A stretch of 47,958 nucleotides of DNA from an uncultured Verrucomicrobiae bacterium (lineage in GTDB: Bacteria; Verrucomicrobiota; Verrucomicrobiia; JADLBR01; CALLMV01): positions 1 through 47,958 of the forward strand of contig CALLMV010000040.1 in assembly GCA_938005615.1 (NCBI GenBank), in the 5' to 3' direction. A model generated the notes under the pieces. The model saw only the letters and a list, made by a program, of their open reading frames with translations, had not been told where the DNA came from and ran no database searches. Shown here in pieces: positions 1 to 47,958 of the stretch (position 1 is the stretch's first letter; each line of letters starts with the position of its first letter). Position numbers and translations under genes: made by a program.

Positions 1-384
1 CGCCGTGGTCACCGTCGTGGATTGAATACCAGCACTGGCCACGGAACTGTCGAAAAATATTCCGCTTTGTCCAGCAACTGCAGCGGAGAAAGTGCTTCCC
101 GCGTTTACCGTGATGGTGCCTAGGCCCGCATCAATAATCGCTAGGTTGGGCGAGAGACCGTCGTTGATGATCACCGTGCCGGGTGCGACGGTGATGGTGT
201 CGAACCCGCCTTGGGTGGCATTCAGCGAACCGATGAAGGTTCCCGATCCGGTGATGGTGTCGTTGCCAGCTGTGCCGACAGGCGGAACAAACTGGGCTTT
301 AGCCGAAATGGCCGTGGCTGCGAGCAGCGCGACACAGAGGCGAGCTGCTTTGAGGAGTTTATTTAGGGATGGTTTTGTTAGCAT
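1..384 (-). CDS. Exported repeat-type surface protein, 5' part only
   Basis: Reading leftward from an ATG at 384-382, the frame stays open for 128 codons to the window edge, so the gene is truncated by the window and not by a stop. Residues 1-30 look like a signal peptide: a lysine-containing start, a hydrophobic core around residues 17-24, and a small-residue end near AKA-QF. The mature part is rich in G, T, S, N, V and I, and contains a GNDTITGSGTF stretch of the kind seen in beta-helical autotransporter or adhesin passenger domains. The composition suggests a large beta-solenoid surface protein. A specific family cannot be assigned from the N-terminus alone. The opposite-strand reading frame over the same bases lacks protein-like character and is treated as a shadow. 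Confidence 0.7.
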   Translation of the reverse strand, partial: MLTKPSLNKLLKAARLCVALLAATAISAKAQFVPPVGTAGNDTITGSGTFIGSLNATQGGFDTITVAPGTVIINDGLSPNLAIIDAGLGTITVNAGSTFSAAVAGQSGIFFDSSVASAGIQSTTVTTA

Positions 385-498
385 TTTAGGCGATTGCACA
401 GACTTATTCCACCCGGTCAAGCAGAAATCTACTATATTGGGCTTATTTTACAAAACTGCAACAATATTTAAAATTACCCCTGCTTAAATTCTTGAAAA

Positions 499-504
499 TA
501 TAAT
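499..504 (+). promoter_or_regulatory. Possible -10 box upstream of acs
   Basis: A perfect TATAAT lies 53 bases before the preferred acs ATG (557) in the 172-base divergent gap between the surface protein and acs. No good -35 hexamer is visible at 16-18 bases. The remainder of the 385-523 stretch is AT-rich and shows no other feature. Confidence 0.3.
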
Positions 505-556
505 TAATGCAAAGCGGAATTGCGTGACGCCGAAACAAGTAACAAAATGTCGAATC

Positions 557-2518
557 ATGGCCAAGAAAAAGTCATCCGCAAAAGGTCACATCGTGCCAAC
601 TACGACGCTGATAAAGCAACCCGCACACATCGCCGCGCACGCCAGGATCAAGTCCTTAGCCGAGTATAAAAAACTCCACGAAGAATCGCTCCGCTCCCCG
701 GCCACGTTTTGGGCGAGGATGGCCAAGGAAAACATCTCGTGGATCAAGCCGTTTAAGAAAACGCTCGTGTGGCGCGAGCCCCATGCGCAGTGGTTTGTCG
801 GAGGGCGATTGAACGTCTCCGCCAACTGCCTGGACCGGCACTTGAGCACAGAACGTCGCCACAAAGCCGCGATCATCGCCGAGGGCGAGCCGGGCGACAT
901 CCGTGTGATCACTTACCAGCAGCTCCACACAGAGGTCTGCCGCTTTGCCAACGTGCTCAAAAAGAACGGAGTCAAATCGCGCGACCGTGTGATCATCTAC
1001 TTGCCCAACGTCCCAGAGGCCGCCATCGCCATGCTCGCCTGCGCACGCATCGGCGCGGTGCACTCGGTGGTGTTTGGGGGCTTTAGCGCGGCGGCAGTGC
1101 GCGATCGCGTGCAGGATTGCGGAGCAAATTTTGTGATTACTGCGGATGGAGGATTCCGCCGTGGTCAACCCTTCGCGCTCAAGCCCGTGGTGGATGAAGG
1201 TATTTCCGGGCTGGAACAAATTCGCCGCGTGATCGTGCTACGCCGCACGGGCCAAACCACCCACATGCAGCCAGAGCGCGACGTCTGGTGGCACGAGGAG
1301 ATGGCCGGTGCCTCTGCAGAATGCCCACCCGCCTCATTGGACGCCGAACATCCGCTCTTCATCCTTTACACCTCGGGCTCCACCGGCAAACCCAAGGGAC
1401 TGCTGCACACCACGGGGGGCTATCTGCTGGGAGCAACGCTCACCTGTAAACTCGTCTTTGACCTGAAGGAGACCGACCTTTTCTGGTGCACGGCCGATGT
1501 CGGATGGATCACCGGACACAGCTACACGGTTTACGGGGCGTTGAGCAACGGAGCGACCACATTCATGTATGAAGGCGTGCCCAATCACCCCCAGCCCGAC
1601 CGCTTCTGGGACATTATCGAGCGGCACCGCGTCACCATCTTCTACACCGCGCCCACAGCAATCCGCTCCTTTATCCGCGCCGGAGATCAATGGGTAAAAA
1701 AACACGACCTCTCCTCCCTGCGCATCCTCGGCTCGGTGGGCGAACCAATCAACCCCGAGGCGTGGCGCTGGTATTACGAAGTCGTCGGCGGCAAACGTTG
1801 CCCCATCATGGACACCTGGTGGCAGACGGAGACTGGCGCACACATGATCACGCCGCTCCCCGGCATCACCCCGATGGCACCCGGCTCGGCTACGCTGCCC
1901 TTCTTAGGCGTTGATCCCGCCGTGGTGGATGCCAAGGGCCAGCCCGTCAAGCGCGGCGAGCAAGGGCTGCTCGTGATCCGCAAACCCTGGCCCAGCATGG
2001 CGCGCACCATCTACGGCGACGCCGCCCGCTACAAAAAAACGTATTGGAGCGAGATCAAGGGCTGCTACTTCACCGGCGATGGCGCACGGCAAGATGCGCA
2101 CGGCAACTTCTGGATCATCGGCCGTGTGGATGACGTGCTCAACATCTCCGGCCACCGCATCGGCACGGCCGAAGTCGAAAGTGCGCTCGTCTCCCACGCG
2201 AAAGTGGCCGAAGCCGCAGCGGTCGGCATCCCCCACGAAATCAAAGGACAAGCCCTCGCCGTTTTCGTAACACTCAAACAGGGGCTTACTGGCGACGACG
2301 CCCTGCGCGAAGAACTTCGCCAACATGTGGCCCGCGAGATCGGCGCCATCGCCAAGCCCGACAAAATCACTTTCACCGAAGCCCTGCCCAAGACGCGCTC
2401 CGGCAAAATCATGCGCCGCCTGCTCAAAGAAATCGCCTCGGGCAACGAAGTCAAAGGCGACGTGACCACACTTGATGACTTCAACGTCCTGAGCAAACTC
2501 AAGGCTATCGAAGACTAA
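557..2518 (+). CDS. acs: Acetyl-CoA synthetase (AMP-forming)
   Basis: Activates acetate to acetyl-CoA through acetyl-AMP in the cytoplasm. The 653-residue product has the usual Acs length. Landmarks are the nucleotide loop [11 protein letters not shown] (about 271-281), the WWQTETG stretch (about 421-427) whose tryptophan shapes the acetate pocket, a YFTGDGA motif, the hinge region [14 protein letters not shown], and [11 protein letters not shown] near the C-terminus, with Lys617 in the position that is acetylated and catalytic in characterised Acs enzymes. I prefer the ATG at 557. An in-frame GTG at 524 would add 11 poorly conserved residues. Neither has a Shine-Dalgarno sequence. The gene is 9 bases upstream of pheA and probably co-transcribed with it. 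It is clearly more GC-rich than the membrane-protein genes in this window. Confidence 0.97.
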
Positions 2519-2527
2519 CCCAAAACA

Positions 2528-3439
2528 ATGCCAGCCCAAAAACCAGTGCGCAAAACATCGGTCACTCCGCCAGTGGGCTACTTCGGCCCCGAGGGCAGCT
2601 TCAGTCACGAAGTCACCCGCGCCATGATCCCCGACGAGCCGCTCGAAGCCTTCACCCCCACGGCCCAGGGGTTTCGCCTTCTCGAGCAGGGGAAACTGGC
2701 GCGCATTGTTGTGCCGTTTGAAAACTCCATCGGAGGGGCCGTGCCTGAGACGCTCGACCAACTCCTCCTCGCTCCCCTTGCGCCCGACAACTTTGCGATA
2801 CTCGAACAGTGGGTTTACAAGATAAACCTCTGCCTGCTTGGGCGCCCTGGCCTTGAGACACGCAACGCCCTGCGGCTCTACTCGCACTTCGTGCCGCTCC
2901 AGGTCGTGCGTCCTTGGCTGGAAAAAAATCTCCCAAAAATCGAAACCGTTCTCACCTCCAGCACCTCGGCTGCAGCGCGCGAAGCGGCTCGCGATCCGCG
3001 CGGGCTGGCCGTAGCCAATGCGGGCGCGGCCTCCGTTTACGGCTTGCGTATTATTTCCCAGCGACTTGCACCGCCGGACATAAACATTACACGATTTCTG
3101 CTGATAGGTCCTCAAAGTACAACAGCCGTTCTACCGACGCGTACTGCCCGCAATCAAAGAGCACTACAAAATCTCCCGCGTCGTGCTATGGCTCATTTGC
3201 TTCTCAAAAATCGGCCTGGAGCACTTGCTGATGTTTTAAATGTATTAAAACAGCAAAAAATCAACCTGACTCAGATCCTCTCCCGCCCGGTGCCGGGTAA
3301 ACCAGGTGAGCATCAGTTTCTAATCGAGTGGGAAACGAAAGGCTCTCATAACAGTACGCTAGACGCTCTCAAGCATTTCACGCAGTCTGTTCGAATACTT
3401 GGAGCCTACGTTGTTCGCGAAGTGCGGCGTAAAACCTGA
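2528..3439 (+). CDS. pheA: Prephenate dehydratase with C-terminal ACT domain
   Basis: Converts prephenate to phenylpyruvate in phenylalanine synthesis. The 303 residues split into a catalytic dehydratase domain (about 15-195) beginning VGYFGPEGSFSH, with ENS at 65-67 and the catalytic TRF triplet at 188-190, and an ACT regulatory domain (about 220-290). The ACT domain has the phenylalanine-binding GAL motif at 231-233 and LSRP at 251-254, where ESRP is usual. There is no N-terminal chorismate mutase domain, so this is a monofunctional enzyme and chorismate mutase must be encoded elsewhere. The gene follows acs by only 9 bases, which suggests one transcript, although the two pathways are not obviously linked. 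Confidence 0.95.
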   Translation: MPAQKPVRKTSVTPPVGYFGPEGSFSHEVTRAMIPDEPLEAFTPTAQGFRLLEQGKLARIVVPFENSIGGAVPETLDQLLLAPLAPDNFAILEQWVYKINLCLLGRPGLETRNALRLYSHFVPLQVVRPWLEKNLPKIETVLTSSTSAAAREAARDPRGLAVANAGAASVYGLRIISQRLAPPDINITRFLLIGPQSTTAVLPTRTARNQRALQNLPRRAMAHLLLKNRPGALADVLNVLKQQKINLTQILSRPVPGKPGEHQFLIEWETKGSHNSTLDALKHFTQSVRILGAYVVREVRRKT

Positions 3440-3440
3440 C

Positions 3441-3469
3441 TTGCCATTAAATGGGAAAGGGCAATTTTT
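3441..3469 (+). terminator. Weak possible terminator after pheA
   Basis: TTGCC (3441-3445) can pair with GGCAA (3460-3464), followed directly by five T residues. The stem is only 5 bp and the loop contains a competing CCAT/ATGG hairpin, so the call is tentative. Confidence 0.35.
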
Positions 3470-3550
3470 CAAAATAAATATAGTGCTTGCTACAAAGTTT
3501 AGCATAACATACAGATTTTTTTCATCAGTTCTGAAGAAACAAAAAAACTT

Positions 3551-4270
3551 GTGAGTGAACTTCTGCGACATTTTTGGCGTGCCTGGAAGTACCGCTTGGG
3601 TAGCAACAGAGCAGAGATTAAAAAAATGCTCGCATATTTGCGCCCGGGGGACCTTGCAGTGGATATCGGTGCGCATAAGGGAGCTTACACCCACTGGATG
3701 GCACGGGCTGTTGGTCTTAGTGGCAAGGTAGAAGCCTTTGAGCCACAGCCAAGCTTGGCAAGCTTGCTCTCAGAGCGGCTTCCACGCTTATTTATTGTAA
3801 ATACGACAGTGCACTGCATGGCACTCTCCGATCACATCGGCAGCGAGGTATTGCATATTCCGAGGCGTGGGGGCGGTACACCCTCGGCAACACTTGAACA
3901 GGGTGTTTACTGTACCGAGTTTGAAAATTTGAAAGTACCAGTCACTACTCTTGATGAGGTGATCCTTAATCATCCGTTCCGCCCGCTACGTTTTGTGAAA
4001 TGCGATGCTGAGGGGCATGAGCTGGAAATATTCCGCGGAGCTCGAAAAGTGCTTTCGGAGGATGGCCCCGCATTACTTTTTGAGTGCGAGGCGCGTCACC
4101 ACAGCAAGGAAAAGATGAACGCGGTATTTAAGCTGCTTCATGAGATCGGATACCAAGGGCAATTTTTCTATCGCGGTGAGTTATTGCCGGTTGACGAGTT
4201 CCGATTAGACCGGCACCAAGCAGAGGGAGAATATCCGCGAGCAAATAATTTTTTCTTCCAGCGTTGCTAG
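3551..4270 (+). CDS. FkbM-family SAM-dependent methyltransferase
   Basis: A 239-residue class I methyltransferase of the FkbM type. The SAM-binding motif is DLAVDIGAHKGAYT (about 34-47), followed by the family signature VEAFEPQP (about 60-67). A later FVKCDAEGHELEIFRGA stretch is the second conserved FkbM block. Members methylate sugar hydroxyls in polysaccharides, glycolipids and secondary metabolites. The substrate here cannot be told. The start is GTG at 3551, preceded by an A-rich stretch with no Shine-Dalgarno. It stands alone between pheA and icd. The nearby polytopic membrane protein (5690) could belong to the same surface-glycan process, which is inference only. Confidence 0.9.
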   Translation: MSELLRHFWRAWKYRLGSNRAEIKKMLAYLRPGDLAVDIGAHKGAYTHWMARAVGLSGKVEAFEPQPSLASLLSERLPRLFIVNTTVHCMALSDHIGSEVLHIPRRGGGTPSATLEQGVYCTEFENLKVPVTTLDEVILNHPFRPLRFVKCDAEGHELEIFRGARKVLSEDGPALLFECEARHHSKEKMNAVFKLLHEIGYQGQFFYRGELLPVDEFRLDRHQAEGEYPRANNFFFQRC

Positions 4271-4395
4271 CGCGTGAGCAGGGGGCATTGCTATTAATTC
4301 TAAAATTTCGTTTTCTTGAGGCGTTTTATTTTAAGTTAGAACATTAGTCCTCATTTTTATCTGGAATAGCCAGGGAGGTTTAACTATCAGAGCAC

Positions 4396-5637
4396 ATGCT
4401 TTACAAAAATCTCAACCCGCCCCAGGGCGGAAAAATCACTATCACGAGCGGTAAATTAAACGTACCTGATGATCCGGTGATTCCTTTCATCGAAGGCGAT
4501 GGCACAGGGCCGGATATTTGGGCAGCAAGTGTGCGGGTGTTTAATGCGGCAGTTGCAAAGGCGTACGGAGGCAAACGCAAGCTGGTGTGGTTTGAGGTGT
4601 TGGCTGGGGAGAAGGCGTATCATCAAACGGGGAGTTGGTTGCCGGAGGATACCCTGACGGCATTTCGGGATTTTTTAGTCGGGATCAAGGGGCCGCTCAC
4701 AACTCCTGTGGGCGGTGGAATCCGTTCGCTTAATGTGGCGTTGCGTCAGGAGTTGGACCTCTACACGTGTCTACGCCCGGTGCGTTATTTTCAAGGTATG
4801 CAGACACCTGTGAAAACCCCGGAGCAGGTGAATATGGTGATATTCCGCGAGAATACTGAGGACATTTACGCAGGAATCGAGTTTCAAGCTGGTACCGAAG
4901 ATGCAAAAAAATTTGCGGCATTGCTAGAAGAGCACTTTCCTAAGCTGTTCAAAAAGGTTAGGTTTCCGGCAACTTCTGGCTACGGAATCAAGCCGGTATC
5001 GCAGGAGGGCACGGCAAGATTGGTGCGTGCAGCAATCCAATACGCGATAGAAAATAACCGCAAAAGTGTCACTCTGGTGCACAAGGGAAATATCATGAAA
5101 TTTACCGAGGGGGGATTTCGCGATTGGGGTTATCATTTGGCAAAGAAGGAGTTTGGGGCAGAGGAAATCGATGGCGGGCCTTGGTGCAAGTTGCCAAATG
5201 GGATCACCGTGAAAGACGTTATTGCCGATGCGTTCTTACAGCAGATCCTGACACGACCCGGGGAGTACGATGTGATCGCGACTTTGAATCTGAACGGGGA
5301 CTACATTTCCGATGCTCTAGCAGCTCAGGTTGGTGGCATTGGGATCGCTCCAGGTGGAAACATCAACTACGTAACCGGACACGCAGTTTTTGAGGCTACT
5401 CACGGGACTGCTCCCAAGTATGCAGGTTTGGACAAAGTCAATCCGGGTTCTGTGATTTTATCTGGCGAGATGATGTTTCGATACATCGGCTGGCATGAGG
5501 CAGCAGATCTGATTATTGCAGGACTGGAGAAATCAATCGCAGCGAAGACGGTGACTTATGATTTAGCGAGGTTGATTCCTGGCGCCACGGAGGTGAAGTG
5601 TTCGGAATTTGGTGACCGAATCATCGCTAATATGTAA
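4396..5637 (+). CDS. icd: Isocitrate dehydrogenase (NADP-dependent type)
   Basis: Oxidatively decarboxylates isocitrate to 2-oxoglutarate in the TCA cycle. The 413 residues follow the E. coli Icd pattern closely: [13 protein letters not shown] with Ser111 at the position phosphorylated by AceK in E. coli, [13 protein letters not shown] (about 151-163), and [11 protein letters not shown] with the Lys-Tyr pair that selects NADP, followed by [11 protein letters not shown]. It is therefore likely NADP-dependent. The in-frame codon 15 bases upstream of the ATG is a stop, so 4396 is the only reasonable start. A GGGAGG motif lies at 4373-4378, about 17 bases upstream, too far for a normal ribosome binding site. 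Acs and Icd together suggest acetate entering the TCA cycle. Confidence 0.97.
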
Positions 5638-5689
5638 AAATTATTCCAATCAACCTGATGATCCCTACTGATTGGCCAAATATGGTTGC

Positions 5690-7357
5690 ATGATCAAACT
5701 CATTTGCCGTGTGGGTTTCATCTTAACCTGCGCTGTGTATCTCGTGTCGTTGTTCGTGAGAACACCCGCCGTTTATCCAGATCCTGCACCCGGTTTGCTC
5801 GCTGCTGCACAACATGTGAACGGGATTTCGCCTTCCTGGGATGTAATCAGGTCGTTTGATGTGTGCGAGGAGGGCCGCGAAATATTTTATCGCATCACCT
5901 GGTGGCCGCCAGGCTATCAGGCATTTCCTTGGTTATTTATGCGTTTTGCTGGATTAAGCTTAGGCTACTCTGTGAAGACCAGCACCTGGGTTTTACTCTT
6001 GTGCGGTTTTTGGGGTTGGTGGCTTTACTTTAAGCGGGTGTTGCCAGCAAGCTTGGCATTAGGAGCAATAACCACCATAGCGCTATGGAGGTTTGTTAAC
6101 AACTGGATTGATTACTACGATGGGGGAGAACTTTTACTTTTCGCATTTTCTCCTTGGGTGGTTTTGTTATCGGGAATTACCCAATTAAGCCATGACCGGG
6201 AGAGAGTTTTTTTTAAGTTAATTAGTTCGCTATTAGCGGGTTTTATTGTGGGTCTGTTAGTGTTTCTGAAATATAGTGCAATTGCAATTGCTGCAGGTAT
6301 TAGCCTCGCAGTCTTTTCAGCTTCGCTGAAGTATGGCAAGTTATCCGCGCTAGCTCGTTTGTTTTTTTTCGCTCTCGGCACTGCTATCCCAATTACTACC
6401 ACTTACTTTGGAATTTTACAGCACGGTGACTCACCAGACAAACCAGCTATCACCGGAGGTTGGAATTTATATCAGGTCTTATGGCACTGGATTTGTTGGC
6501 CGCTGGTGTTTGGTGATTGGGATGCATTGGGCCGCTATCTTATCCTCGACGATAACGCCGAGGATAAGGATCTACTTAAATTTTGGACTCTAGGTGCTAT
6601 GTGGATATTGTCTCTCTCTGTAATGCTTTGGGCAGTTTTTTCTGCTTGGAGTAAGAAAAAATATCGGAGAAAAAAAGTCCTGTCACAACTCAGTCAGGAA
6701 AGTTTTTTTTATCTCCAAGTCGGCGTATGGTGTTTGTTGGCGATGCTGATGTTAGTAAGTGTGCTGGGAATGCAAGGTGCAGCCCTTGCTTGGGAAGTTA
6801 GATATTATCGCATCCCCTGTTTGATTCTTTTTCCTTTTGTTATACTTTGTTTAAAATTTTTACTTGTTCAAAGAAACGCAAGAGTTCGATTTAATAAAAT
6901 CTTATCTATTCCTTCTATTATCTTAATGGGAATAGGCACGCTTTATGGTACCGTTTCTAGTTTAAACAAAACATTTTTAACAGCTCACTCGGAAGCTTAT
7001 GTTAGAAATATTTCAAATGGATACCGCGTTAGTATAAGTGCAAAAAGTACCAGACTGGATGATGTTTGTAATGTTGTAAGAAGTTTGAGCGTAATGTATA
7101 GAAACGATGTCTTTGTTGTTGAAAGTGAGGTTATTTCTTTGTTAATACCGGACTTACCTGTGATCAACTGGGAAAACTTTCGGTCTGTGTTAGAGTGCAA
7201 GGATTGGGAAAAACCAATCAAGAGCGCAATCGTTTTGGTGCGTAAAAATGCCCCCAGAGCTCTAATGAACGAGTCGAGCTTTTACCACTTTCATGACTGG
7301 AAAATAAGAGTATTATACGAAAACCCTGACTGGCAGGTTTTACGGTTGGAGTCCTGA
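5690..7357 (+). CDS. Polytopic membrane protein, possible GT-C glycosyltransferase
   Basis: A 555-residue protein with many hydrophobic segments in its first ~420 residues and a soluble C-terminal part of about 130 residues. An N-terminal membrane segment (about 5-25) is followed by an extracytoplasmic loop, a TWWPPG motif, then repeated membrane segments. This layout resembles the dolichyl-phosphate-mannose (ArnT/PMT-like) GT-C superfamily, but I see no decisive catalytic motif. It is a divergent paralogue of the protein at about 46.1-47.8 kb: both share TWW-PPG or TWWAPG, then an AGLSL segment, then a W-W-LY/LL-K/R block and a C-terminal W-Q-L end. The ATG at 5690 is preferred over an in-frame TTG at 5672. 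The gene is noticeably more AT-rich than its neighbours, especially from 6.8 kb on, consistent with horizontal transfer or relaxed selection. Confidence 0.75.
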   Translation: MIKLICRVGFILTCAVYLVSLFVRTPAVYPDPAPGLLAAAQHVNGISPSWDVIRSFDVCEEGREIFYRITWWPPGYQAFPWLFMRFAGLSLGYSVKTSTWVLLLCGFWGWWLYFKRVLPASLALGAITTIALWRFVNNWIDYYDGGELLLFAFSPWVVLLSGITQLSHDRERVFFKLISSLLAGFIVGLLVFLKYSAIAIAAGISLAVFSASLKYGKLSALARLFFFALGTAIPITTTYFGILQHGDSPDKPAITGGWNLYQVLWHWICWPLVFGDWDALGRYLILDDNAEDKDLLKFWTLGAMWILSLSVMLWAVFSAWSKKKYRRKKVLSQLSQESFFYLQVGVWCLLAMLMLVSVLGMQGAALAWEVRYYRIPCLILFPFVILCLKFLLVQRNARVRFNKILSIPSIILMGIGTLYGTVSSLNKTFLTAHSEAYVRNISNGYRVSISAKSTRLDDVCNVVRSLSVMYRNDVFVVESEVISLLIPDLPVINWENFRSVLECKDWEKPIKSAIVLVRKNAPRALMNESSFYHFHDWKIRVLYENPDWQVLRLES

Positions 7358-7385
7358 GGCTCATAATCTTATTATGATGATGTTA

Positions 7386-7979
7386 TCAATGGAGAAGACT
7401 AACTTCTCCATAAATTTCGCACCACAAGTCGCGTTTTTTATAAAAACCGTATAGTTCTTCCTGAGTAATTTCGCCTTTTACAACTTGGATAGTCCAGTCA
7501 CCAGTAAGATTTCGTGTTAGTAAAATGTCGCGTACTACACTCTTGTGTGAGCGATCGAGTGCATCAGCGATTCTTAAAATGGCTGACAGTTTGAGAATAA
7601 GTTGGCGCTGTTTTGAACTGAAATCTTGTTGAGGGATTTGCTCATAGTGAAATTTCTTACGGTGAAGTTTTGCGACGCAGGCACAGATTCTGACGGCGTG
7701 AGGCTCCCAACAGGGCCAAACAGTGTTAAGGATGATTTGTTCTGAGTGTTCATGGTGGGACTTGCCATCCGGAGAATTCATGTAACCTATGTCGTGCAAC
7801 AATGAGGCGACTCTTAAAATTTCTTCATCACCTGATTCAAACCGGCTGTGAGCCGCGGCTTGTTTAAAAAGGCTCAGAGCCAAATCATGAACGTGACTGA
7901 CGTGCGCAAAGCGTTCGCCAAGATTGTGCGCCATCTGAATTGCTAACGTGATGGCGTCTGACCGATCATATGATTCCAT
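7386..7979 (-). CDS. Stand-alone HD-domain phosphohydrolase (Ppx/GppA C-terminal type)
   Basis: A 197-residue cytoplasmic protein carrying the metal-binding HD signature: His31 in the early VSHVHDLA stretch, ASLLHDIGYM with HD at 62-63, then the histidine cluster HHEHS at 75-79. A later LRIADALDRSH stretch (about 137-147) is typical of the C-terminal HD domain attached to exopolyphosphatase/guanosine pentaphosphatase (Ppx/GppA) enzymes. Here the HD domain occurs alone, without the actin-like phosphatase domain. The likely role is a nucleotide or phosphoester hydrolase, with substrate unknown. It is convergent with the membrane protein gene upstream; the two stops are 28 bases apart. Confidence 0.82.
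   Translation of the reverse strand: MESYDRSDAITLAIQMAHNLGERFAHVSHVHDLALSLFKQAAAHSRFESGDEEILRVASLLHDIGYMNSPDGKSHHEHSEQIILNTVWPCWEPHAVRICACVAKLHRKKFHYEQIPQQDFSSKQRQLILKLSAILRIADALDRSHKSVVRDILLTRNLTGDWTIQVVKGEITQEELYGFYKKRDLWCEIYGEVSLLH
7389..7411. repeat. Perfect inverted repeat between convergent genes
   Basis: ATGGAGAAG (7389-7397) and CTTCTCCAT (7403-7411) form a perfect 9-bp stem with a 5-base loop. It overlaps the last codons of the HD-domain gene and lies just downstream of the convergent membrane-protein gene. No T-run follows on either strand, so it may be a transcript-end hairpin or a codon coincidence. Confidence 0.45.
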
Positions 7980-8023
7980 TGGTTTTCACTACTCTAGATT
8001 GCTCTTTCGAAAGAAAAAATCTA

Positions 8024-8052
8024 TTGATTTCAAATTTTTTTTAAACTAAGAT
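8024..8052 (+). promoter_or_regulatory. Promoter of tRNA-Tyr
   Basis: TTGATT (8024-8029) and TAAGAT (8047-8052) are separated by exactly 17 bases, and the mature tRNA begins 16 bases after the -10 box. The spacer is very AT-rich. This is the best-formed sigma-70-like promoter in the window. Confidence 0.65.
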
Positions 8053-8067
8053 ATCAGTTCACTGCTA

Positions 8068-8151
8068 GGGTAGGTTCCGGAGTGGCCAAACGGGGCAGAC
8101 TGTAAATCTGCTGGCTTTACGCCTTCACTGGTTCGAATCCAGTCCTGCCCA
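8068..8151 (+). tRNA. tRNA-Tyr: tRNA-Tyr (anticodon GTA)
   Basis: The acceptor stem GGGTAGG (8068-8074) pairs with CCTGCCC (8144-8150) with one T-G wobble, and the discriminator is A8151. The anticodon loop CTGTAAA presents GTA, flanked by a CAGA/TCTG stem. A long variable arm marks a class II tRNA, as expected for bacterial tRNA-Tyr. The T-arm is ACTGG-TTCGAAT-CCAGT with a perfect stem. CCA is not encoded (AAT follows the acceptor stem), so it must be added after transcription. Confidence 0.96.
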
Positions 8152-8401
8152 ATTCTGCTCAATAGGTTACTAATCTAATGATGCCCACTACAAAAAAAAT
8201 AATCTAAAAGGGTGTCTCTAGCAAATGCCACACTTTAAGATGAGAAGATTGTTAGTTAAAGATTTTGCTTAAAATAATATTTAAAACATGTTATAAAGTA
8301 ATAATAAAATTTGCTAAGATACTGCTAACATAGCCTTCTTGAATAACATTTTAACATCTATTTGTTTTATAACATCCCGCAATTAAAATATTTTTTGTAT
8401 T
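8152..8401. other. AT-rich gap between tRNA-Tyr and metE
   Basis: About 250 bases of very AT-rich sequence downstream of both tRNA-Tyr (plus) and metE (minus). I see no open frame of note, no strong hairpin with a T-run and no recognisable RNA element. Confidence 0.6.
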
Positions 8402-10738
8402 TTAAGAATTAATTAACATCCGGAGATTCTTTGCAGTCTCGACCATATTTTTCAGTGAAGGCTTCACTTCTTCCCACCGGCGTGTTTTGAGCCCGCAGTC
8501 TGGGTTCACCCACAGATTTTCCACAGGCAAAACGGCAACGGCTTTTTTCATGAGGTTTTCCATTTCTTCAACCTTGGGCACGCGCGGGCTGTGAATGTCA
8601 TAAACGCCAGGGCCGATTTCGGCCGGGTATTTGAAATCCACAAACGCTTCGAGCAGTTCCATGTTCGAGCGCGAGGTCTCGATGGTGATCACGTCCGCAT
8701 CAAGCTCGGCGATAGACTCGATGATGTCGTTAAACTCGCTGTAGCACATGTGGGTGTGGATTTGGGTGTCGTCGCGAGCCACCGAGGAGCACAGGCGGAA
8801 GGCTTCGACCGCCCAGCGCAGGTAGTCCGCCCAGTCGGCATGGCGCAAAGGCAGTCCTTCGCGGAAGGCCGGCTCGTCTATTTGTATAGCGGCGAGGCCG
8901 ATGCGCTCGAGGTCGGCCACTTCGTCGCGGATGGCCAGGGCAATCTGCCGGGCCGTAACTTCGCGCGGCTGATCCTCGCGCACAAAGCTCCATTGGAGAA
9001 TAGTCACCGGGCCTGTCAGCATGCCTTTCATGGGCTTCTGGGTGAGGGATTGGGCGTAGGCCGACCACTGGGTGGTCATCGGGTGCGGACGCGATACGTC
9101 GCCGAAGATGATCGGTGGTTTGACGTAGCGGGAACCGTAGCTTTGCACCCAGCCGTTCGCAGTAAACGCGAAGCCTTCGAGCTGCTCGCCGAAGAACTCG
9201 ACCATATCATTGCGCTCGAATTCCCCGTGCACCGGCATGTCTATCCCGATCTCTTCCTGAAACTCCACGCAGGCGCGGATTTGTTCCCGGATAAATTCCT
9301 CATATTGCTGCTGGGTCCAGACGCCTTTTTTCCATTGGGCGCGAGCGGCGCGGACTTCCGGAGTCTGAGGGAAGGAGCCGATGGTTGTCGTGGGATAAGC
9401 GGGAAGCTGCAACTTCTGCCGCTGGACTTTCTGCCGCTGCGGGAAAGGAGATAGGCGGCGGAAGTCTTCGGGTCGAAGAGACTGCAGTCGCTCTTGGACT
9501 TTAGGGTTGTGAATGCGCGGGCTGGTCGCTCGAGAACGCATAGCAGCTTGGTTTTCTTCAAGGAAAGCTGTGTCCCCGCGGCCTTCGGCCAATTCGCGCA
9601 GCAGAGCGACCTCGGCGAGTTTCTCATCAGCGAAGGCCAGCCAGCTTTTTAATTCGTCATCCAAGTGGGGCTCGTTGCGCAGAGTGATGGGGCTGTGCAG
9701 CAGCGAGCAGGAAGGAGCAAGCCAAAGCTCGCTTTCTGGGCGTAGGCGCCGAATTTTCTCGATCACTGCGAGCGCGGCAGCGAGATCCGATTTCCAGATA
9801 TTGCGTCCGTTGATGAGCCCCAGGGAGAGCACCCGGTGGGCAGGGAGCTGCGCCGCGACAGCATCAACTTCGGCAGCGGCTCGCACGGCGTCGAGGTGGA
9901 ATCCATCCACTTCCAGCTGGCAAACCAGCGGGAGGTTGTCGCGCAGTTCGCCAAAGTAAGTGGCAAGGAGAATTTTTAGGGCCGGAGCAGCTTTTCGCAG
10001 CGCGGCAAAAGACTTTTGCAAAAGCAGCTTCTGCTCGTCGGCCAAATCAAGGACAAGGATGGGCTCATCCACCTGCACCCACTCGGCTCCCTCGGCTGCA
10101 AGGAGCTGCAAGACTTCTTCGTAAACGGGCAGCAGTCGTTCGAACAGATCAAAGCGGTTAAACTCGGGAGCGTTGTGCACTTTGCCGAGCGTGAGATACG
10201 ACACCGGCCCGAGCAGGACGGGCTTGGCGCGCAACCCCAGTGCTTTCGCTTCGCGGAAGTGCTCGAGAATCCGGCAGGAGGCGAGGCGGAAGGTGGTGTT
10301 GGGGGAAAACTCGGGGACGATGTAATGGTAATTAGTATCAAACCACTTGGTCATCTCGCTGGCGAAAGTGCTGATTTTCGACGTCTGGCAGTCTTTCTCC
10401 TCTTCTTCGGTGCCCGCCTTTCCTCGCTGCCCGCGGGCAATCAGAAAAGCGACATCGAGCCCGGCCTCCGTCCCTGTCCACTGGAAACGCGCGGGCACGT
10501 TGCCCACCATGCACGTCGTGTCCAGCACATGATCGTAAAACGAGAAGTCGCCCACAGGCACCCAGTCTATTCCTGCTTCGCGTTGCTTAAGCCAATGCCT
10601 GCGGCGCAGCTCGGTGCCTGTTCTTTCGAGTTCTTCGAGCGAGCTCTGGCCCTGCCAATAAGCTTCGGTGGCTTTCTTGAGTTCGCGGTGTTCGCCAATG
10701 CGGGGATAGCCAAGGTTGTGGGTCAAAATTTGATTCAT
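8402..10738 (-). CDS. metE: Cobalamin-independent methionine synthase
   Basis: Transfers a methyl group from 5-methyltetrahydropteroyltri-glutamate to homocysteine in the last step of methionine synthesis. The 778 residues contain the duplicated-barrel MetE architecture: the N-terminal half begins with the conserved LGYPRIG, and the C-terminal catalytic half carries the zinc ligands His663, Cys665 (HMCYSEF), Glu687 (TIET) and Cys748 (NPDCGLKTRRW). The ATG at 10738 puts LGYPRIG in its usual position. An in-frame TTG at 10747 would add three residues. There is no Shine-Dalgarno at useful spacing. The gene lies in a block with a MetR-type activator 1 kb upstream, separated by an exported haem protein. 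A TATAAT on the minus strand (10798-10793) and a palindrome at 10771-10784 sit in its leader. Confidence 0.97.
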   Translation of the reverse strand: MNQILTHNLGYPRIGEHRELKKATEAYWQGQSSLEELERTGTELRRRHWLKQREAGIDWVPVGDFSFYDHVLDTTCMVGNVPARFQWTGTEAGLDVAFLIARGQRGKAGTEEEEKDCQTSKISTFASEMTKWFDTNYHYIVPEFSPNTTFRLASCRILEHFREAKALGLRAKPVLLGPVSYLTLGKVHNAPEFNRFDLFERLLPVYEEVLQLLAAEGAEWVQVDEPILVLDLADEQKLLLQKSFAALRKAAPALKILLATYFGELRDNLPLVCQLEVDGFHLDAVRAAAEVDAVAAQLPAHRVLSLGLINGRNIWKSDLAAALAVIEKIRRLRPESELWLAPSCSLLHSPITLRNEPHLDDELKSWLAFADEKLAEVALLRELAEGRGDTAFLEENQAAMRSRATSPRIHNPKVQERLQSLRPEDFRRLSPFPQRQKVQRQKLQLPAYPTTTIGSFPQTPEVRAARAQWKKGVWTQQQYEEFIREQIRACVEFQEEIGIDMPVHGEFERNDMVEFFGEQLEGFAFTANGWVQSYGSRYVKPPIIFGDVSRPHPMTTQWSAYAQSLTQKPMKGMLTGPVTILQWSFVREDQPREVTARQIALAIRDEVADLERIGLAAIQIDEPAFREGLPLRHADWADYLRWAVEAFRLCSSVARDDTQIHTHMCYSEFNDIIESIAELDADVITIETSRSNMELLEAFVDFKYPAEIGPGVYDIHSPRVPKVEEMENLMKKAVAVLPVENLWVNPDCGLKTRRWEEVKPSLKNMVETAKNLRMLINS

Positions 10739-10770
10739 CGTTATCAAAATAAGCTCTTCCCATTATTTGC

Positions 10771-10784
10771 ATAACGAAAGTTAT
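10771..10784. promoter_or_regulatory. Palindrome in the metE leader, possible operator
   Basis: ATAAC-GAAA-GTTAT is a perfect 5-bp inverted repeat, 32 bases upstream of the metE ATG and just downstream of a minus-strand TATAAT (10798-10793). A matching half-site, ATAACGAGAA, occurs at 11686-11695 upstream of metR. It does not match the E. coli MetR consensus (TGAA-N5-TTCA), so linking it to MetR is inference. Confidence 0.4.
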
Positions 10785-10894
10785 TTATGTTTATTATAAA
10801 AATTGTGAATGATGCAGAGAGACCCCTTTCAACCTACTGAGAACCTTCCAAGACAGCAGGTAGAGCGTCCGGCAGAGCCGTGACGGGGATCCGA

Positions 10895-11566
10895 TTACTC
10901 GGACTGTGCTTTTGTTCCCTGGGGGGACGAGAAACCGACGACGATTGCTCCTCTCAAATCTCCTTCGGCAAATCCCACGGCCTTATCTTCAGGATAAAAT
11001 TTCTCAATTAAAGCTGCTGTCTTGGGCTCGATATTTGAGGGAGAGCCGTGACAGGCCAGGCAAGATGCGGCTACCGGCACGGGATGGTAGTAGCGGTGTT
11101 GCCCAGTTTGCGGCAAAAAGATGACCTGGCCCGCAGGCGGCTGAGGGGAATCCGGGTTCCAACGTGCTAGAAAGTCCTCGAGAATTTTCCGATCAATCGC
11201 ATCCGGTAGGTTTTTCGGGTTGCGGACGCGAACGCCCACCCGGCGGACGGAAGCGATGCCTTTTTTGGCCAACTCGGCAGCGGTTTGCCCGGTAAGAGCT
11301 TGGGCCTCACTTTGGCAAACTCTTATCGCAGCCTCGGTGCCGCCTTGGCTCATGGCCTCAGCTAAACGTCCCATCAGATTTCCAAACAAAGCGGCCGCAG
11401 CTTCCCGTCCCCGTTGAGCCAATTCCCCATCGTCCTGAACTTCAAAATCCACGATTTCGTGCGGCACATCATCCTGGGCCCCGGCGTGCTTTATTCCCAC
11501 CACTGGGAGGATCGTGAAGGCTAAAGCAACAACCCGAGAAACACTGTCGAAGAATAAATTTTTCAT
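10895..11566 (-). CDS. Exported c-type haem protein, DUF3365/Tll0287-like
   Basis: A 223-residue protein with an N-terminal signal peptide ending near residue 30 (AGA-QDD). Near the C-terminus it has one CxxCH haem-attachment motif, CLACH (169-173), followed by GSPS. The order of blocks (an amphipathic helical region with IRVCQSEA, a VRVRNPKNLPD stretch, RYYHPVPVAASCLACHG, a LRGAIVVGFS end) matches the DUF3365 (Tll0287-like) family of periplasmic haem proteins thought to act as redox or gas sensors, often fused to signalling domains. Here it is a free periplasmic domain. It sits between metE and metR with metE 156 bases downstream, so it could be co-transcribed with metE. A functional link to methionine synthesis is not established. 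Confidence 0.85.
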   Translation of the reverse strand: MKNLFFDSVSRVVALAFTILPVVGIKHAGAQDDVPHEIVDFEVQDDGELAQRGREAAAALFGNLMGRLAEAMSQGGTEAAIRVCQSEAQALTGQTAAELAKKGIASVRRVGVRVRNPKNLPDAIDRKILEDFLARWNPDSPQPPAGQVIFLPQTGQHRYYHPVPVAASCLACHGSPSNIEPKTAALIEKFYPEDKAVGFAEGDLRGAIVVGFSSPQGTKAQSE

Positions 11567-11715
11567 GACGCAGCCACTTTTTTCGGATTTCTACGGTGGG
11601 CTAATACAGTGGCGGGAGCAAGATCAGTAATCTACTATTTTCCGAAACTCGAGGCATAATAATTAACTCTAATTGCTTTTGTATTATAACGAGAATGACC
11701 CACGATTTTTGATTT

Positions 11716-12648
11716 ATGGAATTGCGACAACTCCAAACTTTCCTTGCGCTGGCGGAGACGGGCAATCTCTCGAAGGCAGCCCGGCGGGTGCATCTCTCGC
11801 AGCCGGCCGTTTCGCATCAGCTCAAGGGCCTGGAAGAGGAATGTGGGGTGCAGCTTTTTGAAAGGAAGACCTCGCCTTTACGATTGACTCCCGCTGGGCA
11901 GCGGCTCCTCACTCTGGCTTATGAAGTAGACCGCAGCATTCGCGAGGCTCAGCGCGACTTGGCACGCATTGCCCAAGGCAACGCGGGGCGGCTGCGGATC
12001 GCCGTCGAGTGTCATTCTTGCTTTGACTGGCTGATGCCGAGCATGGACGCTTTCCGCGAAGGGTGGCCCGAGGTGGAACTGGATTTGGTTTCGGGATTTC
12101 ATGCCGATCCCATCGGTTTGCTTGCCGAAGATCGTGCTGAGCTTGTGATTGTGTCCCAGACTCCGAAGCGCTCAGGTGTATTGTATTTTCCGCTGTTTCG
12201 CTATGAAGTGTTTGCGCTTATGGCTAAAACGCATCCGCTTGCTCGTAAGCCCTATTTGACAGCGCGCGATTTTGCTCAAGAAACCCTGATTACTTATCCC
12301 ATTCCCGATGAACGTCTAGACTTGATCCGCGAGGTACTGGCACCGGCGAAGGTTAATCCACAGCGACGCACGACGGAGTTGACTGTTGCGATCCTGCAAC
12401 TTGTTGCAAGTCGGCGAGGTGTGGCTGCGCTACCTGGCTGGACGGTGCAACCGTATTTGGAGCGAGATTACGTGACGGCAAAGCGTATCGGAAAGAACGG
12501 ATTATTCAGCAACCTGTATGCTGCGATATCCGAGGAGTCGAGTCGTTTTGTTTATATGCAGGAATTTATCTTCATTACGCGACGTACATGTGAGGAGAGA
12601 TTGAAGTTTGTGCATTCCATCGGAGGTGGTCGTCCTCGCATTAGATAG
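11716..12648 (+). CDS. metR: LysR-family transcriptional regulator, MetR-like
   Basis: A 310-residue LysR-type regulator. The winged helix-turn-helix covers about residues 1-60, followed by the effector-binding domain. Within that domain the stretch LRIAVECHSC (about 94-103) and the later SGVLYFPLFRYEV block closely match E. coli MetR (which has IAIECHSC and SGLHYSPMFDYEV), so the subfamily assignment is strong. MetR activates metE and related genes with homocysteine as co-inducer. It is transcribed divergently from the haem-protein gene, with 149 bases between starts, an arrangement that fits control of the metE block. The start ATG has no Shine-Dalgarno. Confidence 0.9.
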   Translation: MELRQLQTFLALAETGNLSKAARRVHLSQPAVSHQLKGLEEECGVQLFERKTSPLRLTPAGQRLLTLAYEVDRSIREAQRDLARIAQGNAGRLRIAVECHSCFDWLMPSMDAFREGWPEVELDLVSGFHADPIGLLAEDRAELVIVSQTPKRSGVLYFPLFRYEVFALMAKTHPLARKPYLTARDFAQETLITYPIPDERLDLIREVLAPAKVNPQRRTTELTVAILQLVASRRGVAALPGWTVQPYLERDYVTAKRIGKNGLFSNLYAAISEESSRFVYMQEFIFITRRTCEERLKFVHSIGGGRPRIR

Positions 12649-12726
12649 CCTGATGTGTTAATAAAAATTGATGATGCCGGTTTTGGGATGGTTTAATTCA
12701 GCCAGGGGGTTGTACTTGTAAGGCAA

Positions 12727-15438
12727 GTGAAAAATAAAAATGAATCAGAAGAACAACCCTGGCATGCGATGTCGGTTCAGGACGTTCTGAAGTATTATGA
12801 AACGAATGCGGAGCAGGGTCTGGCGTCAGAAAGTGCAGCGAAGCTCTTAAGTCATTACGGGCGCAATCTCTTGCCTCAAGTACGCAAGCAGCCGTCAATT
12901 GTGCGATTCTTGCTGCAGTTTCACAATGTTTTGATTTACATTTTATTAGTCGCAGGTGTGGGGAAACTGCTTCTCCAGGAGTGGATAGATGCTTCGGTGA
13001 TTTTTGGTGTGGTGATCATTAATGCGATGTTGGGCTTCCTTCAGGAAGGCAAGGCGGAAAAGGCACTGGATGCGATTAGAGGGATGTTATGCACTCAAGC
13101 CACCGTACTGCGGAATGGGAGGCAAAGCGTTGTGAACAGTGAAGAGCTTGTGCCGGGTGATGTGGTGCTTTTGGAGTCGGGCGACAAGGTTCCGGCTGAT
13201 TTACGCTTGATTACAGCAAGAAATCTTCGTGTGGAAGAAGCTGCGCTAACAGGTGAGTCTGTGCCAGTGAATAAGGGTGTGGACTCCGTGAGTGCGAATT
13301 GTTCCCTTGGGGACCGCACGTGTATGACTTACAGCGGGACGCTTGTCGTCTCAGGATGCGGCACAGGTGTAGTAGTCGCTACAGGATCAAAAACTGAGCT
13401 GGGCAAGATCAACAGGATGCTGGGTAATGTGAAGCAGCTTGAGACTCCGCTGTTGGCCCAGATCAAGAAATTTGCGGTCCTCGTTTCGGTAGTTATTTTG
13501 GTGATCAGCGCCATTACATTTACCTACGGTGTATTTGTGCGGGGTTTCGAGGTAGTGGCGATGTTCAAAGCGATGGTAGGTATTGCAGTTGCTGCAATTC
13601 CAGAGGGGTTGCCGGCGATCATTACCATCACACTTGCAATTGGAGTGCAACGGATGGCATCAAGGCGGTCTATCATCCGCAGATTGCCTGCGGTAGAGAC
13701 ATTGGGTTCAGTTACACGGATCTGCTCAGATAAAACGGGTACGTTGACGAAAAATGAAATGACGGTGATGTCGCTAATCACCAGTCGCACACGCTGGAAA
13801 GTCACCGGTACGGGATACGATCCCAAAGGCCAGGTGGTTGCTGAAAATAGAAACGATACTTTTTCAACTCACGGAATCAAAGAGGCAGCACTAATCGCGG
13901 CCCTTTGTAATGATGCCAGACTGGTCCAGAAGGACGAGGGTTGGAAGATTGAGGGCGATCCCACTGAGGGTGCGTTATTGCCCTTTGCAATAAAATGTGG
14001 TGCAGACCTAGATGCCCTCAGAGCAGAACTGCCAAGGGTGGATGTGATTCCGTTTGAGTCCGTTCACAAATATATGGCGACTTTGCACAAAACTGCTGCG
14101 GCTGATTTTACACTTTTGGTGAAAGGTGCCCCTGAAGTTGTGATGAATTCTTGTTTATATCAGTTATCAGCGAATGGTGCGAGGGAAGCACTAGAAAAAA
14201 CATTTTGGGATGATGCTGCACACAGCCTAGCCGCAGGCGGCCAGCGTGTATTGGCTCTCGCATGGAAACAAAATATCCCTCAGCGTCCCGAGAATTTTGA
14301 TGCTGCTTGGCTTCCGCAGGATCTGACGCTTGTGGGGTTAGTGGGCATCATGGACCCTCCAAGAGAAGAAGCTATTCAGGCTGTTGCAGAATGCCACGCG
14401 GGCGGGATCCGTGTAACGATGATCACCGGGGATCATGCATTGACAGCCGCAAGCATTGCAGCGCGCTTGGGAATCGGCGATGGGACTAAGGCACTTACCG
14501 GAGCACAACTGGAGATGATGAGTGATGAGGAATTGCTCCGCGCCTCGACCGAGGTGGATGTTTTTGCACGGACCAGCCCTGAGCACAAGCTGCGCTTAGT
14601 GCGTGCCTGCCAACAAAGAAACGACGTGGTGGCGATGACCGGCGACGGAGTTAATGATGCTCCGGCTCTCAAGCAGGCTGATGTGGGCGTAGCCATGGGC
14701 ATCAAAGGCACAGAGGTGACCAAGGAAGCCGCGGACATGGTGATTCTAGATGACAATTTTGCCTCAATCACCGCGGCTGTTCGGGAAGGGAGGACAGTCT
14801 ATAACAATATCGAGAAGGCCATTCTTTTTATATTACCAACCAACGGCGGCCAGGGGTTGACAATCATGGCAGCGGTATTTGCGGGGATGACGCTGCCCAT
14901 CACTGCTCCTCAGATTTTGTGGATCAACATGGTCACTTCCGTGACCCTCGCATTGGCCCTTTCCTTCGAGCCGCATGAGCAAGATGTTATGCGCCGACCT
15001 CCGCGTGAGGTGAAGCGCCCGCTGCTGGATGCTTTCGGAATGTGGCGAATCGCGTTTATTTCCGTGCTGATTTTAGGAGCAACCTTTTTAACGTTTTGGT
15101 TCATGAAAATGGCTGGGCAGAGTCTGGAGATGAGCCGCACAGCGGCAGTGAACGCACTGATTATCTGCCAAGTGGCATATTTACTGAACAGCCGGTGTAA
15201 ATTCCGCAGTGCGATACATGCCGGAATTTTATCTGGGAACATCTGGTTGCCGCTGTCGATCTTAGCGATTATCTTGTTGCAGGTTTTGTTTACTTATGCA
15301 CCTTGGATGAACGGGATATTTGGAACAGAACCTCTGCCAGGGGAAACTTGGCTCTGGCTGCTGCTGGCCGGAGTAGCATTTTTCCTATCTGTGGAACTCG
15401 AGAAGTGGATCATAAGAAAATTCGTTAAGATTGCTTGA
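12727..15438 (+). CDS. P-type cation-transporting ATPase (P2 type)
   Basis: A 903-residue membrane pump of the SERCA-like architecture. It has an N-terminal cation-ATPase domain, TGES at 175-178 (actuator domain), PEGLP at 292-296 in membrane helix M4, the phosphorylated aspartate Asp335 in SDKTGTLT, the MTGDGVNDAP hinge, and a C-terminal helical bundle. By comparison with SERCA from memory, M4 keeps the PEGLP glutamate, but the M5 stretch reads NGGQ where SERCA has NVGE, and M6 reads NMVTS where SERCA has NLVTD. Two acidic calcium ligands are thus replaced by Gln and Ser, so calcium specificity is doubtful and the ion is unknown. The start is GTG at 12727, with a weak AAGG 3 bases before it. 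It is convergent with typA, with 5 bases between them. Confidence 0.92.
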   Translation: MKNKNESEEQPWHAMSVQDVLKYYETNAEQGLASESAAKLLSHYGRNLLPQVRKQPSIVRFLLQFHNVLIYILLVAGVGKLLLQEWIDASVIFGVVIINAMLGFLQEGKAEKALDAIRGMLCTQATVLRNGRQSVVNSEELVPGDVVLLESGDKVPADLRLITARNLRVEEAALTGESVPVNKGVDSVSANCSLGDRTCMTYSGTLVVSGCGTGVVVATGSKTELGKINRMLGNVKQLETPLLAQIKKFAVLVSVVILVISAITFTYGVFVRGFEVVAMFKAMVGIAVAAIPEGLPAIITITLAIGVQRMASRRSIIRRLPAVETLGSVTRICSDKTGTLTKNEMTVMSLITSRTRWKVTGTGYDPKGQVVAENRNDTFSTHGIKEAALIAALCNDARLVQKDEGWKIEGDPTEGALLPFAIKCGADLDALRAELPRVDVIPFESVHKYMATLHKTAAADFTLLVKGAPEVVMNSCLYQLSANGAREALEKTFWDDAAHSLAAGGQRVLALAWKQNIPQRPENFDAAWLPQDLTLVGLVGIMDPPREEAIQAVAECHAGGIRVTMITGDHALTAASIAARLGIGDGTKALTGAQLEMMSDEELLRASTEVDVFARTSPEHKLRLVRACQQRNDVVAMTGDGVNDAPALKQADVGVAMGIKGTEVTKEAADMVILDDNFASITAAVREGRTVYNNIEKAILFILPTNGGQGLTIMAAVFAGMTLPITAPQILWINMVTSVTLALALSFEPHEQDVMRRPPREVKRPLLDAFGMWRIAFISVLILGATFLTFWFMKMAGQSLEMSRTAAVNALIICQVAYLLNSRCKFRSAIHAGILSGNIWLPLSILAIILLQVLFTYAPWMNGIFGTEPLPGETWLWLLLAGVAFFLSVELEKWIIRKFVKIA

Positions 15439-15443
15439 GCAAA

Positions 15444-17285
15444 CTAAGCCGTGGTTTTTTCGAGGCGGCGGCGTTTTGTGTGATCCAGGATACGCTTACG
15501 CAGGCGCAGTTTGCTGGGTGTAACTTCGAGGTATTCATCGGGTGCGAGGTATTCGAGGCAGCGTTCTAGGCTCATGCGCAGCGGTGGTGCCAGTTGAATG
15601 CCTTTGCCTTCGCCTGAGGAGCGCATGTTTGTAAGTGCTTTGGCTTTGCAGGGGTTGACGACTAGGTCTTCATTGCGCGGGTTTTCGCCGACGACCATCC
15701 CACCGTACACTTCCTCTCCCGGGCCGATAAAAAGGCGTCCTCGCTCCTGGAGGGCATCGAGGGCGTAGGCGGTGGACTCGCCGGATTCAAGTGCGACGAG
15801 GACACCTGTTTTGCGAGTTTCGATTTCCCCACACCATGGACGATATTCTTTGAAGAGGTGGCTCATGATGCCGGTGCCTTTGGTGAGGTTGAGCAAGTCG
15901 GTCTCGATACCGATGAGACCACGCGTTGGACCGACAGCTTCTACTGTAATGCTATGGGCACCGTGGTGCATGTTAACGACTTCGGCCTTGCGTGCGGCGA
16001 GATTCTGCATGATGTCGCCGAGGTGTTCAGGTGCGATGTCGATGTAAACAGTTTCAAAAGGTTCCACTGTTTCGCCTTGGTCATTTTTTCGGAGGATGAC
16101 TTCCGGACGAGAAACCATGAGTTCAAAGCCCTCGCGGCGCATTTGTTCCACAATAACGGCAATTTGCATTTGGCCGCGGGCTGCGACTTGAAAAACACCT
16201 GCGGTGTCGGTGTCACTTACCTGGATACTGACGTTACTGCGTGTTTCGCGGATTAGGCGGTCGCGAATGTGGCGGGCGGTGAGAAATTTGCCTTCACGGC
16301 CGGCCAGCGGTGAGTCGTTGACCAGAAATTGCATCTGGATAGTCGGCGGGTCGATAGTGATGATGGGCAGGGGATCACGTTGATCATTGTCGGCTAAAGT
16401 GTCGCCAATAAAGACGTCTTCTATTCCAGAGATGCCAACGATTTGGCCAGCTCGGGATTCGGGGATTTGAATTTGCTTCAGTCCGTCGTACCCATAGATG
16501 GCTGTGGCTTTACCCTTGACACGAGTACCATCTGGACGCAGGCAAGCAATAGGGTCGCCTACCTTAATGGTGCCGCCGTAGATTTTACCGTAAGCGATAC
16601 GGCCAACGAAGTCGTTGTAGTCGAGGTTGGCCACTGCCATGCGGAATGGAGCATTCGGAGCGGGATCAGTGCGTGGCGGAGGGATTTGAGAGACGATTGT
16701 TTCGTAGAGAGCCGTCATTCCGGAATTTTTGACGTCCTCGGTGACCTCGCCTTTCCACTCGCGCACAGCGTAGCCGCTGAGGCCTGAAGCGTAAATGATG
16801 GGGAAGTCGAGCTGATGATCGCTGGCATCAAGCTCGAGGAAGAGTTCAAAGACTTCATCGAGTACTTTGTGAGGATCGGCGTTGGGGCGGTCAATTTTGT
16901 TAATTACGACAATTGGCTGAGCACCTGCAGCCAGGGCTTTTTTAAGGACGAATTTAGTTTGCGCCTGGGCTCCTTCCCAGGCATCCACGACGAGCAGCAC
17001 GCCATCAATCATCTGCATAATGCGCTCAACTTCTCCGCCAAAGTCGGCATGGCCAGGAGTATCTACAAGGTTGATGTGAAAACCGTTCCATTTGATGGAC
17101 GCATTTTTTGCCTTGATGGTGATGCCCTTTTCGCGTTCCAGATCCATGGAATCCATGACGCGCTCGGCGATTTGTTGGTTTTCACGGAAGGTACCGGATT
17201 GTCGCAGCAGTTGGTCTACCAAAGTCGTTTTCCCGTGGTCGACGTGGGCAATGATGGCGATGTTTCGGATTTTAGAATCGGTCAT
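15444..17285 (-). CDS. typA: Translational GTPase TypA/BipA
   Basis: A ribosome-associated GTPase of the EF-G family that supports ribosome assembly, stress and cold adaptation. The 613 residues match the usual length. Visible GTPase motifs are AHVDHGKTT (G1, about 13-21), the switch II DTPGHADFGGEVER, and NKIDRPNA (G4). The C-terminal half contains the EF-G-like domains and the TypA-specific end with MRSSGEGKGIQLAPP. The gene is single, convergent with the P-type ATPase and divergent from the LpxH-like gene, with about 180 bases between the two starts. Confidence 0.97.
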   Translation of the reverse strand: MTDSKIRNIAIIAHVDHGKTTLVDQLLRQSGTFRENQQIAERVMDSMDLEREKGITIKAKNASIKWNGFHINLVDTPGHADFGGEVERIMQMIDGVLLVVDAWEGAQAQTKFVLKKALAAGAQPIVVINKIDRPNADPHKVLDEVFELFLELDASDHQLDFPIIYASGLSGYAVREWKGEVTEDVKNSGMTALYETIVSQIPPPRTDPAPNAPFRMAVANLDYNDFVGRIAYGKIYGGTIKVGDPIACLRPDGTRVKGKATAIYGYDGLKQIQIPESRAGQIVGISGIEDVFIGDTLADNDQRDPLPIITIDPPTIQMQFLVNDSPLAGREGKFLTARHIRDRLIRETRSNVSIQVSDTDTAGVFQVAARGQMQIAVIVEQMRREGFELMVSRPEVILRKNDQGETVEPFETVYIDIAPEHLGDIMQNLAARKAEVVNMHHGAHSITVEAVGPTRGLIGIETDLLNLTKGTGIMSHLFKEYRPWCGEIETRKTGVLVALESGESTAYALDALQERGRLFIGPGEEVYGGMVVGENPRNEDLVVNPCKAKALTNMRSSGEGKGIQLAPPLRMSLERCLEYLAPDEYLEVTPSKLRLRKRILDHTKRRRLEKTTA

Positions 17286-17464
17286 AAGTTTTTCTGAAAA
17301 GTGCTGTTGGTGGGGCTTCTAACAATCCGCAAAGCTTTGGCCAAGAGAAAAGAGCTAGAACAAGTCTTGGGACGTTGAGTGTATTGTAAACTTTTTGTAA
17401 CATGAGCATGAGGAGCTTGCGAGAACACCTATTAAGCTTACATTGTGAATAACTTTTACATGCA

Positions 17465-18394
17465 GTGAATAAATCAAGTTATCGAGCAGTTTGGTTGTCT
17501 GACGTGCATCTGGGGACGCGTGGCTGTCAAGCAGAGGCAATCTTGGATTTTATCAAAACCCACGAGTTCGAGATCATGTATCTGGTGGGGGATATCATAG
17601 ACATTTGGGCCTTGCGGCGCGGAATTTACTGGCCGCAGACGCACAACGATGTGGTGCAAAAACTGCTCAGATGCGCACGCAAAGGCACACGTGTGATTTA
17701 CATCCCAGGTAATCATGACGAATTTGTGGATAAATTTCTCGGACACTATGGAAATATTTCCATTCAAAGAAGGGCGATTCACACTCTGCTGGACGGGCGT
17801 CGCGTTTTAGTGATCCACGGACACGAGCTGGATACTGTGGTGCAGAATTTAAAGTGGTTAGCACATGTAGGTGATATTGGGTACAAAGGATTGATGAGTT
17901 TGAATGGGCTAGTAAATTTTTTCCGTCGTCGCCTTGGAATGGGCTACTGGTCTTTAAGTGCCTTTGTTAAAAAAGAGGTCAAAAACGTTGTTTCTTTCAT
18001 CGGACAATTTGAAGAATCTATAGTCAGGTACGCTAAGGATTATCAAGTTGAGGCCGTCCTTTGCGGTCATATCCATTCTCCAACAATTCGTGACATAAAC
18101 GGCATCACATACATGAACTCAGGCGATTGGGTAGAGAGCTGTACTGCCATAGTTGAGCATCATGACGGGCGACTCGAGTTACTGCGGGATGAGAATCCCT
18201 TCCGCATTCGAGAAATCCAAGCGGATGCAGAAGGCGAATCTACAGAAGACCAGGTTGCAGAAGGAGTGCCTGCCTATGCATTTTCTGCTCAAACAGCTCT
18301 GACTTCGACTGCTGTAGCCGCAGGTAGCAAGATCACAGAGAAAGGTGTTAATTCCAACACCCGCTGGGTAAAGACGATAAATCTTCGTACCTAA
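17465..18394 (+). CDS. LpxH-like metallophosphoesterase
   Basis: A 309-residue calcineurin-type phosphoesterase of the UDP-2,3-diacylglucosamine hydrolase family. The dinuclear-metal motifs are in order: SDVHLG (about 12-17), VGDIID, GNHDEF, VIHGHELD and the terminal GHIHSP. LpxH enzymes split UDP-diacylglucosamine to lipid X during lipid A synthesis at the inner membrane, which fits a bacterium with an outer membrane. The protein belongs to the LpxH2-like clade by its length and IHGHELD region. An extra C-terminal tail of about 50 residues, rich in Ala, Glu and Ser, has no visible domain. Start GTG at 17465. It overlaps no neighbour and is convergent with cysS. Confidence 0.85.
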   Translation: MNKSSYRAVWLSDVHLGTRGCQAEAILDFIKTHEFEIMYLVGDIIDIWALRRGIYWPQTHNDVVQKLLRCARKGTRVIYIPGNHDEFVDKFLGHYGNISIQRRAIHTLLDGRRVLVIHGHELDTVVQNLKWLAHVGDIGYKGLMSLNGLVNFFRRRLGMGYWSLSAFVKKEVKNVVSFIGQFEESIVRYAKDYQVEAVLCGHIHSPTIRDINGITYMNSGDWVESCTAIVEHHDGRLELLRDENPFRIREIQADAEGESTEDQVAEGVPAYAFSAQTALTSTAVAAGSKITEKGVNSNTRWVKTINLRT

Positions 18395-18398
18395 TATT

Positions 18399-19853
18399 TT
18401 AATTTTTTAAGTTATTGCGCGGAATCATTTCGAGAGAGTACCCCTCGCGGGTATCTTTGACGTTCCAGCCGAGGCATTGAATTTTATCTCGGAGTGAGTC
18501 GGCGAGTTTGTAGTCGCGTGCTTTTTTTGCTGTGAATCTTTGTTCGGCAAGCTGTTTGACTTCCGAGGGTGGATCGCATTTTGGTTCTGCCAGATCGAGC
18601 CCCAGCGAGTAAATGACACGCTCAAAGGCACCGCGGATGAGGGGAATTTCTTCAGGCGGGTAGTTGCCAGCAGCGACGTGAGGCTGTAATGGGGTAATAA
18701 TGCTGAAGAGCTCTCCAAGTGCCGCAGGCGTGTTGAGGTCTTCAAGGAGTGCAGCCCAAAAACGGGCAAAGGGGCCGCGCTGAATTTCTTGGGTTTCTGG
18801 TGGAGGTAAATCGTAATTGGCTTTGAAGGAATGGGGATTTCCGCCTAGTAGTGTGTAAAATTTTGCGAGGCGACGGAGTGCACTTCGTGCTGCGTGGAGG
18901 CCGTCCATCGTGAAGTTGAGCTCTTGCCTATAGTGGCCAGAAATGAGGAGGTAGCGAAGGTCTGCAGCACTGTGGCCACGTGCTTGGACGTCGGCAAGGG
19001 TGTAGAGGTTACCTAAAGATTTGCTCATCTTGGCACCTTCGACCATGAGGTGGTGGATGTGAAACCAATGGCGGACAAAAGTTGTGCCCGTTGCTGCTTC
19101 GGACTGGGCGATTTCATTTTCGTGATGGGGGAAGAGTAGGTCAATTCCACCCGAATGGATGTCTGTTGTCGCGCCTAGGTGATGGAGACACATGCTTGAG
19201 CACTCGATATGCCACCCTGGACGTCCCTGTCCCCAGGGGGCAGTCCAGAAGTTGTCACCGTCTTCGGGTTTGCGTGCTTTCCAGAGGGCAAAGTCGGCGG
19301 CTGAGTCGCGGTTGTATTCGTCGGCAGTTTCTCTTTCTGTTAGCTGGGAGGGGAAGGATGATGTAGTTGTCTGACGTTCGGCTAGGCGAGAGAGGTTACC
19401 ATAGTTAGGGTAGCTTTCTATACGGAAATAAACGGATCCGTCGGGTGTGGTGTAGGCGTGTCCTTTGTCGAGGAGTTTTTGGATGAGGGCTATTTGCTGG
19501 GGGATATGTGCGACTGCACCAGGTTCAACATGGGGTGGGAGGATGTTGAGGGCGGCGCAATCCTCATGGAAGCGTTGTGTCCAGAGGGATGTGAATTCGG
19601 CCAGAGTTTTACCTTCAGCGCGAGATTGCCGGATGGTTTTGTCGTCTACGTCGGTAAGGTTGCGTACGTGTTTGATACGGCCACCAGTGGCTTGAATGAC
19701 GCGACGCAGAACATCCTGCATGAGAAATGTGCGGAAATTGCCAATGTGTGCCGGGCCATAGACGGTGGGACCGCAGCAGTAGAAGGTGAGTTCGCGGGTT
19801 TTTGGGTCGGGCAGCGGGATGATTTGCCGTGAGAAGGAATCATAAAGACGCAT
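18399..19853 (-). CDS. cysS: Cysteinyl-tRNA synthetase
   Basis: Charges tRNA-Cys. The 484-residue class I synthetase has its HIGH-type motif as HIGN (36-39) and KMSKS at 275-279. Zinc ligands correspond to Cys27 (CCGPTVYG), Cys218 (HIECSSMC), and His243 and Glu247 in FPHHENEIAQS, matching the E. coli enzyme. The C-terminal anticodon-binding part includes the conserved ARDYKLADSLRD helix. The gene stands between the convergent LpxH-like gene and the exported protein upstream, which ends 83 bases before the cysS start on the same strand. Confidence 0.97.
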   Translation of the reverse strand: MRLYDSFSRQIIPLPDPKTRELTFYCCGPTVYGPAHIGNFRTFLMQDVLRRVIQATGGRIKHVRNLTDVDDKTIRQSRAEGKTLAEFTSLWTQRFHEDCAALNILPPHVEPGAVAHIPQQIALIQKLLDKGHAYTTPDGSVYFRIESYPNYGNLSRLAERQTTTSSFPSQLTERETADEYNRDSAADFALWKARKPEDGDNFWTAPWGQGRPGWHIECSSMCLHHLGATTDIHSGGIDLLFPHHENEIAQSEAATGTTFVRHWFHIHHLMVEGAKMSKSLGNLYTLADVQARGHSAADLRYLLISGHYRQELNFTMDGLHAARSALRRLAKFYTLLGGNPHSFKANYDLPPPETQEIQRGPFARFWAALLEDLNTPAALGELFSIITPLQPHVAAGNYPPEEIPLIRGAFERVIYSLGLDLAEPKCDPPSEVKQLAEQRFTAKKARDYKLADSLRDKIQCLGWNVKDTREGYSLEMIPRNNLKN

Positions 19854-19936
19854 CGAGTATTGCTAAATCAGTAGAGGAAGGTTGCCAAGCAGAGCGCGGT
19901 CTTATTTTACAGGCTGCTGCTTTTACGTGGGAGAAG

Positions 19937-20488
19937 CTATTTTGTTGTTTTTTCAACAATTCTGACGGACTCGACCAAAATGCCGATCATGCCCGGGTTC
20001 GTGTAGTCGCCTTGGAGCTGGACCTCGAGGATGTTAGAGAAGTTCACGCCACTGTCGCGAGTGTAAACAGGCGCTATAAATAGCGGGATTTCTATATCTG
20101 TGAATTTGTCAGTATTAAGCTCTGACAATAGAAACTGCCAAACGCTAGCATCTGAGCAGGAGGTGCTGCAAAGCATAACGCCGAGCTTTTCTGCGGTGGA
20201 TTCTGGTAGGCGTTTAGCTCGGATGACAATCGCGTATGAGTCAAGCGAGGAGCTTGATAGGTTCAGTGGTGGGGTAACATTAAATCCGACACCACCGGAA
20301 TGATCGGCCTGCCCTGAGATGGAAAGCCCCTCAGCTGTGTGGGAGAGTTGATTTATCCAAGACCCATATTCGAAATCAGAAGAAGTGGTATCTGTGAATC
20401 TTTTTTCCCACAGGGTGGTTTGTGCCTGAAGAAGAGAGGAGCAGGCGAGTGCTGATGTGTAGAGTAAGATGATGAGGTGTGTTTTCAT
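19937..20488 (-). CDS. Exported beta-sandwich protein, possible carbohydrate-binding module
   Basis: A 183-residue protein with a signal peptide ending near LLQA-QTT. The mature part is rich in beta-strand-like segments with alternating hydrophobics and ends in a strand pattern (IGILVESVRIV) common in jelly-roll carbohydrate-binding modules. I cannot assign a family. The ATG at 20488 is preferred because the signal peptide then begins MKTHLIILL. An upstream ATG at 20512 would add eight residues. It follows the GH10 xylanase by 30 bases on the same strand and is probably the last gene of the regulator-xylanase operon, suggesting a role in binding or handling the same polysaccharide. Confidence 0.65.
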   Translation of the reverse strand: MKTHLIILLYTSALACSSLLQAQTTLWEKRFTDTTSSDFEYGSWINQLSHTAEGLSISGQADHSGGVGFNVTPPLNLSSSSLDSYAIVIRAKRLPESTAEKLGVMLCSTSCSDASVWQFLLSELNTDKFTDIEIPLFIAPVYTRDSGVNFSNILEVQLQGDYTNPGMIGILVESVRIVEKTTK

Positions 20489-20518
20489 GGTTTTGTTTTT
20501 TGGTTTTATCATTTCTGT

Positions 20519-22429
20519 TTAGTTTGATTGTTGTTGGGGTGTTAATAGTTTAATTTTAATTTCTAGTCCGTTTTTGTCGAGCGTGGCCTTTTCGCTGGTT
20601 GTACTTCCGTCGTGAGTGATTGTGATGAGGTAATCACCCAGGAAGCCTCGGGTTGAAATGGTGCCAGTGGAATCTGTGGTGAGGTTGAGGTTGGTCTTCC
20701 ATTCTCCGTGCACTTTATCGAGCCAGGCTTTGCCGACGGGGCGAATGTTCCATTCACGATCCCAGAGTGCTGCATCTGGTGCCCAGTGTGCCCCCTCCCA
20801 GAATCCCCACATAGTGATGCCTTCAACGGCAGGGTGGCTGAAGACGATCGTGAGGTAGTCACTCATGTAGCTGGCTTGGAGTTCACGGTCGGTAATGTTG
20901 ATGTCGAGTTCTGTGATGTGAATGGGCAGGTTGTATAAGGCCATACGGTTTAGGATTTCGTAAACTCTATCAGGAGGTGTGAGCAGCCAGCCGAAGTGGC
21001 TCTGCTCGCCGAGTGCTTGGAGTGGGGCACCGTTTTCGAGAAGATATTCGACAATTTTGAAAAAGCCTTCTTGGTGGGCCACATTTAATCCTGCGTTGGT
21101 GAGTATGGAGAAATCGTTGATGAAGAGTTGCGGTGCGGAATCTGTGGCGTGTGCATGTTTAAACCATTCCACCATTTCAGTATCTCCGAGAACGTTCATA
21201 AAGTCGCGATTCGTGTAGGGCTCGTTGAGGACGTCCCACCAGGTGATCTTTCCTTTGGTTTGAGTCATGATGTCGCTGATGTGTTCTTTAAGGTAAGTGC
21301 GGAATAATTCGGGGGAGTTTTCAAAACGCGAACGCAGGTCGGGGGGATTGTATCGCCAACCGGGCCAGACGAGCGTATGGCCACGAATTTTTAAGCCGCG
21401 GTTGTGAAGCCATTCCACAGCCCGGCGGGCTGTATCTCTGTTGGTTTCGTGTACCCATGAGGCAAGTTTGTGGTGGTTTTCAAGGGTGGCTGCGTTGAAG
21501 AGTTCCTCGATTTTTTTGCGGTAAGTATCGGCGGATTTGCCGATGTGGTTAACGAGGACATCAGCATTGACAGCGGTGCCGAATGCAAAAGCGTGTTTCT
21601 GAAGCTTAAGATGTACATTTGCATCGGGCAGCGGGTTACCTTGTGGATCAAGGACTGTGATGGTGATGTCCGCTTTGCGGAATTTTTCAATGCGCTCTGC
21701 GGCCGCTTTGCGCCAGGGAGCATCGGGTTCTCTGCCGGGGTAAGTGAATTCTGTGCGCGGAAGGTCTTCTATTTTTGCGGAGGTACCGTAGTAGACGAAG
21801 AGGATATCCTTGACGTCGATTGATTGATTGGGGAATCCGAGGTGTAATGCTAACTGAGAGGTGTTTGGGGAGTAGTCGCGGAGGGACGTGTAAGCGAAAT
21901 AGTAGGTTTTCCAGTCTGGGCCGACACTTACGGAGCCGGCGAGGGATTTGTCGTAGGGCTCTCCATTGTCTTCGTGGTTGAGGGTGGCGAAGGCTTCAGA
22001 TGTGGTGGATTTGTGGGCGCGGGCAGTGATTTGTGCGGCGATGACGTCACCTTTTTTGAAAGATCGGTCAAATGGATAGTGAAAACCGACCCCCCAGGGG
22101 GCAGAGGGCAAAAAGTCTGTTGTAATTCTGAGAAATACTTCGCCATTCTCGTCCTCCAATCGTTCAATTGTTGCTTTGGATGCGTCTGCGCCGACGAGCT
22201 TCATTTTGTCCATTTCTGCTTTGGAGAAGAATGCGATTCCTCCAGGGTGCAAGGTCGGTTGGGGTGTAGGGGGCTGGGTTGGTTGCTCGTGAGAGGTTTC
22301 TGTTACGTGTGCTTCTTCCGGTGTTGGAGCGGGTTCAGTTTCAGTTTTACTTTCTTTGCATGAAGTGAGTAATGCAAAGCTGAGTGTGAATAAGCTGATC
22401 GGAAGAATGTTGAGGGCGCGTTTTTTCAT
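20519..22429 (-). CDS. GH10 endo-1,4-beta-xylanase, lipoprotein
   Basis: A 636-residue secreted lipoprotein. The lipobox LTSC places the lipidated cysteine at residue 24, followed by a Pro/Thr/Glu-rich linker (about 25-62), a beta-rich module (about 65-215) resembling a CBM4/9-type carbohydrate-binding domain, and a GH10 catalytic domain (about 270-590). The catalytic pair is visible: acid/base Glu403 in DVLNEP and nucleophile Glu507 in ITELDI, with the GHTLVW motif at 350-355. GH10 enzymes cleave xylan backbones. The lipid anchor suggests a cell-surface or periplasmic site. Its ATG overlaps the stop of the upstream regulator by four bases (ATGA), implying translational coupling. Confidence 0.95.
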   Translation of the reverse strand: MKKRALNILPISLFTLSFALLTSCKESKTETEPAPTPEEAHVTETSHEQPTQPPTPQPTLHPGGIAFFSKAEMDKMKLVGADASKATIERLEDENGEVFLRITTDFLPSAPWGVGFHYPFDRSFKKGDVIAAQITARAHKSTTSEAFATLNHEDNGEPYDKSLAGSVSVGPDWKTYYFAYTSLRDYSPNTSQLALHLGFPNQSIDVKDILFVYYGTSAKIEDLPRTEFTYPGREPDAPWRKAAAERIEKFRKADITITVLDPQGNPLPDANVHLKLQKHAFAFGTAVNADVLVNHIGKSADTYRKKIEELFNAATLENHHKLASWVHETNRDTARRAVEWLHNRGLKIRGHTLVWPGWRYNPPDLRSRFENSPELFRTYLKEHISDIMTQTKGKITWWDVLNEPYTNRDFMNVLGDTEMVEWFKHAHATDSAPQLFINDFSILTNAGLNVAHQEGFFKIVEYLLENGAPLQALGEQSHFGWLLTPPDRVYEILNRMALYNLPIHITELDINITDRELQASYMSDYLTIVFSHPAVEGITMWGFWEGAHWAPDAALWDREWNIRPVGKAWLDKVHGEWKTNLNLTTDSTGTISTRGFLGDYLITITHDGSTTSEKATLDKNGLEIKIKLLTPQQQSN

Positions 22430-23520
22430 GATTGGGTAAGGTGATTGTAGTATTTTTGAGAGTTTTTGTTGGTGGATAGTCTGATTTGCAGAGTTGGTTC
22501 GATGGCTTTTTGAACGAGTTCGGTAGTGAAATTCGTGTGTAGGCTGATGAGTAGTTTGGCAGATTCAGCACCGATTGTTTCGAGTCCGTTTTCGACGGAT
22601 GTGATGGGGAAGGGGAGCAGCGTTGCCGCTGTGTTGTCGATTCCTGCAATAGCGATCTGGTCTGGGACACGGATCCCTCTGTGTAAAAGATTGTGGTAGA
22701 TGGCTGCGGCGTACGTATCGTTGAAGGCGAAGATCCCGTCGGGAAAAGGTTCTAGTTTAAGTAACCAATCTGTCTCGCGACGGCAAAAGTCCGGGTCATC
22801 GAGCTTTTGTTGCTTTTGGTAGGGCACAGAGAGCGCGCGGTTCGATTGGAGTGTTTTACCATTTAGGGCCATGGCTTCGCGAAAGCCGTAGAGCCTCTCT
22901 AAGCCAACTTGGTTGTCGCGATAAATGACTGCAGGGTGTGAGATGCCGTTTTCTTGAAAATGCTGTCCAATTAAAAAGCCGCATTTGTGATCATCATGGT
23001 AGATGCAGTGGAAGTTGGAGTTTTTTCTCGTCATTAGCACAATAGGGAAGCCTTCTGTATGGAGACGTAAGATAAGGTTACTTTCTCCGGGTGATGGCAA
23101 AGTGACAAGAAGACCAGTGCAGCCGTTTTTTAAAAATTCCCGCACAAGTTCTTCTACTTTTCCCATCCGGTCATGATGATAGTGGCAGAAGTAGGAGACA
23201 GATTTTGAACTAAGGACTTTAGTTATACCCATCATCAGCTTGAGGTAGGAAATGCTTTCATTGGTGAGGATGATGCCAACCTTTGCTTTTGTATGGAGAG
23301 ATGAAATGTCGTTGAGCACTGTACCGCGTTTTTTGACGCGGCGGACCCAGCCGCGCGTAACCAATTCAGAATAAGCTCTGCGTACGGTGGCCACGCTGAC
23401 CTTGCGTTGCGAAGCGAGGTCAATGTCAGATGGTAAGACGTCCCCGGGCTGATATTTGCCAGATCGGATCAATTGATCCAGGTAAACGAGAACTTCTTGA
23501 TGCAGATGCTTAGCTGACAT
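22426..23520 (-). CDS. GntR/LacI hybrid transcriptional regulator
   Basis: A 364-residue regulator with a GntR-type winged helix-turn-helix at about 6-72 (GDVLPSDIDLA, then VSVATVRRAYSELVTRGWV) joined to a LacI/periplasmic-binding-protein-like sugar-sensing domain (about 76-350; the VPDQIAIAGIDN block is typical). This architecture is the AraR/sugar-regulator type. Its stop overlaps the xylanase start by 4 bases, so it very likely controls the xylan operon and itself. A 78-base AT-rich divergent gap separates it from the pseudopilin-like gene. Overlapping control of that gene is plausible but unproven. Confidence 0.92.
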   Translation of the reverse strand: MSAKHLHQEVLVYLDQLIRSGKYQPGDVLPSDIDLASQRKVSVATVRRAYSELVTRGWVRRVKKRGTVLNDISSLHTKAKVGIILTNESISYLKLMMGITKVLSSKSVSYFCHYHHDRMGKVEELVREFLKNGCTGLLVTLPSPGESNLILRLHTEGFPIVLMTRKNSNFHCIYHDDHKCGFLIGQHFQENGISHPAVIYRDNQVGLERLYGFREAMALNGKTLQSNRALSVPYQKQQKLDDPDFCRRETDWLLKLEPFPDGIFAFNDTYAAAIYHNLLHRGIRVPDQIAIAGIDNTAATLLPFPITSVENGLETIGAESAKLLISLHTNFTTELVQKAIEPTLQIRLSTNKNSQKYYNHLTQS

Positions 23521-23564
23521 TCGAATTAATTTAAAAATTTCTTATTAAATACGCAATTAAAAAA

Positions 23565-23593
23565 TTGACTTTATTCCAAAAAATCGTGATATT
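23565..23593 (+). promoter_or_regulatory. Promoter of the pseudopilin-like gene, possibly leaderless
   Basis: TTGACT (23565-23570) and GATATT (23588-23593) are 17 bases apart. The -10 box ends five bases before the ATG at 23599, so a transcript starting at the usual distance would begin at or within the start codon. Confidence 0.5.
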
Positions 23594-23598
23594 GTTAC

Positions 23599-24300
23599 AT
23601 GGCAAAGAGATCTTCGATAGCTCATCAATGGGGATTTACTCTAGTGGAACTTTTGGTTGTTATAGCTGTTATCGGATTGGTTGCCGCACTCGGGTTACCT
23701 TCATTGAATAACGCAATATACGGCGCAAAAGTAGCTAAGTGCATTTCCAACCTCAGGCAGATTGGTGTAGGCATGCTGGCGCACGCTAACGATAACAACG
23801 GTCTTTTTCCCACGGCTTGGGATACCGCCCAACAAAAAAGCTACAGCACATTTCTCGTGCCCTACATGCAGATGGACTCCGTCGCTTTGAGCACGGTCTA
23901 TTCATCGCCACTTTCTCAACCCTTCACAAAGGCTCCATCTTACTGGGAGCCCTTCAATCTGAGCTATTCGATGCATGGGTTGCTAGGTCATGAAAATGTC
24001 GACGAGCGTGTTCGTTTGGCAGCAGTAAAGCGACCCTCGGAAACCATCCTGCTTGTGACTGGCGTGCAAGTGCCATCAAACTACATGAGGGTTGATGCAT
24101 CGCTTTATAACCCCTCGCAACTCTTCTGGAAAGCCAACAACACTGCTCTGGATGTCGCGATTCCAACAAACGAGGATAGAGGTTGGCCGGGTTACATCAA
24201 CAAAGGTAAAGCCAACGTCTTATATGTCGCTGGTAACGCTGGCAGTTTGACGAAAGGTGATATCCGGTGGAGGCATCTGTTACCGCTCAGATCGGATTGA
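23599..24300 (+). CDS. Prepilin-motif (type II pseudopilin-like) protein
   Basis: A 233-residue protein with a class III signal: cleavage expected after Gly12, giving FTLVELLVVIAVIG with Glu at mature position 5 and a hydrophobic helix following. The next block, NLRQIGVGMLAHANDNNGLFP, is typical of the large families of such proteins in Verrucomicrobia, Lentisphaerae and Planctomycetes. The C-terminus, KANVLYVAGNAGSLTKGDIRW, lies where many relatives have a FADGHV-type motif, but the DGH is missing. Function in these families is mostly unknown. Many are encoded beside glycoside hydrolases, as here, divergent from the xylan regulator. No Shine-Dalgarno precedes the ATG. Confidence 0.85.
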   Translation: MAKRSSIAHQWGFTLVELLVVIAVIGLVAALGLPSLNNAIYGAKVAKCISNLRQIGVGMLAHANDNNGLFPTAWDTAQQKSYSTFLVPYMQMDSVALSTVYSSPLSQPFTKAPSYWEPFNLSYSMHGLLGHENVDERVRLAAVKRPSETILLVTGVQVPSNYMRVDASLYNPSQLFWKANNTALDVAIPTNEDRGWPGYINKGKANVLYVAGNAGSLTKGDIRWRHLLPLRSD

Positions 24301-24491
24301 TATTTTTTTTGGTTTAGTTTTTGGAATATTATTTTATTCAAGACGCTGGATTTAATATTTTTTCTAGTCTATTAGATCACAGTTGCGTGGGCAGATTACC
24401 GAAAAGTTGAAATCACCCAAAAGGGATCTCTCTTTGAGATTTTATATTTCTTGTTTTGGGCTGTGCTAATTCAATAGTCAGGCAGAATTGC
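24301..24491. other. AT-rich intergenic stretch
   Basis: About 190 bases between the pseudopilin-like gene and the U32 gene. It opens with a T-run (24301-24310) that could end the upstream transcript, but no strong stem precedes it. Nothing else is recognisable. Confidence 0.4.
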
Positions 24492-26969
24492 ATGAATAAA
24501 GGCTTCCGCAGAAACAAACCAGAATTACTTGCGCCGGCGGGAGATTGGGAGTGTTTACGTGCGGCGGCGGCTGCAGGAGCTGATGCTGTTTACTTTGGTG
24601 TGGAGAAATTTAATGCAAGAATGCGCGCAGAAAATTTTCGTACCGAAGAGCTTCCCACAGTAATGAATTGGTTGCACGAACGCGGTCTAAAAGGTTACCT
24701 GACACTCAACATTCTTGTTTTTCAAAATGAACTTCAAGAGTGCGCGGAACTTATTGCAGCCTGCCGCCAATCCGGGGTGGACGCACTCATCATCCAAGAT
24801 CTGGGAGTGGCTCGCTTAGCACGCAAAATCGGAGTGCCTGTTCATGCATCGACCCAGATGACGGTAACATCGCCGGAAGGTGCTATTTTTGCCAGAAGAC
24901 TCGGTGCCGAGCGCGTCGTGCTTGCAAGGGAAACCAGCCTGCGTGAGATGGAACGATTTAACACCCCGGACATGCCTGAAACTGAAGTTTTTGTTCACGG
25001 AGCTTTGTGCGTGGCATATTCTGGACAGTGTCTCACCAGTGAAGCACTCGGCGAACGAAGCGCCAACCGAGGAGAATGTGCCCAAGCCTGCCGTATGCCT
25101 TACGAACTCGTCGTAGACGGCGTGACTAAAAACCTGGGTGATAAGCGGTATCTGCTTTCTCCACAGGATCTGGCCGCACTGGAGCACATCCCCGCGCTCA
25201 TCGAACGCGGGGTTGTTTCTTTTAAAATCGAAGGTCGTTTGAAATCACCCGAGTACGTCGCAGCAGTGTGCGCAATTTACCGCAAAGCAATAGACACCGC
25301 TTGGGACAACCGCGCTATAGAACTCGAAGAGGAAGACCGCTACAAACTCGAGATGGTCTTCTCCAGAGGCCTTTATGATGGATGGATGCGGGGTGTAAAC
25401 CACCAAGAACTGGTGCACGCCAGGTTTGGCAAAAAACGTGGCGTTTACGTAGGCAAAGTTACTGAAATTTTGCCTACTAAAGATGCCGTAAAACTTGATT
25501 TTACGCCCTCCCATCTCAAGGCAGGTGATGGAATCGTTTTCGAAACGGGTGGTGACACCAACAACGAACAAGGGGCACGCATCTTCGCCGTTGAAGGCAA
25601 ACTTATTCGAATCATGTCAGGACGGATAAATTGGAAAAAAATTCCGATTGGTGCCCGTGTTTGGAAAACGAGCGATCCTGCACTACAGAATCAGTTGCGC
25701 GAATTCCTGACCAAGCCAGCACCTCTGCTTTGCCGCAGCGTAAATGTCGTTGTGAAGGGAGCAGAAGGCCAGGCACTTTCTCTCACTTTCCAGTGCGAGC
25801 GAAAGCAAGTTACAGTTCACAGCAGAATACCACTCCAAACCGCACGCACTCATCCCTTGGATGAGTCGTTACTGAGGGAGCATCTCGGAAGAATGGGAGG
25901 CACGCCTTTTGCTTTGGGGAAGCTGGATTGTACGGCCTTACCAGAAGGTCTCATTTTGCCCAAATCCGAACTCAACCGTATGCGACGTCTGGCATTAGAT
26001 GAGCTAAAAAAAAATTCGCAAAGTCAAAATATTCAAAACGAAAAAAACATACTAAACGTTCAAAAAATATTAAATAATCTAAAATATGCATTCCAGCCAC
26101 AAGGCACATCACAGCCGACTACAGTTCAGCGGTATGAATTAGCTGTGCTTTGCCGAAAAGAAGATCAACTCGTAGCCTCACTCGAGGAATCAGTAGATGA
26201 TGTTTATCTTGATTACGAGGACATCCGCAAATATTCACAGGCCACGCAAAGTTATAAGGGTCGTGGCACACGACTTTGGCTCGCCACACCAAGGATCATC
26301 AAAGCAGGCGAAGCCGGCTACTTGAAATTCATAGCAGATACACAGCCTGATGGCGTATTGATTCGAAATTTGGCCGGTTTGGAATTCTACAAACACACAC
26401 AACTACGCCGCAGGGGCGATTTTTCGCTTAACATGGCAAATTCTATTACTGCCCAAATCCTTCACGAGGCCGGTCTGGAGAACTGCGCTGCGAGTTTCGA
26501 CCTTACTGGAGAACAAATCCTTGATATTGCCGAAGCAGTGCCTGCTTTGTTTCTCACCGTAGTGATCCACCAGCACATGCCCTTGTTTCACATGGAGCAT
26601 TGTGTATTCGCGGCATTTCTCTCAAACGGCAAGGATTACCGTGACTGTGGGCGCCCCTGTGAAAAACACAGAGTGCAATTACGCGACCGCGTAGGACAAC
26701 TACATACACTCGGAGCAGATGTCGGCTGTCGAAATACGTTATTTCACGGAAGAGCTCAGAGTGCAGTTGATTGGTTGAATAGGTTTCAATCGAGCGGTCT
26801 ATTCCGTTTTCGTATTGATCTGCTTCACGAGTCTGCTGAGCAGACTCGGAGCCTCATTCGCAAATACAAACAGTTTTTAAATGGGAATATTGCAGCTCGC
26901 ACTAAAATACTTCAAACCGCTGTGCCTGGACTCGGCGTGCCAGCCCGCACTGCCGGGCTGACTTTGTGA
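24492..26969 (+). CDS. U32 family protein (RlhA-like)
   Basis: An 825-residue cytoplasmic protein of the U32 'collagenase-like' family. The N-terminal barrel starts LLAPAGDWE and contains VFVHGALCVAYSGQC and the RSANRGECAQACR signature. The cysteines at 173, 180, 196 and 200 follow the spacing of U32 proteins that hold an iron-sulfur cluster (known for UbiU/UbiV). A C-terminal repeat of the fold follows with HMEHC and DCGRPCEKH. Family members include RlhA, needed for 23S rRNA C2501 hydroxylation, and TrhP/YegQ in tRNA modification. The length and two-part layout are closest to RlhA, so an RNA hydroxylation role is the best guess, rather than protease. The ATG at 24492 is preferred over one at 24456. 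Its stop lies just before atpB. Confidence 0.85.
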   Translation: MNKGFRRNKPELLAPAGDWECLRAAAAAGADAVYFGVEKFNARMRAENFRTEELPTVMNWLHERGLKGYLTLNILVFQNELQECAELIAACRQSGVDALIIQDLGVARLARKIGVPVHASTQMTVTSPEGAIFARRLGAERVVLARETSLREMERFNTPDMPETEVFVHGALCVAYSGQCLTSEALGERSANRGECAQACRMPYELVVDGVTKNLGDKRYLLSPQDLAALEHIPALIERGVVSFKIEGRLKSPEYVAAVCAIYRKAIDTAWDNRAIELEEEDRYKLEMVFSRGLYDGWMRGVNHQELVHARFGKKRGVYVGKVTEILPTKDAVKLDFTPSHLKAGDGIVFETGGDTNNEQGARIFAVEGKLIRIMSGRINWKKIPIGARVWKTSDPALQNQLREFLTKPAPLLCRSVNVVVKGAEGQALSLTFQCERKQVTVHSRIPLQTARTHPLDESLLREHLGRMGGTPFALGKLDCTALPEGLILPKSELNRMRRLALDELKKNSQSQNIQNEKNILNVQKILNNLKYAFQPQGTSQPTTVQRYELAVLCRKEDQLVASLEESVDDVYLDYEDIRKYSQATQSYKGRGTRLWLATPRIIKAGEAGYLKFIADTQPDGVLIRNLAGLEFYKHTQLRRRGDFSLNMANSITAQILHEAGLENCAASFDLTGEQILDIAEAVPALFLTVVIHQHMPLFHMEHCVFAAFLSNGKDYRDCGRPCEKHRVQLRDRVGQLHTLGADVGCRNTLFHGRAQSAVDWLNRFQSSGLFRFRIDLLHESAEQTRSLIRKYKQFLNGNIAARTKILQTAVPGLGVPARTAGLTL
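26941..26960 (+). repeat. Stem-loop in the 3' end of the U32 gene
   Basis: CAGCCCG (26941-26947) pairs perfectly with CGGGCTG (26954-26960) across a 6-base loop. It lies inside the last codons of the U32 gene, 9 bases before a T7 run (26970-26976), so it could work as part of a terminator for that gene. Confidence 0.5.
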
Positions 26970-26984
26970 TTTTTTTCACAAAGT
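26961..26984 (+). terminator. Inverted repeat with T-loop at the U32/atp boundary
   Basis: ACTTTGTGA (26961-26969) and TCACAAAGT (26976-26984) form a perfect 9-bp stem closing a loop of six T residues. The left arm contains the U32 stop codon. It abuts the preceding GC-rich stem-loop. The pair may attenuate or terminate read-through into atpB. Confidence 0.45.
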
Positions 26985-27055
26985 GCTTGATAAATTTTTT
27001 ACGTCACGCTTTTCTCCAATTCGTGATTCTTGCTGCAGCAGACAAAACTTTGCCT

Positions 27056-27826
27056 ATGGAAGCTCCCACGCTTTTTTACGTGTTTGGTCTGCCTGTCACG
27101 AACTCATCTTTAGTATCAGTGGCTGTGGCTTTGATCATCGTTTTGCTCATGATTCCTGCCACAGTCCGGCCGCAGCTCATTCCTACTGGAGTGCAAAACT
27201 TTTGGGAGTGGGTGATTGAGGGATTTCAGGGACTCCTCTCCAGCATCATGGGAGAGAAACTGGCACGTGATACCTTTTGGTTTTTCACAACGATATTTAT
27301 CTTCATTCTATTTTCTAACCTACTGGCGCTCACTCCCGGGGTTGGATCCATCAAGATCCCGGGACCAAATGGTGAAATGTTGCCACTGCTTCGTGGTGTG
27401 AATGCTGACGTAAACACGACTTTAGCTATGGCATTAGTCTTCTTCTTTATGTGGTTTTTTTGGGGTTTCAAATACAACGGAGTCGTCGGGTTTTTCCAGC
27501 ATATCTTTGGCTCGAAAGCCAGTTTCAAGGGTTTGGCAGGAATAGCGCTCTCCTTCGTTTTCATTTTAGTGGGCCTTATCGAGGTTATTTCGATAGCATT
27601 CCGTCCGGTATCACTTTCTTTCAGGCTATTCGGCAATATTTACGGTGGAGAAGTTCTGCTCGAATCCATGTTGTACATGCATCCAATTTGGTCTTGGCTA
27701 ATCGCCCTTCCCTTTTATTTTTTTGAATTGCTCGTAGCTTTTGTCCAATCTCTGGTTTTTTGTTTACTAACTGCAGTTTTCACGGCGATCATGTGTCGCC
27801 ATGATGAGGAGCATGCCCATCATTAG
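27056..27826 (+). CDS. atpB: ATP synthase F0 subunit a
   Basis: Forms the proton half-channels next to the c-ring in the inner membrane. From the ATG at 27056 the product is 256 residues with five to six membrane segments. The conserved functional arginine is in the FRPVSLSFRLFGNIYGGE block, with the C-terminal helix following. The start is unsettled: the frame stays open upstream to a GTG at 26966 that overlaps the U32 stop, and the extra 30 residues contain a hydrophobic FLQFVILAAAD stretch that could be a signal sequence. TTG at 26987 or GTG at 27023 are further options. First gene of the complete operon atpBEFHAGDC. No atpI is seen upstream. Confidence 0.93.
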   Translation: MEAPTLFYVFGLPVTNSSLVSVAVALIIVLLMIPATVRPQLIPTGVQNFWEWVIEGFQGLLSSIMGEKLARDTFWFFTTIFIFILFSNLLALTPGVGSIKIPGPNGEMLPLLRGVNADVNTTLAMALVFFFMWFFWGFKYNGVVGFFQHIFGSKASFKGLAGIALSFVFILVGLIEVISIAFRPVSLSFRLFGNIYGGEVLLESMLYMHPIWSWLIALPFYFFELLVAFVQSLVFCLLTAVFTAIMCRHDEEHAHH

Positions 27827-27876
27827 ATAACAGAACCCATCACTCACTGAACATGCTAAAGTGACAAGACATAACT

Positions 27877-28116
27877 ATGACAACTGAACTCATGATACTT
27901 GCAGAAGCAGCATCAGCAATTCGCGGTAACCTCCACGTGGCCTTTGCAGCCGTGGGCTCTGCCATTGGCGTGGGAATCATCGGCGCCAAAGCTTGTGAGG
28001 CGGTCGGCCGTAACCCAGGAGCCGCTACCCCCATCCTTGTGCAATCCATTCTGGCCATGGCACTTGCGGAAGGTGTTATCTTCTTCTCTATCTTTCTGGC
28101 CAACAACTCCCAGTAA
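27877..28116 (+). CDS. atpE: ATP synthase F0 subunit c
   Basis: The 79-residue hairpin of two membrane helices builds the rotor ring. The polar loop RNPGAA separates them, and the ion-carrying carboxylate is Glu65 in ALAEGVIFF. The residue after it is Gly, and no Gln is present in the first helix at the sodium-ligand position, so the ring is predicted to carry protons rather than sodium. The N-terminus has a short MTTELMILAEAASAIRG extension before the first helix. Confidence 0.97.
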   Translation: MTTELMILAEAASAIRGNLHVAFAAVGSAIGVGIIGAKACEAVGRNPGAATPILVQSILAMALAEGVIFFSIFLANNSQ

Positions 28117-28153
28117 AGTAATTAGTTTGACATCGGCCTAACCGAAAAAAACA

Positions 28154-28699
28154 ATGGATATAACTTTATCCTACATGCTCTGCGAAGCCGCCAATCCTAT
28201 CGGTGAGGTTGCTTCAATGGTAGGTGTCACTTGGTCCAAGTTGATTGCGCAAATCATTATCTTTGGGTTTATAGTGATTGTGCTCAAGCTCTTTGCATTC
28301 GGCCCAATCGGTAAAACCCTGGAGCGACGCCGCCATATTATCCAAAAAGGATTGGACGATGCTGCAGCTGCAGAAAAAGCCCTGGCCGAAGCAGAAAAAA
28401 CTCGTCAACAAATCATTCGAGAGGCTAACGAGAAATCGAAAGTGATCGTAGAAGAAGCAGTAAAAACAGCGGAGGCCGTAGGCCAGAAAAAAATCCAAGA
28501 AGCAGTGGCCCAGGCTGAAGCAATTATACAAAAAGCTAAGCAAGCCGCTGCTGCAGACAGAGAAAAAATGCTCACCGAATTGCGTGGTGAGCTCGGACGC
28601 CTCGTTGTTGATACAACTGCAAAAGTTACAGGCAAGATTTTGACGGATGATGACAGGCGCCGACTCTTAGACGAAAGCACCAAAGCACTCGTAGCATAA
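28154..28699 (+). CDS. atpF: ATP synthase F0 subunit b
   Basis: A 181-residue stator stalk protein with one membrane segment (about 28-48) followed by a long charged alpha-helical region (about 55-160), rich in Ala, Glu, Lys and Gln and expected to form the coiled-coil stalk. The end probably binds subunit delta. It lies 37 bases after atpE and 8 bases before atpH. Confidence 0.95.
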   Translation: MDITLSYMLCEAANPIGEVASMVGVTWSKLIAQIIIFGFIVIVLKLFAFGPIGKTLERRRHIIQKGLDDAAAAEKALAEAEKTRQQIIREANEKSKVIVEEAVKTAEAVGQKKIQEAVAQAEAIIQKAKQAAAADREKMLTELRGELGRLVVDTTAKVTGKILTDDDRRRLLDESTKALVA

Positions 28700-28707
28700 C
28701 CCTGCTC

Positions 28708-29112
28708 ATGAAAATCCCACGCGAAGCCCAGCGAATTGCAAGAAAGCTCTTTCAGATATGTCTCGAAAGAGACGGCTCGCTTAACTCCGACACCTTGAAA
28801 AAGATCATCGCAAAAATACTCGATGAGCGTCCTCGGTTTACTGTGGGCATCCTTCAAAGGCTACATGAGCTTTGCCGATTACACCTCGCCCAATCAACAG
28901 CCAAAGTTACATCGGCCCACCCCCTCGGCTCATTCGAAACGGAGATCCGTCAGCGGCTGCACTCAGTTTTTCATCACATCCGCGAAATCCAATTTCACAC
29001 AGATCCTTCCCTCCTGGGAGGGCTCAAAATTCAAATCGGCTCCCACGTCTGGGACAGCTCTATCAGACAGAAACTAAAAACACTCGAAGAATCACTAGCC
29101 CAATCTATCTAA
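28708..29112 (+). CDS. atpH: ATP synthase F1 subunit delta, short form
   Basis: The stator protein linking the F1 head to subunit b. Its C-terminal part (about 66-134) carries the recognisable VTSAHPL and [20 protein letters not shown] blocks, the latter the standard delta signature. At 134 residues it is about 45 shorter than the usual delta subunit, the loss being in the N-terminal helical domain. Similar short deltas occur, from memory, in some Acidobacteria and Verrucomicrobia. The position between atpF and atpA supports the call. Confidence 0.9.
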
Positions 29113-29117
29113 AAAAC

Positions 29118-30650
29118 ATGAGTAACATCCTTCAAGACATCGAAAATGCTATTTCTGGAATAAAACAATCCGCCTCCAGAACAAATGTCGGCACGGTCCG
29201 CTCTACAGGCGACGGCGTCGTCAAAATCGAAGGCCTCAGTGACGTGATGCTCAATGAGATGATAGACTTCGGTAACAACATCTTTGGACTGGCGCTCAAC
29301 CTAGAAGAAACAGAAGTCGGTGCTATTATCCTCGGCTCCGGTACAGAAATCAAAGAAGGCTCTGAGTGCCGCTGTACAGGCAAACTCCTTCAAGTCCCCG
29401 CTGGCAAAGAACTGCTGGGCAGGGTCGTTAACGCCCTAGGCCAACCCATTGATGGTAAAGGGCCCATCAGAGCCAGCGCCAGTATGCCAGTTGAAAAAAT
29501 CGCACCTGGAATTATCAAGCGTCGGTCCGTCAACCAACCCCTCCAAACAGGCATCATGGCCATCGACGCGATGATTCCCATAGGTCGCGGACAACGAGAG
29601 TTAATCATCGGCGACCGTGCAACCGGCAAAACCACTGTCGCAGTAGATACAATTATCAACCAAGCTAAAATCAACAAATCTAACGAAGGCAACCCCGGCT
29701 TTCGCCCCGTGTATTCAATCTACGTCGCAGTAGGCCAAAAGCGTTCCAACGTCGCCCAGGTTTACGGCGTCCTCGAAGAAGCAGGAGCTCTGCCTTACAC
29801 GATCATCGTTGTAGCATCCGCCTCTGATTCTGCCACAGAGCAATACCTGGCTCCCTTTGCAGGCTGTGCCATGGGCGAATGGTTTATGGAGAACGGCATG
29901 GATGCACTGATCGTTTACGACGATCTTTCTAAACACGCCGTGGCCTATCGCCAAGTCTCCCTGGTTCTCAAGCGCCCTTCTGGCCGCGAAGCTTATCCTG
30001 GCGACGTTTTTTACCTCCACAGCCGTCTGCTTGAACGCGCTGCACGCCTCGATGAGAAAAACGGAAACGGTTCACTGACCGCGCTCCCCATCATCGAAAC
30101 ACAAGCTGGCGACGTTTCTGCATACATACCAACAAACGTCATATCTATTACCGACGGACAAATTTACCTGGAGACTGACCTATTTTACCAAGGAGTTCGC
30201 CCTGCAGTAAACGTTGGTCTCTCGGTTTCACGCGTTGGCTCGGCGGCCCAGACTAAAGCGATCAAAAAAGTTGCCGGAAAAGTGAAGCTAGAACTAGCGC
30301 AGTTCCGCGAGCTCGCAGCGTTTGCCCAATTCGCCTCCGACCTGGACGCAGGAACAAAAGCGAAACTCGAGCGTGGCAAGCGCATTGTAGAAGTATTCAA
30401 ACAGAACCAATACAACCCACTGCCGGTGGAAATCCAAGTGGCCGTTATGTTTGCTGTCCAGAATAATTTTACTGACGACATCCCTGTCGAAAAAATCAAA
30501 GACTTCCAAAACCAGCTCACCGATTATTTGCAAATTCGCTGTCAACAAACGTTGTCAAAACTCCGCGAAAAATTTGATCTGACAGATGAGATTAGCGATG
30601 AATTAAAGAAAGCAATTCAAGAATTTAAGGAAACATCCTTCCGCGTTTAA
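29118..30650 (+). CDS. atpA: ATP synthase F1 subunit alpha
   Basis: The non-catalytic nucleotide-binding subunit, 510 residues. The Walker A motif is GDRATGKTT (165-173), and the [10 protein letters not shown] and [21 protein letters not shown]-type blocks are in place. The open frame extends 82 codons further upstream, but that stretch overlaps atpH and has no family resemblance. ATG 29118, giving [12 protein letters not shown], is the natural start, five bases after the atpH stop. Confidence 0.98.
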
Positions 30651-30662
30651 AAACCCTAATCT

Positions 30663-32994
<2,332 letters not shown>

Positions 32995-33047
32995 CTGACA
33001 ACTCCTTACGGAACTAACAGCTTAAAACAACCTCCAACCCGAACTGC

Positions 33048-33449
33048 TTGATGAAGCTCCGAGTCGTCACACCCACCGGTATCGCAATCGAGACCGAGGC
33101 AGCCTACGTCACACTGCCCGGCAGTGAAGGGGAGCTGGGCGTTTATCCCAACCACATTCCACTCGTCACAAACCTCGTGGCAGGTGAACTCGCAGTGCGA
33201 GACAAAAATGGGCAAGTGACGTACTATGCCATAGCAGAAGGCTTCGCACAAATCCGTCCAGACCAAATCAGTGTTCTCACGGAGTTGGCCACTGCCGAAT
33301 CAGACATCGACGAGAAGGCAGCCGAAGAAGCCATGAATCGGGCTAAGCTGGCACTGGAACAAAGAATGAGTGATGAAGAAATCGCTGCCGCCGAAGCCGC
33401 GCTGGCACGCGCGGCTGCACAACTCCGCCTCAAACGCCGCAACCGGTGA
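33048..33449 (+). CDS. atpC: ATP synthase F1 subunit epsilon
   Basis: A 133-residue subunit that couples the rotor to the c-ring and can inhibit ATP hydrolysis. The N-terminal beta-sandwich has the usual VTPTGIAIE and LPGSEGELGVYPNHIPLVT blocks, and the C-terminal two-helix part is Ala/Glu/Arg-rich. Last gene of the atp operon. Confidence 0.95.
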   Translation: MMKLRVVTPTGIAIETEAAYVTLPGSEGELGVYPNHIPLVTNLVAGELAVRDKNGQVTYYAIAEGFAQIRPDQISVLTELATAESDIDEKAAEEAMNRAKLALEQRMSDEEIAAAEAALARAAAQLRLKRRNR

Positions 33450-33511
33450 CTGCCACACACAACTTAATGTGGTGTCGCATGCCTAATAGCTAGCCCGTTC
33501 CCTCTAAATCG

Positions 33512-34261
33512 ATGGCATTGATTAATTACGAAAGCAACGAAGCGCTGTCCCAATACTTGGCTTTTCACTACCCTGACCTTAGCGACTACTGCCCTTGGGA
33601 GGGGGCACCACGACAAGCCATCGGCTTTGCACAAAAAGTTGCGGACTTCGCTTTGGCTCATTGCCTAGATCACACACAAACCCTGAAAGCATTGGATATG
33701 GGTTGTGCAGTTGGCGGCACGACGTTTGAGCTGACGAAAAAAATCCCTCGCGTCTTGGGAATTGACCTTTCAGAAAAGTTTATCTCTGCAGCGCAACATC
33801 TCAAAAGTCATCGTAAATTAAATTACCCCCTGTTGGTGGAAGGGTGTCGCACAATTATCAAAACGGCAGCCCTTGGCTGCCACGTCCGCCCAGAAGCAGC
33901 CGAATTTCGCACAGGGGATGCTATGTCTCCAGACTCGGAACTGCGCGGATTTGATCTTCTCATCCTCGCAAACCTTCTCTGCCGCACACCGGACCCCCGT
34001 GTTGTTTTGAGTCATTCAACTCGCCTTCTTCGGCCAGGCGGTACGCTAGTCATCACCACGCCTGGCACTTGGTTGGAAGAGTTTACACCCAAGCAAAATT
34101 GGCTATGTAATGCTCACTCTGAGACTTTCGACGGATTAAAACAAATTCTTGAACCTCAATTCACACTCCTCGAACGCCGTGATATACCTCTGCTCCTCAG
34201 AGAGCACGGACGCAAGTTTCAGTTTACTGTCGCCGATGCCAGCGCGTGGAGATACTTGTAG
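33512..34261 (+). CDS. OvoA-type 4-mercaptohistidine N1-methyltransferase, stand-alone
   Basis: A 249-residue class I methyltransferase resembling the C-terminal methyltransferase domain of OvoA, which methylates 5-thiohistidine to ovothiol A. Matching blocks are the NYES start, HYPD, ALDMGCAVGGTTFEL (SAM loop), VLGIDLSEKFI, FRTGDAM, DLLILANLLCR and, most telling, GTWLEEFTPKQNWL near residue 195. The sulfoxide-synthase half of OvoA is absent and no such gene is in the window. It follows atpC by 62 bases, so it may be read with the ATP synthase operon. A different small-molecule substrate remains possible. Confidence 0.8.
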   Translation: MALINYESNEALSQYLAFHYPDLSDYCPWEGAPRQAIGFAQKVADFALAHCLDHTQTLKALDMGCAVGGTTFELTKKIPRVLGIDLSEKFISAAQHLKSHRKLNYPLLVEGCRTIIKTAALGCHVRPEAAEFRTGDAMSPDSELRGFDLLILANLLCRTPDPRVVLSHSTRLLRPGGTLVITTPGTWLEEFTPKQNWLCNAHSETFDGLKQILEPQFTLLERRDIPLLLREHGRKFQFTVADASAWRYL

Positions 34262-34296
34262 TTTCTTGACGGAAATTTCTCTAAGAGCGCAGCAGC

Positions 34297-35943
34297 TCAG
34301 AAGTGCCTTCTCGCTTTGTTCGTAGGTTGTAAAAATATGAATAGGCCTGCGCAAAAAAACAAAAAGCAGACCACCCACCATACTGTCCCCCAAGGAATCA
34401 AACCATTAGAAACTGATTGGCTATGACTATTAAAATACAACAACGATATTACTATACAATTATGTAAAGCATGCAGCACCATACCAGGCAGCAGTGAGTT
34501 GGACTGCTCACGCAGGTATGCGCAGAGCAAGCCCACAAGACCTGTTGGCAGAGCACGAAATACACCATGTGCCAGACCAAACAGAACCCCGTTAATCAAA
34601 ATCGCAAACCTCGCGGGGAATAATTTACGAAAAGCAAAATAGACGGGGCCCCGAAAAAGCGCCTCCTCACAAACAGCAGGCAGCAACGCGTAAAGAGTGA
34701 GAACTTGCCAAAAATGTCTATCTTGCAGATTCAAGACGCCGATCAGACCACGAAGTAATTCTTCCGGCGGTGCGACAAAACGGGCAAGCATCAGCGCGGG
34801 CGCCCACATCGTGATACTCAGGACAACTACAAATAACCAGCTTGTCAGACCAAAATGAGATCTTTTCGGCAGATTCATACCCCAGACTTTGCCAACCTGC
34901 CACTTGAGAAAATGAGCAGCTAAAATCGGCAAACAGAGAAAGCAAAACACTTGTAGAAGAATCAGCGATACTTCCCAACCCCATAGGGCAGCCGTCCTTC
35001 CTAACACTAAACTAGGGGCCAAGAAAGCCAGCGCCAGAAGGAAAACCAAAGCGACTAGGCCAGGTTCCGAATTTTTATTCGTGCTGAATTTTAATTCTCC
35101 TGAAAAATCGGCAAATCGGTGGCGCTCGCTGGCAAAGACAGCTGCCGCAAGACGCAACGACGCAAGTGCAAAAAATACGTTCCAGACGATCGATGTTATT
35201 ACCAGAAGAAGCCCTGGAGCTTTATCCCCTAGGATCATTTTCGTAATCAGCGCACAGTTCAGTCCAGGCACGGCCATAGTCCATAAATTGATGGGAGTTG
35301 TGGGCACTAAGCAGAGGAAAACGGGAGCTAGCATTCCCAATAAATAGGGCGCAAAGTAACTTTTCCCTTCCTTATAGCTACGCGCTAGAGAAAATAAAGC
35401 CAAGCCGGCAGAGGCATAAAATCCCGCTAGTGGCACATGAATGAGCAATATAAAAACCCATTCCAAGAGACTTGTCTGACCAACCGAAACCCTTGAAGGC
35501 AGCGGAAAGAAAATTAGCAGACTCACCATGTTTACCGCCACCCCGGCTAACCCGAGCAATAAGACGGAAAAAAATTTACCCCAAAGAATTGACAGTGTAT
35601 CTGCTCCTGTAACCAAAAGCGTTGCTAGGGTGCCACGTTCCTTTTCACCCGCTGTCGTATCCACAAGAGGATGAAATAAACTAGCCAACAAAATAAATGG
35701 CAGCCCAATGGGAAGCAGACCCATAAGAATTCGTGCAAGATCGGTTCCCGCAGAGAGTGGCTTGTGCGGGGCCGGTGAACTGACCTCTCCCACGGGGAAA
35801 AACCCCACGATCTGAGTGTAGATAAAAAACAAAGTAGGCCATAGTAAAAATGGTACTCCGTAGTCCACAAACAACCCACGGCGATCACGCAAAGCATCAC
35901 GCATCTCACGCTGAAAAACTAAAAAAGGGACGTGGCTACTCAT
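34297..35943 (-). CDS. ABC-2 type permease fused to CPBP intramembrane protease
   Basis: A 548-residue polytopic membrane protein. The N-terminal half (about 1-380) is a NatB/ABC-2-like permease with the DTTAGEKERGTLATLL signature near residue 100. The C-terminal third is a CPBP (Abi/Rce1-type) glutamic protease domain: EEALFRG at 426-432, FGLAHG with His459, and HALHN with His491 and Asn495. The same two-domain fusion is known in PVC bacteria. The export ATPase (NatA-like) that should drive the permease is not next to it, so a partner must be elsewhere or the permease part may have lost transport. The ATG at 35943 is preferred over 35964. It is divergent from glpX, 84 bases apart. Confidence 0.85.
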   Translation of the reverse strand: MSSHVPFLVFQREMRDALRDRRGLFVDYGVPFLLWPTLFFIYTQIVGFFPVGEVSSPAPHKPLSAGTDLARILMGLLPIGLPFILLASLFHPLVDTTAGEKERGTLATLLVTGADTLSILWGKFFSVLLLGLAGVAVNMVSLLIFFPLPSRVSVGQTSLLEWVFILLIHVPLAGFYASAGLALFSLARSYKEGKSYFAPYLLGMLAPVFLCLVPTTPINLWTMAVPGLNCALITKMILGDKAPGLLLVITSIVWNVFFALASLRLAAAVFASERHRFADFSGELKFSTNKNSEPGLVALVFLLALAFLAPSLVLGRTAALWGWEVSLILLQVFCFLCLPILAAHFLKWQVGKVWGMNLPKRSHFGLTSWLFVVVLSITMWAPALMLARFVAPPEELLRGLIGVLNLQDRHFWQVLTLYALLPAVCEEALFRGPVYFAFRKLFPARFAILINGVLFGLAHGVFRALPTGLVGLLCAYLREQSNSLLPGMVLHALHNCIVISLLYFNSHSQSVSNGLIPWGTVWWVVCFLFFCAGLFIFLQPTNKARRHF

Positions 35944-36027
35944 CAACAAATAACTCAAACACAATCACAACTCCTGCCAAAAGCATTTCTGCTTGAAATC
36001 GGTAGCTTGGCCAAATTACTAAATCTC

Positions 36028-37083
36028 ATGGACAGCACGTCACCCGACATAGAGCGGTACCTTGAGTTGGACTTCCTGCGGGCTACGGAGATGGCTGCTC
36101 TCAACACCCTTCAGTGGCTTGGGAAAGGCCGCAAAGAAGATGCCGATGCGGCTGCCTGCGATGCCATACGCGGAATGTTCGATCTGATGGATATCTGCGG
36201 CGAAGTTGTCATCGGCGAAGGTATCAAGGATGAGGCCCCTGGACTCTTTATTGGCGAAAAAATCGGTACTTGGCGCGAAGGCTCTCCGCGCATAGATGTG
36301 GCACTCGATCCTATTGATGGCACCACAAATGTCGCCAAAGGCATGGGTAATTCCATTTCCTGCGTAGCGGCTGCGCTGCGGCAAGAAAACGGCGAGCCTG
36401 CCCTCCAGGATATTCCCGCCTTTTACATGAAAAAACTGGCTTATCCTCTGGCTGTTCGCGCGGCTTGGATGCGGGATAAATCTCTGCCGATTGATATTGA
36501 TGCCCCCATCGGAGAAGTTATCGAAGTCACTGCTCGTATTCTTGGCAAAGAAGTGCGTGATGTCGTCGTCTGCGTACTAGACCGTCCGCGAAATGCCGAA
36601 TTGATCGAAGATATCCGGCGCAAGGGCGCCGCCCTGCGAATGATCGTGGATGGCGACATCGCCGCGGCACTTGCCCCTGCAATGCTCACCTCAAATATCG
36701 ATCTTTACGCTGGAATTGGTGGCGCCCCCGAAGCAGTGCTCTCAGCCGCAGGATTACGCTGCCTGGGTGGCGGAATGCGGGCGAAAATCTGGCCGCGCGA
36801 CGAGGCTGAACGCCAATCTCTCATCGCACGTGGTTGGGGGGATAAACTTGATTACCAATACATGTCGCGAGACCTCGCCAGGGGTGAGCGAATCGTTTTT
36901 GCCGCCACTGGTATAAGTACCAGCCCATTGTTGCGTGGCGTTGAAGTGCGTGGTTCGACTGCATTTACCCATAGTGTATTGATGCGCGCACGTACAGGCA
37001 CCGTCCGTTTCATCGAAACTCAGCACAATCTTCAGCGCAAAACGATTCGGCTGCGCTCCGCCCAGAGAGAAATAAAAATCTGA
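36028..37083 (+). CDS. glpX: Fructose-1,6-bisphosphatase class II
   Basis: Hydrolyses fructose 1,6-bisphosphate in gluconeogenesis. The 351 residues contain the lithium-sensitive phosphatase metal site DPIDGTTN (94-101), preceded by the GEVVIGEG and DEAPGLFIGE blocks of GlpX. Later VRGSTAFTHSVLMR is also typical. The ATG at 36028 gives the family N-terminus. An open frame extends 32 codons upstream but overlaps the divergent gene's start region. With acs and icd it supports growth on acetate or other gluconeogenic carbon. Confidence 0.95.
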   Translation: MDSTSPDIERYLELDFLRATEMAALNTLQWLGKGRKEDADAAACDAIRGMFDLMDICGEVVIGEGIKDEAPGLFIGEKIGTWREGSPRIDVALDPIDGTTNVAKGMGNSISCVAAALRQENGEPALQDIPAFYMKKLAYPLAVRAAWMRDKSLPIDIDAPIGEVIEVTARILGKEVRDVVVCVLDRPRNAELIEDIRRKGAALRMIVDGDIAAALAPAMLTSNIDLYAGIGGAPEAVLSAAGLRCLGGGMRAKIWPRDEAERQSLIARGWGDKLDYQYMSRDLARGERIVFAATGISTSPLLRGVEVRGSTAFTHSVLMRARTGTVRFIETQHNLQRKTIRLRSAQREIKI

Positions 37084-37164
37084 GCTTTGCACGCAATAAA
37101 GGCACTGGTGAACACATCCTGTTTTATGTTTGTCGCAAACACTCTTAAGCAGTAGTTTAAGGCT

Positions 37165-37929
37165 ATGAACTTTTTGGCCTTTTTACTGATTTCGCTTGCT
37201 TTGGCTCTTTCACAAGCCAATGGGGCTTTCATCTTTTTTGATGAACTTAAACAAAGTGCCCAAGTACCTGAATACGATCCTTCGATGACTTTTGAAATAT
37301 GTATTCCCTCTGCGTTGCCAAATCTAGTGCGGGAAGACGGTTTTCCCAAAGAGGACAATCCTGACTTATGGTGTCACAACTATGTTGGGTGGATACGTAC
37401 GACTGATAATCAAGGTGGTTGGTTGGATATTTCGGGTTTGAATCTGGGAGTTTCTACCCAGAAGTGGACTGTTTGGGATTACGCAACGGCATGTGTTGTT
37501 GCGCTCCGGGAAAAGGATCTCCCACGCCTCAAAAATATGTCAGACGAGGCGGCATTTGCCAATTTTGAAGCCATGATCGCTGATGGAGGAGAAAATAGTA
37601 TACCGAAAATCCTTGAGAATGTTACTTCAATGCGCGCTTTGGCACACATCCAAAAAAATAACGTCGAGTGGCTTTTTCTGGAACTGTATTTTGCCCGGCG
37701 CGCTCCGACATTGATGGCATTGAGTCTTGAGAAAAATAGTGAAATGACGCATCGCTTTATTGATGCAAAAATCCAATCAGAGCCCTCTGTAATGAATGCC
37801 TACATCTACTTCGCCAACGAGCTCAACAGAGCTGCGCGTCAAGCAATGGAGCAGATTCAAAGGCGGCAACAAAAAGCTAAGGAAGAAGGGGACGAACCTC
37901 CAGCCGAAGGTGAGTCAAACGAACAGTAA
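37165..37929 (+). CDS. Secreted protein of unknown function
   Basis: A 254-residue product with a clear signal peptide ending near ANG-AFI. The mature part starts with a tryptophan- and aspartate-rich region (WCHNYVGWIRT, GGWLDISGL, QKWTVWDYATA) and continues as mainly helical sequence. The last 35 residues are strongly charged (Glu, Lys, Gln, Arg). I do not recognise the family. It overlaps the start of the following DNA glycosylase gene by 20 bases, so the two are co-transcribed, but nothing in the sequence explains the pairing. An AAGG at 37158-37161 is the closest it comes to a Shine-Dalgarno. Confidence 0.7.
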   Translation: MNFLAFLLISLALALSQANGAFIFFDELKQSAQVPEYDPSMTFEICIPSALPNLVREDGFPKEDNPDLWCHNYVGWIRTTDNQGGWLDISGLNLGVSTQKWTVWDYATACVVALREKDLPRLKNMSDEAAFANFEAMIADGGENSIPKILENVTSMRALAHIQKNNVEWLFLELYFARRAPTLMALSLEKNSEMTHRFIDAKIQSEPSVMNAYIYFANELNRAARQAMEQIQRRQQKAKEEGDEPPAEGESNEQ

Positions 37930-38863
37930 TGTTCTTGTCCATGAACTGACAGTTTTTGTTGGTTCTTTTCCTTTAGAGCACACACTAAATTGCGGACAGG
38001 TGTTTTGCTGGCAAAAGCACCCCCTTGGCGGTTGGGAAGGATGGATCGGTGAACATCCTGTTGTAGTCCTTCCCGCCCCGAAAGGCTGCCTCAAGATTCT
38101 GCACACAGGAGATGTGACAGAACACATCGTGCGTGAGTACTTCTGCGTATGTGACGCCTTGGAGAGTCAGGCCGTTATCTGGGCAGAGCAAGATGAGTTT
38201 TTTGCCTTCGCTTGGCAAGCTGTGGGGGCGATACGCCTGGTGCGTCAACCTGCTTGGGAATGTTTGGCCAGCTTTATTTGCTCTGCACAAAAACAAGTGG
38301 TGCAAATTCAGGCAATCAACAGAGTACTTCGCAACTTATTCGGAAATGAGGGTCTTTTCCCATCTCCGGAAAGATTGGCGATGCTGAGTGTTGAGGAATT
38401 GCGATGTGCCCCGCTGGGCTTTCGTGCGAGAAACCTTCTTTCCACATCACGTTATATTGCTGAGAATACGCTGTGGTTTGAAAATCTTCGACACTTGCCT
38501 ACAGGCGCGCTGCTTGAAGAACTGCAGCGTCTGCCTGGAGTCGGTCGAAAGATAGCCCATTGCGTAGCTCTTTTTGGGTACCAACGCATGGAATGTTTCC
38601 CCGTAGATGTTTGGGTACGCAGGATTTTGGAGGAATTGTATTTCCCTCGTTTACGGAAAAAACTTTCAGAAAACGAGTGTTACCAATTTGGCCCGGAATA
38701 TTTCGGAGGATACTGTGGGATTGCCCAGCAGATCATGTTTCATTGGTTGCGCAATATGCCACATCTAAAGCGGGTTGAGCTTTTGAAAATGGCAAAAAAG
38801 TGCCGAATCGCACGAGCTTTGGAAGTTTTGCGAAAAATTAGGCTTTCCAACAAAAGGTCATAA
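37910..38863 (+). CDS. OGG1-like 8-oxoguanine DNA glycosylase
   Basis: A 317-residue helix-hairpin-helix DNA glycosylase with the eukaryote-type OGG1 layout: an N-terminal beta domain (LNCGQVFCW), then the glycosylase fold with LPGVGRKIAHCVALFGY carrying the catalytic lysine (Lys214) and FPVDVWVRRI carrying the aspartate (Asp233). These correspond to Lys249 and Asp268 in human OGG1. The SFICSAQKQV block sits where OGG1 has SFICSSNNNI, so the asparagines there are replaced. The likely role is excision of oxidised guanine. The only in-frame start is GTG at 37910, overlapping the preceding gene by 20 bases. It is convergent with prfA. Confidence 0.85.
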   Translation: MSQTNSNVLVHELTVFVGSFPLEHTLNCGQVFCWQKHPLGGWEGWIGEHPVVVLPAPKGCLKILHTGDVTEHIVREYFCVCDALESQAVIWAEQDEFFAFAWQAVGAIRLVRQPAWECLASFICSAQKQVVQIQAINRVLRNLFGNEGLFPSPERLAMLSVEELRCAPLGFRARNLLSTSRYIAENTLWFENLRHLPTGALLEELQRLPGVGRKIAHCVALFGYQRMECFPVDVWVRRILEELYFPRLRKKLSENECYQFGPEYFGGYCGIAQQIMFHWLRNMPHLKRVELLKMAKKCRIARALEVLRKIRLSNKRS

Positions 38864-38975
38864 GTTCCCTGCGAGGAAATAGCAGTGGACGGTGGTTACT
38901 AGATGGTCAGGTGAAAAGCTGATTTTCAGATGTCCGGTGCTTTGCGGAGAAACCTTGATGGATGTGAACTCTAAT

Positions 38976-40067
38976 TTACGGAGATGCTTCCAATAGGCAT
39001 TGGAGGCGCTTGTTGGTGTCGTCCGCAATCAATGCATCGAGCAGGGGCTGTAGGCGTCCGTCCATGATGGCTGGCAGATCGTGTAGAGTGAGGTTGATGC
39101 GGTGATCAGTTACGCGATTTTGAGGATAGTTGTAGGTGCGGATTTTTTCGTTGCGCTCTCCTGTACCGACTTGGTTTTTGCGGTTGGCTGCGTATGCAGC
39201 GGCCTCCTCTCGTTGTTTAGCTTCTAGCAATCTGGAGCGAAGAATCGAGAGGGCGCGCTCTTTGTTCTTGAGCTGTGAGCGCCCATCTTGACAACGCACA
39301 ATAATCCCTGTCGGGATGTGCAGCACCTGGACGGCGGAGTCCGTGGTGTTGACCCCTTGGCCACCAGGTCCACCAGCTCGGCTCACTTCGATTCGCAAAT
39401 CTTCTGGTCGGATCACGACATCAACTTCGCGAGCTTCTGGCAGTACGGCCACGGTGGCAGTTGAGGTGTGTATGCGCCCTTGGGCCTCTGTGGCAGGGAC
39501 GCGTTGAACACGGTGAACGCCAGACTCGAACTTAAGCAGTTTATGAGCTGTCGGTCCGGAGACTTTGAAGATAATCTCGCGCAGCCCGCCACCCTCAGCG
39601 GGGGAGGAATCAATCGACTCCAGCCTTAAGTCGTCACGAGTCTCGCAGAAGCGTGAGTACATGCGAAAGAGGTCGGCGGCAAAGAGGGCAGCCTCGGCGC
39701 CGCCTGTGCCAGCGCGAATTTCCATAATGATGTCGCGCAAGTCATTCTCATCCGTCGGGAGCAGAGCCTCAAGGCATTCTTGACGCAGGCTCGTAATTTC
39801 ACGTTCTAACTCAGTCCGTTCCTCTGCCAATAGGGCAGCAAGTTCTTCGTCGGTGTTTTCGGCGGCAATTCGGTGGTTGGCCTCCAAGTCCGCGATTTTT
39901 TTTTGTAATGTGTTGTACGTGGCAAGAGTTTCCTTTAGGCGGGAATGCTCTCTTGTTACACGCTGGGCTGTGTCTGGCTCAGAGAATACCGATCCTTCGG
40001 CGATTCTGGCTTCAAGCTCAGCTAAGCGACGCTCGAGAGCAGCGAAGTGTTTTTTTAAGTCGGTCAC
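38976..40067 (-). CDS. prfA: Peptide chain release factor 1
   Basis: Recognises UAA and UAG stop codons and releases the peptide. The 363 residues contain the GTGGAEAALFAADLFRMY block, the stop-codon recognition PAT tripeptide (191-193, PxT type, i.e. RF1 rather than RF2) and the hydrolysis motif GGQ at 235-237 in AGGPGGQGVNTTDSAV. It lies directly downstream of the L31 gene on the same strand, 71 bases apart, an order known in Chlamydiae. prmC, the GGQ methyltransferase gene often next, is not seen downstream here. Confidence 0.97.
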   Translation of the reverse strand: MTDLKKHFAALERRLAELEARIAEGSVFSEPDTAQRVTREHSRLKETLATYNTLQKKIADLEANHRIAAENTDEELAALLAEERTELEREITSLRQECLEALLPTDENDLRDIIMEIRAGTGGAEAALFAADLFRMYSRFCETRDDLRLESIDSSPAEGGGLREIIFKVSGPTAHKLLKFESGVHRVQRVPATEAQGRIHTSTATVAVLPEAREVDVVIRPEDLRIEVSRAGGPGGQGVNTTDSAVQVLHIPTGIIVRCQDGRSQLKNKERALSILRSRLLEAKQREEAAAYAANRKNQVGTGERNEKIRTYNYPQNRVTDHRINLTLHDLPAIMDGRLQPLLDALIADDTNKRLQCLLEASP

Positions 40068-40138
40068 TTATCAGTGAGTCAAAAGTCTCACACTTACTCG
40101 GTCAAGCAGTCCAGTGAATGGACTGGTGTTTTTTGAGA

Positions 40139-40456
40139 TTAACGTTTGCCTTTTTTCTTTTGTGCAGCTTTTGCAGCAGCGGCTGCAGACTTGGCACTGC
40201 TACTGCCAGCGCTTGCGGTGGTAGCGTAGCGCTTGGAGAACTTATCCACCCGGCCGGCTGTGTCCACGAAACGCTGTTGGCCTGTGTAGATAGGGTGAGA
40301 GTCGGAAGTCACAGAGCAGGGGATTACGTAGTATTGTACACCGTCAACCACCTCAACACGGTCGGATTTCATGGTGGAACGACAAGGGAAATGACGACCA
40401 GAGGAGATATCCATAAAAAGTACGGGATTCAGAGTGGGATGAATGTCTTTTTTCAC
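40139..40456 (-). CDS. rpmE: 50S ribosomal protein L31, type B
   Basis: A 105-residue L31 with the MKKDIHP start, the [27 protein letters not shown] core, and an Ala/Lys/Ser-rich C-terminal tail of about 30 residues, as I recall from chlamydial L31. It lacks the CxxC zinc-binding pair, having single cysteines near positions 25 and 48, so it is the non-zinc (type B) form. The start is GTG, the only in-frame option, and this codon lies inside a perfect 14-bp palindrome (40452-40465). It is divergent from a CobW-type GTPase gene, with 47 bases between the starts. Confidence 0.92.
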
Positions 40457-40465
40457 AATTGTGAA
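40452..40465. promoter_or_regulatory. Palindrome over the rpmE start, possible operator
   Basis: TTCACAATTGTGAA is a perfect 14-bp palindrome that includes the GTG start codon of rpmE and lies 39 bases before the cobW-type ATG. It is in the right place to control one or both divergent genes. It does not fit the E. coli or B. subtilis Zur boxes as I remember them. Confidence 0.35.
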
Positions 40466-40503
40466 TCTTGACCTAGGATGAATTTGAGCGCAAGTAACTT
40501 TTC

Positions 40504-41571
40504 ATGCAAACGGCTTGCAAAAAGAAAGACTCAGCAGAACGTTGTAATATTGTCGTGCGTACAGGGCCCCCACTTGTGATTGTGGCCGGGTTTCTTGGTG
40601 CAGGCAAGACGACGGCCTTGCGTACTCTGATTCCAGAGCTGATTGACAGAGGTTGGAAACCGCACGTTGTGCTCAACGATTTTCGTAACGCAAAGATTGA
40701 TGCAGAACTGTTGCGTGATTTGAGTGTGGCAGTTGAGCCGGTTTCTGGATCGTGCGTATGCTGCAATTCGCGAGATGAACTGTTAGAGTTACTAGCAGGT
40801 CTTGAGTTAGATGATCGTGGAGTTGTGTTGCTTGAGGCCAATGGTACTGCAGATACCTCAATGCTGGTCGAGCTTTTGACTCTTGATCGTCGTACGCAAA
40901 GGTACTCCTATCCTGTGCAGTTGACTGTCGTTGACGCCAAACGCTGGGGAAAGAGGGGATTTTATGATTTTCTGGAAAAAGGCCAGGTGGAGACAGCTTC
41001 GTTTGTAGTCGTTTCGCGGCGTGATCAAGTGCCGCAAGAACGTTGGGAAAAAGTTCGCAACCAAATATCCCAAGTAAATTCACGCGCAAGTTTGGGAACC
41101 AGCATCGATTTTTGTGCTTGGCTCACAAAAATTGCACTGAGAAATCAGCCACAAAATGAAGAAAGCGTTTTTAAGGAAGACCTCACTGAGGCCGATACTT
41201 CCTACGCAAACTCTATCTCTGAGCTCAGCCATGAACATCATCACCACTCTGATCAGAATCAATACGATAAAGCACAAGGAGGACATCATCACCACGGGCA
41301 TGAGGTGCATCATTTTGCGAGTCTAGAAGTACTGCTGCCGGTTGAGGTTGAAACAGCAAAACTAGAACTCTGGCTCAACACGCTTCCTGATGCCGTATTG
41401 CGTGTTAAGGGCATAGCACGGTTGCAAGGTGCGCGACAGGGCTGGCACGTTTTCGAGATGGTAAGCGGATTTCGTGAAGTGCTATTTCACGCAGTAAAAG
41501 GCGAGCCCGCCGTATCACCACGCGCTGTACTGATTGGGCCTGAATTACCGCCCATTAGTTGGCTTGTTTAA
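40504..41571 (+). CDS. CobW/COG0523-family GTPase, possible zinc chaperone
   Basis: A 355-residue G3E-family GTPase with Walker A GFLGAGKTT (29-37), the metal-binding CVCC motif (84-87; usually CxCC), and a CobW C-terminal domain (about 275-350). Between them lies a histidine-rich loop (HEHHHHS and GGHHHHGHEVHH, about residues 240-270). Such proteins deliver metals, often zinc, to target enzymes. The His-rich loop fits zinc or a similar metal. The neighbouring divergent non-zinc L31 is compatible with a zinc theme, but that L31-prfA order is also a general PVC arrangement. Start ATG at 40504. Confidence 0.88.
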   Translation: MQTACKKKDSAERCNIVVRTGPPLVIVAGFLGAGKTTALRTLIPELIDRGWKPHVVLNDFRNAKIDAELLRDLSVAVEPVSGSCVCCNSRDELLELLAGLELDDRGVVLLEANGTADTSMLVELLTLDRRTQRYSYPVQLTVVDAKRWGKRGFYDFLEKGQVETASFVVVSRRDQVPQERWEKVRNQISQVNSRASLGTSIDFCAWLTKIALRNQPQNEESVFKEDLTEADTSYANSISELSHEHHHHSDQNQYDKAQGGHHHHGHEVHHFASLEVLLPVEVETAKLELWLNTLPDAVLRVKGIARLQGARQGWHVFEMVSGFREVLFHAVKGEPAVSPRAVLIGPELPPISWLV

Positions 41572-41658
41572 GTTAGCAACAAGCGCATCAAAATGTAACC
41601 TTATTCCAAAGGCGAAGAGAAAAAGTAAAATCGCTGTTTGATTATATTCAAATATATT

Positions 41659-41672
41659 AATATTTAAATATT
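41659..41672. repeat. AT palindrome between convergent genes
   Basis: AATATTTAAATATT is a perfect palindrome in the 165-base, very AT-rich gap between the convergent CobW-type and OmpA-family genes. It may help end transcription from either side. Nothing else is visible in this gap. Confidence 0.3.
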
Positions 41673-41736
41673 TTGATATTACAAAGATTTCATCTTTATA
41701 TGAGTTTGTTTGTGTGATCGGGCGTTTTTTGTTGAT

Positions 41737-42798
41737 TTACTGAGCGCGTTTTTCCGCTCGAATGTGGATCTCAACACGTCTGTTGGGTCGTTGTTCCTCT
41801 TTCGTGCCTTGAGGATTTGCAATCGGCCGGCTTTCACCGTAGCCTATGACTTGTGGTGGCGTGCGGAAAATCATAGCAGGTTGGGAGGCGAGCCAATTTG
41901 CCACGGCTTGGGCCCGAAGCTCGGAGAGTCGTTGGTTGAATTCTGCTGGTCCGAAAGTGTCCGTATGCCCTTCGATGCTGACCTGAGCCCCGGCGTGACG
42001 GCGAAGCAGTTGTGCCACTTCACGAAGCACTGGGACAGCTTCCGCAGTTAATTCGGCCGAGTTGAACTCAAAAACAACTTCGTTTGATAGGCGAAGGATA
42101 ACGCCTTGAGGCGTCTCCAAGGCTTGTACTTTGCTGGGGTCAAAAAGCCGAGCCAATTCATCAAGACCAGGCAGATCGTCTGTGCGGATACCGCCCAGCC
42201 CTCGCCCCGCCCCCTCGATAGAGGCAAGGTCTTCAGAGGCAAGTGTGCCGGGAATGGCAGCAGGCAAATCGAAATCCATACTCGGCATCGCCGCGGTGCT
42301 AGTGGCCGATAGAGAAGCTTCGCCTATTTTTGCATTGGGCAGAGTACCGACGGGTACGAGACCGCCGTCGGTGATTCGTAGCAAGGAGGGTTGACCTGCG
42401 GACGCTGCAAAATCACTCGCTAATGGAGCTTGCGGGATTACTGGCTCTGGGGGAGCGATACGAGGTTGTGGGGCATTAAAGGCCCGTTCGAAATTTGCAG
42501 GTGCAAAAGGTTGCGGCATACGTACACCCGGGGCGGCTTGGGGCGATTCACCTGCAGGATTGGCCGCGGTAGTTTTTTCCAGGCGAGAAGGAATAGAGGT
42601 CACGAGAAACTCCCGAGTCTTAGAGCTGCTTTTGTCTGGTGGCAGAAATGAAAAGACACGATAGTTGGAGGCGATGGCAAGAATCGCGATGTGAAAAAGA
42701 AATGCAAGAAGCACAGCGATGATAAGCCAACCACGCCGTTGATCATTCATTTTGCGTGGTCGCAGATAGGGGTGCGTTTCTGTAAATGATGCGTTCAT
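41737..42798 (-). CDS. OmpA-family peptidoglycan-binding protein with N-terminal anchor
   Basis: A 353-residue protein. One membrane segment lies at about 23-45 (WLIIAVLLAFLFHIAILAIA), followed by a Pro/Ala-rich periplasmic linker and a C-terminal OmpA/MotB domain (about 240-345). That domain has VVFEFNSAEL, the diaminopimelate-binding IEGHTDTFGPAEFN block, the LSELRAQAVANWL helix and NRRVEIHIRA. The layout (inner-membrane anchor plus peptidoglycan binding) resembles MotB- or TonB-like cell-envelope proteins more than a classical OmpA barrel. No motor or ExbBD partner is next to it. The ATG at 42798 is preferred. ATG 42750 is possible. It is divergent from ilvN, 95 bases apart. Confidence 0.85.
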   Translation of the reverse strand: MNASFTETHPYLRPRKMNDQRRGWLIIAVLLAFLFHIAILAIASNYRVFSFLPPDKSSSKTREFLVTSIPSRLEKTTAANPAGESPQAAPGVRMPQPFAPANFERAFNAPQPRIAPPEPVIPQAPLASDFAASAGQPSLLRITDGGLVPVGTLPNAKIGEASLSATSTAAMPSMDFDLPAAIPGTLASEDLASIEGAGRGLGGIRTDDLPGLDELARLFDPSKVQALETPQGVILRLSNEVVFEFNSAELTAEAVPVLREVAQLLRRHAGAQVSIEGHTDTFGPAEFNQRLSELRAQAVANWLASQPAMIFRTPPQVIGYGESRPIANPQGTKEEQRPNRRVEIHIRAEKRAQ

Positions 42799-42893
42799 AT
42801 AAAAAAGTAGACCTGCGCATCCGACATTGCAACGGTGCTTGAGAGTCTGATTTTCGATTGACCGCCAACGTAGCAGTTTGCCAAGTTGCCCGC

Positions 42894-43475
42894 ATGGCGA
42901 AAACCAACGAAACCAAACAACCTCAGAAGCCTGTCGCACCAAGTGTAGCAAAGGCTCCTTCCAAAACCGTGCGCCCGCACACGCTATCTATTTTAGTACA
43001 GAACAAATTCGGAACACTTTCACGTGTGGCAGGCCTTTTTTCTGGTAGAGGATTCAACATTCAAACGCTCAATGTCGCGCCCACACAAAATCCTAAAATC
43101 TCACACATGACGGTCACACTTTCTGGAGACAATTCTCTGGACCAGGCGATCAAACAGTTATCCAAACTCGTTGAGGTTCTCGAGGTGCTTGATCTGCAGG
43201 AAGGGGATTACACAGAGCGTGAACTTGTACTCGTCAAAATTGCTTGCGACGTGAAAAGCCGCGCCGAGGTCATGCAGTTCTGTGAGATTTTTCGTGGACG
43301 AGTGATAGATGTTCAGCATCGTGCATTAATCATTGAGATGACTGGCAGCTCCGAAAAAATTCAGAAATTTCTCGAGTTGCTATCTACGTATAAAATTTTG
43401 GAACTAGTACGCAGCGGAAGGCTGGCTCTAGCACGCAACGAAGAACCTGCAAAGGCGCACACCAGTCACATATAA
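42894..43475 (+). CDS. ilvN: Acetolactate synthase small (regulatory) subunit
   Basis: Regulatory subunit of acetohydroxyacid synthase in branched-chain amino acid synthesis. The 193 residues have an N-terminal Pro/Lys-rich lead of about 28 residues, then an ACT domain starting HTLSILVQNKFGTLSRVAGLFSGRGFNI and the C-terminal subunit domain with ELVLVKIACD and LIIEMTGSSEKI. The catalytic subunit ilvB and ilvC are not adjacent, which is unusual since they are commonly clustered. ATG at 42894 is preferred over 42858. Confidence 0.95.
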   Translation: MAKTNETKQPQKPVAPSVAKAPSKTVRPHTLSILVQNKFGTLSRVAGLFSGRGFNIQTLNVAPTQNPKISHMTVTLSGDNSLDQAIKQLSKLVEVLEVLDLQEGDYTERELVLVKIACDVKSRAEVMQFCEIFRGRVIDVQHRALIIEMTGSSEKIQKFLELLSTYKILELVRSGRLALARNEEPAKAHTSHI

Positions 43476-43505
43476 ACATACTGTTAATGTACTTTTAGTA
43501 AGACA

Positions 43506-44192
43506 CTATAAGCAGTTGCGGCTATGATACAAACCCATCCACTTACCAAGTTTGTATGTTTCAAAAATGGGAAAAAAATATTTGCTGACACATCTGCGGA
43601 TTTCATTCTGCGATGTTAGCCAGCGTTCATAAGTTGTGCGTTCGGCGTCTATCATTTGATGCAGCGCGGCGAGTTTTTTGTTCAGTGAGCGCAGCGTGGG
43701 CATGTTTGTCAGAAGGTGAGCGAGTCTTAGAAAAGGTGTGCTCCAAGGTTCAACGACCATAAACAGGCCATCTGGCTTTAGAGCCTTCGTCACAGCGGCG
43801 AAACACTTTTCCAAATCGGCGGGAATTTGCGGGAGGTGATGCAGACCACCCTGAACAGTAAAATAATCCACAGAACCTTCCTTAAAGCGTAAATCTCGGC
43901 AGTCGCCCAATATCATTTTTGCCGGGCCATGATACTGTTCGAGAAGATGGGGCGAGAGATCGACCCCCGTGAGGTTTGTGAAGCCCATGCGTTCGAGTGC
44001 CACAAGGGCATTGCCGCGTCCGCAAAAAATGTCCACCACTAAGGCATCACGCTTCCAGGATGGAACTCCCATCGCTTTGAAACGCCGTGTAAATTTTGCG
44101 ATTTCCTCTTCGGGAGTTTCAAACTCTGCGTAAGCACGTTCCCATGTGTCATCACAACAGGGGAGCCCCTCATGCCAGCGTTCGTGGATCAT
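43506..44192 (-). CDS. Class I SAM-dependent methyltransferase
   Basis: A 228-residue protein with the class I SAM motifs VVDIFCGRGNALVAL (about 52-66), TGVDLSPHLL and a DYFTVQGGLHHLP block, followed by VEPWSTPFL. The target is unknown. Its start overlaps the stop of the next methyltransferase by four bases (ATGA), indicating translational coupling. Together with the GT2 gene it forms a three-gene minus-strand operon, which suggests methylation of a lipid-linked sugar or similar product made by the glycosyltransferase. Confidence 0.82.
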   Translation of the reverse strand: MIHERWHEGLPCCDDTWERAYAEFETPEEEIAKFTRRFKAMGVPSWKRDALVVDIFCGRGNALVALERMGFTNLTGVDLSPHLLEQYHGPAKMILGDCRDLRFKEGSVDYFTVQGGLHHLPQIPADLEKCFAAVTKALKPDGLFMVVEPWSTPFLRLAHLLTNMPTLRSLNKKLAALHQMIDAERTTYERWLTSQNEIRRCVSKYFFPIFETYKLGKWMGLYHSRNCL

Positions 44193-44818
44193 ACAGACTC
44201 CTTTTTTAAGCGCGCCAGGAAATGGAGATTCGCCCCAAACAACCAGTCAGCCCACGCCGGATACAGAGCGAGCTTCGAAACGACATGCTCTTCTATTAAC
44301 CCGCACCGGGAAAAAATCACCCGCCATTCTTCCGGGTGTAAGTAATTTGAGGGCACATCTACCCCAAAGCGAATGTTCCCTACCAGATCCATGAGCCGGA
44401 GTAATCTGTGCTCAAAAAAATTCCGCGCATAGTGATCTTTTACAATCACGTAGCGTCGCGATACACGAGCACACTCTGCAAGCACTGCCTGAGGATCGGG
44501 GGTGTGATGCAAAACGTCGGTTAACAAAACACAGTCAAAAGCATTGTCATGGAAGGGCAGCTTTTTCCCATCATACTCCTGCACAGGGATGCGAGTATCC
44601 GCACGCACCAACACATCGACGCCGGACACGTCCAGCCCCGGCCGGAACTCGCGCACACCAGCGGCCACGGCACCATCGCCCGCTCCCACATCCAGCATAG
44701 TCTGGACGTCTTGAGGCAGAATTTCTGAGATTAGAGAGATCAGTCGGCGCGCCCGTCGCCCCTTCACCATCCCCTCGTGGAGGGGCTCTAGTAAATTTGC
44801 CGGGGAAATTGTAGTCAT
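44189..44818 (-). CDS. Class I SAM-dependent methyltransferase
   Basis: A 209-residue methyltransferase with MLDVGAGDGAV (about 41-51), VSGVDVLVR, CVLLTDVLHHTPD and VSRRYVIVKDHYARNF blocks. It is of the UbiE/Methyltransf_11 kind, with unknown substrate. The preferred ATG at 44818 lies one base after the stop of the GT2 gene, and its own stop overlaps the third gene, so all three are tightly coupled. It is not obviously a duplicate of the neighbouring methyltransferase. Confidence 0.82.
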   Translation of the reverse strand: MTTISPANLLEPLHEGMVKGRRARRLISLISEILPQDVQTMLDVGAGDGAVAAGVREFRPGLDVSGVDVLVRADTRIPVQEYDGKKLPFHDNAFDCVLLTDVLHHTPDPQAVLAECARVSRRYVIVKDHYARNFFEHRLLRLMDLVGNIRFGVDVPSNYLHPEEWRVIFSRCGLIEEHVVSKLALYPAWADWLFGANLHFLARLKKESV

Positions 44819-44819
44819 T

Positions 44820-45977
44820 TTATTTCCGAGCCATTCCGAGCACACTCACGAAACAGGAAGAAAGTGCCGTTTGGAATGCCGCAACAAGCAGCGTGACCCC
44901 CACAGCGGTAAATTTCAGCGACGTGCTGTAATCCAGTGCTCCGAAGTCGGCTTCCACCCACTGCCAAGCCGGGACGATAAGCAGGCCAATCCCTGCAATC
45001 GCCGCGATCAGAGAAATAATCAATGCGCGCTCCAGGGGAAGAAGCTCAAAAAATTTGTTAACCCGTTCATCCACGGGCATGAGTCCTTCGGTTTGTCCGA
45101 AGACTTTTGCAGCGAGCGCGAAGAAAACGGATTGCAGCCCAATCAGCAACACCGCCGCTCCATAGAGCATCGAATGGCCAGCCAAGGTGGCCTCCCCAAT
45201 CCGCAGCCCGAGGCCACCCGCCGCCATCACACATGTCCCAATTACGAGCATCGCCAGACCCGGCGTCAGGAAGAGCCAGCGCGGGCTGTAGAGTAAAAAG
45301 AAGCGCAGTGTGCGCCATCCATCGCGAAATGTTTTCAGATGCGGCGGGTGGGCCACGCGCCCGTCCTTATGCAAAGTGATGGGCACCTCGGCAATTTTGG
45401 CCTTGAAGAGCGAAGATTTGATGATCATCTCCGTGGCAAACTCCATGCCCGTGCAGCGCTGGTTCAGGCTTTCGTAATGGGCCTTGGTAAAAGCGCGCAT
45501 GCCGCAATACACGTCGTGAATTGGCGCGCCAAACATCACGCGCACCATAAGGGTAAACATGGGGTTGCCCCACCAGCGGTGCAGGAAGGGCATGGCACCG
45601 GGCATAATACTCCCGCCGCCCCAGGGGAGCCGACAGCCCTGCACCAGGTCGTAGCCTTCGCGGAGTTTTTCCACAAATTTGGGTGTTTCCTGAAAGTCGT
45701 AGCTGTCATCGGCATCGCCCATGAGCACCCACTGGCCCTCGGCTGCGGCGATGCCGCCCATGAGGGCGTTGCCGTATCCCTTGGCGGCCACAGGCACGAC
45801 GCGTGCGCCGTTGCGGACCGCGATGTCCTGGGAGCCGTCAGTCGAGCCGTTGTCGGCCACTACCACTTCGCCTTTCACACCTGCGGCCTCAATGCCTTTC
45901 CAGGCTTTTTTGATGCAGGTTTCCAAGGTATCTGCTTCGTTCAAGCAGGGCATGACGATGGAAAGCTCTATATTCAC
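44820..45977 (-). CDS. GT2 glycosyltransferase with C-terminal membrane segments
   Basis: A 385-residue GT-A glycosyltransferase of the dolichol-phosphate-mannose synthase (DPMS) type. LSIVMPCLNEADTL (about 5-18), ADNGSTDGS (about 41-49), and the metal-binding GDADDSYD (about 87-94) are present, followed by an acceptor region with DVYCGMRAF and about four membrane helices at the C-terminus. It probably transfers a sugar to polyprenyl phosphate at the inner membrane. The start is uncertain: GTG at 45977 gives the family-like N-terminus, and TTG at 45989 would add four residues. It is head-to-head with the polytopic membrane protein at 46.1 kb, a plausible user of the lipid-linked sugar. Confidence 0.88.
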   Translation of the reverse strand: MNIELSIVMPCLNEADTLETCIKKAWKGIEAAGVKGEVVVADNGSTDGSQDIAVRNGARVVPVAAKGYGNALMGGIAAAEGQWVLMGDADDSYDFQETPKFVEKLREGYDLVQGCRLPWGGGSIMPGAMPFLHRWWGNPMFTLMVRVMFGAPIHDVYCGMRAFTKAHYESLNQRCTGMEFATEMIIKSSLFKAKIAEVPITLHKDGRVAHPPHLKTFRDGWRTLRFFLLYSPRWLFLTPGLAMLVIGTCVMAAGGLGLRIGEATLAGHSMLYGAAVLLIGLQSVFFALAAKVFGQTEGLMPVDERVNKFFELLPLERALIISLIAAIAGIGLLIVPAWQWVEADFGALDYSTSLKFTAVGVTLLVAAFQTALSSCFVSVLGMARK

Positions 45978-46229
45978 AACATTATGCAAATTACAAAAAC
46001 TTCGCGCAAATGAACAGGATTATCGGAATAATCTGACGATTCAACATGAGCAGAAGCTAGGCGCGAAATTTTCAGTTCGCGCAACAAAAATCCGCTTCTA
46101 TGATCAGCAGCTATAAAATATCTCCAACAACAACTACTGCGACATTGGCCATTCTGGGGAGCTCTTTGCACCATTTTATTTGTTGCGTTTCTTCGAGCCT
46201 TTTCTCCGACTTATGTTCATTGGGATGGG

Positions 46230-47819
46230 GTGGCGCAGGTAGAGACGGCGTGGCGCTGGAGCAATGGTTTGGGATTTACCAGTTCACTCTTTATCAAACA
46301 TCCTGATGATCTGGCCGCTACACTAGAATACCAGAAGATGACTTGGTGGGCACCGGGTGCGCCTGCAGTAATGGGATTACTGCTGCGCGCGGGTCTTAGT
46401 TTAGAATGGGCTTATAAAATTTACATGTTATCGACCATAATAATTGGCTGGATGGGTTGGTTGCTACTAGCAAAAAGATACTTAGCTGACTACCTGTGCC
46501 GTTTCTTTTGGGCTGGCGTTCTGTTCTGTGTGCTGCCATTGCAAATGACCCCGCTCAGAGATCCCGACGAGATGGCTGGCTGGGCGGTCCTGCCTTGGTT
46601 AGGATTAGCAGTTGCGTCACTTTACTCGAATCGCTGGCTTTTAGTCGCCTTCATTTTAGGCATCCTGTCTGCGGTAAGTTTATTTTTTTGGTATCATTCT
46701 TTGCATTATTTGGCAGTGGTCGTGTTTGTGACCGCTATGTTGCAGATAGATTGGAGGAAGCGAATTGTCTCGATCATATTTGTTGCATCGCCAGCCGGAT
46801 TGGTTTGGGTTCTCCTGCAGCTTTGGTCAGGTTCCGGCATAAGTTATTTGCAAAATTCTCAGGCTGGATTTATCGAACAAGTTAGATTATTTCTGGAGGC
46901 GGTTGCATCAACCGGAATTGCGCCCCTCATTGGGCTAATTTATCGATTCTTGCCTAGTCAGTTAGTTATTATAATCGATTCCTGGAGCGACAATCAATGG
47001 TGGTTAGGATGGATCTGGATGATAATATGGTTAGTTATAATTTTCTTTTTTCTGAAGTGGTATTTGAGACGCACAAAAGAAGAAGCTAAGTTAGCTGCGA
47101 ACAAGTTATTTTTTATCAGCGTGGTTATAACTTTACCATTATTTTTGATAGGGGCATCCATTTCTGTTATGAATTATCATGTTTATTCAGAGCAGCTGAT
47201 GTATTACTACTCTCTGTATCCTACGTGGATATTTGCCGGATTGTTGTTTGCTTCTAACTTTCAAAAACAACGCTGTATGATAAATATTGGAGTTATAGTA
47301 TTGGCTAATTTTTTTGTTATATTGAGTGTGATTGCGATGTTCCCCCAACCCTCGGTGTTTAGGGCTAATTTGTTAGGATACAGTTATGAAGGTGATCACC
47401 TCGCGCGCCAGAGAATCAGTTTTATTCAACCAAATTATCGAGACATGCTGTTGGAGGATCTACGAGACTGCTCACGCGGTATAGTTTTTACGCAGCATCC
47501 ACAGCACTATGCATTAATTTATCAGGATTCTGCACATAGTTTTCGCCCGCCGCCCTTTCGTGAATACTGGAAAAGGTGCTACAGTTCTGCGCCAGTCACT
47601 GTTTATTTTATTTTTCCAGAAGGCACAGCACCGTTGCCGTCGAAGCACTTTATGTTTACTGTTCGAGACCGCACTGAACATGAACCGATGACAGAGTTAA
47701 CGAAGTTACCTGGTTGGCAAAGGTTAGATGGCAAAGTCTGGGAACTGGGATCGCCACAAGTCATCTATCGTGCAGATATTCCTGCAGGGTGGCGGGGGGA
47801 AGAACTTTTTAAACAATAA
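46230..47819 (+). CDS. Polytopic membrane protein, possible GT-C glycosyltransferase; 5' end disturbed
   Basis: A protein of at least 529 residues with a TWWAPG motif, an AGLSL segment and about ten hydrophobic segments, then a soluble C-terminal part. It is a divergent paralogue of the protein at 5.7 kb. GTG 46230 is the first usual start in frame, but it is unlikely to be genuine: the frame stays open back to a stop at 46101, and those 42 codons encode a convincing first membrane segment (WPFWGALCTILFVAFLRAF) with no ATG, GTG or TTG. An ATG at 46100 lies in another frame, one base off. The gene is thus either frameshifted near its 5' end or started at a rare codon such as CTG 46137. It is divergent from a DPMS-type GT2, which supports a lipid-linked sugar transfer role. 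Confidence 0.7.
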   Translation: MAQVETAWRWSNGLGFTSSLFIKHPDDLAATLEYQKMTWWAPGAPAVMGLLLRAGLSLEWAYKIYMLSTIIIGWMGWLLLAKRYLADYLCRFFWAGVLFCVLPLQMTPLRDPDEMAGWAVLPWLGLAVASLYSNRWLLVAFILGILSAVSLFFWYHSLHYLAVVVFVTAMLQIDWRKRIVSIIFVASPAGLVWVLLQLWSGSGISYLQNSQAGFIEQVRLFLEAVASTGIAPLIGLIYRFLPSQLVIIIDSWSDNQWWLGWIWMIIWLVIIFFFLKWYLRRTKEEAKLAANKLFFISVVITLPLFLIGASISVMNYHVYSEQLMYYYSLYPTWIFAGLLFASNFQKQRCMINIGVIVLANFFVILSVIAMFPQPSVFRANLLGYSYEGDHLARQRISFIQPNYRDMLLEDLRDCSRGIVFTQHPQHYALIYQDSAHSFRPPPFREYWKRCYSSAPVTVYFIFPEGTAPLPSKHFMFTVRDRTEHEPMTELTKLPGWQRLDGKVWELGSPQVIYRADIPAGWRGEELFKQ

Positions 47820-47822
47820 ACC

Positions 47823-47958
47823 TTGGAAGGTGAACCTATAAATCTTAGCGAATTTGCAGGGAAAGTCGCCTTAGTTGTTAACGTAGCTTCCCGCTGTGGA
47901 TTTACCGGCCAGTACAAAGATCTGCAATCTCTCCACGAAGAATTCAGCCCGCGGGGTT
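47823..47958 (+). CDS. Glutathione peroxidase, 5' part only
   Basis: The frame from TTG 47823 runs off the window edge. The product begins LEGEPINLSEFAGKVALVVN and continues VASRCGFTGQY, the peroxidatic block of the glutathione/thioredoxin peroxidase family, with Cys (TGT) rather than selenocysteine and with Gly where Pro is usual in FTPQY. Relatives normally have about eight residues before the TLEG/TLDG region forming the first strand. Here the stop codon of the preceding membrane-protein gene lies in the same frame only one codon upstream, so the N-terminus is short or the gene is damaged. No Shine-Dalgarno is seen. Confidence 0.8.
   Translation, partial: MEGEPINLSEFAGKVALVVNVASRCGFTGQYKDLQSLHEEFSPRG

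Follow-up and report, generated by a model that had tools for sequence, protein, structure and literature searches.

Where does translation of a gene begin when its reading frame continues well upstream of the first usual start codon, and why is a usual start codon absent from that upstream part? The question was raised by a gene at the end of contig CALLMV010000040.1 of an uncultured Verrucomicrobiae bacterium. The window analysed here was the entire contig 40, a stretch of 47,958 nucleotides, which belongs to a draft genome of 1.67 Mb in 51 contigs (76% complete). The gene (46230–47819) is AT-rich, and it encodes a polytopic membrane protein whose C-terminal part is soluble.

The open frame upstream of GTG 46230

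A sequence-only reading of this DNA had reported that the frame is open back to TGA 46101, that the 42 extra codons contain no ATG, GTG or TTG, and that an ATG at 46100 is displaced from the frame by one base. In our study, the coordinates of the open frame were found to be exact, and the displacement of the ATG was confirmed in the sequence (Table 1). Besides the usual start codons, the table-11 starts of frame 0 were ATA 46113, CTG 46137 and ATT 46173. The extension contained a cytoplasmic tail, followed by TM helix 1 and the opening part of the first extracytoplasmic loop. TM helix 1 occupied about residues 16–33 of the stop-to-stop protein, where the extension has its hydropathy peak, and the loop contained a conserved Asp at residue 41 (codon at 46224).

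Table 1. Positions of the gene, its candidate starts and related features in the window
Feature	Position	Strand	Basis or remark
Paralogue with the same N-terminal architecture	5690..7357	+	Ordinary ATG start (or TTG 5672)
ATG, one base out of frame	46100..46102	+	Candidate start, provided that an indel is located between it and about 46163
TGA stop bounding frame 0 upstream	46101..46103	+	Sequence reading
Upstream extension, 42 codons	46104..46229	+	Open frame; ten homologues; ungapped BLASTP to the G011 homologue; hydropathy peak
ATA, in-frame near-cognate start candidate	46113..46115	+	Conserved Asp would be residue 38
CTG, in-frame near-cognate start candidate	46137..46139	+	Conserved Asp would be residue 30
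Rest of the membrane-protein gene	46230..47819	+	First usual start codon is GTG 46230, very probably not the translation start
5' end of a glutathione peroxidase gene, cut by the contig end	47820..47958	+	First usual start, TTG 47823, is inside the conserved domain

The survey of starts and upstream frames took in about 1.03 Mb of the 1.67-Mb genome. At least 42 open codons were present before the first start in 6 of the 352 scored genes (1.7%), and in nearly all of the genes with a long open upstream stretch the stretch scored as non-coding. The gene at 20522–22564 of the same window contained an open stretch of 45 codons before its first usual start. The length of the open stretch is therefore, by itself, weak evidence for coding. 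The coding-potential scores of the extension gave no clear verdict, as the gene is AT-rich and the scoring model was weak.

At 45996–46007 and 46061–46082, the divergent intergenic region was found to contain inverted-repeat arms (AAAACTTCGCGC / GCGCGAAATTTT) and, near them, a GCGCGAA...TTCGCGC palindrome. The inverted repeat and the palindrome are possibly an operator, or they arose by chance. The promoter and terminator scans gave no match.

Homologues of the extension

The comparison set contained ten full-length homologues (the paralogue of this contig and nine proteins encoded by other genomes of the class), which were found by profile searches and chosen as comparable over their full N-termini. 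The first membrane helix and the loop were present upstream of the 46230-equivalent residue in all ten. An alignment of homologues had been proposed earlier as a check on the coding status of the extension, and each of the ten was found to begin upstream of that residue, none at or after it. The loop Asp at the place of Asp 41 was conserved in nine; in the homologue G037 it was substituted by Asn. The spacing from Met to this Asp ranged between 31 and 54 residues in the homologues and was 31 in the paralogue at 5690–7357. An ATG was present near the expected place in every homologue but G037, for which GTG or TTG are the candidate starts.

When the protein was compared with a profile of the homologues from which the query had been left out, the score was 55.7 bits with the 42 extra residues and 45.8 bits without them. 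A score of 55.7 bits was reached by none of 1000 shuffles, by neither of the other frames and by one of 487 substitute windows taken from the protein itself. The BLASTP alignment to the G011 homologue was ungapped over 104 residues (27% identity, 2e-7) and reached 22 residues upstream of 46230, with the G011 start codon opposite about 46122. The extension had also been said to line up with the N-terminus of the 5.7-kb paralogue, and this was borne out by a BLASTP match (2e-5) just downstream of the extension and by the alignment of the Asp and an NG in the loop.

The ten homologues, the ungapped BLASTP alignment and the start-site statistics agree with the earlier proposal that the gene continues upstream of 46230, and on these grounds the N-terminus very probably lies upstream, GTG 46230 not being the start of the gene. 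The contrary reading, with a protein start at GTG 46230 and a non-coding open frame before it, is highly improbable. Although no usual start codon precedes GTG 46230 in its frame, a start there would remove TM helix 1 and the Asp that nine of the ten homologues possess. Its context ranked below all of the 247 true starts scored (0th percentile), the worst of the starts tested, so that this start is largely refuted by homology and start context together.

Close relatives were not found in 57 relatives, in the order, in the GTDB contig collection or in viral contigs. A seven-row alignment was too diverged for the contig scan.

Candidate starts and the cause of the missing start codon

In the 1.03 Mb surveyed, the frequency of the Shine-Dalgarno motif before starts was equal to random. 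The leaders before starts were A-rich (A at −10/−11) and G-poor, and position −1 was C or T. A scarcity of Shine-Dalgarno sequences has been reported for Akkermansia and another verrucomicrobial bacterium (PMC10783764). The present genome presumably has its place near these two.

The start contexts were ranked against the 247 true starts. The highest rank was that of CTG 46137 (82nd percentile), followed by ATA 46113 (56th) and ATG 46100 (34th). The mRNA accessibility was best at CTG 46137, where the mRNA had less structure than around 85% of the true starts, followed by ATG 46100 and ATA 46113, which were equal, and was worst at GTG 46230. In the model of the whole start region, ATA 46113 scored 3.7 bits, CTG 46137 1.9 bits and GTG 46230 −20 bits, and ATG 46100 reached at most 2.1 bits when an indel was allowed. 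By this compositional model GTG 46230 is rejected, and the three upstream candidates are too close to separate. The spacing from Met to the conserved Asp was 42 for ATG 46100 (with an indel), 38 for ATA 46113 and 30 for CTG 46137. The true start lies at about 46100–46137, and composition and mRNA accessibility narrow it no further.

Three causes had been offered for the absence of a usual start: a one-base indel, a start at CTG 46137 or ATA 46113, and a +1 frameshift. The first two survived our analysis, whereas programmed frameshifting has no positive support. In our judgement, which was not computed, a one-nucleotide lesion or error is favoured and a near-cognate start is a close second. The one-base indel falls just short of an even chance of being the reason. 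It would part ATG 46100 from the remaining frame and leave no usual start in frame. Such an indel may be a recent real lesion in the strain or a consensus error of the draft genome, and we divide our belief roughly evenly between the two. A working copy of the gene would start at ATG 46100, which would place the conserved Asp near residue 42, within the range of the homologues. The indel is suggested by the position of ATG 46100, which is rightly placed and whose frame contains no stop before TM helix 1, and also by the presence of other broken genes in the genome, the next gene likewise being devoid of a normal N-terminus. According to a survey of prokaryotic genomes, isolated and homology-validated frame breaks are expected to be mostly sequencing errors or recent mutations (PMC3711429). 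The present locus would resemble the pseudogenes and sequencing-error frameshifts of that survey in having an isolated one-base break in an otherwise intact gene, but the break here would precede TM helix 1 and would thus mimic a missing start rather than split the gene. Against the indel, the broken genes elsewhere in the genome mostly contain in-frame stops or deletions rather than one-base indels, the remainder of the 46230–47819 gene is intact, and the in-frame near-cognate codons have contexts equal to or better than that of ATG 46100. Also against the indel, a copy of the locus with an unbroken frame was found in none of the genomes searched. The CAA/CTA stretch had been named as a candidate for the site of the indel. 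It has no special standing as one, since three-letter units fail to account for a shift of one base; an indel, if present, could fall anywhere from about 46103 to 46163.

An intact gene whose start is an in-frame near-cognate codon, CTG 46137 or ATA 46113, is a substantial possibility, slightly less probable than the indel. Its expression would then be low, and initiation would depend on an A-rich, G-poor and unstructured leader as in other genes of the genome. CTG 46137 is one transition away from TTG and ATA 46113 one transition away from ATG. The leaders of this genome, which lack Shine-Dalgarno enrichment, the context ranks of the two codons, the weak mRNA structure around CTG 46137 and their spacings to the Asp, within or just below the range of the homologues, all argue for such a start. 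As in known bacterial near-cognate starts (CTG, ATA, ATT), candidates are present in frame at the expected place with a leader-like context; here, however, the two codons are putative starts, proposed on their context. The homologues have ordinary start codons, and the whole-start-region model shows no preference for CTG over ATG 46100 with an indel or over ATA. Outside broken genes, no other clear start-less coding extension was found in the 1.03 Mb, in a survey that is insensitive to short extensions. A start at ATG 46100 with a programmed +1 frameshift into frame 0 within the first codons is very improbable. The shift is geometrically possible, as no stop interrupts the ATG 46100 frame in this region, but such an arrangement was found in no homologue, the frames of the homologues being unbroken, and neither a conserved site nor a known frameshift gene family is involved. 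Among the frame-broken genes of 1106 complete genomes, 146 recoding-like clusters were found as against 4010 pseudogene clusters (PMC3711429).

The small genome carries pseudogenes. The Pfam match of the glutathione peroxidase (47811–47958) crosses TAA 47817–47819, which ends the membrane-protein gene, and since the conserved domain has already begun at its first usual start, the peroxidase is without a normal N-terminus. The flavin amine oxidase gene (L074:14700–16043) contained an in-frame TAA (14868–14870) in the FAD-binding region and was otherwise full-length; the full Pfam domain was regained on reading through the TAA. A decayed gene for a glycogen-debranching enzyme with several breaks and the 5'-truncated remnant of a PfkB-type sugar kinase were found at L024:429–1394 and L022:1318–1731 (minus strand), respectively. 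Stop-codon reassignment was considered, since the breaks in the peroxidase, the amine oxidase and the debranching enzyme are TAA, and was ruled out: TAA ends 284 of 608 genes, and a scan of the available sequence for a suppressor tRNA gave none. The ATP synthase delta subunit of the window (28708–29112) was only 134 aa long, and its match to the Pfam OSCP profile was confined to the second half; it is probably a short form of the lineage rather than a break. The missing start codon of the membrane-protein gene is most likely an ordinary annotation puzzle with a mundane cause, and not new biology.

The protein family and its likeness to GT-C glycosyltransferases

The 46230–47819 product had no match in Pfam, NCBIfam or solved-structure entries, GT-C families included. 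About ten hydropathy peaks were present along the protein, one of them in the extension, which indicates a polytopic membrane core. The protein resembles an unannotated family of membrane proteins of the same class (L003–L008, L011–L013, L017, L020) in its length (525–578 aa), TM helix 1, Asp-bearing loop, (T)WW-P-G motif and PW motif. The members of the family differ in having ordinary start codons, and their identity to the query protein is 17–19%.

Like the GT-CA glycosyltransferases PimE, ArnT, ALG6 and PglB, the protein has many membrane helices and a soluble C-terminal part, and its first extracytoplasmic loop bears an acidic residue (Asp 41) immediately behind TM helix 1. In the GT-C plan the acidic residue after TM helix 1 is the catalytic base, and in PimE this is D58 at the tip of JM1 (PMC12041525). 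From these three features together we infer that the product may be GT-C-glycosyltransferase-like; in contrast to the known GT-CA enzymes, it is without a sequence match to any of the entries searched. A two-sequence AlphaFold2 model had a pLDDT of 37, too poor for fold comparison. The contig neighbours included a family 2 glycosyltransferase and methyltransferases.

The upstream open frame is very probably the genuine 5' end of the gene, whose product would be a polytopic membrane protein of GT-C-glycosyltransferase-like character. Its translation has to begin at about 46100–46137 for TM helix 1 to be inserted and for the Asp loop to reach the extracytoplasmic side. The region of the start site was shown by homology, and we infer the topology and the catalysis. 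Gene callers would place the start at GTG 46230 and thereby drop both TM helix 1 and the Asp that is putatively catalytic, which would result in a wrong topology and a wrong enzyme model. It is quite possible, though less likely than not, that a bacterium without Shine-Dalgarno use starts a GT-like membrane gene at CTG (or ATA) through an unstructured, A-rich and G-poor leader. The locus offers a small and concrete case in which the tolerance of such bacteria for near-cognate starts can be examined.
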